64,000 nt of DNA from the NCBI GenBank assembly GCA_017417045.1, contig JAFPZZ010000002.1, positions 124,001 through 188,000 of the forward strand, written 5' to 3'. The position numbers and the translations under genes were made by a program. The notes beneath the pieces are model-generated. The model worked only from the letters and a program-made list of their open reading frames with translations, ran no database searches and had not been told where the DNA came from. The stretch's first letter is position 1. Every line of letters begins with the position of its first letter. Below are positions 1 to 64,000 of the stretch, piece by piece. The stretch is from Bacillota bacterium (GTDB lineage: Bacteria > Bacillota > Clostridia > Peptostreptococcales > Anaerovoracaceae).

Positions 1-2
1 AT

Positions 3-197
3 ATAGAATTTCTGATCTGCGTGGAGCGTCCCGCTTCGGGGCAGGCGTGCAGAGAAGAGAGCTCTGCGGCCGGAGCGTGCCGTGAGCCGGGCCTTGCCAA
101 GGCGGCGGAGAGCATGCCGTGCGAGGGATTCTCGGAATTAGCGAGGGATACGGTCGCTGCCGCGCATGCGGAGCTGGATGGAAAGGCGGAGGCCTGA
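3..197 (+). CDS. Possible 3' end of a gene upstream of mutS
   Basis: An open frame enters from the window edge and stops at a TGA (195-197) that overlaps the mutS start as TGATG. Overlapping stop/start pairs are common in this window, so the arrangement is what an upstream operon member would give. The roughly 64 translated residues are rich in Ala, Glu, Arg and Cys and match no family I recognise. They do not look like the TRAM-domain end of MiaB, which often precedes mutS. It could be chance open frame in GC-rich DNA. Confidence 0.25.
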   Translation: MEFLICVERPASGQACREESSAAGACREPGLAKAAESMPCEGFSELARDTVAAAHAELDGKAEA

Positions 198-2827
198 TGG
201 CTTATACCCCGATGATACTTCAATATCTGGAGGTCAAGAAACAGTATGAGGACTGCATACTGTTCTTCCGCCTGGGCGACTTCTACGAGATGTTCTTCGA
301 AGACGCCATCACCGCTTCAAAGGATATGGACGTTGTGCTGACCTCCAAGGCCTGCGGGGACGGGGAAAAGGCTCCGATGTGCGGAGTCCCTTATCACTCC
401 GTAGACGTTTATCTTTCCAGGCTGCTCGAAAAGGGGCACAAGGTCGCTATAGCGGAGCAGATGGAGGATCCCGCCGAGGCCAAGGGCATAGTCGCCAGGG
501 AGGTCATAAGGGTAGTCACCCCGGGGACCGTCATAAGCCAGGATATGCTAGACGAGAAGAAGAACAACTTCCTCGCCTGCGTGTATACGGCGGACGAGGC
601 GGCTGGCCTGGCCTGGTGCGACGTCTCCACGGGCGAGTTCTCGGCCACGCAGCTCTCGGGGCCTTCTCTCGCCGATCAGCTGCTCGGACAGCTCGCGAGG
701 ATAAGCCCTAAAGAGATAATAACGAACGCGGACAGGAGCGCGGCTCCGGGGCTTTGGGAGCTCGCGGACGGCAGCGAGGAGATCTTTATATCTGTCCCGC
801 GCGAGGCGCTCTTCTCCGACAGATCCTGCAGCGAGCGCATCTGCGCCCACTTCGGGACGGTATCTCCAAGATCCATGGGGCTCTCGCAGGAGGACGACCC
901 CATGCTCTTCTACAGCGTGGGAGCTCTTCTCGGATATCTGATAGATACGCAGAAGCAGGAAGCCGTCCATCTCGGCGAGCTCAGCATAAGGGACGGAAGA
1001 TCGGTCATGAGCCTTGACAGGGCAACGATCAGGAACCTCGAGATAACGGAGACCATATACGACAGAAAGGTCCAGGGCTCGCTGCTCGGTATACTGGACC
1101 GCTGCGGAACCGCCATGGGCAGCCGCAGGATGAAACAGTGGCTGAGAGAACCGCTGAACCAGCTCGAAGCGATCAAAAGAAGGCTGGACAGCGTCGAGGC
1201 CCTGGCGGACGACGTGCTTCTGAGAAACGACCTCAGGAGCGCCCTTAGGTCCATATACGACCTTGAGCGCCTCAGCGGAAGGCTCGCGCTGGGCAGCGCG
1301 AATGCCCGCGATCTCATAGCGCTTAAGCAGAGCCTTGAGTGCATACCCGAGGTCAAAGCGGCGCTTCAGAGCAGCGGAGATCCTTTGCTCCTGGAGCTCG
1401 ACGGGGATATAGACCCCCTCGAAGAGCTGAGGGCTGAGATAGACGCCGCCATAAACGACGATCCGCCATTCACCGTAAGAGAAGGCGGCATGATAAAGCC
1501 CGGCTACAGCGGCGAGCTGGACGGGCTCATCGATTCAATAAAGAACGCCAAGGACTGGATAGCCTCTCTGGAGGGAAAGGAGCGCGAGCGCACCGGCATA
1601 AAGAACCTCAGGGTGGGCTTCAACAAGGTCTTCGGTTATTACATAGAGGTCTCCAACTCCAACAAGGACAACGTCCCGGACGATTACGTCAGAAAGCAGA
1701 CGCTGGTCGGGGGAGAGCGCTTCATAACCTCGGAGATGAAGGAGATGGAGGGCATAGTCCTCAACGCCCAGCTCAAGATAAACGATCTCGAGTACAGGCT
1801 CTTCACGGCCCTGAGGCTGAAGGCCATGGATCTCATCCCTTCGCTCAAGAAGAGCTCCTCAGCCATAGCCGAGTGCGACGTTCTCGCGAGCTTCGCGGAG
1901 AGCTCCGTTAAGCTGGGATACGTCAAGCCCGAGGTCAACGGAGGCGACGAGATAATCATACGCAAGGGAAGGCATCCCGTGATCGAGACCTCGATAAAGG
2001 ACGGCGTATACGTTTCAAACGACGTCTACATCGACAGGAGCGACTCGTCCATGCTTCTGATAACCGGCCCCAATATGTCCGGAAAATCGACGTATATGAG
2101 GCAGCTCGCGCTGATAGTCCTCATGGCGCAGGCTGGCTGCTTCGTCCCCGCTGAGAGCGCCTCCATAGGCATCTGCGACAGGATATACACGAGGATTGGA
2201 GCCTCGGACAACCTCGCCATGGGCCAGTCGACCTTCTTCGTCGAGATGTCCGAGCTCGCCTATATACTAAACACCGCTACGCCGAAGAGCCTGGTCATAC
2301 TCGACGAGATAGGCAGGGGCACCAGCACCTACGACGGCCTTTCCATAGCCTGGGCGGCCGTGGAGTTCCTCACAGCCGAAAGGCGCATGATAAGGACGCT
2401 CTTCGCGACCCATTACCACGAGCTCACGGCCCTCGCCGGCAGCGTCAGAGGGGTCGTCAATCTCAACGTCGATGTGACCGAGGAGAACGGAAACATAGTG
2501 TTCCTTCACAAGATAGTACAGGGCAGCGCAAGCAGGAGCTACGGCATACACGTGGCTAAGCTCGCGGGCGTGCCCAAGGAGCTTCTGGACTCCGCGCAGA
2601 GCCGCCTTGAGCAGCTCGAGCGAAGCGCGGGAGAGCTGCCCGCGGAGAGCGAAACTAATAGCGCCGCGCCGGACGGCGGTGAGCAGCTCAGCATGTTCTC
2701 TCCCCAGGACAGCGTGCTGGCTTCAATGGTGCGCAGTATAGACCTCATGAACATCACTCCCTCCGGCGCCATAGCCGTGCTGGAGGAGCTTCAGAAGGCG
2801 GCGAAGGCCACCGGTGACAAGAAATGA
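197..2827 (+). CDS. mutS: DNA mismatch repair protein MutS
   Basis: An 876-residue MutS1, normal length, which recognises base mismatches and small loops and recruits MutL. The N-terminal mismatch-binding domain is intact: FYEMF (around residues 30-34) carries the Phe and Glu that contact the mismatch. The ABC-type ATPase has a Walker A GPNMSGKST near residue 624 and a Walker B VILDEIGRGTSTYDG further on, followed by the FATHYHEL segment. A longer frame opens at 119, but the ATG at 197 follows a GGCGGAGG ribosome-binding site and begins with the family-typical AYTPMILQYL. The stop overlaps mutL by 4 bp (ATGA), implying translational coupling of the two repair partners. Confidence 0.97.
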   Translation: MAYTPMILQYLEVKKQYEDCILFFRLGDFYEMFFEDAITASKDMDVVLTSKACGDGEKAPMCGVPYHSVDVYLSRLLEKGHKVAIAEQMEDPAEAKGIVAREVIRVVTPGTVISQDMLDEKKNNFLACVYTADEAAGLAWCDVSTGEFSATQLSGPSLADQLLGQLARISPKEIITNADRSAAPGLWELADGSEEIFISVPREALFSDRSCSERICAHFGTVSPRSMGLSQEDDPMLFYSVGALLGYLIDTQKQEAVHLGELSIRDGRSVMSLDRATIRNLEITETIYDRKVQGSLLGILDRCGTAMGSRRMKQWLREPLNQLEAIKRRLDSVEALADDVLLRNDLRSALRSIYDLERLSGRLALGSANARDLIALKQSLECIPEVKAALQSSGDPLLLELDGDIDPLEELRAEIDAAINDDPPFTVREGGMIKPGYSGELDGLIDSIKNAKDWIASLEGKERERTGIKNLRVGFNKVFGYYIEVSNSNKDNVPDDYVRKQTLVGGERFITSEMKEMEGIVLNAQLKINDLEYRLFTALRLKAMDLIPSLKKSSSAIAECDVLASFAESSVKLGYVKPEVNGGDEIIIRKGRHPVIETSIKDGVYVSNDVYIDRSDSSMLLITGPNMSGKSTYMRQLALIVLMAQAGCFVPAESASIGICDRIYTRIGASDNLAMGQSTFFVEMSELAYILNTATPKSLVILDEIGRGTSTYDGLSIAWAAVEFLTAERRMIRTLFATHYHELTALAGSVRGVVNLNVDVTEENGNIVFLHKIVQGSASRSYGIHVAKLAGVPKELLDSAQSRLEQLERSAGELPAESETNSAAPDGGEQLSMFSPQDSVLASMVRSIDLMNITPSGAIAVLEELQKAAKATGDKK

Positions 2828-4749
2828 CTTACGACAGGATAAGAGAGCTTCCCAAAGACATCGCGGACAAGATAGCCGCCGGTGAGGTCGTAGAAAGGCC
2901 TCTTTCGATAGTCAAGGAGCTCGTCGAAAACTCCATAGACGCCGGTGCCGGAAGGATCACCGTCGAGATAGCGGCCGGAGGCAAGCAGTACATACGCGTG
3001 ACCGACGACGGCAAGGGCATACCGAAGGACCAGCTTCCCCTGGCCGTAAGGCGCTATGCCAGCTCCAAGATCTACACGGAAGAGGACCTGGACAGCATAG
3101 AGACCCTGGGCTTCAGGGGAGAAGCCCTCGCCAGCATAGGCTCGGTCTCCGCGCTTGAGATCATCTCAAAGCCGGCAGCGCAGGCCAAGGGCGCTTCTAT
3201 CAGAGTCGAGGGAGGAGAGGAGTCCGCTCCGGCGGACACCGCCTGCGAGGACGGGACCACCGTCATAGTCAGGGACCTCTTCTTCAACGTGCCCGCGAGG
3301 CTGAAGTTCATGAAGCAGGACGCGGCCGAGACCGCCCTGATCACCGAATTCGTATCCAAGGCGGCGATAGCGAGGCCGGACATACGCTTCAGGATGATAT
3401 CTAACGGGACGATACTTTTCTCCACGACGGGGAAGGGCGATCTCAGGCAGGCCATACTCACCGTATACAGCAGGAACATCTCGAACGAGCTCCTGCCGGT
3501 AGGCTACGGAACTGAGGGCGTGTCCGTGAAAGGATATGTCAGCGCGCCTCTTAAGAGCCGCTCCAGCAGGAAATACCAGATATACTACGTCAACGGGAGG
3601 CTCGTCAGGAGCAAGCTCATAGACGGGGCCCTGGACAGGGCGTATAGGGACAAGCTCTTCGAGGGCCGCTATCCCGTCGCCATACTGTTCATCGACGTGC
3701 CCCCTCAGAGCATAGACGTAAACATCCATCCGAGCAAGACGGAGATACGCTTCTACGACGAGCCGCTTATAGCTTCCGCGGTCATCACCGCGGTGAGGCA
3801 GGCTCTGCTGGATCCGGCGGCTCTGGCAGTGACCGAGCCTGAGCTCGGAGAGAGCTCGGAGGATATCATGCGGGATCTCTCCGGCGCAGAGGACATCAAG
3901 CGGGATCTCTCCGGCGCGGAGGATGCGCTCTCCCTCAGCCATAGCGTCAGTGAGCCGGAGAAGGGCGCGGCATGCGGAGAGTATGCTTCCGGGAAATGCG
4001 ATCCAAAGGGCTATGAGGAGGATCAGCTGAGGCTGGAGATAAGCCTCCCCGGCAGGTCGCCGGCCCTCGAGAAGCTTAGAGCCCTGCGCGAAGCGGGCGG
4101 CCCCGCAGAAGTTCCCGAAACGGACTCTTTCATGATGAACGAGGCCCCGGGACGCTACTCGGAGGAGGAGCGCTTCAGTTTCTCGTCGCTGAGCATATCC
4201 GACGTATACTTTAACAGCTACATAGCGGCCAAGGACGACGATCACGTATATTTCATAGATCAGCACGCGGCGCACGAAAGGGTAATGTTCGAAAGGCTCA
4301 CGGGGCGCTTCGAGGGCGCGCAGGCAGGCTCCCAGCTGCTGCTCTCTCCGCTGGTCATAACGGTGGGAGCCTCCGCAGGCCCGCTGCTTCAGACGCTGCT
4401 TCCGCAGCTCACGGCTCTGGGCTTCGACGCGGAAGAGTTCGGAGCCTCGGATATCATCGTAAGGGCGGTCCCCTCGTGCATGGATCTTTCGGAGGCCGAG
4501 AGCTTCCTCGAGAGCGTTTTCGAGAGCGATCCGTCGGAGCTGAGGAGCTTCGAGCTCAAGAGAGACGATATAATCTCCAACGCCTGCAAGGCTGCAGTAA
4601 AGGCCGGAGACAGGCTCACAGAGGAAGAGATAGCGGAGCTCTTCGCGGCGCTGGATCTCTGCGAGAGCCCAATGTCCTGCCCCCACGGCAGGCCTACGAT
4701 GATAAGGTTCTCCCCTTATGAATTCGAAAGGCTCTTTAAGCGCAGATGA
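2824..4749 (+). CDS. mutL: DNA mismatch repair endonuclease MutL
   Basis: 641 residues. The N-terminal GHKL ATPase has ELVENSIDAG, DDGKGIP and GFRGEALAS, the ATP-binding blocks. The C-terminal dimerisation domain keeps the metal-binding endonuclease motif DQHAAHERVMFE (from about residue 479) and the CPHGRPT zinc-site segment near the end. It is therefore expected to be a nicking MutL, as in bacteria without MutH. The linker between the halves carries two tandem copies of a short acidic unit containing RDLSGAED (DNA about 3867-3925), which looks like a recent duplication in disordered protein. Both flanking junctions are ATGA overlaps, with mutS before it and miaA after it. Confidence 0.97.
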   Translation: MTYDRIRELPKDIADKIAAGEVVERPLSIVKELVENSIDAGAGRITVEIAAGGKQYIRVTDDGKGIPKDQLPLAVRRYASSKIYTEEDLDSIETLGFRGEALASIGSVSALEIISKPAAQAKGASIRVEGGEESAPADTACEDGTTVIVRDLFFNVPARLKFMKQDAAETALITEFVSKAAIARPDIRFRMISNGTILFSTTGKGDLRQAILTVYSRNISNELLPVGYGTEGVSVKGYVSAPLKSRSSRKYQIYYVNGRLVRSKLIDGALDRAYRDKLFEGRYPVAILFIDVPPQSIDVNIHPSKTEIRFYDEPLIASAVITAVRQALLDPAALAVTEPELGESSEDIMRDLSGAEDIKRDLSGAEDALSLSHSVSEPEKGAACGEYASGKCDPKGYEEDQLRLEISLPGRSPALEKLRALREAGGPAEVPETDSFMMNEAPGRYSEEERFSFSSLSISDVYFNSYIAAKDDDHVYFIDQHAAHERVMFERLTGRFEGAQAGSQLLLSPLVITVGASAGPLLQTLLPQLTALGFDAEEFGASDIIVRAVPSCMDLSEAESFLESVFESDPSELRSFELKRDDIISNACKAAVKAGDRLTEEEIAELFAALDLCESPMSCPHGRPTMIRFSPYEFERLFKRR

Positions 4750-5678
4750 TAAAGATAGTCGTCATATGCGGGCCGACGGCCGTAGGAAAGACCGAATACT
4801 CGATAAGGCTAGCCGAAGCCCTGGACGCCGAGATAGTCTCCGCCGATTCCATGCAGATATACAAATACATGGATATAGGCAGCGCCAAGCCCTCGGCTGA
4901 GGAGCTCGCGCGGGTAAGGCACCACCTCATAGGGGAGATAGACCCGAGGGAGAGCTTCAGCGCGGCCGACTATCAGAGGCTCGCCTCGGAGCGCATCAGG
5001 GACATAGCTTCAAGAGGGAAGCTCCCCGTGCTCTGCGGAGGAACGGGGCTCTACATAAACAGCATAGTCTGCGACATGGATTTTTCTTCTCCTGAGGGCA
5101 GCGGCGAGTACAGAGATGGACTTCTCCGCGAGTATGGCCCTGAGGGGCTCTACGAGCGCCTCAGAGAGCTCGATCCCCATGCAGCGGATGAGATACATCC
5201 AAACAACGTGAAAAGGCTCGTAAGGGCCGTTGAGAGGCTTGAGAAGGGCGAGGGCAGCATAAGGGACTTTAAGAGCACCCTGAGGCCTTCCAAGGAGTTC
5301 GCCCCAGTCATGATAGGCCTGAGCCGCGGCCGCGAGGAGCTCTACGAGCGCTGCGACGCGAGGGTCGACGAGATGTTCGCCCTGGGCCTCGAGGATGAGC
5401 TGAGAAGTCTCCTGGACATGGGCCTGGGCAGGGACGACATCTCCATGAAGGGCATAGGCTACAAGGAGATAATTGAATGCATGGACGCCGGCAGGCCCGC
5501 GAGGGAGGCTGCCGAGAAGATAAAGCTCAACACAAGGCACCTGGCCAAGCGCCAGTTCACCTGGCTCAGGCGCTTTGAAGACATGCGCTGGATAGGCCTT
5601 AGCGGCCCGGCCTTCGAAGAAGACAAGCTTCAGCAGATGATAAGATATGCCTCCGAGGATACACAACAAGACGGATAA
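4746..5678 (+). CDS. miaA: tRNA dimethylallyltransferase MiaA
   Basis: 310 residues. The enzyme adds dimethylallyl to N6 of A37 in tRNAs reading UNN codons. The P-loop GPTAVGKTEYS lies near the N-terminus, followed by DSMQIYKYMDIGSAKP, which contains the catalytic Asp of the family. Later GTGLYINSI and the C-terminal RHLAKRQFTWLRR segment are also diagnostic. It starts inside the mutL stop (ATGA overlap), so it should be translated from the mutS-mutL message. The 3' end overlaps the following recombinase gene by 32 bp. Confidence 0.96.
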   Translation: MIKIVVICGPTAVGKTEYSIRLAEALDAEIVSADSMQIYKYMDIGSAKPSAEELARVRHHLIGEIDPRESFSAADYQRLASERIRDIASRGKLPVLCGGTGLYINSIVCDMDFSSPEGSGEYRDGLLREYGPEGLYERLRELDPHAADEIHPNNVKRLVRAVERLEKGEGSIRDFKSTLRPSKEFAPVMIGLSRGREELYERCDARVDEMFALGLEDELRSLLDMGLGRDDISMKGIGYKEIIECMDAGRPAREAAEKIKLNTRHLAKRQFTWLRRFEDMRWIGLSGPAFEEDKLQQMIRYASEDTQQDG

Positions 5679-6822
5679 GCCGGACAACGTAGTCCGCAAG
5701 GAAAACGACATACTCGAAGAGTGCAGGAAGATCCAGGAGGAGCTTCCGAAGTTTCTGCGCGGCTATTTCGTCTACCTTAACGGTAACGATCTGCCCATGA
5801 CGAGGCTCGCCTATCTCAGGGACGTGCGCTTCTTCTTCGGCTACCTTCTGAGCGAGACGGAGCTCGGCGAAAAGCGCTCCTCCATAAGCGAGATCACCGC
5901 GGGGGATCTGGACGCTCTGAAAGCCAGGGACGTGAACTTCTTCATAGACTACTGCAGACACTACAGCGTAAAGGACGAGGACGGCGTCGTCACGGTCTAC
6001 GAGAACGGCAACGCCTCGCTCAGCCGCAAGAAGTCGTCCGTCTCCGTGCTCTTCAAGTACCTTTACAGGGACGGCCTGATAAGCAGCAACATCACGGACG
6101 GCTTCGATCCCATAAGGATGCCCAGGCCGGGAGAGAGGGAGATCAAGGCCCTTCAGGACGACGAGGTCATGAAGATGCTCGACTCCGTCGTGACCGGCGA
6201 AGGACTCAGCGAGCACGAGAAGAGCTATTGGGAAAAGACCAGATATCGCGACAAACTAATACTGCTCATGCTCATAACCTACGGGCTCAGGCTCTCGGAG
6301 CTGCAGCAGCTTAACCTCAGCTCCTTCAACTTCGACCGCGGAGAATTCAAGATCTACAGAAAGCGCGGCAAGGAATCCGTTATGCCCATAAACAGGACGA
6401 TCACCGAGGCGTTCTCCGAGTACGTGAACCTCGAGCGCGCGCCCGAGGATAGTCTTTCAGAAGAAAACAAGGACGCTCTGCTGCTGAGCCTTCGCGGCAC
6501 GCGCCTCACCGACAGGCAGATAAGGCAGATCGTCAAAAAATACACGTCCATATCCATGGGCACCGTGAGGGAAATGGGCTACAGCCCGCATAAGCTCAGG
6601 GCAACGGCCGCCACGAGCCTCATCGGGCGAGGCAATTCTATATACGACGTGCAGGAGCTTCTCGATCACGAGAACGTGACGACCACCCAGCTGTACGCCG
6701 CGCACAAGCTCAATACCAAGAGAGAACTTATCAAGAACTTCGAGTGGGGAGACGACATGCTTCGCTCTCCCGGAGAACCGGCGGAGGACGATAGCGCCGG
6801 CGAAAACGGCAAGGAGGAGTGA
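5647..6822 (+). CDS. Tyrosine recombinase (XerC/XerD/integrase superfamily)
   Basis: 391 residues with a SAM-like N-terminal DNA-binding region (about 30-150) and a catalytic domain from about 165. The catalytic set is readable: Arg215 in TYGLRLSEL, His315 and Arg318 in HKLR, His341 in LLDHENV and the nucleophile Tyr350 in TTQLYAAH. A Lys around 239-242 probably supplies the beta-hairpin lysine. It is longer than a canonical Xer (about 300 residues) because of extra N-terminal sequence and an acidic tail. No attachment sites, excisionase or phage genes lie nearby. Placement inside a repair/tRNA operon argues for a resident Xer-like role such as chromosome dimer resolution, but this is inference. 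The start at 5647 lies inside miaA without a strong ribosome-binding site. Confidence 0.85.
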   Translation: MPPRIHNKTDKPDNVVRKENDILEECRKIQEELPKFLRGYFVYLNGNDLPMTRLAYLRDVRFFFGYLLSETELGEKRSSISEITAGDLDALKARDVNFFIDYCRHYSVKDEDGVVTVYENGNASLSRKKSSVSVLFKYLYRDGLISSNITDGFDPIRMPRPGEREIKALQDDEVMKMLDSVVTGEGLSEHEKSYWEKTRYRDKLILLMLITYGLRLSELQQLNLSSFNFDRGEFKIYRKRGKESVMPINRTITEAFSEYVNLERAPEDSLSEENKDALLLSLRGTRLTDRQIRQIVKKYTSISMGTVREMGYSPHKLRATAATSLIGRGNSIYDVQELLDHENVTTTQLYAAHKLNTKRELIKNFEWGDDMLRSPGEPAEDDSAGENGKEE

Positions 6823-8234
6823 TGGCGAGAAACAAGATCGATATACTGGACCGAAGCCTGCCCGCGAGGACGGTCATAATGTCCATAGTCTGGCCCTGCC
6901 TTATAGAGGAGTTCATGATGATACTCGTGGGCTTCGTCGATACGGCCATGGTCGGAAGCATAGGCGTCAACGCCACGGCCTCCACGGCCCTCGGCTCCCC
7001 CGTGATGATGCTCACGAACGGCTTCATGATGGGCCTTTCGATGGGCTTCTCGGTGCTAGTGGGGCGCTGCATAGGAGAGAACCGCAAGGAGAGGGGCCTT
7101 CAGATAATGCGCCAGACCGTATATCTGGTCCTGGTCTTCGGACTCGCTCTCAACCTGCTCTACGCCTTCTTCTTCGCGCCCGAGCTTCCAAGGCTCATGA
7201 GGGCAAAGCCCGAGATCTGGGAGAGCTCCAGCAGCTACCTCTTCCACATAGGCTGGTCCAGGATATTCATCATAGGCAGCTTCACGGCGAACGCCATCCA
7301 CAGGGCCCAGGGCGACACCCACACGGCCATGATAGCGAACGTCTGCGCGAATATATGCAACTGCATACTTAATTTCCTGTTCATATATCCGACCAGGACC
7401 CTCAGCGTCCTCGGGATGAGTTTCACCATGATAGGCTGGGGCAAGGGCGTCACCGGAGCCGCCATAGCGACTTCCATAGCTAACCTCGTGGCCTTCGTGA
7501 TATCCTTCGCCAAGCTCTTCGACAAGCACAAGGACATACCGCTCAGCTTCGAGGGCTTCCCGAAGTTCGAGCCCGAGGTCTTCAAGACGGTCTTCACCAT
7601 AGGCATACCCGTAGCCCTGGAGAGGGCTATCATATCCTGCGGGCAGCTCGTCATCACGAGCATGCTCGCGAACATAGGAACTGCCACCCTCGCGGCGCAT
7701 AATCTCGCGGGGCACGCCGAATCCGTGTGCTTCATCTCAGTCATGGGCTTCGGAACTGCCGCGACCACCCTTGTGGCGCAGTGGCTCGGGGCAGGGGACC
7801 ACGAGAGGGCCGAGGAGCTCGCGACGAAGTGCATCAAGTATTCGTGCATAGTCATGGGCACCGTGGCCTTCATACTCTATTTCATCTGCCCATACGTAAT
7901 AGACGTGTTCACCGACGACGAAGAAGTCATCAGGATGGGCTCGGAGGCCCTTAGGATACAGTGCTTCGCCGAGATCTTCAGCGCCGTCACTATGTGCATA
8001 TCCGGCATACTGAGGGGAGCCGGCGACGTGCGCTACAGCACCATGTCCTCGATCATAGGGATGTGGGGGCTCAGGGTGCCTCTGGCCTTCGTGCTGATAC
8101 ACTTCTATAACTTCGGGCTGACGGGCGTCTGGATCCCCATGGCCCTCGACTGGGTGCTGCGCTGCGCCCTCATGACCCACAGGTACAGGGGCGGCAAGTG
8201 GAAGCAGGCCTTTGAAAGGGTGAAGGGCGCGTAG
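6822..8234 (+). CDS. MATE family multidrug/sodium antiporter
   Basis: About 470 residues with roughly twelve hydrophobic membrane spans in two similar halves, as in the MATE (MatE/NorM/DinF) family of cation-coupled exporters. The first half has VDTAMVGSIGVNATAS and GLSMGFSVLVGR; the second has the matching LAAHNLAGHAESVCF and GTAATTLVAQWLGAGD. Both are typical MatE signatures. ATG at 6822 follows AAGGAGG and overlaps the TGA of the recombinase, so it is probably the last gene of the mutS operon. A GTG one codon upstream is a less likely start. Substrate cannot be predicted. Confidence 0.93.
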   Translation: MARNKIDILDRSLPARTVIMSIVWPCLIEEFMMILVGFVDTAMVGSIGVNATASTALGSPVMMLTNGFMMGLSMGFSVLVGRCIGENRKERGLQIMRQTVYLVLVFGLALNLLYAFFFAPELPRLMRAKPEIWESSSSYLFHIGWSRIFIIGSFTANAIHRAQGDTHTAMIANVCANICNCILNFLFIYPTRTLSVLGMSFTMIGWGKGVTGAAIATSIANLVAFVISFAKLFDKHKDIPLSFEGFPKFEPEVFKTVFTIGIPVALERAIISCGQLVITSMLANIGTATLAAHNLAGHAESVCFISVMGFGTAATTLVAQWLGAGDHERAEELATKCIKYSCIVMGTVAFILYFICPYVIDVFTDDEEVIRMGSEALRIQCFAEIFSAVTMCISGILRGAGDVRYSTMSSIIGMWGLRVPLAFVLIHFYNFGLTGVWIPMALDWVLRCALMTHRYRGGKWKQAFERVKGA

Positions 8235-8312
8235 AGGCGCTCATGAGCGAAGAGCATGTCCAAATGCGGCGCTTCGGACTGCCGCGGAGGCGTCTCGTGC
8301 AGCGCTGATATT

Positions 8313-8341
8313 TTTACAACAATAATTTAATTATGTAAATA
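8313..8341 (+). promoter_or_regulatory. Sigma-A-type promoter of the PLP enzyme gene
   Basis: TTTACA (8313-8318), a 17-bp spacer and TAAATA (8336-8341) sit in a short AT-rich island within GC-rich DNA. Transcription would begin near 8348, leaving only about a dozen leader bases before the ATG at 8361. The leader has no clear Shine-Dalgarno sequence. Confidence 0.5.
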
Positions 8342-8360
8342 AGATTGGATATTTAATCAC

Positions 8361-9647
8361 ATGAAGGATGATACTAAGGGATTCCTCAAAAAAAGCTACG
8401 GCATAGACGCGGACGTCGCCGATCTCGTGAACGAGGCGGAAAGAGATATCGCGGAGGTATTCAGGCGCTATGAGGAGACCGCAGAATACAACCAGTACAA
8501 GGTCCTCAGGGCTTTTCACGATAATCACGTCAGCGACAGCCATTTCGCCTGGGTGAACGGCTACGGGCACGACGATTACGGAAGGCAGATCTGCGGAAAG
8601 GTCTTCGCGGGCAGCTTCGAGACCGAGAGCTGCATAGTCGGCCCCTTCATCTGCGACGGTACCCACGCTCTGGCGTGCTGCTATCTGGGCATCCTAAGGC
8701 CAGGCGACAAGCTCCTTTACTGCACGGGCGAGCCCTACGACACCATGGAGACCGTCATAGGCCTCAAGGGCGACGGAAACGGCTCTCTTAAGAGTTACGG
8801 CGTTTCCTTCAGCAAGGTCGAGCTCAGAGAAGACGGCTGCGTGGACCTGGAAGGCGTCAAAGCCGCTATAGGTCCGGCCACGAGGATGGCGGTGCTGCAG
8901 AGATCCCTGGGCTATTCGTTCAGGCACGCTTTTTCTATAGGCGAGATCGAGGAGTGGGTCAGGGCCTGCAAGTCCGTAAAGCCCGATATCATATGCATGG
9001 TGGACAATTGCTACGGCGAATTCCTTGACTGCAGGGAGCCCGTGGCGGCAGGAGCCGACCTCATGGCGGGATCCCTGATGAAGAATCCCGGAGGCGGCAT
9101 AGCCATGGGAGGAGGCTACGTCGCCGGAAGGGCAGATCTGGTCGAGACCGTGTCCTACAGGATCATAGCTCCCGGGATCGGGACCGACGCGGGCCTCATG
9201 TACGACCAGACGAGAAGGATACTCCAGGGCATATTCATGGCGCCCCGCACCGTATGCGAGGCGATCAAGGGTGCGGCGCTCTTCGCCAGGGTCTTCGAAA
9301 AGCTCGGATACGAGGTCTCTCCGAAGGCTGAGGATCCCAGAAACGACGTCGTTACCGCCATAAGGATGAGGTCGAAGGAGCAGCTCGTCGCCTTCTGCGA
9401 AGGCGTGCAGGCCGCGGCGCCCATAAACGCTCATTACGCGCCCGAGGCGGGCGAGATGGCGGGATACGAGGATGAGATCATAATGGCCTCAGGCTCCTTC
9501 GTCCAGGGCTCGACCATGGAGCTCTCGGCGGACGCTCCGCTGAGAGAGCCCTATACGGCGTACTTCCAGGGCGCTCTCAGCTACGACCACGCCAAGTTCG
9601 CGGCGATGAAGGTCCTCCAGTCGCTTAAGGATAAGGGGCTGCTGTAA
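8361..9647 (+). CDS. PLP-dependent methionine gamma-lyase family protein (YnbB / 'aluminum resistance' family)
   Basis: 428 residues of a fold-type I PLP enzyme in the family often labelled methionine gamma-lyase family or aluminum resistance protein. Recognisable blocks are FIVGPFI-type sequence at VGPFICDGTHAL, the cofactor-site region MVDNCYGEF (Asp for the PLP pyridine nitrogen) and SLMKNPGGG, where the Lys should form the internal aldimine. The true reaction is unproven for most members. In many Firmicutes this gene lies between miaA/hfq and lexA. Here the downstream neighbour is instead the LexA-controlled YneA-like gene. It has its own promoter and a terminator at 9763-9789. Confidence 0.88.
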   Translation: MKDDTKGFLKKSYGIDADVADLVNEAERDIAEVFRRYEETAEYNQYKVLRAFHDNHVSDSHFAWVNGYGHDDYGRQICGKVFAGSFETESCIVGPFICDGTHALACCYLGILRPGDKLLYCTGEPYDTMETVIGLKGDGNGSLKSYGVSFSKVELREDGCVDLEGVKAAIGPATRMAVLQRSLGYSFRHAFSIGEIEEWVRACKSVKPDIICMVDNCYGEFLDCREPVAAGADLMAGSLMKNPGGGIAMGGGYVAGRADLVETVSYRIIAPGIGTDAGLMYDQTRRILQGIFMAPRTVCEAIKGAALFARVFEKLGYEVSPKAEDPRNDVVTAIRMRSKEQLVAFCEGVQAAAPINAHYAPEAGEMAGYEDEIIMASGSFVQGSTMELSADAPLREPYTAYFQGALSYDHAKFAAMKVLQSLKDKGLL

Positions 9648-9762
9648 GGGCAGGGGAGGCTTTGGCCCTGCGTGGCGGGGGCTGCCCGTCACACGGCGAG
9701 CGGACGATCCTACGCTTCGCCTGCCGCAAAGACTGATATATCAATAGAAAACGAAAGTTTGA

Positions 9763-9789
9763 GCGGCAGCTTATGCTGTCGCTTTTTTT
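9763..9789 (+). terminator. Rho-independent terminator after the PLP enzyme gene
   Basis: An 8-bp GC-rich stem (GCGGCAGC with GCTGTCGC, one G-U pair), a TTAT loop, then seven T residues. Between the stop at 9647 and this hairpin I see no gene or other signal. Confidence 0.85.
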
Positions 9790-9840
9790 GCACATCCCGT
9801 CTGTTATCATAAAGCTGCAGGAAGAAAAAACAGGACAAAA

Positions 9841-9912
9841 GAACAAATGTTCATCAAAAATGCTTGACAGAGAACAAATGTTCTGCTATTATCCTGATAC
9901 AAACAAATGTTC
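9841..9912 (+). promoter_or_regulatory. SOS-regulated promoter with three LexA-type boxes
   Basis: GAACAAATGTTC occurs at 9841-9852 and again at 9872-9883; a one-mismatch copy, AAACAAATGTTC, lies at 9901-9912. This fits the Gram-positive LexA box, GAAC-N4-GTTC. The promoter is TTGACA (9864-9869), 17-bp spacer, TATTAT (9887-9892). The middle box fills the spacer, and the outer boxes flank the promoter at centre spacings of 31 and 29 bp, about three helical turns. Tight repression by LexA and release on DNA damage is the straightforward inference. Confidence 0.85.
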
Positions 9913-9948
9913 GCGATATGGTTTTCCTGCAGAAAAGAGGCGGAGATC

Positions 9949-10245
9949 ATGAAAAGATACAGGATAGCAAATAAATTCAGGTTCACGGTATTTGCCACGC
10001 TGTGCATTCTTGTCAGCGTGCTGATGGTGAGCAGCTTTCTCGGCCGCGGCGAGGTCTACAGCGCCGAGGAAAAGTCTTATATCACCGTGGAGGTCTGCAG
10101 CGGAGACACCCTTTGGGATCTTGCGTGCGCCTACGGGCCCTCGAACAGAGACGTGCGCCAGGTCGTAAGCGAGATCTGCTCGTTGAACGACGTCAGCGCC
10201 TACACGCTGCGTCCGGGGCAGACCATACTCATTCCTCAGACCTGA
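9949..10245 (+). CDS. YneA-like SOS cell-division suppressor (TM + LysM)
   Basis: 98 residues: a basic N-terminus, one membrane segment (about residues 10-32) and a LysM domain (about 43-97) ending TLRPGQTILIPQT. The same order and size occur in YneA of Bacillus and similar SOS-induced division inhibitors. These are membrane-anchored, act outside the membrane and delay septation while DNA is repaired. ATG 9949 follows AGAGGCGGAG; an earlier in-frame start at 9907 lies within the third LexA box. The three LexA boxes directly upstream support the SOS assignment more strongly than the short protein could alone. In Bacillus yneA is divergent from lexA; no lexA lies here. A terminator follows at 10281. 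Confidence 0.8.
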   Translation: MKRYRIANKFRFTVFATLCILVSVLMVSSFLGRGEVYSAEEKSYITVEVCSGDTLWDLACAYGPSNRDVRQVVSEICSLNDVSAYTLRPGQTILIPQT

Positions 10246-10280
10246 TCTGGCAGTATTAGAAAACTCAGGGAATATGTGAT

Positions 10281-10317
10281 AAAATGATGACGCGGCGAAA
10301 AACCGCGTCATCATTTT
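10281..10317 (+). terminator. Strong terminator after the yneA-like gene
   Basis: A perfect 15-bp inverted repeat (10281-10295 with 10303-10317) around a 7-base A-rich loop. The stem has A-runs on its left and T-runs on its right edge, so it could terminate from either side. Confidence 0.85.
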
Positions 10318-10401
10318 CATCCGCGGCGGAAAGCCTCTTATCGGGAGGCGCCGGGCCGCGGGCATCTCACTTTGGGCCCGGACGGACCGGGCAGGGAGCT
10401 T

Positions 10402-11082
10402 ATGATGGACAGGACTATAAGAGTCAGGGGAAGGGCCAGGACAAGCCTCGTTCCGGATACGACGGTCTTGAATATAGGCCTCAGCGGAGGCAGCAGGGAT
10501 TACGGCGAGACCGTCAAGCAGTCGTCAGAAAAGACGGCCGTTATAAAATCCATATTCGAGAAGCTGGGCTTTTCCGCGGAGAACATACGCACGGCGTCCT
10601 TCAACATCTACGACGAGTACGAGTCGTATAGAGATGAGAACGGCGAGTACAAGAACCGCTTCAAGGGCTACAGATTCGATCACCGCATGGTCATAAGGTT
10701 CGCGTCGGATCAGGAGCTTCTGGGACGATGTCTTTACGCTATGGCGCACTGCGACGCCGATCCTGAGTTCCACATAGAGTACACGGTGAAGGACAGCGAA
10801 GGCGCGAGGTCTGAGCTAATAGGCGAGGCGGTGAGGGACGCCGCGAGGAAAGCGGCTCTGATAGCCTCGGCTGCCGGAGTAGAGCTCGGAGACCTGATCT
10901 GCGTCGATCACGACGCCGGCGGGGCGGATCTTTACGTGCGCCCTGTTGGCAGGCTTATGAACGCAAAGATGAGCATGGCCATGGAGGAGGCCGCCGACGC
11001 GGCCTACGGCATGGATGTGACGCCCGAGAACATCCAGATAGAAGACAGTGTAACGGCCGTATGGGAGATAAAAGGCCTGTAA
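10402..11082 (+). CDS. SIMPL domain (DUF541) protein
   Basis: About 226 residues of the SIMPL/DUF541 family: TIRVRGRARTSLVPDTTVLN at the start, then the alternating strand/helix pattern and a C-terminal segment ending EDSVTAVWEIKG. No signal peptide or lipobox is visible, unlike many periplasmic or cell-surface members, so this copy appears cytoplasmic. ATG 10402 (or 10405) follows CAGGGAG. The stop TAA overlaps the next ATG (TAATG), so it is coupled to the SprT-like gene. The biochemical role of the family in Firmicutes is not established. Confidence 0.82.
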   Translation: MMDRTIRVRGRARTSLVPDTTVLNIGLSGGSRDYGETVKQSSEKTAVIKSIFEKLGFSAENIRTASFNIYDEYESYRDENGEYKNRFKGYRFDHRMVIRFASDQELLGRCLYAMAHCDADPEFHIEYTVKDSEGARSELIGEAVRDAARKAALIASAAGVELGDLICVDHDAGGADLYVRPVGRLMNAKMSMAMEEAADAAYGMDVTPENIQIEDSVTAVWEIKGL

Positions 11083-11453
11083 TGGATAAATATGAGAAGG
11101 AGCGCCTTATAAGCGCCGTAAGGGCCGAATACGGGCGTCTGGACGCTGTCTGCGGCATAGACAGCAGCGCCTGCGCCATAAGGCTGTCCTCGCGCATGAA
11201 GAGGAGGCTCGGCAGCTTCAGCGTGATTCCGCAGGGGCTTCTGCGCAAAAGGCTGGAGATAGCGATATCCGAGAGGATAGCAGGGGACAGCGAGCTCTTC
11301 ACCGACGTGATAAGGCACGAATACGCGCATCTGCTGGTATACCTTCGCCATCCCAGGGAAAGGCACGGCCACGACGCGGTCTGGAAGGCCGCCGCGAGGG
11401 AAGTCGGCTGCATCCCCAGGGCCAGCAGGCGCCTGGACAGGCTGCCGGGGTGA
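11082..11453 (+). CDS. SprT-like zinc metalloprotease domain protein
   Basis: 123 residues. The metal site HEYAH (residues 79-83) lies in VIRHEYAHLLVYL, followed by HGHDAVWKAAA, whose His and Trp-Lys are typical of SprT-like/WSS1-type domains. The zinc-ribbon tail of full SprT proteins is missing: the protein stops soon after the catalytic helix. Related proteins in other organisms act on DNA-protein crosslinks, a fit with the repair-rich surroundings, but no substrate can be inferred here. The start overlaps the stop of the SIMPL gene. Confidence 0.8.
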   Translation: MDKYEKERLISAVRAEYGRLDAVCGIDSSACAIRLSSRMKRRLGSFSVIPQGLLRKRLEIAISERIAGDSELFTDVIRHEYAHLLVYLRHPRERHGHDAVWKAAAREVGCIPRASRRLDRLPG

Positions 11454-11467
11454 GTCTCCACCTTTGC

Positions 11468-11523
11468 GAGCAAATGTTCAAACAGGCAAAAAGCCTTGAA
11501 ATTTAAAGGAAAACAAGTATTTA
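11468..11523 (+). promoter_or_regulatory. Promoter with a weak LexA-like box
   Basis: GAGCAAATGTTC (11468-11479) differs from the perfect boxes at 9841 and 9872 by one base. It is followed by a possible promoter, TTGAAA (11496-11501) and TATTTA (11518-11523), spacer 16 bp. The box lies upstream of the -35 element rather than over the promoter, so regulation by LexA is uncertain. Confidence 0.4.
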
Positions 11524-11557
11524 TACAGGGCTTATGCCCATAACGACGGAGGTCAAA

Positions 11558-11950
11558 ATGCAGGAAGTATACGATTTCATAAAGAAGTGCGGCACTTATT
11601 ATCTCGCGACCGACGACGGCGGCCAGCCAAGAGTCAGGCCGTTCGGGACCATCGATATCTTTGACGGAGCTCTGTATATCCAGACCGGACGTTCCAAGGA
11701 GGTCTCCAGGCAGATCCATGAGGATCCAAAGATCGAGATCTGCTGCTTCGACGGAAACGACTGGCTGCGGCTCTCGTGCGAGGCTCACGCCGACGACCGC
11801 ATCGAGGCGCAGGAACACATGCTGGACGGATATCCGCATCTGAGAAAGATGTACACGCCCGGAGACGGAAACACGGAAGTGTTCAGGCTCAGCGGCTGCA
11901 AGGCCGTGTTCGCGTCTTTCACGGCTCCGCCCAGGACAGTGGAATTCTAG
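11558..11950 (+). CDS. Pyridoxamine 5'-phosphate oxidase-fold flavoprotein
   Basis: 130 residues of the split-barrel FMN-binding fold. FIKKCGTYYLATDDGGQPRV, then RPFGTIDIFDGALYIQTG and later CEAHADDRIE, follow the pattern of the small PNPOx-like family (often annotated pyridoxamine 5'-phosphate oxidase family). These bind flavin or related cofactors and generally are not true PdxH. ATG 11558 follows GGAGGTC; an upstream in-frame start at 11534 has no such site. It stands alone, with hairpins downstream and a strong one at 12106. Confidence 0.85.
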   Translation: MQEVYDFIKKCGTYYLATDDGGQPRVRPFGTIDIFDGALYIQTGRSKEVSRQIHEDPKIEICCFDGNDWLRLSCEAHADDRIEAQEHMLDGYPHLRKMYTPGDGNTEVFRLSGCKAVFASFTAPPRTVEF

Positions 11951-12105
11951 ATCGCTATATTCGCTGAGGCATCGGCGCGCAGGGGCTCCGCGATGCCCTT
12001 AAAAGGCCGAAAACGGCCATTTTCAGAAAAGAGACATTAAAACGGTCGATTAATATATCGACCTCGCAAAAAAAGTCGCTTAAAACGGCTCTCAGAGCCT
12101 CGGGT

Positions 12106-12137
12106 CCGAAAACCATTGAAATTTCAACGGTTTTCGG
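12106..12137 (+). terminator. Palindromic terminator-like hairpin
   Basis: A 32-bp near-perfect palindrome with arms CCGAAAACC and GGTTTTCGG and one mismatched pair, followed by ATTTTTG. It most likely ends transcription arriving from the PNPOx-fold gene, after a smaller hairpin at 12005-12018. Confidence 0.65.
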
Positions 12138-12599
12138 ATTTTTGCATTTGTTTGGGCCTACGCGCGGCGTGAAAAATGACGTTTTGAGCTCAAAGACCCG
12201 GGATAAAGTGAGAAAGCGATAGACCGGGAGCGCCTAGGGGCGCGCTAAGTGAAGCAGAGACGTTCGCTGGGAGCAGCGTTCGCTGAAGGAGACGTTCGCC
12301 GGCAGCTGCACGAACATCTATGGGAAGAGCTGTTCGTAAATATATTGACCGCGAAGATCCAAATATAAAACGCAAAGATCCATATTGAAGCAGCGCAGGA
12401 TGAAGACTCAATACTAGAGAGCGCAGATATAATCTTGGAGCGAAGCATAAGTAAGCGGCTCAGCATATGCCTTTGGCCGGTCCAAAGCCTCAGAAATAAA
12501 GAAAGCGCCGAAAGGCCATGGAGAGCCTGAAGGTACGTAAACAGGCCCAAAATCCCCTATATTTATTCCGAAAATGAATATTTTAGGAATAGTTATATA

Positions 12600-12619
12600 T
12601 TTGCACAGCCCTGTGCAAA
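12600..12619. promoter_or_regulatory. Perfect inverted repeat, operator-like
   Basis: TTTGCACAG and CTGTGCAAA form perfect 9-bp arms separated by two bases. There is no T-run in a position typical of a terminator. The form suits a binding site for a dimeric regulator, but no promoter or gene start can be tied to it. Confidence 0.35.
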
Positions 12620-12715
12620 ACCCCTTCGAGCACTTCCCCACCTACTGGAAGATCAAGGGCTTCCGGCGTCAGCAAGCATTTCCTCAGTCGGCTCAATAAC
12701 ATCTTAAAACAATTG

Positions 12716-12765
12716 AAAAGACCCGGTACTTGACATGAATATATTTATGTCCGAGCCCGGATCTT
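12716..12765 (-). terminator. Terminator-like hairpin downstream of the LysR gene
   Basis: On the - strand a GATCCGGG arm pairs with CCGGGTC and encloses a second pair, GGACAT/ATGTC. The stem is followed by TCTTTT. The hairpin is about 130 bases beyond the LysR stop. Confidence 0.5.
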
Positions 12766-12893
12766 CTATTATTAACATGTTTTTTCTATTAATAGTTTTT
12801 CCGCTTCGCCTTGGAAAGTTTCGCGCCGGCCGAGGCCTGACGGTGCTTTTGGACAGAGTAGTCTCTTAAGGGCTGTCCCCTTCCCGCAGGCCC

Positions 12894-13880
12894 TCAGATC
12901 AGCTCAGTCCTGCCGGTCACGGGGACGGAGTCGTTGTACCTCTTGATCGGAGATCCGAGATTAGTTATCTCGGCGATGTTTTCCATGGCGATCTTCTTGA
13001 ATTCGTCTATCGCGAACCACTGATACCCTTCCTCTCTCACGGCGAAGCTCACGGGAGTGTGCAGGTCGGGAGCGATTATGGCCATCTGATCGAGCTGCTG
13101 GCTGCTGAGCGTGGCTTTTATGAGCGATTCGGGGGCCATGCAGGCACCGACGCCCTTTACGCAGAGCATTATCAGGGTCTCGATATTCTCGGCCATGGCC
13201 TTTATCGGAGGCTCGAGCTTGTTTTTCTTTAGGTACCTTCGGGTAAGTATTCCGCTCATGTCATCCCTGCTCCCCATCAGCATGGGGCAGTTCTCGAGCA
13301 GCGAGGGCGCGAATCTATAGGACGATATCTCCTGAGAACCGGCTTTTTCGAGCAGCAGGTTTTGGAACATGCGGTTGGGCATCATGAGGAGCAGCTCCTC
13401 GTCGTAGAAGAGCTCTGTCCTGATACCGTCCTGCTTGTCGATATAGCCTATCGCGATGTCTATCTCATGATCGAGAAGCTTCTTGACGAGGAACTCGCTG
13501 GTGGATTCGACGATCTCGACCTCGTATCGGGGGTGCTTGTTCTGAAACTCCGTTATGATATCGGGGAGTATCGCCTTCCCCCTCGTATGGGTTATGCCTA
13601 TCTTGAGCCTTCCGACGTGTTCTGCCGAGATGTCCTGAAACTCCTTCAGCATATCCGTGTACATATTGGAAAAACTGCTCGCGTAGCTCAGAAAATGCTC
13701 TCCGGCGTAGGTGAGCTCGAGAGGGATGTGCCGCACAAAGAGAGTGCAGCCGAGCTCCTTCTCGAGCGAGGATATGTGCGAGCTCAGGGCCTGCTGAGAT
13801 ATATGAAGGGTCTCCGCGGCCTTTGAGAAGCTGCGGTGTTTTTCGACCTCGATGAAGTATTCAAAGGACGATAGGTTCAT
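12894..13880 (-). CDS. LysR-family transcriptional regulator
   Basis: 328 residues. The winged helix-turn-helix lies at the N-terminus: SSFEYFIEVEKHRSFSKAAE followed by LHISQQALSSHISSLEKELG. A type-2 periplasmic-binding-like effector domain fills residues 90-300. The inducer is unknown. LysR genes often sit divergent from their target, but here the gene follows the two lipoprotein genes on the same strand with a 36-bp gap, so it may be cotranscribed with them. A terminator-like hairpin lies downstream. Confidence 0.93.
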   Translation of the reverse strand: MNLSSFEYFIEVEKHRSFSKAAETLHISQQALSSHISSLEKELGCTLFVRHIPLELTYAGEHFLSYASSFSNMYTDMLKEFQDISAEHVGRLKIGITHTRGKAILPDIITEFQNKHPRYEVEIVESTSEFLVKKLLDHEIDIAIGYIDKQDGIRTELFYDEELLLMMPNRMFQNLLLEKAGSQEISSYRFAPSLLENCPMLMGSRDDMSGILTRRYLKKNKLEPPIKAMAENIETLIMLCVKGVGACMAPESLIKATLSSQQLDQMAIIAPDLHTPVSFAVREEGYQWFAIDEFKKIAMENIAEITNLGSPIKRYNDSVPVTGRTELI

Positions 13881-13916
13881 GGTCTTTTCCGCCTTTTAGC
13901 AGTTAAGGCCGGCCGG

Positions 13917-15581
13917 TCAGAACGCCAGCGCGCCTTCAAGATTGGTGTATTCTACGTATTTGATCCCGGACAAATAGTACCAGTTATCGTCGCCCGCGGC
14001 AAGATATTTCGCGTTCAGGTCGGAAACGTCGCCGAACTCGAGTATGAGCGTATTTCCCGTGGGATGGAAGCTCGTAAGGCGCTCAAGCACTTCGCCCGCG
14101 TACGAGTCGTAATCGAAGTAAGGGCTTATCCCCTGCTCGTCCAGGTTCTTTCTGGCGGCTGCCTTGACGGCCTCCTTCCAGTCCGTCCCCTCCCTGAACA
14201 TGTCCTCTATCGATAGAGGCTCGTCGCCGTCCCTATTGAAAACATAGTACCTGGTATTAGTCCCGCCGTTGTAGTAAACGTATTCCTGCTCCGTCGTAAA
14301 TTCGGGCGAGGCGTAGGCCCAGCAGCTCTTGTATATCACCCTGTAGGGCCCGAAGAAGCTGCACGAAGCGTCTTCCTCCAGGGTCGCGTAGATCTTAATG
14401 CCCGGGCCAAAGCGCTCTCTGAAGCTGTCATAGTTTTCTATCAGCTCGCTGATGACGGCCTCCGTCTCCGGCTCCCTCTCGCCCATAAGTGCCTTCTGGC
14501 GCTCTGTCAGGACGTCGTAGGACATGATATTGCAGCGGTAGTCTATATCCCTGTCTCCAAGCTCCGGAGGATCCGGCGCGTACGGGGACTCAGTCATCTC
14601 GTGATCCCCGGTGACCAGTATGGGATGGAGGGCCTTATCCGCCGAAGCGAGCCCGCCCGCTATGAAGCCTTCGTAATCGAGCGCGGAAACATCCTCTATC
14701 ATGACCGTGACCGGATAGAAGTAGTTGCAGACCTCTGGATCGTTATAGTCGAATACCAGCACGAGCCGTCCGCTGTAGTCGTTTATGAGGAATTTCTGAT
14801 CTTCGCGTACGCCTCTGAAGGGCCCCGAGAGCCGCAGATCCGAGCTGCTTCCCCAGGCCCAGGCGGTGTCGTCGTAGCTGTCGTTTTCGGCGATGAGCTT
14901 CTCCATGTACGAGTCAAGGAAGGCTATGTGATCCGTACCCTCTCTGAACACGTCAGCGAGCTTGAGCTCTTCTCCGGTCCTGAGGTCGAAGTTCATGGGC
15001 TCCGCTTCTGACATGTAGAAATTCATCCAGTTTCCGTTCCTGTCCATCCCGCGGAAGGATCTCCAGCAGTACAGCTGCAGGGAAAGTATATTGTTGAAGC
15101 TGCCGTAGACGTAGCAGCTTATATTCCGCTCGTTCTCGCTCGCGCCCTGGGTCTTGATCCTCCAGCCCGTATACGGGGGGATCTCCTCCTTTTCGGCGAG
15201 CGCAAAGAAGCCGTCCCTTATAGCGTCGTTTATCTTCTTCTGCACGGCGGCGTCTTCAAGTCCTGAGATGACGATGTAGTCGCCGTGGATCCTGCCCTCG
15301 TCCCTGGAATACGAGGCGAATTCCGTGCTTATATTGTTCTGGTAGAATATCTCGGGACCGCTGCCTCCACCTTCGACGATGACCCTGCCTTTTATGACGT
15401 TTCCATCGGCGGACGCGGAGCTGTGGCTGCCATCGCCCTTACCTTCGCCGTTCTCCCCTGCCCCGCAGGAGCTGAGGGCGAGCGAGAGCGCGAGCAGCAG
15501 CGCGCTTAGAGCGCGGGCCCTTTTTCGCCCTCGGTACGCGAAGTCCTCGCCTCCGCTTTTTGCCTTACTTGCACGGAACAT
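13917..15581 (-). CDS. RsiV/DUF3298-like lipoprotein with duplicated domain
   Basis: About 554 residues. An N-terminal signal ends in the lipobox LSSC, so the protein should be lipid-anchored outside the membrane. The body resembles the DUF4163/DUF3298 region of RsiV-type proteins, and it appears twice: the marker phrases LADVFREGTDH and IEDMFREGTDW occur roughly 300 residues apart. RsiV proteins are anti-sigma factors with an N-terminal membrane anchor, but here there is no cytoplasmic sigma-binding part, so a surface ligand-binding role is more likely. ATG 15581 follows GGAGGAG and overlaps the preceding gene by 17 bp; a TTG at 15599 is an alternative. Confidence 0.7.
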   Translation of the reverse strand: MFRASKAKSGGEDFAYRGRKRARALSALLLALSLALSSCGAGENGEGKGDGSHSSASADGNVIKGRVIVEGGGSGPEIFYQNNISTEFASYSRDEGRIHGDYIVISGLEDAAVQKKINDAIRDGFFALAEKEEIPPYTGWRIKTQGASENERNISCYVYGSFNNILSLQLYCWRSFRGMDRNGNWMNFYMSEAEPMNFDLRTGEELKLADVFREGTDHIAFLDSYMEKLIAENDSYDDTAWAWGSSSDLRLSGPFRGVREDQKFLINDYSGRLVLVFDYNDPEVCNYFYPVTVMIEDVSALDYEGFIAGGLASADKALHPILVTGDHEMTESPYAPDPPELGDRDIDYRCNIMSYDVLTERQKALMGEREPETEAVISELIENYDSFRERFGPGIKIYATLEEDASCSFFGPYRVIYKSCWAYASPEFTTEQEYVYYNGGTNTRYYVFNRDGDEPLSIEDMFREGTDWKEAVKAAARKNLDEQGISPYFDYDSYAGEVLERLTSFHPTGNTLILEFGDVSDLNAKYLAAGDDNWYYLSGIKYVEYTNLEGALAF

Positions 15582-16497
15582 AGCCGAGCTCCTCCGCAAG
15601 GGCCTTGCCCTCGGGTCCGGCGCACCACTGCGCTATCTGTCTTACGAGGCTGCCCTCGGGCTGCTCGGAGCTGAAGACAGCGCAGGTACGGGATACGTAA
15701 GGATATTCGCCGGAGCCTATGGTGTCGGGATCGGGGATGACCCCGTCTATCGCTATCATCCTGATGTCCTCGTCGTAGTGCATGTTCACGACGTAGTAGT
15801 AATAAGAGTAGCCTATTGCGCCGCTGCCGGACTTGAAGTTCGCGACAGCGTCGATGATGCCTTCCATGGCGCCTATCTTCTTCTCGGTCGGAGCGTCCAT
15901 GACCTCATCCTGCCCTATCACGTGCAGGTAGAGCCCGGTCTGGCTGCCTGAACCCTCGGACCTCTGGTAGGCTATTATCTCCTCGTCATTGCCTCCGACT
16001 TCCTTCCAGTTGGTGATCTTGCCGGCGTAGATGTCGTGGACCTGCTGGGAAGTGAGCCCCGTGACGGGATTATCCTTGTTGACGAAGAACACGAAGCCGG
16101 AGCTCAGCACGTCTACGGTCTCGAATTTCACGCCGCAGTCCTTCGCGTACTGCACCTGCTCGTCTGACGGCAGCGCGCAGAATACTATATCCACGTCGCC
16201 GTTTGAGAGGCTGTAGTACGCCTGATCCGTCTTGCTGCAGAGTACGTAGCCCGCCGCCTCCTCGTCGCTTATACCGAGCAGCCTTCCGGTCATCGCCTGG
16301 TAATAAGGCAGCATCGCGGTCGCCCCATCTATTATCGGTAGGTCTTCTGGCTCTATGTGAAGGCTAGTCTCCGGCACAGGCTCTGGAGCGGGCTGAGGAT
16401 CCGGCTGAGGCTCAGACTTCTTCTCCCCGCAGGCGGCGAGAGACAACGCCAGGATCAGCGCGAGCATTATAGATACGGCTATTTTAAGGCCCTTCAT
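15565..16497 (-). CDS. PstS-like substrate-binding lipoprotein
   Basis: 310 residues. A signal peptide with lipobox LSLAAC precedes a Pro/Glu-rich linker. The binding domain has the PstS-like layout: DGATAMLPYY, then FVNKDNPVTGLTSQQVHDIY, GKITNWKEVGG and QRSEGSGSQTG, the last resembling the phosphate-contacting loop. No ABC permease or ATPase gene is next to it, so it may be an orphan receptor or regulatory sensor rather than part of a phosphate importer. The start follows a clear AAGGAGG. It overlaps the RsiV-like lipoprotein gene and probably works with it. Confidence 0.82.
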   Translation of the reverse strand: MKGLKIAVSIMLALILALSLAACGEKKSEPQPDPQPAPEPVPETSLHIEPEDLPIIDGATAMLPYYQAMTGRLLGISDEEAAGYVLCSKTDQAYYSLSNGDVDIVFCALPSDEQVQYAKDCGVKFETVDVLSSGFVFFVNKDNPVTGLTSQQVHDIYAGKITNWKEVGGNDEEIIAYQRSEGSGSQTGLYLHVIGQDEVMDAPTEKKIGAMEGIIDAVANFKSGSGAIGYSYYYYVVNMHYDEDIRMIAIDGVIPDPDTIGSGEYPYVSRTCAVFSSEQPEGSLVRQIAQWCAGPEGKALAEELGYVPCK

Positions 16498-16520
16498 GGT
16501 TTACCTCCTTAAAACGAAAA

Positions 16521-16564
16521 AGATGAGCTAAATACATTTTAGCCCATCTTTCATATCTTGTCTA
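16521..16564 (-). terminator. asnB terminator overlapping a promoter for the lipoprotein genes
   Basis: On the - strand an AAAGATG-GCTAAA stem pairs with TTTAGC-CATCTTT and ends in TTTTT, a terminator for asnB. The same bases hold TAGACA (16559-16564), a 17-bp spacer and TAAAAT (16536-16541), oriented toward the PstS-like gene that begins at 16497. One short segment may therefore both end asnB transcripts and start the lipoprotein operon. Confidence 0.6.
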
Positions 16565-16595
16565 TTTTCTCCAGGGAGCCGCTCCCCTTCCCGCG

Positions 16596-18428
16596 TCAGC
16601 GCTTCACGAAGTACTCGTCGTACCAGAGGAGGAAGGAATAGATCGTGTAGACCTTCCTGGCGTCCTCCCTCTTCCCTTCCGTGAGATATCTGTCCAAAAG
16701 GGCGTCGAGCTTGGCCGTGTTGAAGAACTTGGCGGCGTAGTCCCTGTGCCAGGTATCCTTTACGATGGCCTGGTATTTTTCCTCCTTGATCCATTCCCTG
16801 AAAGGAACGAGGAAGCCGGCCTTCTTGCGGTTGGCCCATTCGGCAGGGATGTGCCTGAACGCGGCTGCCCTGAGGGCGATCTTGGTCTTGCGGCCCTCCA
16901 TCTGCTGTTTGGAGGCGAGCGTCTTCGCCACGTTCCAGACCCCCCTGTCCAGATAAGGCACCCTGAGCTCGAGGGAATGGGCCATGGTCATCTTGTCCGC
17001 CTTGAGCAGTATGTCGCCGGGCAGCCAGAGGTTCATGTCGAGGTACATCTTTTTAGTGAGATCGTCCTCGCCCTTGACCTTCTCGTAGTAAGGCCTCGTG
17101 ACGTCGCGGTGGTCTATCGCGCACTTGTATTCGGGCACCAGGTAGCCGTTGGCCTCTTCGTCGTCCATGATGTAGGCCTGGCCTATGTAGTAGTCCTCGA
17201 CCTCCTGGGCGTTGGACTTGAAGAAGCGCTTTACGTGGGCCTGCGGGATGTTTCCGAGCGTCGCCGCGAGGAACTTCCTGAGTCCGAGCGGAAGCTTCTT
17301 GTACTTTATGGATTCGTTGCTCTGTATGTACCAGTCGTAGCCTCCGAAGAGCTCGTCGGCGCCCTCTCCCGAGAGCACGACCTTGAGGTCTTCGGCCGCA
17401 AGTCCCGCGAGGAAATACAGCGGCACAGAGCTGAGGTTGGCGTGTGGCTCGTCCGAATGATACTGGACGTAGGGCAGCGCGGCGAAGAACTCGTCGGCGC
17501 CTATCTCCTTCTTGCGGTGGTTCATGCCGAGTATCCCGGCGAGCTCCTCCGCTAGGGCCGTCTCGTCAAAGCCCGGAAGGTCGAAGCCTACGGTATAGGT
17601 CCTCATGGGCTTGACGACGGACGCGACGTAGCTGGAGTCCACGCCTCCGGAGAGGAAGGACCCGACCTCTACGTCAGCGATCTGGTGATATTCAACGGAG
17701 GAGAGCACGGTCTCGTCGATCAGGTCGACGACGTTCTCGAAGCTCTGGGACTTTCTGTCGAACATGGGATCGAAATACTTGACGCGCTTCATATCCCCGT
17801 CCTTATAGGTGAAATAAGTGCCGGGCTGGAGCTTGTAGACGCCCTTGAACATGGTCTCCTCAAGGGGAGAATACTGGAAGACGAGGTACATCTTCAGCGC
17901 CTCGGGATTGACTTCCTTCGTGAAGCTCGGATATCCCAGGAAGCTCTTGATCTCGGAGCCCCAGAGGAAGCTGCCCTGCGGGAAACAGTAGTAGAAGGGC
18001 TTGATCCCGAAGTAGTCTCTGGCCCCGTAGAGGGTCTTTTCCTGTCTGTCGTATATGACGAAGGCGAACATGCCGCGCAGCATGGAGGCGGTCTCTTCGC
18101 CGTAGCGCCTGTAGGTCTCGATTATGACCTCGGTGTCGGAGTCGGTCGCGAAGCTCGATCCGAACTTTTCGATCAGACCCGCCTTGAGCTCGCGGTAATT
18201 GTATATCTCTCCGTTGAAGGTTATCACGTATCTGTCGTCTACGGAGTGCATGGGCTGGGTGCCGCCCTCGAGGTCTATGATGGAGAGCCTGCGGAATCCC
18301 AGCGCGACGTCCCCTTCCACGAAGCTGCCGCCGCTGTCAGGCCCCCTGTGCCTGATGCGCTCGGCCATATCCTCCACGACCTTCTGTTTATCTGTCAGTT
18401 CTCCGTAAAAACCAACGAATCCGCACAT
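16596..18428 (-). CDS. asnB: Asparagine synthase (glutamine-hydrolysing)
   Basis: 610 residues, normal for AsnB, which makes asparagine from aspartate, glutamine and ATP. Cys2 of MCGFVGFYG is the glutaminase nucleophile, with RHRGPDS, NGEIYNY and the later SDTEV segment completing the glutaminase domain. The synthase domain has the PP-loop SGGVDSSYVAS and SGEGADELFGGYDWY. The ATG follows AAAGGAGC. A short gap separates it from ruvX, and it ends in the terminator at 16521-16549. No T-box leader is visible upstream. Confidence 0.95.
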   Translation of the reverse strand: MCGFVGFYGELTDKQKVVEDMAERIRHRGPDSGGSFVEGDVALGFRRLSIIDLEGGTQPMHSVDDRYVITFNGEIYNYRELKAGLIEKFGSSFATDSDTEVIIETYRRYGEETASMLRGMFAFVIYDRQEKTLYGARDYFGIKPFYYCFPQGSFLWGSEIKSFLGYPSFTKEVNPEALKMYLVFQYSPLEETMFKGVYKLQPGTYFTYKDGDMKRVKYFDPMFDRKSQSFENVVDLIDETVLSSVEYHQIADVEVGSFLSGGVDSSYVASVVKPMRTYTVGFDLPGFDETALAEELAGILGMNHRKKEIGADEFFAALPYVQYHSDEPHANLSSVPLYFLAGLAAEDLKVVLSGEGADELFGGYDWYIQSNESIKYKKLPLGLRKFLAATLGNIPQAHVKRFFKSNAQEVEDYYIGQAYIMDDEEANGYLVPEYKCAIDHRDVTRPYYEKVKGEDDLTKKMYLDMNLWLPGDILLKADKMTMAHSLELRVPYLDRGVWNVAKTLASKQQMEGRKTKIALRAAAFRHIPAEWANRKKAGFLVPFREWIKEEKYQAIVKDTWHRDYAAKFFNTAKLDALLDRYLTEGKREDARKVYTIYSFLLWYDEYFVKR

Positions 18429-18520
18429 AGCGCTGCTCCTTTGATATCAGTGTGTGTCTAAGTATGTTTTGAAAATGATCCGATGCCAGGGCGCGGCCAA
18501 AGATCTCCGAATTATAGCTT

Positions 18521-18952
18521 TCAGTTCCTGTGGCTGTCCAGATAGGACTGCAGTATGATGACCGCGGCTTGCCTGTCGATTATCTCTTTGCGCTTCTCGC
18601 GGCGCATATTCGCCTCGATGAGTACGCTCTCGGCTATCTTGGTGGTGAAGCGCTCGTCCTGAAATACTATCCCGACGCCCGCGAGACCGCTGCTGCGGAG
18701 CTTGTTTTCGAGCATGCGGACGAACTCCCTGACCTTCTCTGTCTGAGGGCTGTCCGAACCGTCGAGCATCAGCGGAAGCCCGGCCACGATAAGAGAGACC
18801 TCGTACTCCTTGACCAGGTCCAATATCTTTCCAGTGTCCTTGCGTATGCCCACGCGCTCGATGGTGGTGATACCGTTCGCGGATATAAACAAGGGGTCGC
18901 TTACTGCGACCCCTACTGTTTTATCGCCGATATCTAAACCCATATACCTCAT
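18521..18952 (-). CDS. ruvX: RuvX/YqgF-family pre-16S rRNA nuclease
   Basis: 143 residues with the RNase H-like fold: MGLDIGDKTVGVAVSDPL holds the first catalytic Asp, and QDERFTTKIAES the later acidic site; an Asp near the C-terminal RQAAVIILQSYLD completes it. YqgF removes the 5' extension of pre-16S rRNA. It overlaps ireB by 4 bp (ATGA) and belongs to the alaS-ireB-ruvX order conserved in Firmicutes. Confidence 0.94.
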   Translation of the reverse strand: MRYMGLDIGDKTVGVAVSDPLFISANGITTIERVGIRKDTGKILDLVKEYEVSLIVAGLPLMLDGSDSPQTEKVREFVRMLENKLRSSGLAGVGIVFQDERFTTKIAESVLIEANMRREKRKEIIDRQAAVIILQSYLDSHRN

Positions 18953-19197
18953 TTCTTAAGATAGGTCCTTAATAATTCTTCAACGAGGTCGTCTCTTTCG
19001 ATGCGACGAATAAGATTACGGGCATTTTTATGCGCCGTTATATATGATGGGTCTCCTGAGAGGATGTACCCGACCATCTGGCCAATGGCATCATAGCCCT
19101 TCTCTTCGAGAGCATCGTGCACGAGGATGAGTATCTCTTCCGTCGTCTTCTGCTCGCTGTTATCCGGACTATTGAAAAGTATAGTTTTTCTTTCCAT
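18949..19197 (-). CDS. ireB: IreB family regulatory phosphoprotein
   Basis: 82 residues, begins MERKTILFNSPD, with the family body GYDAIGQMVGYILSGDPSYI and NLIRRIERDDLVEELLRTYL. IreB is a small protein phosphorylated on N-terminal Thr residues by the PASTA kinase IreK in Enterococcus, where it affects cephalosporin tolerance. Thr residues are present here in the N-terminal 20. The ATG at 19197 follows GGAGG and is preferred over longer frames. It sits between alaS and ruvX as in other Firmicutes. Confidence 0.92.
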   Translation of the reverse strand: MERKTILFNSPDNSEQKTTEEILILVHDALEEKGYDAIGQMVGYILSGDPSYITAHKNARNLIRRIERDDLVEELLRTYLKK

Positions 19198-19243
19198 GTT
19201 TTTGCCTCCTGACCTTATTGATGATTTAATTATATGCTTGGAG

Positions 19244-21880
19244 TCAGGATTTTGCAACAAGCTGTTTGGCCACTTCGAACGCTGCCGGAAGTTTGGATAT
19301 ATCCTTCGCTCCGGCCTGAGCCATGTCGGCCTTTCCGCCGCCGCCGCCGCCCGCGGCCTTCGCTATCTCCTTGATCATATTGCCCGCGTGATAGCCGCCG
19401 CCCACGAGGTCGTCGCTGACGGATACCATCAGGGTGGCCTTCTCGCCGTTTACGGACGCGAACACCATGATGACGTTCTTCTCGGCCTTCTTGATGGCGT
19501 CGGAGAGGTTTCTGAGGTCGTCTATGGATGTACCTTCGAAGCGCTTTGTGATGAGCCTTACGCCGTTTATAGTCTCGGCGCCGGAGATCAGATCTCCCAG
19601 GCTGTCCTGGGCGGACTTAGCCTTGAGCTCTTCGATCTCCTTTCTCAGGGCTCTGATCTCGGCGTTCATGTCCTCGGCCCTCTTGAGCACGGAGCTCCTG
19701 TTTGTCTTGAGCGAAGCGAAGAGCTCGGCAAGGAGGTCTTCATCCTCTTCGAGACCGGCGCGTACCGCGTCGCCGGTGATCGCTTCTATCCTCCTTACGC
19801 CGGCCGCGACTCCGGATTCAGAGACTATCCTGAAGCTTCCTATCTGTCCTATGTTGGAGACGTGCGCGCCGCCGCAGAACTCCATGGAGAAGCCCGGAAC
19901 CTCGACCACTCTGACCTCGTCGCCGTACTTTTCTCCGAAGAGCATCATGGCTCCGAGCTTTCTGGCCTCCTCTATCGGGAGTATCTCTGTCTTGACGTCG
20001 GTGAACTTGAGTATCTCGGCGTTGACCATATCCTCGATCCTGCCCTTCTCTTCGGCCGTCAGAGCCTCGAAATGGGTGAAATCGAAGCGCAGAGCGTCCT
20101 CGTTGACCAATGAGCCGGCCTGCTCCACATGGTCGCCCAAAACGGCTCTCAGAGCCTTCTGGAGCAGGTGCGTGGCGGTGTGGTTTCTCTCTATGGCATG
20201 CCTTCTGGCCGCGTCGACGCAGGCCGAGACGCTGTCACCTACTCTGATCTCGCCGGCGGATACGACGGCTTTGTGGACGTATACGCCGCCGACCTTGGTC
20301 GTGTCGCTCACGGCGGCGCTGAAGCCGTCCGAGCAGAGCACGCCGGTATCGCCTACCTGTCCGCCGCCCTCGCCGTAGAACGGGGTCCTGTCGAGCACTA
20401 TGCGGACCTCGTCTCCCTCGGAGGCGCTGTCCAGCCTGCTCATGCCCCTTGTGATGCCTATGACCTTAGCTTCGGCGGCGAGGCAGTCGTAGCCTATGAA
20501 TTCGGTCTCGTCGAAGTCCTTTAGCACGGCGCTCTCGTCGAGCCAGCCCTCGGTGTCCTCGGACTTCCTCGCGGCCCTGGCCTGTTCCTTCTGAGCCTTC
20601 ATGTTCGCCTCGAAGCCTTCGGTATCGACGCTGCATCCCTGCTCGAGGGCTATCTCCTCGGTGAGCTCGATCGGGAAGCCGTAGGTGTCGTAGAGCTTGA
20701 AGGCCTTGTCTCCGGCTATGCGGAGGCTTCCGTCGGCCTTGGCAGCCTCGATGTATCCTCCGAGTATCTCGGTGCCGGCCTCTATGGTCTGGTCGAATTT
20801 ATCCTCCTCGATGGAGATTATCTTCTTGATGTAGTCCCTGCGCTCGAGGAGCTCGGGATAGGCCTCGCCGGAGGTCTCGAATACCTTCTCGCAGAGGTCC
20901 TTGAGGAAGGCGCCCTTTATGCCCAGCAGTCTGCCGTGCCTGGCGGCCCTTCTGAGCAGCCTCCTGAGTATGTAGCCGCGGCCCTCGTTGCTCGGCAGTA
21001 TGCCGTCGGATATCATGAAGGATACCGCCCTGATATGGTCGGTTATGATCCTGATGGAAACGTCCGAAGGAGCCTCGCCGTCCATGTACTTGACTCCGGA
21101 GAGCCTGCAGACCTCTTTGAGTATGGCCTGCATGGTGTCGATGTTGTAGATGGAGTCTACGCCCTGCATGATGCAGGCTATGCGCTCAAGACCCATGCCT
21201 GTATCGATGTTCTTCTGCGCGAGCTCGAGGTAGCTGCCGTCCTCCTGTCTGTCGAACTGGGTGAAGACGTGGTTCCAGAACTCCATGTACCTGTCGCAGT
21301 CGCAGCCGGGTCTGCAGTCGGGCTTGCCGCAGCCGTACTGCTCTCCCCTGTCGATGTAGATCTCGGAGCAGGGGCCGCAGGGGCCAGTTCCTATCTCCCA
21401 GAAATTGTCGTCCTTGCCTAGCCTTACTATGCGCTCTTCGGGCATGCCTATCTCGTCCCTCCAGATATGGAAGGCCTCGTCGTCGTCCTCATATATAGTG
21501 GCCCAGAGCAGGTCCTTGGGGATGGCGAGCCATTCCTCTCCGGTGACGAACTCCCAGCCCCAGAGCAGCGACTCTCTCTTGAAGTAGTCGCCGAAGCTGA
21601 AGTTTCCGAGCATCTCGAAGAAGGTCGCGTGCCTTGCGGTGCGTCCCACGTTGTCTATATCGTTTGTCCTGATGCACTTCTGGCAGGTCGTCATCCTGCG
21701 GCGAGGGGGCTCTTCCGTTCCCGCGAAGTAAGGCTTAAGAGGCGCCATGCCCGCGGCGATGAGCAGAAGGCTCTTGTCTCCCTGCGGCACGAGGCTGTAG
21801 CTGTCGTGCCTGAGGCAGCCCTTCGACTCCCAGAATCTCAGGAACATATCTCTTATCTCATTGACTCCTAAATATTTCAT
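19244..21880 (-). CDS. alaS: Alanyl-tRNA synthetase
   Basis: 878 residues, the usual size. The class II catalytic core is at the N-terminus (FLRFWESKGC, GMAPLKPYFAG, FFEMLGNFSFGDYFK). The editing domain has HTATHLLQKALR (zinc-binding HxxxH) and, near residue 670, FCGGAHV, which supplies Cys and His. The C-Ala oligomerisation domain ends with GGGGGGKADMAQAG. It has its own promoter and heads the alaS-ireB-ruvX cluster. Confidence 0.97.
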   Translation of the reverse strand: MKYLGVNEIRDMFLRFWESKGCLRHDSYSLVPQGDKSLLLIAAGMAPLKPYFAGTEEPPRRRMTTCQKCIRTNDIDNVGRTARHATFFEMLGNFSFGDYFKRESLLWGWEFVTGEEWLAIPKDLLWATIYEDDDEAFHIWRDEIGMPEERIVRLGKDDNFWEIGTGPCGPCSEIYIDRGEQYGCGKPDCRPGCDCDRYMEFWNHVFTQFDRQEDGSYLELAQKNIDTGMGLERIACIMQGVDSIYNIDTMQAILKEVCRLSGVKYMDGEAPSDVSIRIITDHIRAVSFMISDGILPSNEGRGYILRRLLRRAARHGRLLGIKGAFLKDLCEKVFETSGEAYPELLERRDYIKKIISIEEDKFDQTIEAGTEILGGYIEAAKADGSLRIAGDKAFKLYDTYGFPIELTEEIALEQGCSVDTEGFEANMKAQKEQARAARKSEDTEGWLDESAVLKDFDETEFIGYDCLAAEAKVIGITRGMSRLDSASEGDEVRIVLDRTPFYGEGGGQVGDTGVLCSDGFSAAVSDTTKVGGVYVHKAVVSAGEIRVGDSVSACVDAARRHAIERNHTATHLLQKALRAVLGDHVEQAGSLVNEDALRFDFTHFEALTAEEKGRIEDMVNAEILKFTDVKTEILPIEEARKLGAMMLFGEKYGDEVRVVEVPGFSMEFCGGAHVSNIGQIGSFRIVSESGVAAGVRRIEAITGDAVRAGLEEDEDLLAELFASLKTNRSSVLKRAEDMNAEIRALRKEIEELKAKSAQDSLGDLISGAETINGVRLITKRFEGTSIDDLRNLSDAIKKAEKNVIMVFASVNGEKATLMVSVSDDLVGGGYHAGNMIKEIAKAAGGGGGGKADMAQAGAKDISKLPAAFEVAKQLVAKS

Positions 21881-21912
21881 AAATGCCTCCGTAGCAAAAG
21901 ATATACCTTGTT

Positions 21913-21941
21913 ATTCTACAAATTCTGAGGCTTCTTGTAAA
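21913..21941 (-). promoter_or_regulatory. Promoter of alaS
   Basis: On the - strand: TTTACA (21936-21941), a 17-bp spacer and TAGAAT (21913-21918), followed by a TACGGAGGC ribosome-binding site before the alaS ATG. No T-box features are visible in the roughly 30-base leader. Confidence 0.65.
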
Positions 21942-21971
21942 GGCGGAAAGCCTCATTTTCGTATAGAAAAA

Positions 21972-21996
21972 CGGCCGCTCTTGCGGCCGCGGGCTG
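21972..21996 (-). terminator. Terminator after the DUF896 gene
   Basis: CGGCCGC-AAGA-GCGGCCG, a perfect 7-bp GC stem immediately after the stop codon at 21997, followed on the - strand by TTTTTC. Confidence 0.85.
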
Positions 21997-22233
21997 CTAG
22001 TTCTTCTTCGACGGATCGAACGGGAGCTTCGCCATGGCTTGTCCTTTGAGCCTTGGATCCTTGGGGTCCACTATCTCGATGTCGTCGAGCTGCTTTTTGA
22101 ACCTGCCCCTGAAGTCCTCGAGAAACTCCTCCCTGAGCTGGGCCCTTTCGAGCCTCTCATCTTCCGTGAGCTCCCGCGTCTTCGCTATGGCGGCGAGTTC
22201 GTTTATCCTGTCAAGCTTATCTTGGGGAAACAT
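21997..22233 (-). CDS. DUF896 family protein (YnzC-like)
   Basis: 78 residues: a helical hairpin with INELAAIAKTRELTEDER then AQLREEFLEDFR, the DUF896 signature, and a C-terminal VDPKDPRLKG. Family members are small and of unproven function; Bacillus YnzC is linked to the SOS operon of yneA. That is of interest because a YneA-like gene lies elsewhere in this window, but this copy is separate from it. The start overlaps the end of comEA by 17 bp. Confidence 0.9.
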   Translation of the reverse strand: MFPQDKLDRINELAAIAKTRELTEDERLERAQLREEFLEDFRGRFKKQLDDIEIVDPKDPRLKGQAMAKLPFDPSKKN

Positions 22234-22717
22234 AGATGCTGTCCTTTATCTTTTCATATATGCCCGCGCCTATACCCTTCACCTCGGTGATCTCCTCAGC
22301 GCAGATGAATCCGCCGTGGGCCTCTCTGTATGCGATTATAGCCTTTGCCTTTGCGGGACCTATGCCCTTCAGGCTCTCGAGCTCCTGCTGGGAAGCGCCG
22401 TTAAGGTCTATGAGGCCTTTCGTATCCGGTACGACGTCTTCCGGCGGCTCCGCTTCGCCTTCCGGCGATTCTTCTGTCTGCGCGCTTTCAGCGGAAGACG
22501 CGGAAGTCTCTGCGAAAGAAGCGGATGTCTCAGTGCCAGAGGCGGATGTCTCAGTGCCAGAGGCGGATGTCTCTGAAGAGACGGCATGCTCCGTGTAAGA
22601 GTCTCTTTCTACGGTGACCTGGGCGGCTTCCCTCCCGGGGATATTGCCTGCCGCAGTGAGCGCGACGAACGCGGCTATCGCGGCGGTCTTGAGTTTTTTG
22701 TAGAAGTCTTCGTTCAT
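22217..22717 (-). CDS. comEA: ComEA-type helix-hairpin-helix DNA-binding protein
   Basis: 166 residues. An N-terminal membrane segment (about residues 10-26) is followed by a Ser/Thr/Glu-rich spacer built of TSASGTE-like heptads and a C-terminal double helix-hairpin-helix: LNGASQQELESLKGIGPAKA and ITEVKGIGAGIYEKI. ComEA binds incoming DNA at the cell surface during natural transformation. The SLBB domain of longer ComEA proteins is absent, replaced by the repeat spacer. No comEB or comEC is adjacent, so competence itself is not demonstrated. Confidence 0.82.
   Translation of the reverse strand: MNEDFYKKLKTAAIAAFVALTAAGNIPGREAAQVTVERDSYTEHAVSSETSASGTETSASGTETSASFAETSASSAESAQTEESPEGEAEPPEDVVPDTKGLIDLNGASQQELESLKGIGPAKAKAIIAYREAHGGFICAEEITEVKGIGAGIYEKIKDSIYVSPR
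22515..22578 (-). repeat. Tandem repeat inside comEA
   Basis: A 21-bp unit (seen on the + strand as GCGGATGTCTCAGTGCCAGAG) occurs twice in exact tandem, flanked by diverged copies, and encodes the TSASGTE heptads of the ComEA spacer. Such units are prone to copy-number change. Confidence 0.75.
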
Positions 22718-22844
22718 ATGGACGTTTGCCCGCGTCCAATAGAACTATACACTGTAAAATACTGGAAGTCAAGTCCCTTTCAGGCCGCTTGCCCTGCGTT
22801 CAGAGCTCCGCCCCGCGCGCGATCCTTAGAGTAGATCCTTGGCG

Positions 22845-24224
22845 TCAATCCTTCTTCTTGTAGAAGTTGACCGGTTCCTTCGCGGGGATTATGGATTTGC
22901 GGGCGCTCTCCTCCGATACGGCGCTCTTTCTCGCCGCGGCGTCTGCGGCTGCCTTTTCCTTGCTCACCACGAGCCTGTCCTTGCCTCCGTGAAGGAGCTC
23001 CGTCTTTCCGGGGTCTCTGACCGGATTCAGGCCCGTCCCCTTGTTCTCCATGTAGGCGAAGCAGCATACCAGCGTGGTCAGGGGTATCGTGAGCAGTATA
23101 GACAGGGAGCCTATCAGCGCCTGCATCATCTCCACGACTATGGTCTCTCTGTTGAGGAGCTCGTAGAGCGAGGCTGAATAGGTTATGTAGAGCAGCGTGG
23201 CGCAGAGCTGGCTGCCTATATACGCGAGCACGAGGGTATTGGCCATCGTTCCCATTATGTCCCTTCCGATGCGCATGCCGGACGAGAAGAGCTCTCTGAA
23301 ACTGATCTGGCGCGCGTGCCTGTGTATCTCGTAGAGAGACGAGGATATATCCATGGCGACGTCCATCACGGCGCCCATCGCGCCTATGACTATCATTGCG
23401 AATATCAGAGCGTTGAGGTTGATGGTGACCCCCGAGCTGAGGTACTGAAGATAGATCGAATGCTCGTCTATCATGCCCGTGATCCTGAGGACCTTATCGA
23501 AGATCAGCGACAGTACGGCGGCCATGAGCACGCCGAAGCCGCAGCCGAGCATGGTCGTGTAGGATTTGGCTCCCGCGCCGTTGGTTATGAGGAGCGTCAT
23601 AACGATGGTGTAAATGCAGGTCAGCGCAGACATCAGATAGATGTTGTATCCGGCGAGCACCGACGGGACGAAGACCATGAAGACCGCCATGCAGGTCAGC
23701 GTGAGAGAGACTATCGTGTTAAGGCCCTTGACGCGGCCGAATATGAGCAGCAGAACGACGAATATGCAGCCCAGGACTATTATGCCGTCGAGCCTCGCGT
23801 AGCCGCCGAACACCCACTGCACGTCTCCCCTGTCGTCGCCGTAATTGTAGAGTATGACCTTGTCGCCAGGCTCGACCGGATCTTCCGCGTTCATGTTGGT
23901 GTAGTTGTCGAAGCTCTGGGCCGCGAGTACGGTCTGGCCCTTGAGATCGCCGCCTCTTATGATCTCGGCATAGAACTGCTGCGAGGAGTTGCTGTAGGTG
24001 ATGTCGGTCCCGGAGAGATCGTAGTCGTCCGATATGAGCTCCCCGAGCTCCGTGACCCTCGCCTTGACGCAGTAGGCGTCGGACATGCTGAAAATGTCGA
24101 GATCCCTGCATACCGCGGCGTTTGCCGCGAGCAGGACTATCAGCGAGAGCGCTACGGTGGCGAGCCATATATAAAGATCTTTTTTCTGAGCGGAACTGAG
24201 TTCCAGCTTGTCGGTAAGTTTCAT
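22845..24224 (-). CDS. YibE/F-like multi-span membrane protein
   Basis: About 459 residues. One N-terminal membrane span is followed by an extracellular beta-rich region (about 40-130, with VKARVTELGE and EPGDKVILYN), then about seven membrane spans, the layout of the YibE/F family. The conserved IDEHSIYLQYLSSGVTINLN and VIGAMGAVMDVAMDISSSLYE segments are typical. Function is unknown for the family; transport is a guess. ATG 24224 follows CGGAGG; an earlier ATG at 24254 overlaps the DUF2344 stop but lacks a good ribosome-binding site. Confidence 0.85.
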   Translation of the reverse strand: MKLTDKLELSSAQKKDLYIWLATVALSLIVLLAANAAVCRDLDIFSMSDAYCVKARVTELGELISDDYDLSGTDITYSNSSQQFYAEIIRGGDLKGQTVLAAQSFDNYTNMNAEDPVEPGDKVILYNYGDDRGDVQWVFGGYARLDGIIVLGCIFVVLLLIFGRVKGLNTIVSLTLTCMAVFMVFVPSVLAGYNIYLMSALTCIYTIVMTLLITNGAGAKSYTTMLGCGFGVLMAAVLSLIFDKVLRITGMIDEHSIYLQYLSSGVTINLNALIFAMIVIGAMGAVMDVAMDISSSLYEIHRHARQISFRELFSSGMRIGRDIMGTMANTLVLAYIGSQLCATLLYITYSASLYELLNRETIVVEMMQALIGSLSILLTIPLTTLVCCFAYMENKGTGLNPVRDPGKTELLHGGKDRLVVSKEKAAADAAARKSAVSEESARKSIIPAKEPVNFYKKKD

Positions 24225-24250
24225 GTCTGAGCCTCCGAAGCTCATACGTG

Positions 24251-24943
24251 TCATATCCTGATCAGCGACGCCACGTTCTCTTCCTTTCCGTTCAGAGAGC
24301 AGAACATAGCCGTCCTGTTTATCCTTATCTCCTCTTTAAGGTAATCGAGCCCGGCCCAGACGAAGAAGGCCTCGGTTAGGTTCATCGGATTGACTATGGC
24401 GTTCGACGACGAAGAGAGCAGCATGTCCAGCTCTATCCCGCCCTCGCAGGGGCTGCATTCGAAGCGGTATATCAGCTGCTTAACGTCCCTTTCGACCATC
24501 TTCCCGGACTTTTTGTCGCGCCGCAGTATGACGACGCTGTCCTGGGAGAGGAAGGCCTCGGCGTCCGGAGCCTTTCCCTCGAGAGGATAGAACGCTTTAT
24601 ACGCGGATCGAGTTATGCTGCCGGTGAGATTCTTAGAGCGGTACTCGATCTCTCCCGCGGCCGTGAATCTGACGCCCTCCGGAAGGAGCCTGTTCAGATC
24701 CTCCATCATCTTAGCGCAGTCATATGGAGTTATGGTGTCGACTTCAAAGAATTCGGCGTCACTTTCGAAGCCAAGCGAAAGCGGCTGAACTATGTTGACC
24801 TTCTCGTGCGGATTGTAGCCGTTCGAGAAGGCTATCCTTACGTCCGCCCTGTTCAGGGCCCTCCTGAAGAGCCTGTATAGGTCGAGGTGCGAGAGGAAGC
24901 GCATATTGCCCTTCTTTTGGAACATGAGAAGGTATCTATTCAT
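24251..24943 (-). CDS. Radical SAM-linked protein, DUF2344 (TIGR03936 type)
   Basis: 230 residues: YLLMFQKKGNMRFLSHLDLYR at the start and NGYNPHEKVN after it are the DUF2344 signature. In some bacteria this domain is fused to the B12-binding radical SAM protein encoded just upstream; here the two are separate genes overlapping by 8 bp, so their products very likely act together. The reaction is unknown. The pair lies next to obgE-rpmA-rplU, a common position in Clostridia. Confidence 0.9.
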   Translation of the reverse strand: MNRYLLMFQKKGNMRFLSHLDLYRLFRRALNRADVRIAFSNGYNPHEKVNIVQPLSLGFESDAEFFEVDTITPYDCAKMMEDLNRLLPEGVRFTAAGEIEYRSKNLTGSITRSAYKAFYPLEGKAPDAEAFLSQDSVVILRRDKKSGKMVERDVKQLIYRFECSPCEGGIELDMLLSSSSNAIVNPMNLTEAFFVWAGLDYLKEEIRINRTAMFCSLNGKEENVASLIRI

Positions 24944-26792
24944 AGATGCCTCCCCATCTGCACTCGACGTGCCTGTTTATGCCGCAGCCGTTGCAGCCGT
25001 AGCGGCAGTCCTTGGTCGTCTTCGCGCCCATCGCTCTTTCGTACTCGGAGAGCAGATATTCCTCGGTGACCCCGCTGTCGATGATATTCCACGGCAGAAA
25101 GGCCCCCGGCTCTATCTCGTTGAGAGCGAAATACGAAAGGTCTATCCCCGAGTCTATGAGGGCCTTTCTCCAGGCTTTCTCGTTGAACTGCTCTGTCCAT
25201 GCGTCGAAGCGGCATCCGTAGTCGGACGCCAGCCTGAGCGTCTCGCAGAGCTCCCTGCCGCCTCTGGCAAATATAGCCTCGAGATGGCTGGAATAACTCC
25301 CGTGATAATGGAAGCTGACGCCTTTTATATCCTTGAAGAGCTTCTTTAAGAGCGTGTGCTTGCGCTCGAACTCCTCTTCCGTATCCTGCGCGCACCACTG
25401 GAAGGGCGTGAAAGGCTTGGGGATGAAGTTCGCGACGCTGACGGATACGGAGAACCTTCCCCTTCTGCCGCCGTTCTTGTAGGCGGCGAGATCCATTATG
25501 CGCCTGGCGAGGTCCGGTATGCCCGCGATGTCCTCGTCCGTCTCGGTCGGAAGCCCTATCATGAAATAGAGCTTCACGTTGTTCCAGCCGAGCTCTATCG
25601 CCTTGTCGAGCGCGGTGAAGATCTCCTCTTCGGTGATGTTCTTGTTTATTACGTCCCTGAGCCTCTGCGTCCCGGCTTCGGGGGCGAAGGTCAGTCCCGT
25701 CTTTCTAAGGCCCTGCATCTCGTCCATGATCTTGAACGCGAAGTTGTCGAGCCTGAGCGACGGCAGCGAGAGCGAGATGCGGCGGGTGCCGCAGTAGTTC
25801 ATGAGCTTCATGACCATGGCCTCGAAATCGCTGTGATCGGAGGTAGAGAGAGACAGAACGGAGAGCTCGCTGTTTCCGCTGCTCTCGAGCTGGCGCTTTC
25901 CTATCTCGTATATCTTCTCCTTGCTCCGCTCTCTTACCGGCCTGTATATCATGCCGGCCTGGCAGAAGCGGCAGCCTCTGGTGCAGCCCCTCATTATCTC
26001 TACGACGGATCTGTCGTGGACGATCTCGGTGAGAGGCACTATGTTCTCCTCGGGAAAAACGGCGTAGTCGAGGTCCTGTATGAAGGCCCTGAGCACCCTG
26101 TCCGGGGCGCCGTCCCAGAGCTTTTTGTAGCGCAGGAGCCTGCCGTCTTCGCCGTATTCGGGCTCGTAGAACGAGGGTATATACACTCCTTCGATCTTCG
26201 ACGCGCGCCTAAGGAACTCATCCTTGCTGAAGCCCTCGGTCTTTCTCTTTTGAGCGAGCTCGCAGAGCTCCGCGAGATCGTTCTCCCCGTCTCCCACCAT
26301 GAAGGCATCGAAGAAATCGGCCAGAGGCTCCGGATTGAATGCGCATGGTCCTCCGGCTACCACGAGGGGATCGTCCTCTCCTCTGTCCTTCGCGTTTACG
26401 GGCACCCCGGCGAGCTTGAGCATCAGCAGTATGTTGGAATAGCCGAGCTCGTACTGCAGGGTGAAGCCTATCATGTCCATCTCCGCGAGAGGGGTCTTTG
26501 TCTCGATGGTGAAGAGAGGTATGTCCTCCTTCTCCATCTCGGCTATCATGTCCTCGGCGGGGGTAAAGGCGCGCTCGCAGTAGGTGTGGCTGCTCTTGTT
26601 CAATATGTTATAGAGTATCTGCATGCCCATGTAGGACATGCCGATCTCGTAGCTGTCGGCGAAGCAGAAGCAGAACCTGAGGACGTCCTCCGCAGGCTCT
26701 CTTATGACGCTGTAGGGCTCTCCGCCTATGTATCTGGCGGGCTTCTCTATCCTCGGAAGTACGAGGTCGAGTTTCTTCTGAACGCTGCTCAT
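24936..26792 (-). CDS. B12-binding-domain radical SAM protein (TIGR03960 type)
   Basis: 618 residues. The N-terminal part resembles a cobalamin-binding Rossmann domain (ADSYEIGMSYMGMQILYNIL, VAGGPCAFNPEPLADFFDAF). The radical SAM cluster motif is in RGCTRGCRFCQAGMIYRP, giving CxxxCxxC. It is followed by an elongator-like barrel (TFAPEAGTQRLRDVINKNIT) and a Cys-containing tail with CRYGCNGCGINR. Members of this family are widespread in Clostridia with no established substrate. Overlap with the DUF2344 gene indicates one functional unit. Confidence 0.92.
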   Translation of the reverse strand: MSSVQKKLDLVLPRIEKPARYIGGEPYSVIREPAEDVLRFCFCFADSYEIGMSYMGMQILYNILNKSSHTYCERAFTPAEDMIAEMEKEDIPLFTIETKTPLAEMDMIGFTLQYELGYSNILLMLKLAGVPVNAKDRGEDDPLVVAGGPCAFNPEPLADFFDAFMVGDGENDLAELCELAQKRKTEGFSKDEFLRRASKIEGVYIPSFYEPEYGEDGRLLRYKKLWDGAPDRVLRAFIQDLDYAVFPEENIVPLTEIVHDRSVVEIMRGCTRGCRFCQAGMIYRPVRERSKEKIYEIGKRQLESSGNSELSVLSLSTSDHSDFEAMVMKLMNYCGTRRISLSLPSLRLDNFAFKIMDEMQGLRKTGLTFAPEAGTQRLRDVINKNITEEEIFTALDKAIELGWNNVKLYFMIGLPTETDEDIAGIPDLARRIMDLAAYKNGGRRGRFSVSVSVANFIPKPFTPFQWCAQDTEEEFERKHTLLKKLFKDIKGVSFHYHGSYSSHLEAIFARGGRELCETLRLASDYGCRFDAWTEQFNEKAWRKALIDSGIDLSYFALNEIEPGAFLPWNIIDSGVTEEYLLSEYERAMGAKTTKDCRYGCNGCGINRHVECRWGGIYE

Positions 26793-26850
26793 TCTTCTGT
26801 GTGTTTGAAAACCCCTGATCCACGGCCGAAGCAGGCTAGCCGCGAAGTCG

Positions 26851-28128
26851 TTACTCCTCTATGTATTCGAACTCGTAGTCGAATACCTTTATCGTGTCGC
26901 CCTCCTCGAGGCCCATGGCGAGCATTTCGTCTATGGCCCCGCGGGCTTCAAGGTATTTGTAGAGATATCTGAGAGATCCCATGTCGTTGAAATTGGTGGA
27001 ATCGAAGATCTTCCTGAGCTGTTTCCCCGTGACGACGAAGCACTCCCCGTCGTAGTCGACGTGGATGTCCCTGTAATCCTCGTCCTCCGCGCCGTCGTCC
27101 GGAGCGTATACGGGCGGGATATAATCTTCTTCCTCGCTGACCTTCCGAAGCTCCTCCCAGGCGGCTTCGAGCACTTCCTTGACGCCTTCGTGTATAGGGG
27201 CGCATATCGCGAAGAAGCGGCAGCCCTTTGCCTCGGCGTGTTTTCTAAGCGCTTCTATCTGCTCGTCTCCCGCCATGTCTATCTTGTTTGCCACGACTAT
27301 CTGCGGTTTTTTAAGCAGCGCTTCGCTGTAGCTTCCGAGCTCGGAGTTGATCTTTTCGAGATCTTCGATCGGATCCCTTCCCTCGCTTCCGGACACGTCG
27401 ACGATGTGTATGAGGACCCTCGTGCGCTCGACGTGTTTGAGGAATTCAAGCCCGAGGCCCAGACCGTCCGAAGCTCCTTCGATGAGCCCGGGTATATCCG
27501 CGATCACGAAGGACGAGTCGTAGATGTTGACCACGCCCAGATTTGGCGTGAGAGTCGTAAAGTGGTAGTCCGCGATCTTGGGATTGGCGCTGGTGGACAC
27601 CGAGAGGAATGTGGATTTTCCGACGTTCGGATAACCTACGAGTCCCACGTCGGCTATGAGCTTGAGCTCGAGCTCTATATTCCTCTCTCTGGCTGCCCCT
27701 CCCGCCTCGGCGAAGTTGGGAGCCTGTCTTACGGAGTTCTTGTAGAAGACGTTTCCCTTGCCTCCGCGGCCGCCTCTCGCGGCAACGACGCTCTCCCTGT
27801 CCGCGACAAGATCGGCGATGATCTCGCCGCTGTCAGCGTCCTTTACGGTGGTTCCGACGGGGACCTTTATGATGAGATCCTCTCCGTCCTTGCCGTACTG
27901 CTGCTTTCCGCGCCCGTCTTCGCCGTTCTCCGCTTCGTATTTTCTCTTGTATCTGAAGTCCATCAGGGTCCTGAGGTTACCGTCGGCCGCGAATATGACG
28001 CTGCCTCCGCGTCCCCCGTTCCCTCCGTCAGGTCCTCCCTGGGGGACGTAGGGCTCTCTCCTGAAGGATACCGCTCCGTTTCCTCCCTTGCCTGACTTTA
28101 TTAGTATTCGGGCTTTATCTACGAACAT
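26851..28128 (-). CDS. obgE: GTPase ObgE/CgtA
   Basis: 425 residues. The Gly-rich Obg domain (GKGGNGAVSFRREPYVPQGG and further GG repeats) occupies residues 1-158. The GTPase domain has GYPNVGKST, DIPGLIEGA and NKIDMAG. A C-terminal OCT domain (about 350-425) is present, as in Gram-positive Obg. It binds the large ribosomal subunit and links ribosome assembly to growth state. It follows rplU-rpmA, the near-universal order, but after a terminator. Confidence 0.97.
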   Translation of the reverse strand: MFVDKARILIKSGKGGNGAVSFRREPYVPQGGPDGGNGGRGGSVIFAADGNLRTLMDFRYKRKYEAENGEDGRGKQQYGKDGEDLIIKVPVGTTVKDADSGEIIADLVADRESVVAARGGRGGKGNVFYKNSVRQAPNFAEAGGAARERNIELELKLIADVGLVGYPNVGKSTFLSVSTSANPKIADYHFTTLTPNLGVVNIYDSSFVIADIPGLIEGASDGLGLGLEFLKHVERTRVLIHIVDVSGSEGRDPIEDLEKINSELGSYSEALLKKPQIVVANKIDMAGDEQIEALRKHAEAKGCRFFAICAPIHEGVKEVLEAAWEELRKVSEEEDYIPPVYAPDDGAEDEDYRDIHVDYDGECFVVTGKQLRKIFDSTNFNDMGSLRYLYKYLEARGAIDEMLAMGLEEGDTIKVFDYEFEYIEE

Positions 28129-28152
28129 GATGCTCTCCGGTATAAAAAAACA

Positions 28153-28178
28153 GATCCCCTATGCGGACATAGGGGATC
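28153..28178 (-). terminator. Terminator after rpmA
   Basis: A perfect 11-bp stem, GATCCCCTATG with CATAGGGGATC, loop CGGA, followed on the - strand by TGTTTTTTTATA. It should reduce read-through from the ribosomal protein genes into obgE. Confidence 0.85.
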
Positions 28179-28185
28179 GTCTGGA

Positions 28186-28446
28186 TCAAGCTTCCTGAGA
28201 ATAAACGCTGACCTGCTTGCGGGTCTTGTCTTTTCTTTCGAACTTTACTATTCCATCCTGCTTGGCGAAGAGAGTATCGTCTCCGCCGATGCCTACGTTG
28301 TTGCCCGGATGGATCTTGGTGCCTCTCTGGCGAACCAGGATGGTTCCGGCATTAACGAACTGTCCGTCTGCTCTCTTGACTCCGAGGCGTTTCGATTCGC
28401 TCTCGCGGCCGTTTTTGGAGCTGCCTACACCTTTCTTACTTGCCAT
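28186..28446 (-). CDS. rpmA: 50S ribosomal protein L27
   Basis: 86 residues, begins [18 protein letters not shown]. The N-terminal tail reaches the peptidyl-transferase centre. In most Firmicutes L27 is made with about nine extra residues ending FFA, removed by the protease Prp encoded between rplU and rpmA. Here the extension is absent: an in-frame TGA lies three codons before the ATG, and the ATG follows GGAGGTGAACGA. The 17-bp gap to rplU leaves no room for prp. L27 is otherwise standard. Confidence 0.97.
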
Positions 28447-28463
28447 ATTCGTTCACCTCCGGT

Positions 28464-28949
28464 CTATTTGATGGCAGCTTCGATCGCTGCGATCATCTCG
28501 GCATTGGTGCTCTTGGAATTGAGCTCGATGCCATTAGCTGCTGCATATTCGATGAGCTCGGCCTTCTTCATGCTCTTGAAGTTGGGCTTTGCGGCGCTCT
28601 CAGCCTTAGCTTCGGCCTTCTCAGCCTTGGGAGCCTTCGCGTCAAGGGAGATGCCCTTGATCTCGAGCTTCGTGAACGGCTGACGGTGTCCTTGCTTGGA
28701 CTGGGAATCCTTCTTGGCCTTGTACTTGTAGACGACGACCTTCTTGGCCTTGCCCTGTTCAAGTACCTCTGCCGCTACGCTGGCGCCTTCCACGAAGGGA
28801 GTTCCTACCTTGAGGGTATCCGCTCCTACGTAGAGCACCTCGTTGAGCGCTATGGTCGATCCTACTTCAGCGTCGATCTTCTCGACGCAGATCACATCTC
28901 CTTCGGAGACGCGGTATTGCTTTCCGCCGGTCTGTACTATTGCATACAT
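28464..28949 (-). CDS. rplU: 50S ribosomal protein L21 with C-terminal extension
   Basis: 161 residues, against roughly 103 for typical L21. Residues 1-103 are normal L21: [18 protein letters not shown] at the start and [19 protein letters not shown] near the end. The added tail is an Ala/Lys/Glu-rich linker followed by about 35 residues, [20 protein letters not shown] onward, resembling the small helical Rho-N/SAP/HeH-type modules that bind nucleic acid. The start at 28949 follows GAGGAGG. A promoter and possible L21 leader lie upstream. Confidence 0.95.
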
Positions 28950-28951
28950 GT

Positions 28952-29064
28952 TATTTTTACCTCCTCTATCCGGTCTCGCCTTTGGGGGTGTGCATGCGCA
29001 CTTAAAAAGACCCACTCAGAGCGGCAACGGAGATAATATAGCACAATGCTCTCCGGGATGTCAA
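28952..29064 (-). promoter_or_regulatory. rplU promoter and possible L21 leader
   Basis: TTGACA (29059-29064), an 18-bp spacer and TATATT (29035-29040) drive rplU. The roughly 75-base leader can form GGUCU/AGACC around a GUGC-GCAU-GCAC hairpin and a run of C residues, just before the ribosome-binding site. Ribosomal protein L21 leaders are known in Firmicutes; I cannot confirm a match to that motif by eye. Confidence 0.5.
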
Positions 29065-29112
29065 ACGAATTTTCCGTTTATATACAGTCTTTTCGGGCTT
29101 TTTTGGGAGATA

Positions 29113-30201
<1,089 letters not shown>

Positions 30202-30219
30202 GTCTGTCCTCCGTGTAAA

Positions 30220-30311
30220 AAACATATGTTCGCATATATGATATCCCGTTTAAGCTCCGCGGTCAAGCGGAATGTTTAAAATAAAATACCATATATTTAC
30301 AATGATGTCAA
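30220..30311 (-). promoter_or_regulatory. recA tandem promoters with LexA-like box
   Basis: Upstream promoter: TTGACA (30306-30311), 17-bp spacer, TATTTT (30283-30288), overlapping the end of cinA. Downstream promoter: TTGACC (30261-30266), 17-bp spacer, TATCAT (30238-30243). A LexA-type box, GAACATATGTTT on the - strand (30220-30231, one mismatch), lies just past the downstream -10 element, suited to SOS repression of recA. Confidence 0.7.
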
Positions 30312-31534
30312 TTCTTTAATTCCCTGTATATGGTCCTGAACATCTCGGTAACGGCGTAGGCCCTCACCCTTTCGCGGGTAGGCCTTCTTGTCTCGAAGCG
30401 GAAGCTCTTCAGTTCTCCTCCGTATGCGAGCCCTATGAAGAAGGTCCCGACCGGTCTGTCCTGCGTTCCTCCCGTGGGCCCTGCGAAGCCCGTGACGCTA
30501 ATGCATATATCGCTGCCACTGACGGCTCTGAGCCCTGCGACCATCTCCTCTGCGACTTCGGCGCTCTCGGCTCCGTACTCTTCCAGGGTCTCCTTCCTCA
30601 CGCCGAGCTCCTGCATCTTGGCGTCCCAGGAGTATGTGACCAAGCTGCGGTCGAATATGGCCGAGCTGCCGGGAAAGTCAGTGAAGGCCTTGGCGAAGGC
30701 TCCTCCTGTGCAGCTCTCGCAGGAAGAGAGCGTAAGCCCCTTTTCCATGAGCATATCGAAGACGACCTTTTTGATATCCTCTCCGTCCTCGCTGTAGATG
30801 TACTGCCCTACGCGCTCCCTGACCTTTGCGAGCATCTCGTCCACGGCAGCCTGAGCCTCCTCAAGAGTGCTCCTCTTGGAGGCTATCCTGAGCGTGGTCT
30901 CGAAGCTCGAAGCGTAGGTTGCGAGAGTAGGATCTGTCTGGGCGTCGATCAGGTCTAAAAGCTCCATCTCGAGCTGCGACTCCCCTATCCCCATGGTCTT
31001 GATATTCCTGAAATACAGCACTGAGTCCTGCATGGAGGCGAGTATGGGCCTCAGCTCGTTCTCGAACATGGGCGTCATCTCCGAGGGAGGTCCCGGCAGG
31101 GACGCGATAAAGCGTCCGCCCTTTTCAAGGAAGAATCCCGGCGCGGTTCCGTTGGGGTTTTTAAGTATCACGGCGTGCTCGGGGAAGTATGCCTGCTTGA
31201 TGTTGTTCGGAGGCATGTAGTCCGGGAAATGCTTCTTCAGCACGGCGAGCTGCTCCTCGAAGCAGACGTTCTTCTCCCCGAAGAAGCCCGCGATGTTCTC
31301 CTTCGTGAGGTCGTCCTCGGTCGGACCCAGGCCCCCGGTAGTGATGACCATGTCGCAGTCTTCGTAGGCGTAGGCGAGCATCTCCTTGAGCCTCACGGGA
31401 TTGTCCCCGCAGCTCATGTGGTACATGACATCTATCCCCAGCTCGTTGAGCCGCCTGGAAAGGTATACGGAATTGGTATTGGTTATGGATCCGAAGAGGA
31501 TCTCCGTCCCCACGGTGAGTATAGTGCACTTCAT
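30308..31534 (-). CDS. cinA: CinA-family protein (competence/damage-inducible; nicotinamide-nucleotide amidase-like)
   Basis: 408 residues in two parts. The N-terminal molybdopterin-binding-like domain has TTGGLGPTEDDLTKE; the C-terminal CinA domain (about 250-400) has LSSCESCTGGAFAKAFTDFP and ISVTGFAGPTGGTQDRPVGT, the signatures of NMN deamidase-type enzymes. CinA is often next to recA and may be cotranscribed with it. Here recA also has its own promoters. Four bases separate it from pgsA. Confidence 0.94.
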   Translation of the reverse strand: MKCTILTVGTEILFGSITNTNSVYLSRRLNELGIDVMYHMSCGDNPVRLKEMLAYAYEDCDMVITTGGLGPTEDDLTKENIAGFFGEKNVCFEEQLAVLKKHFPDYMPPNNIKQAYFPEHAVILKNPNGTAPGFFLEKGGRFIASLPGPPSEMTPMFENELRPILASMQDSVLYFRNIKTMGIGESQLEMELLDLIDAQTDPTLATYASSFETTLRIASKRSTLEEAQAAVDEMLAKVRERVGQYIYSEDGEDIKKVVFDMLMEKGLTLSSCESCTGGAFAKAFTDFPGSSAIFDRSLVTYSWDAKMQELGVRKETLEEYGAESAEVAEEMVAGLRAVSGSDICISVTGFAGPTGGTQDRPVGTFFIGLAYGGELKSFRFETRRPTRERVRAYAVTEMFRTIYRELKN

Positions 31535-31538
31535 AGGA

Positions 31539-32060
31539 TCACCTGTCCGCGAACATGTGCCTGTTCCCGATCACGTACTCCGCGCCGGAGACTATGGTCA
31601 TTATCAGCGAGGCCCAGAGGAATATCACCGCGAGCGTATGTATGATGCCCGGCGTATCGAGTATCAGCAGAGGCACGGCTATCATCTGCAGCACGGTCTT
31701 GATCTTTCCGCTCATGGCGGCCGCTATGACCGTTCCTTCGGCCGCGGCGACCGTCCTGACGCCGGACACTATGAATTCCCTCGCGAGTATGACGGTGAGC
31801 ATCCAGCCCGGCATCACGCCCTTTTCGATGAAAAGGCAGAAGGCCGCGTAGACCAGCACCTTGTCGGCGAGGGGATCCATGATCTTTCCGAAATTGGTTA
31901 TGAGCTTGTATTTTCTGGCTATCTTGCCGTCCAGCATGTCGGTCAGCGACGCGAGTATGAATACCGCGAATGCCGCGTAGGACATGCCCTTCATATAGAG
32001 GACTATGAAAATTGGTACAGCGATGATCCTCGCCATCGTCAGCTTGTTAGGAAGATTCAT
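31539..32060 (-). CDS. pgsA: CDP-diacylglycerol--glycerol-3-phosphate 3-phosphatidyltransferase
   Basis: 173 residues with about four membrane spans. The CDP-alcohol phosphotransferase motif D-G-x2-A-R-x8-G-x3-D-x3-D is intact in DMLDGKIARKYKL...GKIMDPLADK. It makes phosphatidylglycerol phosphate, the committed step to phosphatidylglycerol. Its start overlaps the rimO stop (ATGA), the usual rimO-pgsA-cinA-recA order of Firmicutes. Confidence 0.95.
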   Translation of the reverse strand: MNLPNKLTMARIIAVPIFIVLYMKGMSYAAFAVFILASLTDMLDGKIARKYKLITNFGKIMDPLADKVLVYAAFCLFIEKGVMPGWMLTVILAREFIVSGVRTVAAAEGTVIAAAMSGKIKTVLQMIAVPLLILDTPGIIHTLAVIFLWASLIMTIVSGAEYVIGNRHMFADR

Positions 32061-33370
32061 TCAACAGCCCTCCCTGAAAGGTCGTAATCAAAGGCGTCTT
32101 CTATAAGGACGTCCGCGAAGTTGCCGGGTATGAGCGGCTTTTTCGATGTGAAGAGCACTCCGTTGTCTATCTCAGGAGCGTCCATGGCGCTGCGCCCCGA
32201 GTAGCTCCCGTCTCCGAAGTCTTCCTCGACCAGCACCCTGAGCGTTCTGCCTATATATCTCGTGTTGTTCTCGAGGGATATGCCCTGCTGAAGGCGCATT
32301 ATCCTGTCCCTCCTGCGCTCCTTGACGTCCTTTCGTATCTGGCCCTTCATCTTCGCGGCGGCTGTGCCGTCCTCCTTTGAATAGGCGAATACGCCGAGCC
32401 TGTCGAAGCGCGTCTCTCTCACGAAATCTTCGAGCTCCTGGGCTTCCTCCCTCGTCTCCGTCGGGAATCCCGAGATCAGCGTGGTGCGTATGACGATCCC
32501 GGGTATTTGTTTACGTAAATTATTTATGGTAGCTTTAATAGATTCCGTCGACGATTTGCGGTTCATCGCCTTGAGTATGCGGGAATCTATGTGCTGGATG
32601 GGGATATCTATATATTTGCAGATCTTTTCCTCTTCCTTGATGACGTCTATGAGGCCCTGGTCTATCTCGTCCTCGTAGCAGTACATGAGCCTGATCCACT
32701 CTATGCCTTCCACGCGGCAGAGTTCTCTGAGGAGTTCCGGGAGCATGCCCTTCCTGCCGAAGTCCCTGCCGTAGTACGTCACGTCCTGGGCTATGACCAC
32801 TAACTCCTTGACGCCGCTCTCGGCCAGGGCGCTCGCCTCGCTGAGTATATCCTCTGGCTTTCTGCTCCTGTATCTGCCCCTGATGAAGGGGATCGCGCAG
32901 TAGCTGCAGATATTGTTGCATCCCTCGGCTATCTTGATGGAGGCTGTCCAGGGCATGTCAGAGCCCAGATGCATCCTCCTGCCGTATTCCTCGTATTCGG
33001 CTGAGGCGGCTGAGATCAGCGGTCCGCTCTCCTCTCCCGCGATGAGCTCCGGAAGCCTGGGATAGTCGTTCACGCCGAGGAAGGCGTCGACCTCCGGCAT
33101 CTCCTTTTTCAGCTCGACCGAATAGCGCTGCGAGAGGCAGCCGCTCATGAAGAGCCTCTGCCCCGGCTTCTTTTCCGCCGCGTATTCGAGCACGGTGTTT
33201 ATGGACTGCGCCTTCGCGTCGTTTATGAAGCCGCAGGTGTTGACCATTATGACGTCGGCCTCGGAGGGGTCATCGCAGATGCTGTGGCCCGCCGCCGTGA
33301 GTATGCCGGCGGCGTATTCGGAATCGACGGTGTTCTTTTCGCAGCCCAGGGTCCTGATAAATACCTTCAT
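32057..33370 (-). CDS. rimO: Ribosomal protein S12 methylthiotransferase RimO
   Basis: 437 residues with an N-terminal UPF0004 domain (LGCEKNTVDSEYAAG), the radical SAM site GCNNICSYCAIP (CxxxCxxC) and a C-terminal TRAM domain that contacts the substrate. RimO adds a methylthio group to an Asp of S12. VDSEY and the SAM-site context favour RimO over the tRNA enzyme MiaB. Both ends overlap their neighbours by 4 bp, with ftsK before it and pgsA after it. Confidence 0.95.
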   Translation of the reverse strand: MKVFIRTLGCEKNTVDSEYAAGILTAAGHSICDDPSEADVIMVNTCGFINDAKAQSINTVLEYAAEKKPGQRLFMSGCLSQRYSVELKKEMPEVDAFLGVNDYPRLPELIAGEESGPLISAASAEYEEYGRRMHLGSDMPWTASIKIAEGCNNICSYCAIPFIRGRYRSRKPEDILSEASALAESGVKELVVIAQDVTYYGRDFGRKGMLPELLRELCRVEGIEWIRLMYCYEDEIDQGLIDVIKEEEKICKYIDIPIQHIDSRILKAMNRKSSTESIKATINNLRKQIPGIVIRTTLISGFPTETREEAQELEDFVRETRFDRLGVFAYSKEDGTAAAKMKGQIRKDVKERRRDRIMRLQQGISLENNTRYIGRTLRVLVEEDFGDGSYSGRSAMDAPEIDNGVLFTSKKPLIPGNFADVLIEDAFDYDLSGRAVE

Positions 33371-36120
33371 CAGATCTCCTCCGGGACTTCCCTGTCCTGA
33401 CCTGAGGCGAGCTCCTCGAACTGCGCGATGGTCATGTTGACCTTGCGGGGGCGAGCTCCGTCGGCGGGGCCGACTATCCCGCGCTCCTCCATTATATCTA
33501 TGAGCCTCGCGGCCCTGTTGTAGCCTATCCTGAACCTTCTCTGGAGCATGGATACAGAGGCCTGCTCAGCCCTGACGACTGTCTCTATGGCGTCGGTCAA
33601 AAGCTCGTCCTCGCCGCTCTGATCCGCCTCGGCCGCGGCGGCTCCGGTGCTGTTCATCGCGTCGCTGATCTCGCTGGTGTATCTGCTCTCCTGGTCGGAG
33701 GAAGAGGAGTTCTTTACGAAATCTATGACGCTCTTGACCTCGTCGTCGGAGACATAGCAGCCCTGGACCCTCAGCGGCTTGCTTATACCGGTCGGGTAAT
33801 AGAGCATGTCCCCCTTGCCGAGGAGCTTCTCAGCGCCCTGCATGTCGAGTATAGTCCTGGAGTCCACCTGGGACGATACCGAGAAGGCTATCCTTGAGGG
33901 GACGTTGGCCTTGATTACGCCTGTAATGACGTCCACGGAGGGCCTCTGCGTCGCTATGATGAGGTGCATCCCAGCCGCCCTGGCCTTCTGGGCTATCCTG
34001 CAGATGGAATCCTCGACTTGGTTCTTCGCGGCCATGACGAGGTCCGCGAGCTCGTCGATGATGATGACCATCTGGGGCATCACCCTGTCGTCCTCGCCGT
34101 TCGCCAGGACGCTCTCGTTGAAGGACTGAAGATCTCTTACGCCCTCGCCGGCGAACTTGTCGTAGCGGTCGTTCATCTCCTTGACCGCCCAGGACAGGGC
34201 CGCGGAGGCCTTCGCCGGGTCTGTCACTACGGGAGTGATCAGATGAGGTATCCCGTTGTACATGGAGAGCTCTACCACCTTCGGGTCTATGAGTATGAGC
34301 TTGACCTCGCTAGGATCCGCCTTGTAAAGGAGGCTGATGATAATGCTGTTTATGCAGACCGACTTTCCGGAGCCCGTCGCACCCGCTATCAGAAGGTGCG
34401 GCATGTCCTTGAGATTGACTATCACGGGCTCGCCCGCTACGCTCCTTCCGAGTCCTACGGAGATCTTGGACTTACTGGTCTTGAACTCCTTGGATTCGAG
34501 TATCTCCCTGAGGTATACGGTGTTTATGGCCTCGTTTGATATCTCGACGCCTACAGCCGCCTTGCCGGGTATGGGCGCCTCCATCCTGAGGCTCTTTGCC
34601 CTGAGGTTCAGCGCCAGGTCGTCCTGAAGATGCACTATGCTGGAGACCTTGACTCCCGTGGCGGGCTGGACCTCGAACCTGGTCACGGCCGGGCCCCTTA
34701 CGACGTCCACCACCTTCGCGCTTACGCCGAAGCTCTTGAGAGTGTCCTCAAGCAGCTTGGACTGGGCGCTCAGATCTCCGTTCGCCCCGCCGACGACGGA
34801 GCTGTTCTTTCTGAGGAGATTGATGGGCGGGAACCTGTAGCTCTTCTTCTTGGCGGTGGGCTTCGCGGCGGCAGCGGCGGGAGCAAAGTCTGCGACTGCC
34901 TGCTTGTCGTCCCCCCTGCCGGAGCTGTCCGCGCCGGAGGATGGCTTTTCCTCCGCAGCGGCCGAAGCTTCGGTACTAGCCTCGGCGGGCTCTTCGTCTG
35001 TTCCTCCGGGCAGTCCCCTTCCGCTCTGGATCAGGGAGTCCCCGTTGAGGCCGAAGCTGCCGCTCTGCCTAGGAGCTTCGTCGAAGAGGTGCTCGTCCTT
35101 GAGCATATCCAGTATGTTTTTCTGATTATCGCTTATATCGCCGTAATCGGCAGACTGGGGCTGGTTCTGCAGGCCCATCTCGTTTCCGAATTCATCGTAT
35201 ACAGGGGCATTCGATCTGATCCCTATATCCTCCTTTGTGAACCTGAACACAGGAAGATCGTCCTCGGGAGCCTTGGCTTCGGGCTTTTCGGCCGCCTCGC
35301 CTATAGGCTCTATCTCGCTTAAGGAGCTCGCGAATACCGGCTCATCGTCCTCCGGAGCTATGACCTCGGGGATGATGGGCACGTTCTTCGGGACCTCGAT
35401 CTCGAGCTGCCTGCCTTCTGCTTCAGCGGCGAGCCTCTCCTCCCTGGCCTTCTTCGCGGCCTGGGCCTTGAGCTTCAGGTTATCGAAGAAGGAGGATATC
35501 GGAGTATTGAGTATGAACATCAGCGAGACCAGTATCAGCGCTATGCAGATGAGATAGAGTCCGGTCTTGCCTACCGCCTTAAGAAGCAGGTATGAGAGCG
35601 AGCAGCCTATGAAGCCGCCGCCGTCGACCCCTGTGGTGTAGAAATCGCGGAACCTCACGTCGACGAGCTTCATGAGCACGGAGGCGTCCCTGGCCGCGAC
35701 TATGCAGGACGCGCTGACGAAGAGCAGGACTATGCTTATCCAGGTCCTGAACGTCAGGAAGGCCGTCTTTTTCGCGAATATGAGTATACCGAAGAGCACG
35801 AAGAAGGCGCCTATGATCGGGCTGACGAATCTTCCGAAGAGGCCGCTCAGCACGGTCTTGACTACGCTGCCCACAGCGCCGGTGCTGTTGGTATACAGGC
35901 TCACGATAAAGAATATGCCTATTACGATAAAGATGACGGCCGCGATGTTGTCTCGGATCTGCTTCTTTCTGCGGAGGTTCTCCTGATACTGCTCCGCGAG
36001 GAGCTTCTCCTCGGCCTTCTCTCTCTGCTTTTCCTCTTTTGTCTTTTTAGCCGCTGCGGTCTTGGCCGATGAAGCCTTGCCGGCGGCCTTGGTCTTGCTG
36101 TTCTTTTTGGTATCTGCCAT
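33370..36120 (-). CDS. ftsK: FtsK/SpoIIIE DNA translocase
   Basis: About 916 residues. A Lys-rich N-terminus precedes roughly four to five membrane spans (about 45-215), a long acidic/Pro linker and the motor. The Walker A GATGSGKSV lies near residue 577, and a winged-helix gamma domain at the end (VSMLQRRFRIGYNRAARLID) would read the orienting KOPS-like sequences. It pumps chromosomes through the closing septum and, in spore formers, into the forespore. ATG 36120 was chosen over a longer frame opening at 36189. Confidence 0.94.
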   Translation of the reverse strand: MADTKKNSKTKAAGKASSAKTAAAKKTKEEKQREKAEEKLLAEQYQENLRRKKQIRDNIAAVIFIVIGIFFIVSLYTNSTGAVGSVVKTVLSGLFGRFVSPIIGAFFVLFGILIFAKKTAFLTFRTWISIVLLFVSASCIVAARDASVLMKLVDVRFRDFYTTGVDGGGFIGCSLSYLLLKAVGKTGLYLICIALILVSLMFILNTPISSFFDNLKLKAQAAKKAREERLAAEAEGRQLEIEVPKNVPIIPEVIAPEDDEPVFASSLSEIEPIGEAAEKPEAKAPEDDLPVFRFTKEDIGIRSNAPVYDEFGNEMGLQNQPQSADYGDISDNQKNILDMLKDEHLFDEAPRQSGSFGLNGDSLIQSGRGLPGGTDEEPAEASTEASAAAEEKPSSGADSSGRGDDKQAVADFAPAAAAAKPTAKKKSYRFPPINLLRKNSSVVGGANGDLSAQSKLLEDTLKSFGVSAKVVDVVRGPAVTRFEVQPATGVKVSSIVHLQDDLALNLRAKSLRMEAPIPGKAAVGVEISNEAINTVYLREILESKEFKTSKSKISVGLGRSVAGEPVIVNLKDMPHLLIAGATGSGKSVCINSIIISLLYKADPSEVKLILIDPKVVELSMYNGIPHLITPVVTDPAKASAALSWAVKEMNDRYDKFAGEGVRDLQSFNESVLANGEDDRVMPQMVIIIDELADLVMAAKNQVEDSICRIAQKARAAGMHLIIATQRPSVDVITGVIKANVPSRIAFSVSSQVDSRTILDMQGAEKLLGKGDMLYYPTGISKPLRVQGCYVSDDEVKSVIDFVKNSSSSDQESRYTSEISDAMNSTGAAAAEADQSGEDELLTDAIETVVRAEQASVSMLQRRFRIGYNRAARLIDIMEERGIVGPADGARPRKVNMTIAQFEELASGQDREVPEEI

Positions 36121-36171
36121 ATTTTTTCCTCTCGGTGAGCGGGAATCTTGCAAACACTTAATTATATCATA

Positions 36172-36199
36172 AAAGGATGCTCTTTTCAAAGCATCCTTT
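36172..36199 (-). terminator. Terminator after coaE
   Basis: AAAGGATGCT and AGCATCCTTT form a perfect 10-bp stem just after the coaE stop, running into TTTTATGATATAATT on the - strand. The TATAAT immediately beyond is a plausible -10 for ftsK. Confidence 0.8.
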
Positions 36200-36202
36200 G
36201 AG

Positions 36203-36868
36203 TCATAAGCTCTTGCCGCAGCCCTGAGCGAAGAGCTCAGAGAGCGCCAGATCCAGCGCGCCTTCCAGCTCCTCTACCGTTCCGTCGTTGACGAATATCC
36301 TCTCCGCCCTCTCCTTTTTGTATTCCTCGGGAAGCTGGCGGGCCATCCTTGCCTCGACGTCCTCGTCGCTTATCGACGGGTCTCTGTCCTTGACGCGGCG
36401 TCGCCTGATCTCTTCATCCGCGGTCACGAGCCACACGCTGTCTACGTATCTCTCCCATCCGGCTTCGTACAGAAGCGGGATCTCGGCGAAGACGAGCGAG
36501 GGGGCATTCGTGCGATTCCCCTCCTTTTCCCTGAAATCCCTCATCCCCTGCAGCACCTCGCCGTGCATCATGGAGTTGAGCTTTTCAGTGGACACGGGGT
36601 CCGCGAATGCGGCCCTTGCGAGCCTCTTTCTGTTGAGCCTTCCGTCCTTTGTGATAACGCTCTCTCCGAACTGTGCCGCGAGCTCCTTAAGCAGGGGCGA
36701 GCCCTTTCTGGTCATACGCCTGGTATATGCGTCGCAGTCGAATACCCTGAAGCCCTTCTTTCTTAGCAGGGCCGACAGAGTGCTCTTTCCGGAGCCTATG
36801 CCTCCCGTTATGCCTATCAGGAGGGGTTTGACGTAGGACGCAGCTTCCCTGGAACTATTTGAGCTCAT
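36203..36868 (-). CDS. coaE: Dephospho-CoA kinase
   Basis: About 221 residues. The P-loop is LLIGITGGIGSGKSTLSALL; DCDAYTRRMT and later the lid Arg-rich EEIRRRRVKDRDP segment are typical of CoaE, which phosphorylates dephospho-CoA in the last step of CoA synthesis. The start overlaps the polA stop by 14 bp and follows GGAGGG with long spacing, so translation is probably coupled to polA. The preceding pathway enzyme, CoaD, is also in the window. Confidence 0.95.
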   Translation of the reverse strand: MSSNSSREAASYVKPLLIGITGGIGSGKSTLSALLRKKGFRVFDCDAYTRRMTRKGSPLLKELAAQFGESVITKDGRLNRKRLARAAFADPVSTEKLNSMMHGEVLQGMRDFREKEGNRTNAPSLVFAEIPLLYEAGWERYVDSVWLVTADEEIRRRRVKDRDPSISDEDVEARMARQLPEEYKKERAERIFVNDGTVEELEGALDLALSELFAQGCGKSL

Positions 36869-39590
36869 ACCAGTTGTTTCCCTCCTCAAGCGATACTTCG
36901 AGCTTGACCGCAAGCTGAGCCGCGTCTTCCATGCATTCCACGAGCATGTCCCTCACCCTGTCCGCCTCGGACCTGAGGGCGTGTATTATGAGCTCGTCGT
37001 GTATCGTGAGCATCAGATGAGAATCCTCGCACTCGCTCTCGAGCCTTTCGTGTACCTTTATCATCGCGAGCTTGATTATATCGGCGGCCGTGCCCTGTAT
37101 GGGCGTATTCATCGCGAGGCGCTCGCCGAGCTGCCTCTGCATGTACATGCTGCTGTTGATCTCGGGTATCCTGCGCAGCCTTCCGAAGAGAGTGCGTATA
37201 TAGCCGTTTCTCTTGCAGCTGTCTATGCAGCCGTTCATGAAGGTCTTGACGCTGGAGAACCTCGTGAAATAATCCGCAATGTATTTCTCGGCCTGCTTTC
37301 TCGTGATCGTCAGCTCGGTCGCTAGCCCGAAGCCGCTCATGCCGTATATAACTCCGAAGTTGACGGCCTTGGCGTTCGAGCGCATCTGTGGCGAAACTTC
37401 ATCGAATGGAACGCCGAATACCTTCGAGGCGGTCTCACGGTGTATGTCGAGGCCGCTTCTGAAGCATTCTATAAGGGTCTCGTCGCCCGACATGTGGGCT
37501 AATACCCTCAGTTCTATCTGTGAATAGTCCGCGCCTATGAGCACGTAGTCGCCGCTGTCAGCGGTGAAAGCCCTTCTTAGCTGCCTTCCGAGCTCCGTCC
37601 TCACGGGTATGTTCTGAAGGTTGGGATCCGTGCAGCTCAGCCTTCCGGTGGAAGTGACGGTCTGCTGGAAATGCGCGTGCACCTTTCCGTCCTCTGCGAT
37701 AAGAGGAAGCAGTCCCTCGACGTAGGTCGAATTGAGCTTGCTCAGGGTCCTGTATTCTAGGACCTTCTCCACTATTAGGTAGTCCGGCGCGAGTTTTTCG
37801 AGCACTTCCGCGTTCGTGGAATAGCCGCTCTTGGTCTTCTTGGCCCAGGGCAGCGCAAGCTTTTCAAAAAGTATAGTGCCAAGCTGCTTTGGCGAGTTGA
37901 TGTTGAAGCGCTCGCCCGCGAGCTCGTATATCTCGGATTCCAGCTCCGCTATGCCCTTTTTCAGCTCCTTGCCGAAGCTCTCCAGCTCTGCGCTGTCGAG
38001 TTTTATGCCGAGGGCCTCCATAGAGGCGAGCACCTTGCACAGCGGAAGCTCTATCTCATAGAGCACGTAAGAAAGGTCCAGCTGCTCTATGGTGTCCTCC
38101 TGTATGGCTCTGAGTTCTCTTACGTAGAACAGCCTGTCCTTATCGCTAGGAGCCGTCTTGAAATGCTCGAGAATGAGCTGCGAGGTCTCTGGAGCCCTGC
38201 TGCCAGGAGCTATCACGTACTGGGCAAGGGCGCAGTCGAATGCAGTCACAAGCCCGCTGATATCCGTTCCCGTTCCAATGAGGCAGTAGTAAAGCTTGCC
38301 AAGATCCGATCCCGCGAGCCTGATCTTTCTGCCGGAAAGGGCCTCGCGAAGAACGGAGGCGTTCACCTCTGCTCCAAGGCGAAGTTCGACTATCTCCTCC
38401 CCGCATATGAACCTGAAGGCTTCGATCACGGGCGCCTTTAGATGGTCGGCGCTGCCGTCGAACTCGCAGTACAGATCGCCCGAGGCTATGGCCTTTTCCA
38501 GCAGCACCAGGGCTGAGCCCCTGTCATCGGCTGTCCTGAACGAGGCGAGAGCTTTGTCCGAGCCTTGCTCATACGCTCCTGGGGCACTGCTTGAACCCTG
38601 CGCCGCAGTCTCAGCGGTATCCTCCTCGCTGGCCTCTGCGCGGCCGTTTGCCTGTTTTGAACCCTCCTCAGGCGCTGCGCCGAAGAGCGAGAGCTGCTGC
38701 TCCTGCCTTTCCTTTTCCTTGAGTATCTTCGCAAGGTGGGTCCTGAACTCGAGGCGGCTGTAAAGGTCCGTGAGCTCGTCCAGGTCCCGGGGCTTCAGCC
38801 TCGTGTCCTCCAGCGAGAAATCGAGAGGCACGCTCGTGACTATCGTGGCGAGCCTTTTTGAGAAGAGCGCCATCTGCGCGTTGTCTTCTATCTTGGCGCG
38901 CAGCTTCGCGTTTTCTATCTCGCCTGTATGAGAGAGCAGGTTCTCAACGCTCCCGAACTGAAGTATGAGCTTCTGGGCCGTCTTGTCCCCTACTCCCGGC
39001 ACGCCCGGGATATTGTCCGAGCTGTCTCCCTTGAGGGCCTTGAAGTCGATGAACTGAGACCTGGAGAAGCCGTACTCCTCCTGCATCGCCTCTTCGTCGT
39101 AGAGTTTGAACTCGCTGATGCCTTTCTTGGTGATGATGACGGAGGTCATGTCAGAGGCGAGCTGAAGCGCGTCCTTGTCCCCTGTGACTATATTGCAGCG
39201 CAGGCCCTCGGATTCGGCGAGCTTTGCGACGGTGCCCATTATGTCGTCGGCCTCGAAACCGTCTATCTCGTAGGTCCTTATGCCGTTCGCGTGGAGCACG
39301 TCCTTGAGCACGGGCATCTCCATCGCGAGCTCGTCGGGCATGCCCTTCCTGCCGGCCTTGTAGCCCTCATACTCAAGATGCCTGAAGGTCGGAGCCTTGC
39401 GGTCGAACGCGACGAGCATGTGAGTGGGCTTTAAGTCTGCCTGTATCTTCTGCAGCATGCTCAGAAAGCCGTATATGCCCTGAGTGTAGAATCCGTCAGA
39501 GGTTATCATCGGCCTTTGGATGGCGAAGTATGCCCTGTTCACAAGGCTGTTTCCGTCGATTATGACTATGTTGTCTTTTTTATCGTACAT
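36855..39590 (-). CDS. polA: DNA polymerase I
   Basis: 911 residues. The 5' nuclease domain (1-290) has IIDGNSLVNRAYFA, FEADDIMGT and GDKDALQL. The middle exonuclease-like domain (about 330-500) lacks the DxE metal site: the expected position reads LYCEFDGSAD, so proofreading is probably absent, as in other Firmicute PolA. The polymerase domain has ADYSQIELRVLAHMSGD, KAVNFGVIYGMSGFGLA and LTIHDELI. A long Ala/Glu-rich spacer (about 295-345) separates the first two domains. The structured RNA at 39604-39780 ends only 14 bases before the ATG. Confidence 0.97.
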   Translation of the reverse strand: MYDKKDNIVIIDGNSLVNRAYFAIQRPMITSDGFYTQGIYGFLSMLQKIQADLKPTHMLVAFDRKAPTFRHLEYEGYKAGRKGMPDELAMEMPVLKDVLHANGIRTYEIDGFEADDIMGTVAKLAESEGLRCNIVTGDKDALQLASDMTSVIITKKGISEFKLYDEEAMQEEYGFSRSQFIDFKALKGDSSDNIPGVPGVGDKTAQKLILQFGSVENLLSHTGEIENAKLRAKIEDNAQMALFSKRLATIVTSVPLDFSLEDTRLKPRDLDELTDLYSRLEFRTHLAKILKEKERQEQQLSLFGAAPEEGSKQANGRAEASEEDTAETAAQGSSSAPGAYEQGSDKALASFRTADDRGSALVLLEKAIASGDLYCEFDGSADHLKAPVIEAFRFICGEEIVELRLGAEVNASVLREALSGRKIRLAGSDLGKLYYCLIGTGTDISGLVTAFDCALAQYVIAPGSRAPETSQLILEHFKTAPSDKDRLFYVRELRAIQEDTIEQLDLSYVLYEIELPLCKVLASMEALGIKLDSAELESFGKELKKGIAELESEIYELAGERFNINSPKQLGTILFEKLALPWAKKTKSGYSTNAEVLEKLAPDYLIVEKVLEYRTLSKLNSTYVEGLLPLIAEDGKVHAHFQQTVTSTGRLSCTDPNLQNIPVRTELGRQLRRAFTADSGDYVLIGADYSQIELRVLAHMSGDETLIECFRSGLDIHRETASKVFGVPFDEVSPQMRSNAKAVNFGVIYGMSGFGLATELTITRKQAEKYIADYFTRFSSVKTFMNGCIDSCKRNGYIRTLFGRLRRIPEINSSMYMQRQLGERLAMNTPIQGTAADIIKLAMIKVHERLESECEDSHLMLTIHDELIIHALRSEADRVRDMLVECMEDAAQLAVKLEVSLEEGNNWYELK

Positions 39591-39603
39591 GCTTTTACCC
39601 TAC

Positions 39604-39780
39604 AAAAAAACATCCCAAAGTGCCGTCAGATGATAATTCACACCTATCGTAATAATAGGTGTGATGCCAGCCTGCAGATTCTGTCTTCCACTGATAAGAT
39701 GAGGCCTGACATAAGTCGTGCACGGACGTAGCATCTGCTTAGTGTGATGTAGGTTGAATTATGATCTTAACGCACACCCC
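39604..39780 (-). ncRNA. ssrS: Probable 6S RNA (SsrS-like)
   Basis: A transcript of about 177 nt is bounded by a clear promoter and a run of seven U. Its ends pair in a long closing stem of about 22 bp with two bulges and one mismatch: 5' GGGGUGU with GCACUUU, CGUUA-GAU with AUC-UGACG, and AUAAUUC with GAAUUAU. Inside is an open region, an apical helix closed by GCAGAU/AUCUGC (39738-39733 with 39679-39674), and an 8-10 bp hairpin with ACACCUAU arms on the 3' side of the open region (39640-39662). Closing stem, central bubble, bubble hairpin and apical stem match the 6S RNA layout, which mimics an open promoter to bind sigma-A RNA polymerase. The alternative is a regulatory leader of polA. Confidence 0.6.
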
Positions 39781-39786
39781 AGGATG

Positions 39787-39815
39787 ATTATATTTTAGCA
39801 GAAAGAACGGCTCAA
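39787..39815 (-). promoter_or_regulatory. Promoter of the structured RNA
   Basis: On the - strand: TTGAGC (39810-39815), a 17-bp spacer, and a perfect TATAAT (39787-39792). The start is expected near 39780, at a run of G. Confidence 0.75.
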
Positions 39816-39954
39816 TGATAGTGCGCGCGTATTAGAAAATGCTGATAATTTCCTTCAGCCCTGCGCATATGGATATAGAAAGACCACCTGATCAGGCTGA
39901 GCGCAGCGTTCGCTGGGCTGTGGATAACAAAAGGCCGCGCAGTTACTGGTCAAT
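39816..39954. other. Intergenic stretch, little content
   Basis: Nothing gene-like is visible. It contains CAGCG-TT-CGCTG, and the 13-mer GCAGCGTTCGCTG (39903-39915) also occurs in the non-coding gap at 12273-12285. Confidence 0.4.
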
Positions 39955-39980
39955 AAAAAGACCCCGCGCTGTGCGCGGGG
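39955..39980 (-). terminator. Terminator after yebC
   Basis: CCCCGCGC-ACA-GCGCGGGG, a perfect 8-bp GC stem (39962-39980), followed on the - strand by TCTTTTTAT, 14 bases past the yebC stop. Confidence 0.9.
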
Positions 39981-39994
39981 CCGTTCATGCTGTT

Positions 39995-40723
39995 TTATGC
40001 TTCGTAGAGGTCGATAGAGCAGTTGGTCTCTACTTTCTGTACGTCGTCGTCATCCTCGAGAGCTTCGATCATCTTTCTGAGATTGGTGATCTGCGACGGA
40101 TCTGTCGGAGCGGTCTCCATGGAGGCTACCCTCTCGATGTCGGCATTGTCCGGTTCGAAGCCTGCTGCCTTGAGCGCGTCGTTCACATCGTTGAAGATCG
40201 CGGGATCGCAGTACACGGTGAAGACGTCCTCTTCGGATATCATGTCGTCGGCGCCTGCTTCGAGCATGGCTTCCATGAGCTCATCCTCGTCGATATCCCT
40301 CTCCTTGTCGAAGATAAAGACGCCCTTCTTCTCGAACATATAGGATACACAGCCCGGGGTGCCGAGGTTTCCGCCGAACTTGTCGAACGCGTGCTTAACG
40401 CTGGCGGAGGTCCTGTTCTTGTTGTCTGTGAGGACTTCGACTACGACGGCGACGCCGCCTGCGCCGTATCCCTCGAAGACGCCTTCCTCGTAGCTCTCGC
40501 CCGCGAGCTCTCCGGTGCCCTTCTTGATGGCCCTGGTGATATTGTCGTTAGGCATACCGATGGCCTTGGCCTTGTCGATGGCGGTCCTGAGTCCCGGGTT
40601 GTAATCCGGATCTCCGCCGCTCTTGGCCGCTACGGTCACGAGCCTTGCGTACTTTGTGAATAATGCCGCTCTCTTAGAGTCCTGAGCGGACTTTCTTCCT
40701 GCGATAGTGCCATGCCTACCCAT
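39995..40723 (-). CDS. YebC/PmpR family protein
   Basis: 242 residues, begins MGRHGTIAGRKSAQDSKRAA, with MPNDNITRAIKKGTGEL and the acidic C-terminal half of the family. YebC/PmpR proteins were first described as DNA-binding regulators; recent work ties some to translation of Pro-rich stretches, so the exact role here is open. It stands alone between two terminators. RuvC, which often neighbours yebC, is elsewhere in this window. Confidence 0.94.
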   Translation of the reverse strand: MGRHGTIAGRKSAQDSKRAALFTKYARLVTVAAKSGGDPDYNPGLRTAIDKAKAIGMPNDNITRAIKKGTGELAGESYEEGVFEGYGAGGVAVVVEVLTDNKNRTSASVKHAFDKFGGNLGTPGCVSYMFEKKGVFIFDKERDIDEDELMEAMLEAGADDMISEEDVFTVYCDPAIFNDVNDALKAAGFEPDNADIERVASMETAPTDPSQITNLRKMIEALEDDDDVQKVETNCSIDLYEA

Positions 40724-40756
40724 CGGTGTGTTCTCCCTTCCTCTGTTTTACCTTAA

Positions 40757-40784
40757 AAGACGGCCCTTGCGCACGGGCCGTCTT
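40757..40784 (-). terminator. Terminator after rpmF
   Basis: AAGACGGCCC and GGGCCGTCTT form a perfect 10-bp stem with an 8-base loop, followed on the - strand by TTAAGG after a TCTTTT edge. Confidence 0.85.
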
Positions 40785-40822
40785 CTGTTTCCTTTAGCTA
40801 AAGATTAGTTCTATAGATAAGC

Positions 40823-40999
40823 CTATGCCTCAACGACGTCTTTTCCGTCATAGTATCCGCAGTTCGGGCAAACTCTGTGGGGGAGCTTGGGCTCATGGCA
40901 CTGCGGGCAAACGGAGAGCGCCGGCATGGTCTTCTTCATATTAGCAGCTTTTCTGCTCTTTGTCTTAGCCGAGGATGTTCTTCTCTTAGGTGTTGCCAT
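40823..40999 (-). CDS. rpmF: 50S ribosomal protein L32
   Basis: 58 residues, begins MATPKRRTSSAKTKSRKA. The zinc-binding form is kept: CPQC and CPNC in the C-terminal half. The ribosome-binding site AAGAAGGAGG is ideal. In many Firmicutes a DUF177/YceD gene lies between ackA and rpmF; here only 66 bp separate them and no such gene fits. Confidence 0.96.
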   Translation of the reverse strand: MATPKRRTSSAKTKSRKAANMKKTMPALSVCPQCHEPKLPHRVCPNCGYYDGKDVVEA

Positions 41000-41065
41000 T
41001 TCGAGACCTCCTTCTTAGTAAAATAACCATTTCAGTATAGATTTGAGTATGGAGCTTGTCAAGGG

Positions 41066-42265
41066 TTATTTTGTAACGATCTCGTAGGTATCCTTGGCTA
41101 TCATGAGCTCCTCGTTGGTGGGGATCAGGAGGATCTTCACCCTGGAGGCGTCGGTATTCAGGAAGCACTGCTTGCCCCTGACGTCGTTCTTCTCGGGATC
41201 GAGCTCGATGCCGAAGAAGTCCATGTCCTTGCAGATCGCGGCTCTGGTGGTCTTGCCGTTCTCGCCGAGTCCCGCGGTGAAGATGATAGCGTCGACGCCG
41301 TCCATCTCCGCGGCATAGGAGCCGATGTAGCTCTTTACTCTGTGAACGAACATGTCGAGCGCGAGCTTCGCTCTCTCGTTGCCCTCGTCCGCTGCGGTCT
41401 CAACGTCTCTGAAGTCGGAAGAGACTCCTGAGATGCCGAGCATTCCGGACTTCTTGTTCATCATGGTGTCGACGTCCTTGAAGTTCATGCCTTCCTTTTC
41501 GGCGATGAACGGGATGGCGGCGGGGTCGATGTCTCCGCACCTGGTGCCCATGATGAGTCCTTCGAGCGGGGTGAGGCCCATGGAGGTGTCGTAGCACTTT
41601 CCGTCCTTGATGGCGCAGATCGAGGCTCCGTTTCCGAGGTGGCAGGAGATCAGCTTGATATCCTTGAGGTCCTTTCCGAGCATCTCGGCGGCCTTCTGGG
41701 AGACGTATCTGTGTGAGGTTCCGTGGAAGCCGTACTTTCTGACCGCATACTTCTTGTAGTACTCATACGGAAGAGCGTACATGTAGGCTTCGGGAGGCAT
41801 GGTCTGGTGGAAGGCGGTATCGAATACCGCTACCTGGGGCTTGCCCGGCATGAGCTTCTCGCAGGCTTCGATGCCCATGAGGTTTGCGGGATTGTGAAGA
41901 GGACCGAGGGGTATGCAGGCCCTGATGGCGTCCTTGCACTTCTCGTCCACGAGGCAGCTGGCGGTGAACTTGTCCCCGCCGTGCAGGATCCTGTGACCTA
42001 CCGCTCCTATCTCGTCGAGGCTCTTCGCTACGCCGTGCTCGGGGTCGAGCAGAGCGTCGAGAACGTGGCCTATGGCTGTGGTGTGGTCGGGCATCTCGGA
42101 CTGAAGCACGAACTTCTCGTCAAGGCCGATCTTGGTATGGGTCAGCATGGATCCGGGGATGCCTATCTTCTCGACGAGCCCCTTGCAGATGAGCTTCTCG
42201 GAAGGCATGTCGAGCACCTGGTACTTCAGCGAAGAGCTTCCGCAGTTTATAACGAGTACTTTCAT
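41066..42265 (-). CDS. ackA: Acetate kinase
   Basis: 399 residues. [12 protein letters not shown] opens the ATPase fold; [20 protein letters not shown] and [11 protein letters not shown] are the acetokinase signatures, with NEE near the end. It converts acetyl phosphate and ADP to acetate and ATP, the main energy step of acetate-forming fermenters. No phosphotransacetylase gene is adjacent. It follows tmcAL, whose product consumes acetate, by 54 bp. Confidence 0.97.
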
Positions 42266-42319
42266 TTGACTCTCCTTTTAAACTATTTGAAAAGATTTTC
42301 CTTAATTTTTACCCGAATA

Positions 42320-43627
42320 TTATATCCGCACGATGATGGGATTGCAAGTGAGATCGGAGCCGTCGTAGATCTTCTTTCCTGTAAGATTCGAATAGATATC
42401 GGATGCGAGCACGTCGGTATCCAGCGAGAGCTTCTCGCTCTCCCTTTCGGGGCGCTTCTTGTTCAGATTGGTGTATATGGGGATGTCGGCGCTGTCCGAC
42501 GCGGTCCTCAGCACAGCGGCTCCGGTATCACTGAATGCGAGCACCCTTGCGTAAGCCGTCTTCTCGCCATCTATGACGGCGTATCTATCCTTGGTCATGC
42601 CGGCCAGCAGCTGCATGAGCATCCTGGAGATGCGCACGTAGGTATACCTCTTCGTCTTCGTCCCGAGGATCAGGCTGTCCGTATCGTTGGCGCTCTGAAG
42701 AGACTTCTTGAGCCTGCTCTCTATCCCCTCTCCCGCTTCAAGTATATTCGCGAGCTCGGCAGAGCTCCTTCTCATGAGCTCGTGCCTTAGGAGCGAGAAC
42801 AGCCTGTCGCCGCAGGCGCTGTCCCAGAGCTTACCTTTCTGCAGAGCGTCAAGAGATTCTTCCGGGATAAAGGACGCTATGGCCCTGAGAGCCTCATCCG
42901 GGCCTTCAGCTTCAGAGATCGTTTTCCTGATAGCGCTCGCTGAGACTATGCTGCGCCCTTTGACGATTTCTGAGTTGCTGCCCTTGGATCCGCCGCATGA
43001 GATAGTCACGTCCTTGCCCCTGCAAGCGGATGCTCTCTCCGCGTCCCCACTTCCGTGCGCGGCTCCTTCGCGTCTGACGCAGAGGACCTCAGGTTCAAAG
43101 CCCTGCAGCACGCACTGTTTGAGGTATTCGCAGGCGAGCACGTCGTTTGGGCTCGATCCGCCGTACAGTCCTATACCGAAGGCCTGCGCCGCGAGGGCGT
43201 AACTCTCCGGATAAGGAAGTCCCCTTGACAGCCCTTTCTTCAGTTCCTCGCTGAAGGAGGCAGATTCCTCGGCAAGGAGTCTTGCGGCGCTCATCAGAGC
43301 CTGCGCGTCTCCGCTCTCGCTTCCGAAGGCCAGCGCGTCTATGCAGCCAAGGCCCTTCAGGATGCGTATACCGCCTTTGGCGAATTCCCCCGCGCCGTTC
43401 ACCGCATAACAAAAAGGCAGCTCGAGCACCAGGTCAGCTCCTCCGCGCACCGCCGCCTCTGCCCTTGTGAATTTGTCAGCGATCGCAGGGGCTCCTCGCT
43501 GGGTGAAGTCGCCGCTCATTACGCAAACGACAGCATCCGCGCCTTTCTTGGCGCGAACGCTGTCGATAAGATAGCTGTGACCGTTGTGGAACGGATCGAA
43601 TTCCGAGATGATCCCGCAGATCTTCAT
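42320..43627 (-). CDS. tmcAL: tRNA(Met) cytidine acetate ligase TmcAL
   Basis: 435 residues of the nucleotidyltransferase family formerly DUF795/YlbM. IISEFDPFHNGHSYLI contains the HxGH-like nucleotide site (usual form EYNPFHNGH); SGDFTQRGAPAI, ELPFCYAVNGAGEFA and GRSIVSASAIR follow. It forms N4-acetylcytidine at the wobble base of elongator tRNA-Met from acetate and ATP. It lies in the Clostridia-type coaD-coiled-coil-tmcAL-ackA-rpmF order. Confidence 0.93.
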   Translation of the reverse strand: MKICGIISEFDPFHNGHSYLIDSVRAKKGADAVVCVMSGDFTQRGAPAIADKFTRAEAAVRGGADLVLELPFCYAVNGAGEFAKGGIRILKGLGCIDALAFGSESGDAQALMSAARLLAEESASFSEELKKGLSRGLPYPESYALAAQAFGIGLYGGSSPNDVLACEYLKQCVLQGFEPEVLCVRREGAAHGSGDAERASACRGKDVTISCGGSKGSNSEIVKGRSIVSASAIRKTISEAEGPDEALRAIASFIPEESLDALQKGKLWDSACGDRLFSLLRHELMRRSSAELANILEAGEGIESRLKKSLQSANDTDSLILGTKTKRYTYVRISRMLMQLLAGMTKDRYAVIDGEKTAYARVLAFSDTGAAVLRTASDSADIPIYTNLNKKRPERESEKLSLDTDVLASDIYSNLTGKKIYDGSDLTCNPIIVRI

Positions 43628-43634
43628 CAGGACA

Positions 43635-44168
43635 TCACTCCTGCTTGTCCTCCATCTGGGACTTGTAGATCTGCTCCTTTACCTCCGCTCTGGAATTGGA
43701 GATATTGGCGTTGATCTTCTCGAAGCTCTGCTGCAGATCGTCGAACATGTCGGTGAAATAGCCCGCGTAGAGCTGGTCGACCTTCTCCTGGAGATTGAAG
43801 AGCATATTGTCGGTGTAATCGAGTATGCTCATCTTCATGAGCTTGGAGTTCTCGGACGCGGTCTTGAGGATTTCGTCGGCCTTGTTCTTGGCCCTTACGG
43901 TGATCTCGTCGGCCTCGGTGAGCCTCTCGGCCTTCTCCTCGCCCTCCTTGATTATCTTCTCATACTCGGCCTTGGCCTCGTCGAGGATGCGGTTGCGTTC
44001 GTTTCTGATATACTGAGCCTGCTGTATCTCTTCGGGCAGCTCGCGTCTGATCTCCTCGACGATCTCTGTGATCTCGTTGGGGTCGAGCATGATCTTCTTT
44101 ACGACGGGTACCTGAGCCGCGGTCTCCACGATCTCATCGAGCTCGTCAAGTAATTCTAGTACGTTCAT
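43635..44168 (-). CDS. Coiled-coil protein of the coaD-tmcAL cluster
   Basis: 177 residues, almost entirely charged alpha-helix. Residues 40-105 form a strong coiled coil (AEYEKIIKEGEEKAERLTEA, RAKNKADEILKTAS). No signal peptide or membrane span is visible. Similar proteins in the same place in Clostridia are annotated as ATPase, V-type ATPase subunit H-like or DivIVA-like, all on coiled-coil similarity only. A DivIVA-type scaffold or cell-division role is possible but unsupported. It overlaps coaD by 4 bp. Confidence 0.85.
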   Translation of the reverse strand: MNVLELLDELDEIVETAAQVPVVKKIMLDPNEITEIVEEIRRELPEEIQQAQYIRNERNRILDEAKAEYEKIIKEGEEKAERLTEADEITVRAKNKADEILKTASENSKLMKMSILDYTDNMLFNLQEKVDQLYAGYFTDMFDDLQQSFEKINANISNSRAEVKEQIYKSQMEDKQE

Positions 44169-44659
44169 TGCATCCTCCTGCTTTTGTATTCCTTCATGAG
44201 TTCGTATACCTTGTCGGGGACCCAGCCTGTTACGTCTGCCCCGAGCTCGAAGTTTACACGGACTACACTTGAGCTGATATATGAAAGATTGGGGTCCGTC
44301 ATGAGATATACGGTCTCCGCCTTCCCATTATAAAACTTTGCGTAGATTTGCGCCAGCCCTATTTCATAGCCGAAGTCGGTGGCGTTCCTGAGGCCTCTGA
44401 ACATGACGTCGTAGCCGTTCTCTAGCACGAAGCTCGCGAGATGCCCCTCGCAGTGGACTATGCCGACGTTGTCCAGATGAGCTATGGCGGCCTTTATCAT
44501 CTCTATGCGCTGCTCGAGGGTGAACATGCACGTCTTGTCGGCGTTCACGAACACGCCTACGTCCAAATGGTCGCAGAGCTTGGCGGCTCTTTCTATCATC
44601 TCGACGTGTCCCACGGTTATAGGATCGAAGCTTCCGCTCACAAGTCCCTTATGCATCAT
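44165..44659 (-). CDS. coaD: Phosphopantetheine adenylyltransferase
   Basis: 164 residues. GSFDPITVGHVEMIERA holds the T/HxGH nucleotidyltransferase motif; FRGLRNATDFGYE and SYISSSVVR are also diagnostic. It transfers AMP to 4'-phosphopantetheine, the penultimate step of CoA synthesis. ATG at 44659 or 44656 follows AGGGAGG and overlaps the rsmD stop by 11 bp; rsmD-coaD is a widely conserved pair. Confidence 0.96.
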   Translation of the reverse strand: MMHKGLVSGSFDPITVGHVEMIERAAKLCDHLDVGVFVNADKTCMFTLEQRIEMIKAAIAHLDNVGIVHCEGHLASFVLENGYDVMFRGLRNATDFGYEIGLAQIYAKFYNGKAETVYLMTDPNLSYISSSVVRVNFELGADVTGWVPDKVYELMKEYKSRRMQ

Positions 44660-45206
44660 CGCCCTCCCTTTCGTATATCGTGACGGCTATGGAGCCGTAT
44701 CTCCTCTGCTTGACCGCCTTGAAGCCGTAGATCTCCTCCGGCAGTACCTCTCTGGCCGAATGCTCGCAGACCACTGCTCCCCCCGTTTGTACGGCGTCCT
44801 TTTTGTCGAGGGCCTCCAGGGCCGGAAGTATGAATCCGTCCGCGTAGGGGGGATCCAGGAAGGCCACGTCTATCTTCTGAGTCAGCCTTTTGATGTTTGA
44901 TTTGAAATCTCCCTGAAGGAGCACGGCCCTGTCCAGAACTCCGCAGTGCTCGAGGTTCTCCTTCACGAGCCTTATGGAATCCCTCGAGGAGTCGGAAAAG
45001 AATACCGTAGCCGCTCCTCTGCTTATGGCCTCTATGCCGAGGCCTCCGCTTCCCGCGAATAGGTCGAGCGCCGTGAAGCTCCCGTCCATGTAGGGAATGA
45101 GCATGCTGAACACAGCCTCCTTGACCTTGTCGGTCGTGGGCCTTATATCGCTTCCCTCGGGAGATCTGAGCCTTCTCCCCTTAAGTTCACCTGCTATTAC
45201 TCTCAT
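44649..45206 (-). CDS. rsmD: 16S rRNA (guanine966-N2)-methyltransferase RsmD
   Basis: 185 residues: RVIAGELKGRRL at the start, the SAM-binding TALDLFAGSGGLGIEA and the catalytic FLDPPYADG (DPPY). Standard RsmD size. It modifies G966 of 16S rRNA during 30S assembly. Translation is probably coupled to the overlapping coaD. Confidence 0.95.
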   Translation of the reverse strand: MRVIAGELKGRRLRSPEGSDIRPTTDKVKEAVFSMLIPYMDGSFTALDLFAGSGGLGIEAISRGAATVFFSDSSRDSIRLVKENLEHCGVLDRAVLLQGDFKSNIKRLTQKIDVAFLDPPYADGFILPALEALDKKDAVQTGGAVVCEHSAREVLPEEIYGFKAVKQRRYGSIAVTIYEREGDDA

Positions 45207-45238
45207 CTATCTCTGTCGTTTATAAACGATAACGCGCA

Positions 45239-46105
45239 TCAGCCGAGCTCGAGACCGGCGGCCCTTGCCGCGGCCTCCGCCGTGTGCAGCGCGAGTATCG
45301 AAGTGGTCACGGATCCGACGCCTCCCGGTACCGGTGTGATGCTGAGATCAAAGCCCTCGGCATCCTCGAAACACACGTCGCCGCAGAGCCTCTGCTTCTT
45401 CTCGGACCAGGATACGCCGACGTCTATGACGCACTGGCCGTCCCTGAGATGTTCAGTTCCAACGCTCTCGGGCTGACCCGAAGCTGCGATTATTATATCG
45501 GCATTTTTGCATTTGCCGGCGATATCAGAGCTCCTGCTGTGGCATATGGTCACGCTGGCGTTTCTAGCCAGCAGCAGCATGGCGGCCGGCTTTCCGATCA
45601 CGAGGCTCCTGCCGATGACGACGGCGTCCTTTGAGGCAGGATCTATCCCGTAGTGATCGAGGATCTCCATGACTGCCTGAGCCGTGCAGGGAGCGAAACC
45701 CCTGCCGCTTCCTGTGAACAGCCCCGCGAGCGAGCCTTCTGTGCAGCCGTCCACGTCCTTTTCGGGTGGTATGAGTTCTCTCGCCGCGGCTTCGTCGAAG
45801 CCCTTAGGAAGGGGCCTCATGAGGAGTATCCCGTGAACGGAGGGGTCGGAGGCGAGTATCCTGAGGCTGCGCTGCAGCTCATCGTCGCTGTCCTTTTCGC
45901 AGAAGGCGAAGACCGCGCATTCTATCCCCAGCTTGGCGCAGCGCTTTATCGCGGCGTTCTCGTAGCTAAGGGTGCCCTCGTCCTCTCCCGCCCTGACTAT
46001 GGCGAGAGAAGGAGCAACGCCTTCTTCTTTCAGCGCGGATACCAGAGCCTCCGTTTTTTTATTGACGCCGGCAGCAGCCGGCGCGCCTTTTAGAAGCTGG
46101 AGCAT
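45239..46105 (-). CDS. folD: Methylene-THF dehydrogenase/methenyl-THF cyclohydrolase FolD
   Basis: 288 residues. Catalytic Tyr and Lys are in LSYENAAIKRCAKLG; PPEKDVDGCTEGSLAG, VIGRSLVIGKPAAMLL and TPVPGGVGSVTTS are the FolD signatures. The enzyme interconverts methylene-, methenyl- and formyl-tetrahydrofolate. ATG 46105 overlaps the fchA stop (ATGA), so the much longer frame opening at 46270 is not used. Coupling with fchA, a second methenyl-THF cyclohydrolase-type enzyme, points to folate one-carbon flux. Confidence 0.96.
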   Translation of the reverse strand: MLQLLKGAPAAAGVNKKTEALVSALKEEGVAPSLAIVRAGEDEGTLSYENAAIKRCAKLGIECAVFAFCEKDSDDELQRSLRILASDPSVHGILLMRPLPKGFDEAAARELIPPEKDVDGCTEGSLAGLFTGSGRGFAPCTAQAVMEILDHYGIDPASKDAVVIGRSLVIGKPAAMLLLARNASVTICHSRSSDIAGKCKNADIIIAASGQPESVGTEHLRDGQCVIDVGVSWSEKKQRLCGDVCFEDAEGFDLSITPVPGGVGSVTTSILALHTAEAAARAAGLELG

Positions 46106-46725
46106 CAGACGAACCTCCCGTAAACTTCCTTGTATATCTTTTCGGCTGTGCGCCAGTGCGCGTCTACGAGCTTTTCTGCCTCGCTGTCCAGCGCCTTCGC
46201 GTATTCCCTGTCCTTCATGGACGAGGTGTTCACGCGGACGTTGAGGGCGGAGGCGTACATCGCGCTCCACGCGAGAACGGCGCCTGAAGCTACGTCGGAG
46301 ACTATGATGGGCGAGACCTTTCCGTCCAGAAGGGCCTCGTGCAGCTCTATGGTCCTGGCGCTGAGCCTGAGCACCTCCATGGGCACCTCGGCGGCTCCGC
46401 GAAGGCAGCTCTCCATCACCTCGTCCCGCGAGGGGTCGTCTTTGGGGATGGAATACGCTTTGGAAAGAGGCTCGAAGGCCTCGGCGTCCTTCTCCACGAG
46501 AAGCGTGAGCCTGGAGCTGATGTCGCTCGCTTCGGCCATTATAGCTTCTATCTCGGGGACCTTTTCAGCGAACTTCTTTTTGTTGACGGTAAAATGCCCC
46601 GCCATGACGCAGAGCGCCGCGCCGAGTGAGGCCGCGTATGCGCCAGCGCCCCCTCCTCCTGGAGTTGGGCTTGCTGAAGCGAGCGCCTCGGAAAAAGCTT
46701 CTAAGCTAAGTTTTCTTTCATCCAT
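46105..46725 (-). CDS. fchA: Cyclodeaminase/cyclohydrolase family protein (FchA-like)
   Basis: 206 residues of the formiminotransferase-cyclodeaminase fold: LASASPTPGGGGAGAYAASL is the family hallmark, followed by a helical bundle. Members are methenyl-THF cyclohydrolase (FchA) of anaerobes or formimino-THF cyclodeaminase; pairing with folD favours the first but both remain possible. FchA-type enzymes serve purine-, amino-acid- or formate-using Clostridia. Confidence 0.85.
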   Translation of the reverse strand: MDERKLSLEAFSEALASASPTPGGGGAGAYAASLGAALCVMAGHFTVNKKKFAEKVPEIEAIMAEASDISSRLTLLVEKDAEAFEPLSKAYSIPKDDPSRDEVMESCLRGAAEVPMEVLRLSARTIELHEALLDGKVSPIIVSDVASGAVLAWSAMYASALNVRVNTSSMKDREYAKALDSEAEKLVDAHWRTAEKIYKEVYGRFV

Positions 46726-46754
46726 AACGCAGAGTATATCACAGCTTGGTCAGT

Positions 46755-48806
46755 CTAAATAGTGATACCGTCTATATTCACGAATATTTCATCCAACCTG
46801 GATCTCAGGCCGGCGTTCTCGGGCGCGGAAAGGCTCGGGTCCTTCTTTATCAGCTCCTCTGCGGCCTTTCCGGCCTTCGAGGCGAGGCCCGCGTGCCTCA
46901 CCGGGTCCGCGAGAGTGAGCTGAGGAAGTCCGTGCTGCCTGAAGCCGAAGAACTCTCCCGGCCCGCGCAGCTCGAGGTCGCTCTCGGCTATGACGAAGCC
47001 GTCGCCGGTCGAGCAGAGTATCTCCGCCCTGCTCTTCGCTATCTCGCTCTCCTCGCCTATGATGAGCAGGCACCAGGACTGCGCCGCGCCGCGTCCGACG
47101 CGCCCTCTGAGCTGATGCATCTGGGCGAGGCCGAACCTCTCGGAATTCTCTATTATCATGACGCTGGCGTTGGGGACGTTTATGCCGACCTCTATGACCA
47201 CGGTAGATATCAGGACGGAGGTCTTTCCCTCCGCGTAATCTCTCATGACCGCGTCCTTTTCGCCCTGCTTCATCCCGCCGTGCAGCAGAGCGCAGCTGAT
47301 ATCGGGATGCTCGTCCGTGAAGCTCTGATAGAGCTCTTCCGCGGAGCGCCCGTTCACGGACTCGGAGTCCTCTATGAACGGAGCCACTATATATCCCTGC
47401 CGCCCTTCTCCGACTTCTGACAGCAGTATCTTGTAAGCATCGCCTCGTTCGCCTTCGCCGAAGCTCAGGGTCTTTACCGGCTTTCTTCCTGCCGGCAGCT
47501 CGTCTATGACCGATACGTCGAGGTCCCCGTAGAGCACCACGGCCAGCGTCCTCGGGATAGGAGTGGCCGTCATGACGAGTACGTCGGGATTGTCGCTCTT
47601 TTCGCTGAGCTTTTTTCTCTGGTTGACGCCGAACCTGTGCTGCTCGTCCGTGATGACGAGGGCAAGGTCTTTGAAGCGCACGGACTCGGAGATGAGGGCG
47701 TGGGTGCCAACGGCGACGTTTATGCTCCCGTCGGAAAGGCCTTTGAGCGCGGCCTGCCTTTCGGAGGCGTTCATGGATCCCGTGATCAGCGCCGTGCGCA
47801 TGCCCAGAGGCTCCAGATCGCGGCTCAGGCTCTCGAAATGCTGGGAGGCGAGTATTTCTGTCGGCGCCATGAAAGCGGCCTGGAGACCGGCTCCTACGGC
47901 CTCTGAGATGGCAGCCTCCGCGACGGCCGTCTTGCCCGATCCGACGTCTCCCTGGACCAGCCTGTTCATGGCCGTATCCGACTTCATGTCGGACAGTATC
48001 TCAGATATCGCCCTTTTCTGCGCCCCCGTGAGCTCAAAGCTGAGAGTCTCTATGAAACGCTCCGCCCCTCCGGAGCTCACGCTTCTGCCCTTCCTTCCGG
48101 CGCCGAAGCGGTCTGCCGAGAGCATGAGCGCTGCCCTCAGATCGAAGAGCTCCTCGAATACGAGCCTGTATCTCGCCTCGTGATATTTATCCTCGTCTTC
48201 AGGGAAATGTATATTGCGTATTGCGTACTCCCTGCCGCAGAGTTTCTCCTTCGCGATGATTTCGGCCGGGAGCTGTTCTTCTATGACGTCCGGGAAGGAC
48301 AAGACCTCTCTCACGAGCTTTCTCATGTCCTTCTGGCTCAGACCCCTGCTCAGCGGGTATACGGGAAGTATGCCCTCCTCCCCTTCGGCAGCGGGAGAAA
48401 AAGAGGGATGGAACATAAGTATCCTCCCGTTCTCGTTCTTCACCTTCCCGAAAAAGCTGTATTCCTCTCCCTGCCTGAAGGCGCGGGACATATAGCCCGC
48501 CTTGAAAAAGAGCACCTCCATGCGGCCGCTCATGTCCTCTGTAAGGAGCCTTAAGGTCCTGTTCCTTCCGAAGCCCCTTCCTTGGGTCACGAGCAGCACC
48601 CTGGCCCTGACCAGGGCCTTCTCGCCGTCCGCAAGCTCGGAGATGCTTTTTAATGAGCGCATGTCCTCATAGCTCCTCGGAAAATGCGAGAGGATCTGAG
48701 ACACCCTCTCCAGTCCGAGTCTCGAGAGGGCTTCGGCTTTTTTGGGGCCGACTCCCTTGAGCGAGCTTAGAGGCGAGGAAGCGCTTATGATCTCGTTCTT
48801 CTTCAC
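46755..48806 (-). CDS. recG: ATP-dependent DNA helicase RecG
   Basis: 683 residues. A helix-hairpin-like start (LSSLKGVGPKKAEALSRLG) and the OB-fold wedge domain (about 55-150) that splits forks precede the superfamily 2 motor: GDVGSGKTAVAEAA, TDEQHRFGVNQR, TATPIPRTLAV and QLRGRVGRGAAQS. It remodels stalled forks and Holliday junctions. A GTG start at 48806 overlaps the asp23 TGA (GTGA); a GTG at 48809 is equally placed. The long upstream extension of the open frame is not coding. Confidence 0.96.
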   Translation of the reverse strand: MKKNEIISASSPLSSLKGVGPKKAEALSRLGLERVSQILSHFPRSYEDMRSLKSISELADGEKALVRARVLLVTQGRGFGRNRTLRLLTEDMSGRMEVLFFKAGYMSRAFRQGEEYSFFGKVKNENGRILMFHPSFSPAAEGEEGILPVYPLSRGLSQKDMRKLVREVLSFPDVIEEQLPAEIIAKEKLCGREYAIRNIHFPEDEDKYHEARYRLVFEELFDLRAALMLSADRFGAGRKGRSVSSGGAERFIETLSFELTGAQKRAISEILSDMKSDTAMNRLVQGDVGSGKTAVAEAAISEAVGAGLQAAFMAPTEILASQHFESLSRDLEPLGMRTALITGSMNASERQAALKGLSDGSINVAVGTHALISESVRFKDLALVITDEQHRFGVNQRKKLSEKSDNPDVLVMTATPIPRTLAVVLYGDLDVSVIDELPAGRKPVKTLSFGEGERGDAYKILLSEVGEGRQGYIVAPFIEDSESVNGRSAEELYQSFTDEHPDISCALLHGGMKQGEKDAVMRDYAEGKTSVLISTVVIEVGINVPNASVMIIENSERFGLAQMHQLRGRVGRGAAQSWCLLIIGEESEIAKSRAEILCSTGDGFVIAESDLELRGPGEFFGFRQHGLPQLTLADPVRHAGLASKAGKAAEELIKKDPSLSAPENAGLRSRLDEIFVNIDGITI

Positions 48807-49228
48807 CACAGCGGAGCATCCTCCGCCTCGGTCAGCATGCTGTAGCTTACGACTATGTCCCTCTTCGCGGGCTTTTCGGATATAAGGCCGGTCACGACCA
48901 GTTCTATATCCTCTATGGGAAGGTCGAGGCATTCCGTTATGTCCTTCGCGACGGAGCTTATGATGCTCTCGGTGCAGGCCTTTATGCTGGTCCCGAAGCG
49001 CAGCATGAGGTACAGCCTGATGAACACGCCGTTTTCTGTGGTGGATATGATCTTTTCTTCGAGCGGCTCAAGATTGCCGCTTCGCACGGTCTTGTCGCTG
49101 CTCCTGCCCTTGTAGTTAGCGATCCAGACTCGGCCCTCCCAGGGCTTCATCGCCCTTTCTATGATCTGATCTATGAGGATGCCGTTGAAGCTGACCGCTC
49201 CCTGGGTGTTCGTAAGTCTTATTATCAT
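48803..49228 (-). CDS. Asp23/Gls24 family envelope-stress protein
   Basis: 141 residues: a central Asp23-like pattern (GVFIRLYLMLRFGTSIKACT, then DITECLDLPIEDIELVVTGL) with an unusual N-terminus, IIRLTNTQGAVSFNG. Asp23 proteins sit at the membrane in many Firmicutes. The ATG has no Shine-Dalgarno sequence, no upstream start is possible because of an in-frame stop three codons before, and the predicted promoter would put the transcript start at or next to the ATG. fakA/DAK, commonly between asp23 and recG, is missing. Confidence 0.8.
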   Translation of the reverse strand: MIIRLTNTQGAVSFNGILIDQIIERAMKPWEGRVWIANYKGRSSDKTVRSGNLEPLEEKIISTTENGVFIRLYLMLRFGTSIKACTESIISSVAKDITECLDLPIEDIELVVTGLISEKPAKRDIVVSYSMLTEAEDAPLW

Positions 49229-49234
49229 GGCATT

Positions 49235-49281
49235 ATTTTAGCACAAAAAGCCCATTCGTTAAATCAGCTTAACGAATGGGC
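49235..49281 (-). terminator. rpmB terminator overlapping the asp23 promoter
   Basis: GCCCATTCGTTAA and TTAACGAATGGGC form a perfect 13-bp stem (49250-49281), loop of 6, then TTTTTG on the - strand: a strong terminator after rpmB. The last arm supplies TTAACG (49257-49262), which with a 16-bp spacer and TAAAAT (49235-49240) makes a promoter toward asp23. Confidence 0.8.
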
Positions 49282-49310
49282 GCCCTTAGATCTGTACTTC
49301 GGGGTTTTTG

Positions 49311-49502
49311 TTAGTTGGCGCGGGTGACCTTGCCGGACTTGATGCACTTGGTGCAAACGTTCATCTTAACAACGGTGCCGTTCTCCTCGACTCTTACAGT
49401 CTGGATGTTGGCATCCCACTTCCTTCTGGTGTGTCTGTTGGAATGGGAAACGTTGTTTCCGGAAACCTGGCCCTTGCCGCAAATATCGCACTTCTTAGAC
49501 AT
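49311..49502 (-). CDS. rpmB: 50S ribosomal protein L28
   Basis: 63 residues. The zinc-type L28: KKCDICGKG near the start and [11 protein letters not shown] near the end give CxxC pairs. [15 protein letters not shown] is the conserved rRNA-binding core. The start follows CAGGAGGTTC. It has its own promoter (49590-49618) and a leader of about 75 bases, with no obvious autoregulatory structure. Confidence 0.97.
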
Positions 49503-49589
49503 ATTTGAACCTCCTGAGCATTCGGTCGATCATTTATCATTCAGGCATTTTTCACGCTGAAAAAAGGTCTTTTGACAAAGACAGCTGCC

Positions 49590-49618
49590 ATTATAACAAA
49601 TGGTTTTCCGAAGCGCAA
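49590..49618 (-). promoter_or_regulatory. Promoter of rpmB
   Basis: On the - strand: TTGCGC (49613-49618), 17-bp spacer, perfect TATAAT (49590-49595). It overlaps the tail of the upstream aldo/keto reductase gene region, where no separate terminator is visible. Confidence 0.65.
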
Positions 49619-49633
49619 GCCTTATTTTTATAA

Positions 49634-50665
49634 TTATTTGCCCGCCTTGAAGGCCTCGAGGAATTTCCAGTAGTCCTGATAATTGGCCTGGAGCACCTCG
49701 GGCGTATCGAGCCCGTACGGGCACTTTGAGGCGCAGCTGTAGCAGTGGATGCAGTTCTCTATCTTGTGCATCTCCTGCTGCCATTTATCGGTGAGCCAGC
49801 TGGCGGAAGGAGCGCGCCTGAGCATGAGCGACATCCTTGCGCAGTCCCTGATGCTGATATCCACAGGGCATGGCATGCAGTAGCCGCAGCCTCTGCAGAA
49901 AGTCCCGGAGAGCTCCGCCCTGTCCTTCTCGATGACGGCCTTGAACTCATCGGTCATGGGGCTGCCGTTCTTTAAGCAGTCGATGAACTCGTCAAGCTCG
50001 TTTTCTCTCTGGACGCCCCAGATAGGAAGCACTATATCCTGGGTGTACATGAAGGCAGAGGCGATGTAGCCGTTGTTTATGAGGCCGCCCGCGAGGGACT
50101 TCATGGCTACGAAGCCCATTCCCTTCTCCCTGCAGCCTTCGACCAGTTTCATCTCAGGCTCTCCGGAGAGGTAGCTGAACGGGAACTGAAGGGTCTCGTA
50201 GAGACCGGAATCTATGGCCTCCTGCGCGACCGCCAGCCTGTGGTTGGTTATTCCTATGTGCCTCACCTTACCCTGAGCCTTTGCTTCAAGCATGGCGTCG
50301 TAGAGCCCGTCCTCTCCGCCCGGCTTGGGACAGAATGCCGGATTGTGGAACTGATAGAGATCGATATAATCGGTCCTGAGCATCTTGAGGCTCATCTCGA
50401 GGTCCTTCCAAAAGCCCTCGGCGGTGGTGGCCATGGTCTTCGTCGCGATATATACCTTCTCCCTCATGCCGTCGAAGGCGTAGCCAAGCTTCTCCTCGCT
50501 GTCGCTGTAGGCTCTCGCGGTATCAAAATAGCGGAAGCCGTTGTCGTATGCCTTCCTGAGGAGATACGCGGCGTCTTCCTTGGGTATCCTTTGGATGGGA
50601 AGAGCGCCGAAGCCCATCTTCTTATCCATCACGATACCGGTGTTTCCAAGTTCAAATCTGCTCAT
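49634..50665 (-). CDS. Aldo/keto reductase with C-terminal 4Fe-4S domain
   Basis: 343 residues. The aldo/keto reductase barrel (about 1-255) has GFGALPIQRIPKED, FDTARAYSDSEEKLG with the catalytic Asp and Tyr, and a Lys in VYIATKTMAT. A His completing the tetrad is likely in DLYQFHN. The C-terminal part has two ferredoxin-like Cys motifs, CRGCGYCMPCP and CIHCYSCASKCP, for iron-sulfur clusters. Such fusions are common in Clostridia and presumably couple electron transfer to carbonyl reduction; substrates are unknown. ATG 50665 follows AAGGAGC. Confidence 0.92.
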   Translation of the reverse strand: MSRFELGNTGIVMDKKMGFGALPIQRIPKEDAAYLLRKAYDNGFRYFDTARAYSDSEEKLGYAFDGMREKVYIATKTMATTAEGFWKDLEMSLKMLRTDYIDLYQFHNPAFCPKPGGEDGLYDAMLEAKAQGKVRHIGITNHRLAVAQEAIDSGLYETLQFPFSYLSGEPEMKLVEGCREKGMGFVAMKSLAGGLINNGYIASAFMYTQDIVLPIWGVQRENELDEFIDCLKNGSPMTDEFKAVIEKDRAELSGTFCRGCGYCMPCPVDISIRDCARMSLMLRRAPSASWLTDKWQQEMHKIENCIHCYSCASKCPYGLDTPEVLQANYQDYWKFLEAFKAGK

Positions 50666-50746
50666 CTCTAGCTCCTTGCTTTTATAGGGCTTTTTGGCCC
50701 GAAGGAAATAACGGTCGGGGTCTGTAAGTTCTATGTCTGTCAAATA

Positions 50747-50775
50747 ATTATATCATGCGGAAGCTTCCGCCGTAA
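50747..50775 (-). promoter_or_regulatory. Promoter with a palindromic site upstream of the aldo/keto reductase
   Basis: TTACGG (50770-50775), 17-bp spacer, TATAAT (50747-50752) on the - strand. The spacer holds the perfect 14-bp palindrome GCGGAAGCTTCCGC (50757-50770), well placed as a repressor site. Confidence 0.45.
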
Positions 50776-50803
50776 GGGCTGCTTCTCGTCTTCAGCGCGT
50801 CTA

Positions 50804-51844
50804 TTATACACCCAGATAGCCCTTGAGCACCAGCAGAGTGCTGTGGACTCCGTCTATGTGGCTCCTCTCATAGCCGTGGCTCGCGTAAACGCCTGAGCCT
50901 ATGAGGCCGTGACGAACGTCGTTACCCGCCCTTAAGGTGGTCTCCACGTCCGAGCCGTAGGCCGGATAGACGTCGACGGCGTAGTCTGCGCCCTCTTTTT
51001 TGGCGGCCTCTATGAGCTTGCCGACGAGCTCGTAGCTGTAAGGCCCTCCTGAATCCTTTGCGCATATCGAGCACATCTTCTCAGTGCAGAGAAGCCCCTC
51101 TCCGACGCAGCCCATGTCCACGCTCACAGCCTCGGTGACGCCCTGAGGTACGGAGGCCGATCCTCCGTGTCCTACCTCTTCGTATACTGTGACGTGCGCG
51201 TAGACCCTTCTTTCGGGCTCGATGGAGCTGTCCTTCATGTACTTTGCCAGGGCGAGCAGTATGCCGACGGACAGCTTGTCGTCCAGGAAGCGGCTCTTTA
51301 TATATCCGCTCTCAGTGAACCTGCTGCGGGGCTCGAAGCACACGATATCTCCGTTCTCTATGCCCAGCGCCCTGACGTCTTCCGCGCTTCTCACGTCTTC
51401 GTCGAGTATTATCTCCACGTTGCTGAAGTCGCGCTTGGTCTCGTCATATTTTCTGTTGACGTGGGTCGACGCGTTTATGAGGTTGCAGGTGCCCTCGATC
51501 ACCTTGCCGCTTCTGGTGTGGACGCGTACGTTCTCGGTCTCGGTGTTCTCCGCGCGAAGGCCGCCTATGTTGGTGATCCTGAGCCTTCCGTTTGATTTGA
51601 TCTCGCAGACCATGCCTCCGAGGGTGTCGGTATGGGCTTCCAGCAGTATGGCGTCCTTAGAGTCTCTGCCGCCCAGATCGGCCAGCACTCCGCCCTTGCC
51701 GGTGATCTCTGCGGCGAAGCCCATAGCCCTGAATTCGGCGGCTACCCATTCGGCCGCTTTCGCGGTATAGCCCGAGGGGCTGTCTATGGCGAGCAGCTGC
51801 ATGGTCTTATCGACCGCGAGCTTTGAATATCTTCTGTCTATCAT
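50804..51844 (-). CDS. M42 family metallopeptidase (glutamyl aminopeptidase-like)
   Basis: 346 residues of the M42 family. Metal and catalytic segments are LLEAHTDTLGGMV (His-x-Asp), RFLDDKLSVGILLAL (Asp-Asp), YEEVGHGGSASV (Glu-Glu catalytic and metal) and a late His in YASHGYERSHIDGVHS. M42 enzymes are cytoplasmic, multimeric and trim peptides from the N-terminus. ATG 51844 follows GGAGAAAC. It appears to be the last gene of the run beginning at ruvC. Confidence 0.92.
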   Translation of the reverse strand: MIDRRYSKLAVDKTMQLLAIDSPSGYTAKAAEWVAAEFRAMGFAAEITGKGGVLADLGGRDSKDAILLEAHTDTLGGMVCEIKSNGRLRITNIGGLRAENTETENVRVHTRSGKVIEGTCNLINASTHVNRKYDETKRDFSNVEIILDEDVRSAEDVRALGIENGDIVCFEPRSRFTESGYIKSRFLDDKLSVGILLALAKYMKDSSIEPERRVYAHVTVYEEVGHGGSASVPQGVTEAVSVDMGCVGEGLLCTEKMCSICAKDSGGPYSYELVGKLIEAAKKEGADYAVDVYPAYGSDVETTLRAGNDVRHGLIGSGVYASHGYERSHIDGVHSTLLVLKGYLGV

Positions 51845-51874
51845 GAGTTTCTCCTGTGCCAATTTCGGCGTTAT

Positions 51875-52504
51875 CTATTTGGGCCTCGGAAGGTTCCATT
51901 TGAATCTGAACGCGAGTATCCTGAGCGTTATGACCGTGAAGATGCATACGAGCATAGCCGGATCGTGACCCAGAAAACTCACAGTGACGGTGTACGCGGC
52001 CGCTCCCAGAAGCGACGCGCAGGCGTAGAAATGCTTGACGAATATCGCGGGCATCTCTCTGGCGAAGATGTCGCGCATGACCCCTCCCCCAACGCCGGTC
52101 ACGACGCCTACGAATATGAGCAGGAAGGGGCTGGCGCCTACGTTTGCCGAAAAAGCGGTCTCTATGCCTGCTGCGGTGAACAGCCCCAGCCCAACGGTAT
52201 CCAGAACGAACAGGAGCAGCCTCCCGAAGCGCTCCGTCCTGTTGACCGCGTTCCTTACGAAGGGGAAGAATACTATTATCGATACGGCTATAGCGGTGAG
52301 CGCGTATACAGGCCTCACGAAGGCCGTCGGAGGATTCAGCCCGAGTATCAGATCCCTGATTATCCCGCCTCCCACCGCCGTCGTCATGCCGAGTATGGCG
52401 ACGCCGAATATATCCATCTTTTTTTCTATCGCGAGCATCGCGCCGGAAAAAGCGAAGGCTACCGTTCCCAGTATCTCAAGCACGAAAAGCAGATCAGATC
52501 CCAT
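51875..52504 (-). CDS. TRIC/UPF0126 family membrane channel protein
   Basis: About 209 residues, seven hydrophobic spans. Two repeats of the UPF0126 unit are visible: GMTTAVGGGIIRDLILG and VVTGVGGGVMRDIFAREMP. Bacterial TRIC homologues form trimeric cation channels. ATG 52504 follows GGGGAGGATG and lies within the last codons of the rlmD-like gene, so the longer frame to 52549 is not needed. Confidence 0.9.
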   Translation of the reverse strand: MGSDLLFVLEILGTVAFAFSGAMLAIEKKMDIFGVAILGMTTAVGGGIIRDLILGLNPPTAFVRPVYALTAIAVSIIVFFPFVRNAVNRTERFGRLLLFVLDTVGLGLFTAAGIETAFSANVGASPFLLIFVGVVTGVGGGVMRDIFAREMPAIFVKHFYACASLLGAAAYTVTVSFLGHDPAMLVCIFTVITLRILAFRFKWNLPRPK

Positions 52505-53785
52505 GCTCATCCTCCCCGGCTTCGCCGCTCTTGTCCGCCGCATCTGCATATCCCGCTACTTTTGTTTGAGAGTCTGCACGGGCATCGTCAGCAGCGCCTG
52601 TCTTTTTCAGCAGGCACAGGGCCTCCGTGTGCTTCGTGAACGGGAAGTTGTCGTAGAGCGAGACCTCGTCCGTGCTGTACCCCGACAGCCTCGCGGCCCT
52701 GAGATTCTCCGCCATAGTCTTGGGATTGCAGGATATGTAGAGTATCTCGGGGACTCCGTACGATAGTATCTTTGACAGGGCCTTGGGATGCACCCCGCTC
52801 CTCGGTGGATCCATGACTATGATGTTGGGCTTTTCCCTTATGCCGTCCAGCACGTTCAGCACGTCTCCCGCGATGAAGCTGCAGTTGTCAAGCTTGTTGA
52901 GGGCAGCGTTCTCCTCCGCTGCTCTTACGGCGTCCTCTACTATCTCGACACCTATAACCTTGCCCGCCTTTAGAGCCATGGCCTGGCTTATGGTGCCGGT
53001 GCCGCAGTAAAGGTCGTATACCGTCTTTCCTTCTATGCCGGGGATCATCGAAAGCGCGTCGGAGTAGAGCCGCTCGGCCGCGGCGACGTTGGTCTGAAAG
53101 AACGAAAAAGCGCTGACCGTGAATCTGAGTCCGAGGACTATCTCTTCGTAGCTGTCCCTTCCGTAGAGCAGCCGAAGCTCCTCGGGGATTACCGCGTCAG
53201 CTATATTGTCGTTTATAGTCCTGAGTATTCCGCATACCCTTCCCTCAAGCGGGATCGACAGTATGTGCTTTGCGAAGCCCTCTTCGTCGAAGCCCGGATC
53301 AGAACAGGTTACGATGTTCACGAGCAGCTCACCTGTCCTGACGCCTCTTCTCAGTATGAGGTTCCTGAGCAGGCCGCTGTGGGTCTTCTTGTTGTAGTGT
53401 GAATATCCTTTGCTCAAGCAGAAGGATAAAGTTGACAGTAATATTTTATTAAAATCCGGGTGAACTATATTGCACCGCGAGCAGTCCGTAACGGACATGA
53501 AGGACTTTTTCCTGTGCAGTCCCAGTATGGTGGGCCCGTCCTTGTATTCGTTGCCGAAGGTGTAGTCCATCCTGTTGCGGTAGTGATAGCGCTCCGGAGC
53601 GGCATTTATCGAGCTTATCAGAGCTGGATCTAGCCCGCAGTCGGAAAAGGCGCGCATAGCCTCGCCCGCCTTGTTCTTCAGCTGATCTTCATACGGCACT
53701 CCCTGATAGCTGCAGCCTCCGCAGACGCCGCTGCAGGGACAGACAGGAAGCCCTGCCGCATCCTTTTCAAGTCCTATTATCTTCA

Positions 53786-53786
<1 letters not shown>
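52494..53786 (-). CDS. RNA (uracil-5-)-methyltransferase, RlmD/TrmA family
   Basis: 430 residues. CPCSGVCGGCSYQGVPYEDQL contributes Cys residues of an iron-sulfur cluster, YDLYCGTGTISQAMA binds SAM, MDPPRSGVHP and YISCNPKTMAENL hold the acidic and catalytic Cys. It makes 5-methyluridine in 23S rRNA or tRNA; Firmicute members are usually named RlmD or RlmCD, and the exact target cannot be told from sequence. ATG 53786 overlaps the tgt stop (ATGA), far inside the longer open frame starting at 53990. Confidence 0.93.
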
Positions 53787-55848
<2,062 letters not shown>

Positions 55849-55898
55849 TTAAATCATAGTGTATGGCGTCGCAGGACGTCTTTCCGCCGCCCTTATCC

Positions 55899-57257
55899 TC
55901 AGAACCTGAAGTACAGGAAGGGATCGTTCATACCCGCGTAGAGGCAGTATACCGACGCCGCAAGCAGCGCTGCCAGCAGGACGCAGACTGCGGGATGCTT
56001 CTCATAGCGCCTGTAAAGCCTCGCGGGCCATTCCGTGCAGAGGACAGCGGCGGGTATCAGCAGCTTTGCGTACGTGCCCAGCGCCTCCGACCAGTCCTTA
56101 GCGTAGACGGAAAGTCCTCCCGCCCCTATCAGCCTCTGAGCGTAAGCGGCCAGCTCCGGAAGGCTGTCAGTCGCGAATATCATCCAGCTGAGCGGGATGA
56201 GCAGCGTCATGTACAGATGTCCGGCGAGCCTGTGCTTTTCGAGACGCTTAAGCAGAAAAGCCCTCTCCGCGGCCATGCACAGGAAGAGGAATACTCCCCA
56301 CAGCAGGAAGTTCCAGCCCGCTCCGTGCCATAGGCCGGTCAGCACCCATACTATGAAAAGGTTCAGCGTGTTGCGCGCCTTGGAGCGGCGGCTGCCTCCG
56401 AGCGGTATGTACAGGTATTCCCTGAACCACGCTCCCAGAGTGATGTGCCATCTCCTCCAGAACTCCGTCATGCTCACCGAAACGTATGGCGAATCGAAGT
56501 TCCTCGGAAGCTCGAAGCCAGCCATCCTCCCGAGCCCTATCGCCATCAGCGAGTAGCCGCAGAAGTCGAAGTAGAGCTGGAAGCTGTAGGCTATGAGCCC
56601 CAGCCACGCCATGGGCGTCGTGACGGATTCCACTCCTATGGTCTTTACGTCGCGCCACAGGCCTCCTATCTGGTTGGCCAGGACGACCTTGGCTCCAAGG
56701 CCCAGGATGAATAACCTGACGCCGGAGACGAAACTTTCCAGGGTGTATTCCCTGTCCTTCAGCTGGGCGGATATCTCCGTATAGCGAACTATTGGCCCCG
56801 CTATCAACTGAGGGAACATGCTTATATAGGCGCAGAGGTCTATGGGATCCTTCTCGGCCTTCGCGTCCCCCCTGTACACGTCGATGAGATACGACATGCT
56901 CTGGAAGGTGTAAAAGCTTATGCCTATGGGCAGCACCAGCTTGAAGGGCATCAGCCTCAGAAACCAGCTGTACTTGAAGAATACAAGTATTCCGAGGTCG
57001 AGGCAGAGCCCCGCAGTGAGGAAAAGCTTTTTCTTCTTACCCTCCGCGCTTTCCGTAAGCAGTCCGAAGGCGTAGTTCGCGAGCATAGAAGCTGCGAACA
57101 GCAGTATGTACAGCGGAGTCTTCCACGCGCCGTAAGCGTAGAAGGCCATGCTGAAGAGCAGCATGCAGGCGTTTCGAAAGCGCTTAGGGCAGATATAGTA
57201 TGCCGCGAGAAAGAGCGGCAGAAATATAAGCAAAAAGTGAAAGCTGCTGAATACCAT
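55899..57257 (-). CDS. MBOAT-family O-acyltransferase (AlgI-like)
   Basis: 452 residues, about eleven membrane spans. The MBOAT signatures are VLPIGISFYTFQSMSYLID, DFCGYSLMAIGLGRMAGF and the catalytic-His region GLWHGAGWNFLLWG, the last characteristic of AlgI/PatA-type polysaccharide O-acetyltransferases. It moves acetyl groups across the membrane for the SGNH partner encoded downstream. No glycosyltransferases are nearby to identify the polymer. Confidence 0.92.
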   Translation of the reverse strand: MVFSSFHFLLIFLPLFLAAYYICPKRFRNACMLLFSMAFYAYGAWKTPLYILLFAASMLANYAFGLLTESAEGKKKKLFLTAGLCLDLGILVFFKYSWFLRLMPFKLVLPIGISFYTFQSMSYLIDVYRGDAKAEKDPIDLCAYISMFPQLIAGPIVRYTEISAQLKDREYTLESFVSGVRLFILGLGAKVVLANQIGGLWRDVKTIGVESVTTPMAWLGLIAYSFQLYFDFCGYSLMAIGLGRMAGFELPRNFDSPYVSVSMTEFWRRWHITLGAWFREYLYIPLGGSRRSKARNTLNLFIVWVLTGLWHGAGWNFLLWGVFLFLCMAAERAFLLKRLEKHRLAGHLYMTLLIPLSWMIFATDSLPELAAYAQRLIGAGGLSVYAKDWSEALGTYAKLLIPAAVLCTEWPARLYRRYEKHPAVCVLLAALLAASVYCLYAGMNDPFLYFRF

Positions 57258-57272
57258 TTGAGATCTTGCGTC

Positions 57273-58307
57273 CTACAGTATGATCATCGCGTCCCCATAC
57301 GAGAAAAAGCGGTATCTCTCCTCCACTGCGATGCGGTACGCATCGAGCATCTTCTCCGTATCGTAGAGGGCGGATACGAGCATCATAAGCGTCGATTTAG
57401 GAAGGTGGAAGTTTGTGATAAGGCAGTCCAGCACCTTGTATCTGTAGCCGGGATAGATGAATATCCCCGTGCTGGAGCTTCCGGCCTTCACTCTTCCGTC
57501 CTCGCCACAGGCGCTCTCTATGGTTCGGCAGCTCGTAGTGCCTACGCAGATGATCCTCCCGCCGGCCGCCTTGGTGCTGTTTATGAGCTCCGCGGCCTCC
57601 TCCGAGACGCTGTATTCCTCGAAGTGCATGTGATGGTCCTCGACCCTCTCGACCTTTACGGGCCTGAAGGTGCCTATGCCGACGTGCAGTGTGACGAAGG
57701 CCGTCTTTACTCCCTTTGCCCTGGCGGCGTCCAAAAGCTCCTCGGTGAAGTGAAGCCCTGCGGTGGGAGCGGCTACCGAGCCTTCCTCCCTGGCGTATAC
57801 GGTCTGATACCTGTCCCTGTCCTCTTCGCCGGCGCTGCGTTCGATGTACGGAGGAAGAGGCATGGAGCCTATCTTTTCGAGGAGCTCCATGAATATGCCC
57901 TCGTATTCGAACTCCACTATGCGGGTGCCTCCCTCGGAGCTTGAAAGGACCTTTGCCCTGAGCTCTCCGTTCTCGCCGAAGACTATGACGTCTCCCGTCC
58001 TGACCCTTCTTCCGGGGCGGACGAGGGTCTCCCAGCGGTCGCCCTCCACGCGCTTCGAGAGAAGGAACTCTATGCGGGCGCCGGTCTTCTCCCTGGTTCC
58101 GAAGAGCCTTGCGGGAATGACCTTGGAATCGTTCATGACGAGGCTGTCCCCGGGCTCGAGGTATTCGAGTATGTCGGAAAACATCCTGTGCTCTATCATG
58201 CCGCTGTCTCTGTGTATGACCATGAGGCGGCAGCCGTCGCGCTTATCGGATGGCTTCTGGGCTATGAGCTCCTGCGGGAGCTCGTAATCAAAATCGTTTA
58301 CGTTCAT
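57273..58307 (-). CDS. queA: S-adenosylmethionine:tRNA ribosyltransferase-isomerase QueA
   Basis: 344 residues. [15 protein letters not shown] at the start, [26 protein letters not shown] and [13 protein letters not shown] are QueA signatures. It transfers the ribosyl part of SAM to preQ1 in tRNA to form epoxyqueuosine, the step after Tgt. Fifteen bases separate it from the MBOAT gene, so the four genes queA-MBOAT-SGNH-tgt share a transcript. Confidence 0.97.
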
Positions 58308-58316
58308 TTCTTAAAT

Positions 58317-59723
58317 CTATAGCGATGTGATGGAGATCCCCGTGTAATAATAGCTGAGTATGTCTCTGAAGCTGTATCCGGCGTTGGCCATGTTGCGCAT
58401 GCTGGTCTGAGGCATGCCTACGCCGTGCCCGCTCCCGACTCCGGAGAAGTATATCACGTCGTCCTCGTCGTATACCTTCTCGTGAGTGAAGGTGTATGCG
58501 CTGCTGCTTCCGGGATCTCCGAGGAGCGTAGAGGATCCGTTGCTGAGGTAGATCTCATCCGCGTAGGCTCCCGCGGTCTCCCCGCCTGCTCCGAGCACAG
58601 TCAGTTCAGATGGCGCGCTGCTCACGCCTTCCGATGAGAGGAGATAAAGCCCGTCGCCGGAAGAAGATCTCGTCACAACTCCTGGGTAAGCCCCGGCGCC
58701 CATGGAGAAGAACACGCTCTTGAGCACGGAGCTTCCGAAGAGGCTGGTGATGCTGCCCTTTGATATGTAATAGGGTCCGTTAGTGGTCTCTATGGTAAGC
58801 TGGGTAACGGCGCCGTTCTCGGCAAAGCCAGTGGCTTCAACAGATATGATCTCGCCTGCGCCGCTGTACTTGCTCCTCAGCTTCTTGTAAAGATCGGAGA
58901 TGGTGATGGAGCTGTTCCAGGTGTAGTCGGAGCAGAAGTCATCCTTAACGCTGCGAAGGTATCCCAGGCTGGACACCCATACGTCCTCGGAGTTCATGGT
59001 ATATCCGCCCGATGAGGCGTAATAATAGGCGTTCACTACCCTGCCGCCGTAGCTTATGACAAGGCCCTCGGTCTCCCTGCAGGCCCTTATGGTGGAGCTG
59101 TATTCCTTGTTGAGGCCCTTATAGGCCTGGCAGTCGGTGCTGTCGCAGAGCTCGAAGCCCTGGCTCTTGTGCCTGGAGGCATTCGCGATGGCGTAGCTCC
59201 TCGCGGCCACGGCCTGGGCCTTGATGGCCTCAATTGGGTAAGAAGGTCCTATCTCCGCGCCTACGACTGACCAGAGATAGTGCTCGAGGTCCACGTAATT
59301 GATGACGGTGAGCTTTCCGTTGGAATTCGGAAGATACGAGACTCCGTCCCTGTACCTGTCTCCGTCTATCGTAATTATCTTGTTGTCAGCTCCGGAGGCC
59401 GCGCTCATGAGCACGCCCGCGCTGTCCATGTTGCTGATGACGAGCGTTCCGTCGGGATCGTATACCTCGACGTGGCTGCCCGATACTACGGCTTCGAGCT
59501 GGGTGTAGCCGCTGAGGTCCATGCGCAGAGCGTAGCCGTCGAGCGTCCCTATGCAGTACAAAAAGCCGTCCGAGCATTTGACGGTCGAGGACTGCCTTGC
59601 CGTGCTGCCGTAATACAGCCCGACCTTGATCCACCTCCCGCTTCCGCTCTCGGCATATACAGGCGCGCAGCAAGGTATGACCATGCAAAGCGCGAGTATG
59701 ACAGATAATATCTTTTTCAGCAT
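58317..59723 (-). CDS. SpoIID/LytB-domain protein
   Basis: 468 residues. A signal peptide (about 1-25) without lipobox, a beta-rich region, then the SpoIID domain (about 140-320): YPIEAIKAQAVAARSYAIA and YYASSGGYTMNSEDVW carry the conserved acidic and Gly-rich segments of these peptidoglycan lytic transglycosylases. A final SGHGVGMPQTSMRNMANAGY is also typical. SpoIID drives forespore engulfment in spore formers, but SpoIID-domain proteins occur in non-sporulating species too. It overlaps ruvB by 7 bp. Confidence 0.92.
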   Translation of the reverse strand: MLKKILSVILALCMVIPCCAPVYAESGSGRWIKVGLYYGSTARQSSTVKCSDGFLYCIGTLDGYALRMDLSGYTQLEAVVSGSHVEVYDPDGTLVISNMDSAGVLMSAASGADNKIITIDGDRYRDGVSYLPNSNGKLTVINYVDLEHYLWSVVGAEIGPSYPIEAIKAQAVAARSYAIANASRHKSQGFELCDSTDCQAYKGLNKEYSSTIRACRETEGLVISYGGRVVNAYYYASSGGYTMNSEDVWVSSLGYLRSVKDDFCSDYTWNSSITISDLYKKLRSKYSGAGEIISVEATGFAENGAVTQLTIETTNGPYYISKGSITSLFGSSVLKSVFFSMGAGAYPGVVTRSSSGDGLYLLSSEGVSSAPSELTVLGAGGETAGAYADEIYLSNGSSTLLGDPGSSSAYTFTHEKVYDEDDVIYFSGVGSGHGVGMPQTSMRNMANAGYSFRDILSYYYTGISITSL

Positions 59724-60787
59724 ATTTTCAGCTGCTCCTCTTTAGATCTTTCGTCCGATTTTTCATCCTGCTCCGCAGGCGCCCTGTCCGGAACGGGAAG
59801 GCCGAGATGTACGTAGGCCGCGTCTGTGACGGTCCTGCCCTTCTGCGTGCGGTTGAGGAAGCCCAGCTGCATCAGGTAGGGCTCGTACATATCCTCTATG
59901 GTGACCCTCTCCTCGCCGAGCGCGGCCGCGATGGCGTCTATGCCGATGGGGCCCCCTCTGAAGGACGTGATTATAAGCCGGAGTATCCTCCTGTCGAGCT
60001 CCTCAAGTCCGGCTTCATCTATGCCGAGGGAGCTCAAAGTCTCCTTAACGATATCAGTATTTATGTTGCCATCGCCCTTGACCATCGAGAAATCGCGCAC
60101 TCTCTTGAGTATCCTGTTCGCGATCCTCGGGGTGCCGCGGGATCTAGAGGCTATCAGCGCCGTCGAGGGCTCGTCTATCTTGACGTCGAGTATGCCCGCG
60201 GTCCTGGTTATGATCTGCGAGAGCTCGTCCGTCGTGTAGAGATCGAATTTGGCGAGCACGCCGAACCTGTCCCTGAGCGGGGCCGAGAGGCTTCCGGACC
60301 TCGTCGTAGCGCCTATCAGCGTGAACTTTGGCAGGGTGTATCTGATCGTGTTGGCCATCGTTCCCTTTCCGATGACCATGTCTATGGCGAAATCCTCCAT
60401 GGCCGAGTAAAGAGTCTCCTCGACCGCCCTGTTGAGCCTGTGGATCTCGTCTATGAAGAGCACGTCTCCCTCATGCAGGTTGGATACTATAGCCGCGAGA
60501 TCGGCCTGCCTTGTGATGGCCGGGCCCGAGGTTATCTTGAGCTCGACGTCCATCTCGTTGGCTATGATGCCCGCGAGCGTCGTCTTTCCAAGTCCCGGAG
60601 GGCCGAAGAAGAGAAGGTGGTCCAGGGGCTCTCCCCTCATCTTCGCCGCCTGTATATATATCTTGAGCTGAGAGGTCACGGCCGACTGGCCTATATAATC
60701 CTCGAAATGCCTCGGCCTGATCGATCTCTCGCTCTGCTCTTCGTCTCTCTGAAGCACAGGGGAAACGAATCTTCTGTCTTTTTCCAT
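59717..60787 (-). CDS. ruvB: Holliday junction branch-migration helicase RuvB
   Basis: 356 residues: RPRHFEDYIGQSAVTSQLK, Walker A FFGPPGLGKTTLAGI, Walker B FIDEIHRLNRAVEE, sensor IGATTRSGSLSAPLRDRF and a C-terminal winged helix. It drives branch migration with RuvA. It lies in the order ruvC-ruvA-ruvB, with gaps of 7 and 9 bp. No LexA box is visible upstream of the cluster. Confidence 0.97.
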   Translation of the reverse strand: MEKDRRFVSPVLQRDEEQSERSIRPRHFEDYIGQSAVTSQLKIYIQAAKMRGEPLDHLLFFGPPGLGKTTLAGIIANEMDVELKITSGPAITRQADLAAIVSNLHEGDVLFIDEIHRLNRAVEETLYSAMEDFAIDMVIGKGTMANTIRYTLPKFTLIGATTRSGSLSAPLRDRFGVLAKFDLYTTDELSQIITRTAGILDVKIDEPSTALIASRSRGTPRIANRILKRVRDFSMVKGDGNINTDIVKETLSSLGIDEAGLEELDRRILRLIITSFRGGPIGIDAIAAALGEERVTIEDMYEPYLMQLGFLNRTQKGRTVTDAAYVHLGLPVPDRAPAEQDEKSDERSKEEQLKIC

Positions 60788-60796
60788 CTGCGATCC

Positions 60797-61390
60797 CTAT
60801 CTGGCCGCCAGGGCCCTTCTTATGTATTCCTCTATGCTTAAGTCATCCTCGGGTATGCCCGCGAGAGCCGTCAGCGCCTCGGTCCTCGTCAGTCCAAGGT
60901 TCATGAGGGCCGACGCCGCGAGGTCCTTTGCCTCGTTTTGCTTCTTCGAGGGCCTTGCTGTCTGCGCTCCTGAAAGCGCCGTGAAGCCGTCGACCTTATC
61001 CCTAAGATCCAGCACTATGCGCTGGGCTGTCTTCTTTCCTATGCCGTTGGCCTTGGTTATGGCGGCCGCGTCTTCGTAGGCTATGGCCTGGGCGAGCTGT
61101 CCGACGGGAAGCGCCGAGAGCACTGACATCGCAGCCTTGGCGCCCACTCCGGATACAGTCATGAGCAGCCTGAACATAGCGAGGCTCTCCCTGTCGGAAA
61201 AACCGTACAGGCTGACATCGTCTTCCCGCACTATCATAGCGGTGTAGATCGTAACGATCTCCCCAGTGCCCTGGCTCAGCAGAGCCTCGCAGCCGTCAGG
61301 CACGTAGATCTCATAGCCTATGCCTGAGGCTTCGAGTACCAGCATTCCCGGCTCGGAGCCGGCTACTATCCCTTTAAGATAATGGATCAT
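60797..61390 (-). CDS. ruvA: Holliday junction-binding protein RuvA
   Basis: 197 residues: an OB fold (MIHYLKGIVAGSEPGMLVLE), two helix-hairpin-helix motifs (LLMTVSGVGAKAAMSVLSAL, ITKANGIGKKTAQRIVLDL) and a C-terminal three-helix domain that binds RuvB. It is standard size. Confidence 0.97.
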   Translation of the reverse strand: MIHYLKGIVAGSEPGMLVLEASGIGYEIYVPDGCEALLSQGTGEIVTIYTAMIVREDDVSLYGFSDRESLAMFRLLMTVSGVGAKAAMSVLSALPVGQLAQAIAYEDAAAITKANGIGKKTAQRIVLDLRDKVDGFTALSGAQTARPSKKQNEAKDLAASALMNLGLTRTEALTALAGIPEDDLSIEEYIRRALAAR

Positions 61391-61397
61391 ATCGTCC

Positions 61398-61895
61398 TCA
61401 TTTCATTCGGAAAAATCTCTTCTGCGCCTCTCCGCAGTGCGAATGGCATATAGCCGCCGCCACGGCGTCGGCCGCGTCGTCAGGCCTGGGTATGCTGTCC
61501 AGCGCCAGCAGGCGCTGCACCATCAGCTGTATCTGCTTCTTCTCCGCCCTGCCGTTGCCTGTGAGGGTCATCTTTATCTGCAGAGGCGTGTATTCGAATA
61601 TCGGAAGCCCGCTGTTGCTGCAGGCGAGCAGGGCCACTCCCCTTGCCTCGCCCACGTGTATCGCGGTGGTAGCGTTCGTGTTGAAGTAGAGCTCCTCGAT
61701 GCTGACTTCGTCGGGCTGATACTCCGCTATGATATCCATGAGCTCGCTGTAGACTATCTTGAGCCTGTCGGGCATGGGAGTGTCCTTGTCCGTGGTGATG
61801 GCACCGTAGCCTGCGAGGGAGATCCTTGAACCCTCTTTGTCTATGATCCCGTAGCCCATTATGGCGTAGCCGGGGTCTATCCCGAGTATCCTCAA
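61398..61895 (-). CDS. ruvC: Holliday junction resolvase RuvC
   Basis: 165 residues. RILGIDPGYAIMGYG gives the first catalytic Asp, SIEELYF the Glu, and RPDDAADAVAAAICH the two late acidic residues. The start codon is TTG, after the ribosome-binding site GAGGTGAGG. It heads the long - strand run that extends through ruvAB, queA and tgt to about 50804. The 61896-62100 gap holds no gene. Confidence 0.96.
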   Translation of the reverse strand: MRILGIDPGYAIMGYGIIDKEGSRISLAGYGAITTDKDTPMPDRLKIVYSELMDIIAEYQPDEVSIEELYFNTNATTAIHVGEARGVALLACSNSGLPIFEYTPLQIKMTLTGNGRAEKKQIQLMVQRLLALDSIPRPDDAADAVAAAICHSHCGEAQKRFFRMK

Positions 61896-62114
61896 AGCCT
61901 CACCTCTGAAGAAACGACGCTAAAAATACATATCCAATCTATATTATCACAAAAGCGCGTCCGTGTCACCGAATATGCCCGCATTCGGCGGCAGCGCCGC
62001 GCCTTTCGTCATCGCTGTAATGATAGCACATTTCCTCTGCGCCGTCTCCCGTAAAAAACATAAATAAGTTTGATCTCAGAAGGCGTTAATAGTGGAAATA
62101 TCTAGAAATAGGCG

Positions 62115-62150
62115 TATAATATTAATCGATATTGTATTTATTCAGCATTT
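62115..62150 (+). promoter_or_regulatory. argR promoter region with ARG-box-like site
   Basis: TATAAT at 62115-62120, though without a good -35. Just downstream, TGTATTTATTCAGCA (62133-62147) read on the other strand is TGCTGAATAAATACA, close to the TGAATAAAAAT core of ARG boxes. Autoregulation of argR by its own product is plausible. Confidence 0.4.
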
Positions 62151-62172
62151 TTGCGTTCAAAAAGGTGATCAT

Positions 62173-62619
62173 ATGAGTTTTGCAAGAAAAGAAAAGATAC
62201 TCGAGATCATAGCCGCGGAGAGGATACAGACTCAGCAGCAGCTTGCTGAGAGGCTGCGCGGCGAGGGCTTCGAGGTCACGCAGGCTACAGTATCAAGGGA
62301 CATAAACGAGCTGGGCCTCGTCAAAAACTCCGAAAAAGGCGGCAAGAGCTATTACGCGGTGCCCAAGAAGGAGAACAGGCTGAGCGACAGGTTCACGAAG
62401 ATACTCAGGGAATCCGTCGTTGAGACCAGAAAGGCCGAGAACCTTATAGTGATACACACGCTCAGCGGCTGCGCGAGCCCCGCCTGCGAGGCTATAGATT
62501 CGATGAAGCTGGACGACATAGTCGGTACGCTGGCCGGCGAGAATACCGTCCTGATAATAACCCAGTCCAAGGACCATGCCCTCTCCGTCGAGGAAAGGAT
62601 AAAGGAGATCATCCTATAG
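62173..62619 (+). CDS. argR: Arginine repressor ArgR/AhrC
   Basis: 148 residues, standard. N-terminal winged helix: RKEKILEIIAAERIQTQQQL and VTQATVSRDINELGLVK; C-terminal arginine-binding hexamer domain with ENTVLIITQSK and the GTLAGENT-type segment. It represses arginine synthesis genes in the presence of arginine. In many Firmicutes argR lies directly before recN, as here. ATG 62173 follows AAAGGTGATC; a longer frame from 62092 lacks a ribosome-binding site. Confidence 0.96.
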   Translation: MSFARKEKILEIIAAERIQTQQQLAERLRGEGFEVTQATVSRDINELGLVKNSEKGGKSYYAVPKKENRLSDRFTKILRESVVETRKAENLIVIHTLSGCASPACEAIDSMKLDDIVGTLAGENTVLIITQSKDHALSVEERIKEIIL

Positions 62620-62627
62620 GTGGCGCC

Positions 62628-64000
62628 ATGCTCGAACATGTAAGCATCAAAAATTTCGCCGTGGTCAAAAGCGCGAGCGTTGATCTGGGTCCCGGGCTAA
62701 ACATTTTCACGGGTGAGACGGGCGCCGGAAAATCGGTGATCATAGAAGCCGTGAGCATGGGCCTCGGCAGTCGCGCGGACAGCGACTACATAAGGACGGG
62801 CGAGGACAAGGCCGAGATCACCCTCGTGTTCTCTGACGTGCCTTCAGAGGTCACTGACGCCCTCTCAGAGCTGGGAATAGAGCCCGATGAGGTACTTATA
62901 CTCAAACGCGAGATAAGCTCCGGAAAGAGCCTCTGCAGGGCAAACGGGAGCATAGTCCCCCTCTCGCAGATGAGCAGGATATGCAGGAGCCTTGCCGATA
63001 TACACGGACAGTACGACCACCAGTACCTGCTGAACAAGGACAGGCACATGGGCGTATTGGACGCCTTCGCGGGAAGCTCCATAGCAGCAGCCCTCGAGGA
63101 GACGGAAAAACACTACGGAGAATACGTGAGGGCCTCATCCGAGTTGATGGAGCTCAGACGCGGCATGAGCGACGCCCGCAGGCAGAAGGAACTGTACGCC
63201 TACGAGCTGAGCGAGATAGAAGCCGCTTCGGTAGCGCCGGGCGAGGACAGCTCGCTGGAGGAGCGCATAGAGCTCATGCAAAACAGCGCTTCGATCTATG
63301 AAGACCTTTCCTCGGCATACGAGCTCATTTACTCCGGGGACGGCGACGCGCTCAGCGCACTTGGCAGCGCCCTTTCGCGCCTTGAGGACGCCGGAAGGTT
63401 TTCAAAGGACATACGAACGGCCGCGGACACCCTCTCGGAGGCTTATTACTCCGTGGACGACCTCAGAAGCAGCCTGCGCCATCTGCGAGACTCCGTTAAT
63501 TACTCGCAGGAGGAGCTCGACGAGTCCATAGAAAGGCTCGAGCTCATAAACGGGCTCAAGAGAAAATTCGGCGGAAGCATAGAGTCGATGTACGAATACG
63601 CGGATAAGGCCAGAGAACAGCTCGCGGTCATCGAGAACGCGGATGAGCGCATAGCTGCTCTGGAAGCGGAGATATCGGCCGCGCGCAGGGCCTACGACGA
63701 GGCCGCCGACGAGCTGAGCTCGAAGAGAAAGAGCGCGGCCATAAAGCTGCAGGAGCTCGTCACCAAGGAGCTGAAGGACCTTAGTTTCGAGCAGGCCGAC
63801 CTTCTCGTGAGCTTTGAGGAGGGTCCCGTTACGGCCAAGGGCAAGGACAGCATCGAGTTCCTCATCTCCCCCAACCGCGGAGAAGCTCCGAGGCCTCTCG
63901 CCAAGATAGCCAGCGGCGGAGAGCTCTCCCGCATCATGCTCGCCTTAAAGCGCATAATAGGCGACACGGACGGCATACCCACTATGATATTCGACGAGAT
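62628..64000 (+). CDS. recN: DNA repair protein RecN (3' end outside window)
   Basis: About 457 residues are visible, roughly four fifths of a normal RecN. Walker A GETGAGKSVIIEAV is near the start; a coiled-coil region fills the middle; ASGGELSRIMLALK (signature) and TMIFDEI (Walker B) lie at the end of the window. RecN is an SMC-like protein that gathers DNA ends at double-strand breaks. It starts 8 bp after argR with a weak ribosome-binding site. The frame is open to the window edge, so truncation is due to the window, not mutation. Confidence 0.95.
   Translation, partial: MLEHVSIKNFAVVKSASVDLGPGLNIFTGETGAGKSVIIEAVSMGLGSRADSDYIRTGEDKAEITLVFSDVPSEVTDALSELGIEPDEVLILKREISSGKSLCRANGSIVPLSQMSRICRSLADIHGQYDHQYLLNKDRHMGVLDAFAGSSIAAALEETEKHYGEYVRASSELMELRRGMSDARRQKELYAYELSEIEAASVAPGEDSSLEERIELMQNSASIYEDLSSAYELIYSGDGDALSALGSALSRLEDAGRFSKDIRTAADTLSEAYYSVDDLRSSLRHLRDSVNYSQEELDESIERLELINGLKRKFGGSIESMYEYADKAREQLAVIENADERIAALEAEISAARRAYDEAADELSSKRKSAAIKLQELVTKELKDLSFEQADLLVSFEEGPVTAKGKDSIEFLISPNRGEAPRPLAKIASGGELSRIMLALKRIIGDTDGIPTMIFDE

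Follow-up and report, generated by a model that had tools for sequence, protein, structure and literature searches.

The 64,000-nucleotide stretch of DNA analyzed here (the window) carries on its minus strand yebC (positions 39995 to 40723), followed by a terminator-like hairpin detected in a sequence scan (39960 to 39982), a 6S RNA gene (39604 to 39785), and polA, which encodes DNA polymerase I (36855 to 39590). 6S RNA is a small RNA that reins in bacterial RNA polymerase. The gene bears a consensus promoter and a T7 tract (39604 to 39610), the presumed end of its transcript, both recognized by sequence only, and polA begins 13 bases downstream of this T-run (not 14, as initially counted). 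The first-pass annotation had proposed a likely 6S RNA on the strength of its architecture. All the parts named there can be seen on the minus strand: paired ends, an open region with a hairpin on its 3' side, an apical arm, and the T7 run.

A search with the Rfam 6S/SsrS model (RF00013), a check suggested at that stage, matched the entire feature (39788 to 39608, minus strand; model positions 1 to 187 of 187) with 49.2 bits against a gathering score of 46.4, a margin of only 2.8 bits, and no other Rfam family matched this stretch. The RNA thus shares with RF00013 a full-length match over the gathering score, the rod, the central bubble, the apical arm, and the length, but it differs in its low score and in lacking, on either side of the stem bounding the bubble, several positions of the model. 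The concern that the gene may escape annotation was wrong in this case, since RF00013 finds it, though narrowly; it proved justified for the orthologue in the nearest species searched (see below). In the organism's own 1.82-Mb assembly (96.5% complete), RF00013 recovered a single 6S gene, the usual number in this RNA family, and no second copy, and hence no different 6S gene elsewhere, was found with either RF00013 or a family model described below (R1; E values up to 10). Three genomes of the same order (G038, G041, and G049) each have two 6S matches over the cutoff, as is the case with the 6S-1 and 6S-2 RNAs of Bacillus subtilis. An RNA on the plus strand of the window locus was also considered and rejected, as its fold is unremarkable (z = -1.1) and has no Rfam match.

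The minus-strand RNA (39788 to 39604) has a minimum free energy of -59.9 kcal/mol compared to -43.2 kcal/mol in shuffled sequences (z = -3.7), and none of 200 shuffles was as stable. Its predicted structure is a rod of about 180 to 200 nucleotides with a closing stem, a large central bubble, and an apical arm, matching the shape of the 6S family. The 5' strand of the closing stem (39764 to 39785) pairs with its 3' strand (39612 to 39631), as supported by the fold and by covariation in helix 1. This is followed by the bubble-bounding stem, whose 5' strand (39756 to 39762) pairs in the fold with positions 39639 to 39633 and shows compensatory changes in the genomes G024 and G002. The 5' strand of the central bubble (39736 to 39755) is open in the fold, contains an ACCUACA motif conserved in the alignment, and is presumed to be the template region for product RNAs (pRNAs). 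The apical arm (39663 to 39735) is supported by both fold and covariation, and the 3' bubble strand forms a hairpin (39640 to 39662) with nine pairs in the fold of the whole RNA.

To evaluate covariation, the Rfam consensus structure was mapped onto an alignment of 26 sequences from the taxonomic family. Standard pairs occupy 77% of the cells under this structure as against 36 to 49% when the partner is slid by one to three columns, and 114 cells are changed on both sides compared to 49 (standard deviation, 6.5) in shuffled alignments; the covariation score of the Rfam-derived pairs was reached by 0 of 500 shuffles. A structure obtained with RNAalifold, itself fitted to the same alignment, gave 93% paired cells and 148 two-sided changes. 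Individual examples come from the nearest species searched (G002), whose yebC is 95% identical: pairing is kept in the bubble-bounding stem (AUAAUUC/GAAUUAU in the window and AUUAUUC/GAAUAAU in that species) and in the 3' hairpin (CCUAU/AUAGG and CCUAA/UUAGG, respectively). Thus, the stems of this RNA show abundant compensatory changes among relatives, where the first-pass annotation would have counted a lack of them against a 6S RNA.

Rfam alone recovered 6S RNA in 27 of 37 family genomes, with the organism's own genome included. A covariance model built from 26 of these sequences, including that of the window (R1), matched 39788 to 39604 in the window and added six genomes, bringing the count to 33 of the 37 searched. 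Because R1 contains the window sequence, a second model was built without any member of its genus (R2); this model scored the window RNA at 109 bits (E = 2 × 10−24) and the RNAs of five other species of the genus at 94 to 148 bits. The nearest species has a plain 6S orthologue (locus L083) with an R1 score of 117 bits and no Rfam match, and it is one of several 6S genes recovered by R1 (L083, L090, L058, and L098 to L101) that fall below the Rfam gathering score. 6S RNA is therefore undercalled by Rfam in this clostridial family. R1 found no 6S RNA in four of the 37 genomes (G007, G011, G012, and G020), of which G007 is rated 100% complete; loss, divergence, or an assembly gap could each account for this, and the three cannot be told apart. 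Relatives recovered through polA were unclassified Clostridia and Bacillota genomes from metagenomes, including those of horse feces and goat cecum.

The weak Rfam margin is the one observation in keeping with a chance rod-shaped fold without function. We give this reading a vanishingly small probability and regard it as ruled out by the z-score of -3.7 and the strong covariation; the recovery of orthologues from 33 of the 37 genomes of the family also speaks against it. Instead, the full-length match above the gathering score, the single copy, the compensatory changes, and the score of 109 bits from the model that leaves out the genus together identify the RNA as 6S.

The promoter noted in the first-pass annotation, TTGAGC-17-TATAAT (39787 to 39815, with TTGAGC at 39815 to 39810 and TATAAT at 39792 to 39787), is present and is the sole promoter-like site detected by a consensus scan of the minus strand within 39400 to 40000. 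However, a pattern scan pointed to a better candidate overlapping it, a probable extended -10 element (TGcTAAAAT; 39800 to 39792) that stands five bases upstream of the TATAAT. Although it is a consensus match only, we favor it because it is aligned with an extended -10 element, TGaTATGAT, at the same place in the nearest species, where the TATAAT is not preserved. A start seven bases past the extended -10 element falls on 39785, exactly where the closing stem begins. Transcription would thus begin near 39785 and yield an RNA of about 182 nucleotides, slightly longer than the 177 or so estimated earlier.

A hairpin at this place, in the 3' bubble strand, has been described for Firmicutes RNAs of the 6S-1 type (PMC8876501). 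In B. subtilis 6S-1 RNA (bsrA), a hairpin of five to seven pairs is already formed in this strand of the free RNA, and its disruption lowers affinity and lengthens the pRNAs (PMC8876501). The window RNA resembles 6S-1 in having this hairpin but differs from it in its length, with 9 to 10 pairs in the fold predicted here versus the 5 to 7 reported (PMC8876501). Folded alone, the window hairpin CACACCUA...UAGGUGUG has 10 pairs (with position 39639 included) and an energy of -12.3 kcal/mol, and those of four relatives have 6 to 9 pairs and energies of -7.6 to -11.7 kcal/mol. In nearly all of the family the apical arm is closed by GGG opposite CCC, beside a hairpin of six or more pairs. In the window and in G002 (L083, 1197 to 1383), this GGG/CCC closure is lost and the 3' bubble hairpin is lengthened. 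One may speculate that the longer hairpin of this lineage alters the release of polymerase.

In terms of gene context, yebC lies upstream of the 6S gene on the same strand in every family genome where it was found with 6S, often within 9 to 210 bases, and two genomes from a different family within the order show the same arrangement. The gene polA directly follows 6S in all six genomes of the genus searched and in one genome each of two other genera (G008 and G024), lies farther downstream in several others, and is not adjacent to 6S in many genera. These data bear on the main alternative raised in the first-pass annotation, that the RNA is a cis-acting leader of polA, considered here as a dedicated leader of a riboswitch-like or attenuator kind. 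The T-run does end 13 bases ahead of the polA ATG, and the strand shows no further promoter-like site between the 6S promoter and polA. However, the RNA is kept in many genera without an adjacent polA, yebC being the steadier neighbor, and Rfam gives 6S alone. Since polA adjoins it only in this genus and two others, rather than the RNA being conserved only or mainly beside polA, the RNA is no leader devoted to polA; as a sole function this is ruled out by the conserved RNAs that lack an adjacent polA, and we consider it most improbable.

A different proposition, which adds to the identification as 6S RNA, is that this RNA also lies inside the polA transcription unit, with polA output tied to the 6S promoter by read-through of the terminator. 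The gap between T-run and polA is short (13 bases in the window and 23 in G002). Given that no promoter-like site is seen past the 6S promoter in the window, transcription of polA probably takes in part or all of the 6S gene, with expression via read-through of the 6S end. Against this, consensus scans miss many real promoters and the direct linkage is confined to the window's genus and two other genera, so that we regard the chances of such a unit as evenly balanced. Upstream, the window has a terminator-like hairpin after yebC and a putative promoter for 6S itself, whereas four further species of the genus have 6S starting 9 to 22 bases past yebC, with only weak promoter-like matches. Across the genomes compared, promoter-like matches in a consensus scan are weaker where 6S lies 9 to 28 bases after yebC (8 versus 24 loci; one-sided P = 0.018, for related sequences and with a cutoff chosen after the data were seen). 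The weaker matches at tight gaps are a hint, and only that, that 6S may be cotranscribed with yebC in these relatives. A more elaborate reading combines both ends into a yebC-6S-polA transcription unit, in which a promoterless 6S RNA would be cut from the yebC transcript in close relatives, the extended -10 element would have been gained in the window species and G002, here behind the yebC terminator, and read-through of the 6S end would be the sole route to polA expression; we entertain this tentatively and consider it rather unlikely as a whole. A literature search on 6S RNA together with yebC found no paper containing both terms in the collection searched, and the ten papers listed for "6S RNA" with "polA" concerned other subjects, as judged by their titles and abstracts.

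Placement directly before a protein gene is familiar from Escherichia coli, where the 6S gene (ssrS) lies directly upstream of ygfA on the same strand. The window locus shares this arrangement of 6S before a same-strand gene, with the difference that the gene is polA and not ygfA/fau. The neighbors also differ from those in B. subtilis and in lactic acid bacteria, whose 6S locus lies near rarA (PMC8414754), as against yebC and polA here. Another comparison is offered by Ms1 RNA of Actinobacteria, outlined in PMC9130861 as a 6S-like rod that binds core polymerase; the window RNA is likewise a 6S-like rod, but Ms1 is actinobacterial and core binding, whereas the window RNA matches RF00013 only.

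We are nearly certain that the locus encodes a bona fide clostridial 6S RNA of the ssrS/bsrA type, presumably with its own promoter and the activities of the family: mimicry of an open promoter, holoenzyme binding, and release through pRNA synthesis. Weighing against this identification are the slim Rfam margin, the missing GGG/CCC closure of the apical arm, and the four family genomes in which R1 found no 6S RNA. By analogy with other members, the RNA would be transcribed from its own promoter and fold into a rod whose open central bubble mimics an open promoter. Like other 6S RNAs it would be expected to accumulate in stationary phase and, as growth slows, to bind the RNA polymerase holoenzyme containing the housekeeping sigma factor; release would come as the polymerase transcribes a short pRNA off the 5' strand of the bubble. 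The present analysis shows the identity of the gene, its conservation, and a predicted fold, whereas binding to polymerase, control by growth phase, and the making of pRNAs are inferred from its belonging to the 6S family.

The 6S RNA before polA is a divergent member of a well-known family, and its identification as such is in itself ordinary. What is gained is a fixed identity for an RNA gene that is barely recognized by the standard search and missed by it in the closest relative, and the family alignment would improve the annotation of 6S RNA in uncultured Clostridia. If the yebC-6S-polA unit were real, it would tie DNA polymerase to a regulator of RNA polymerase.
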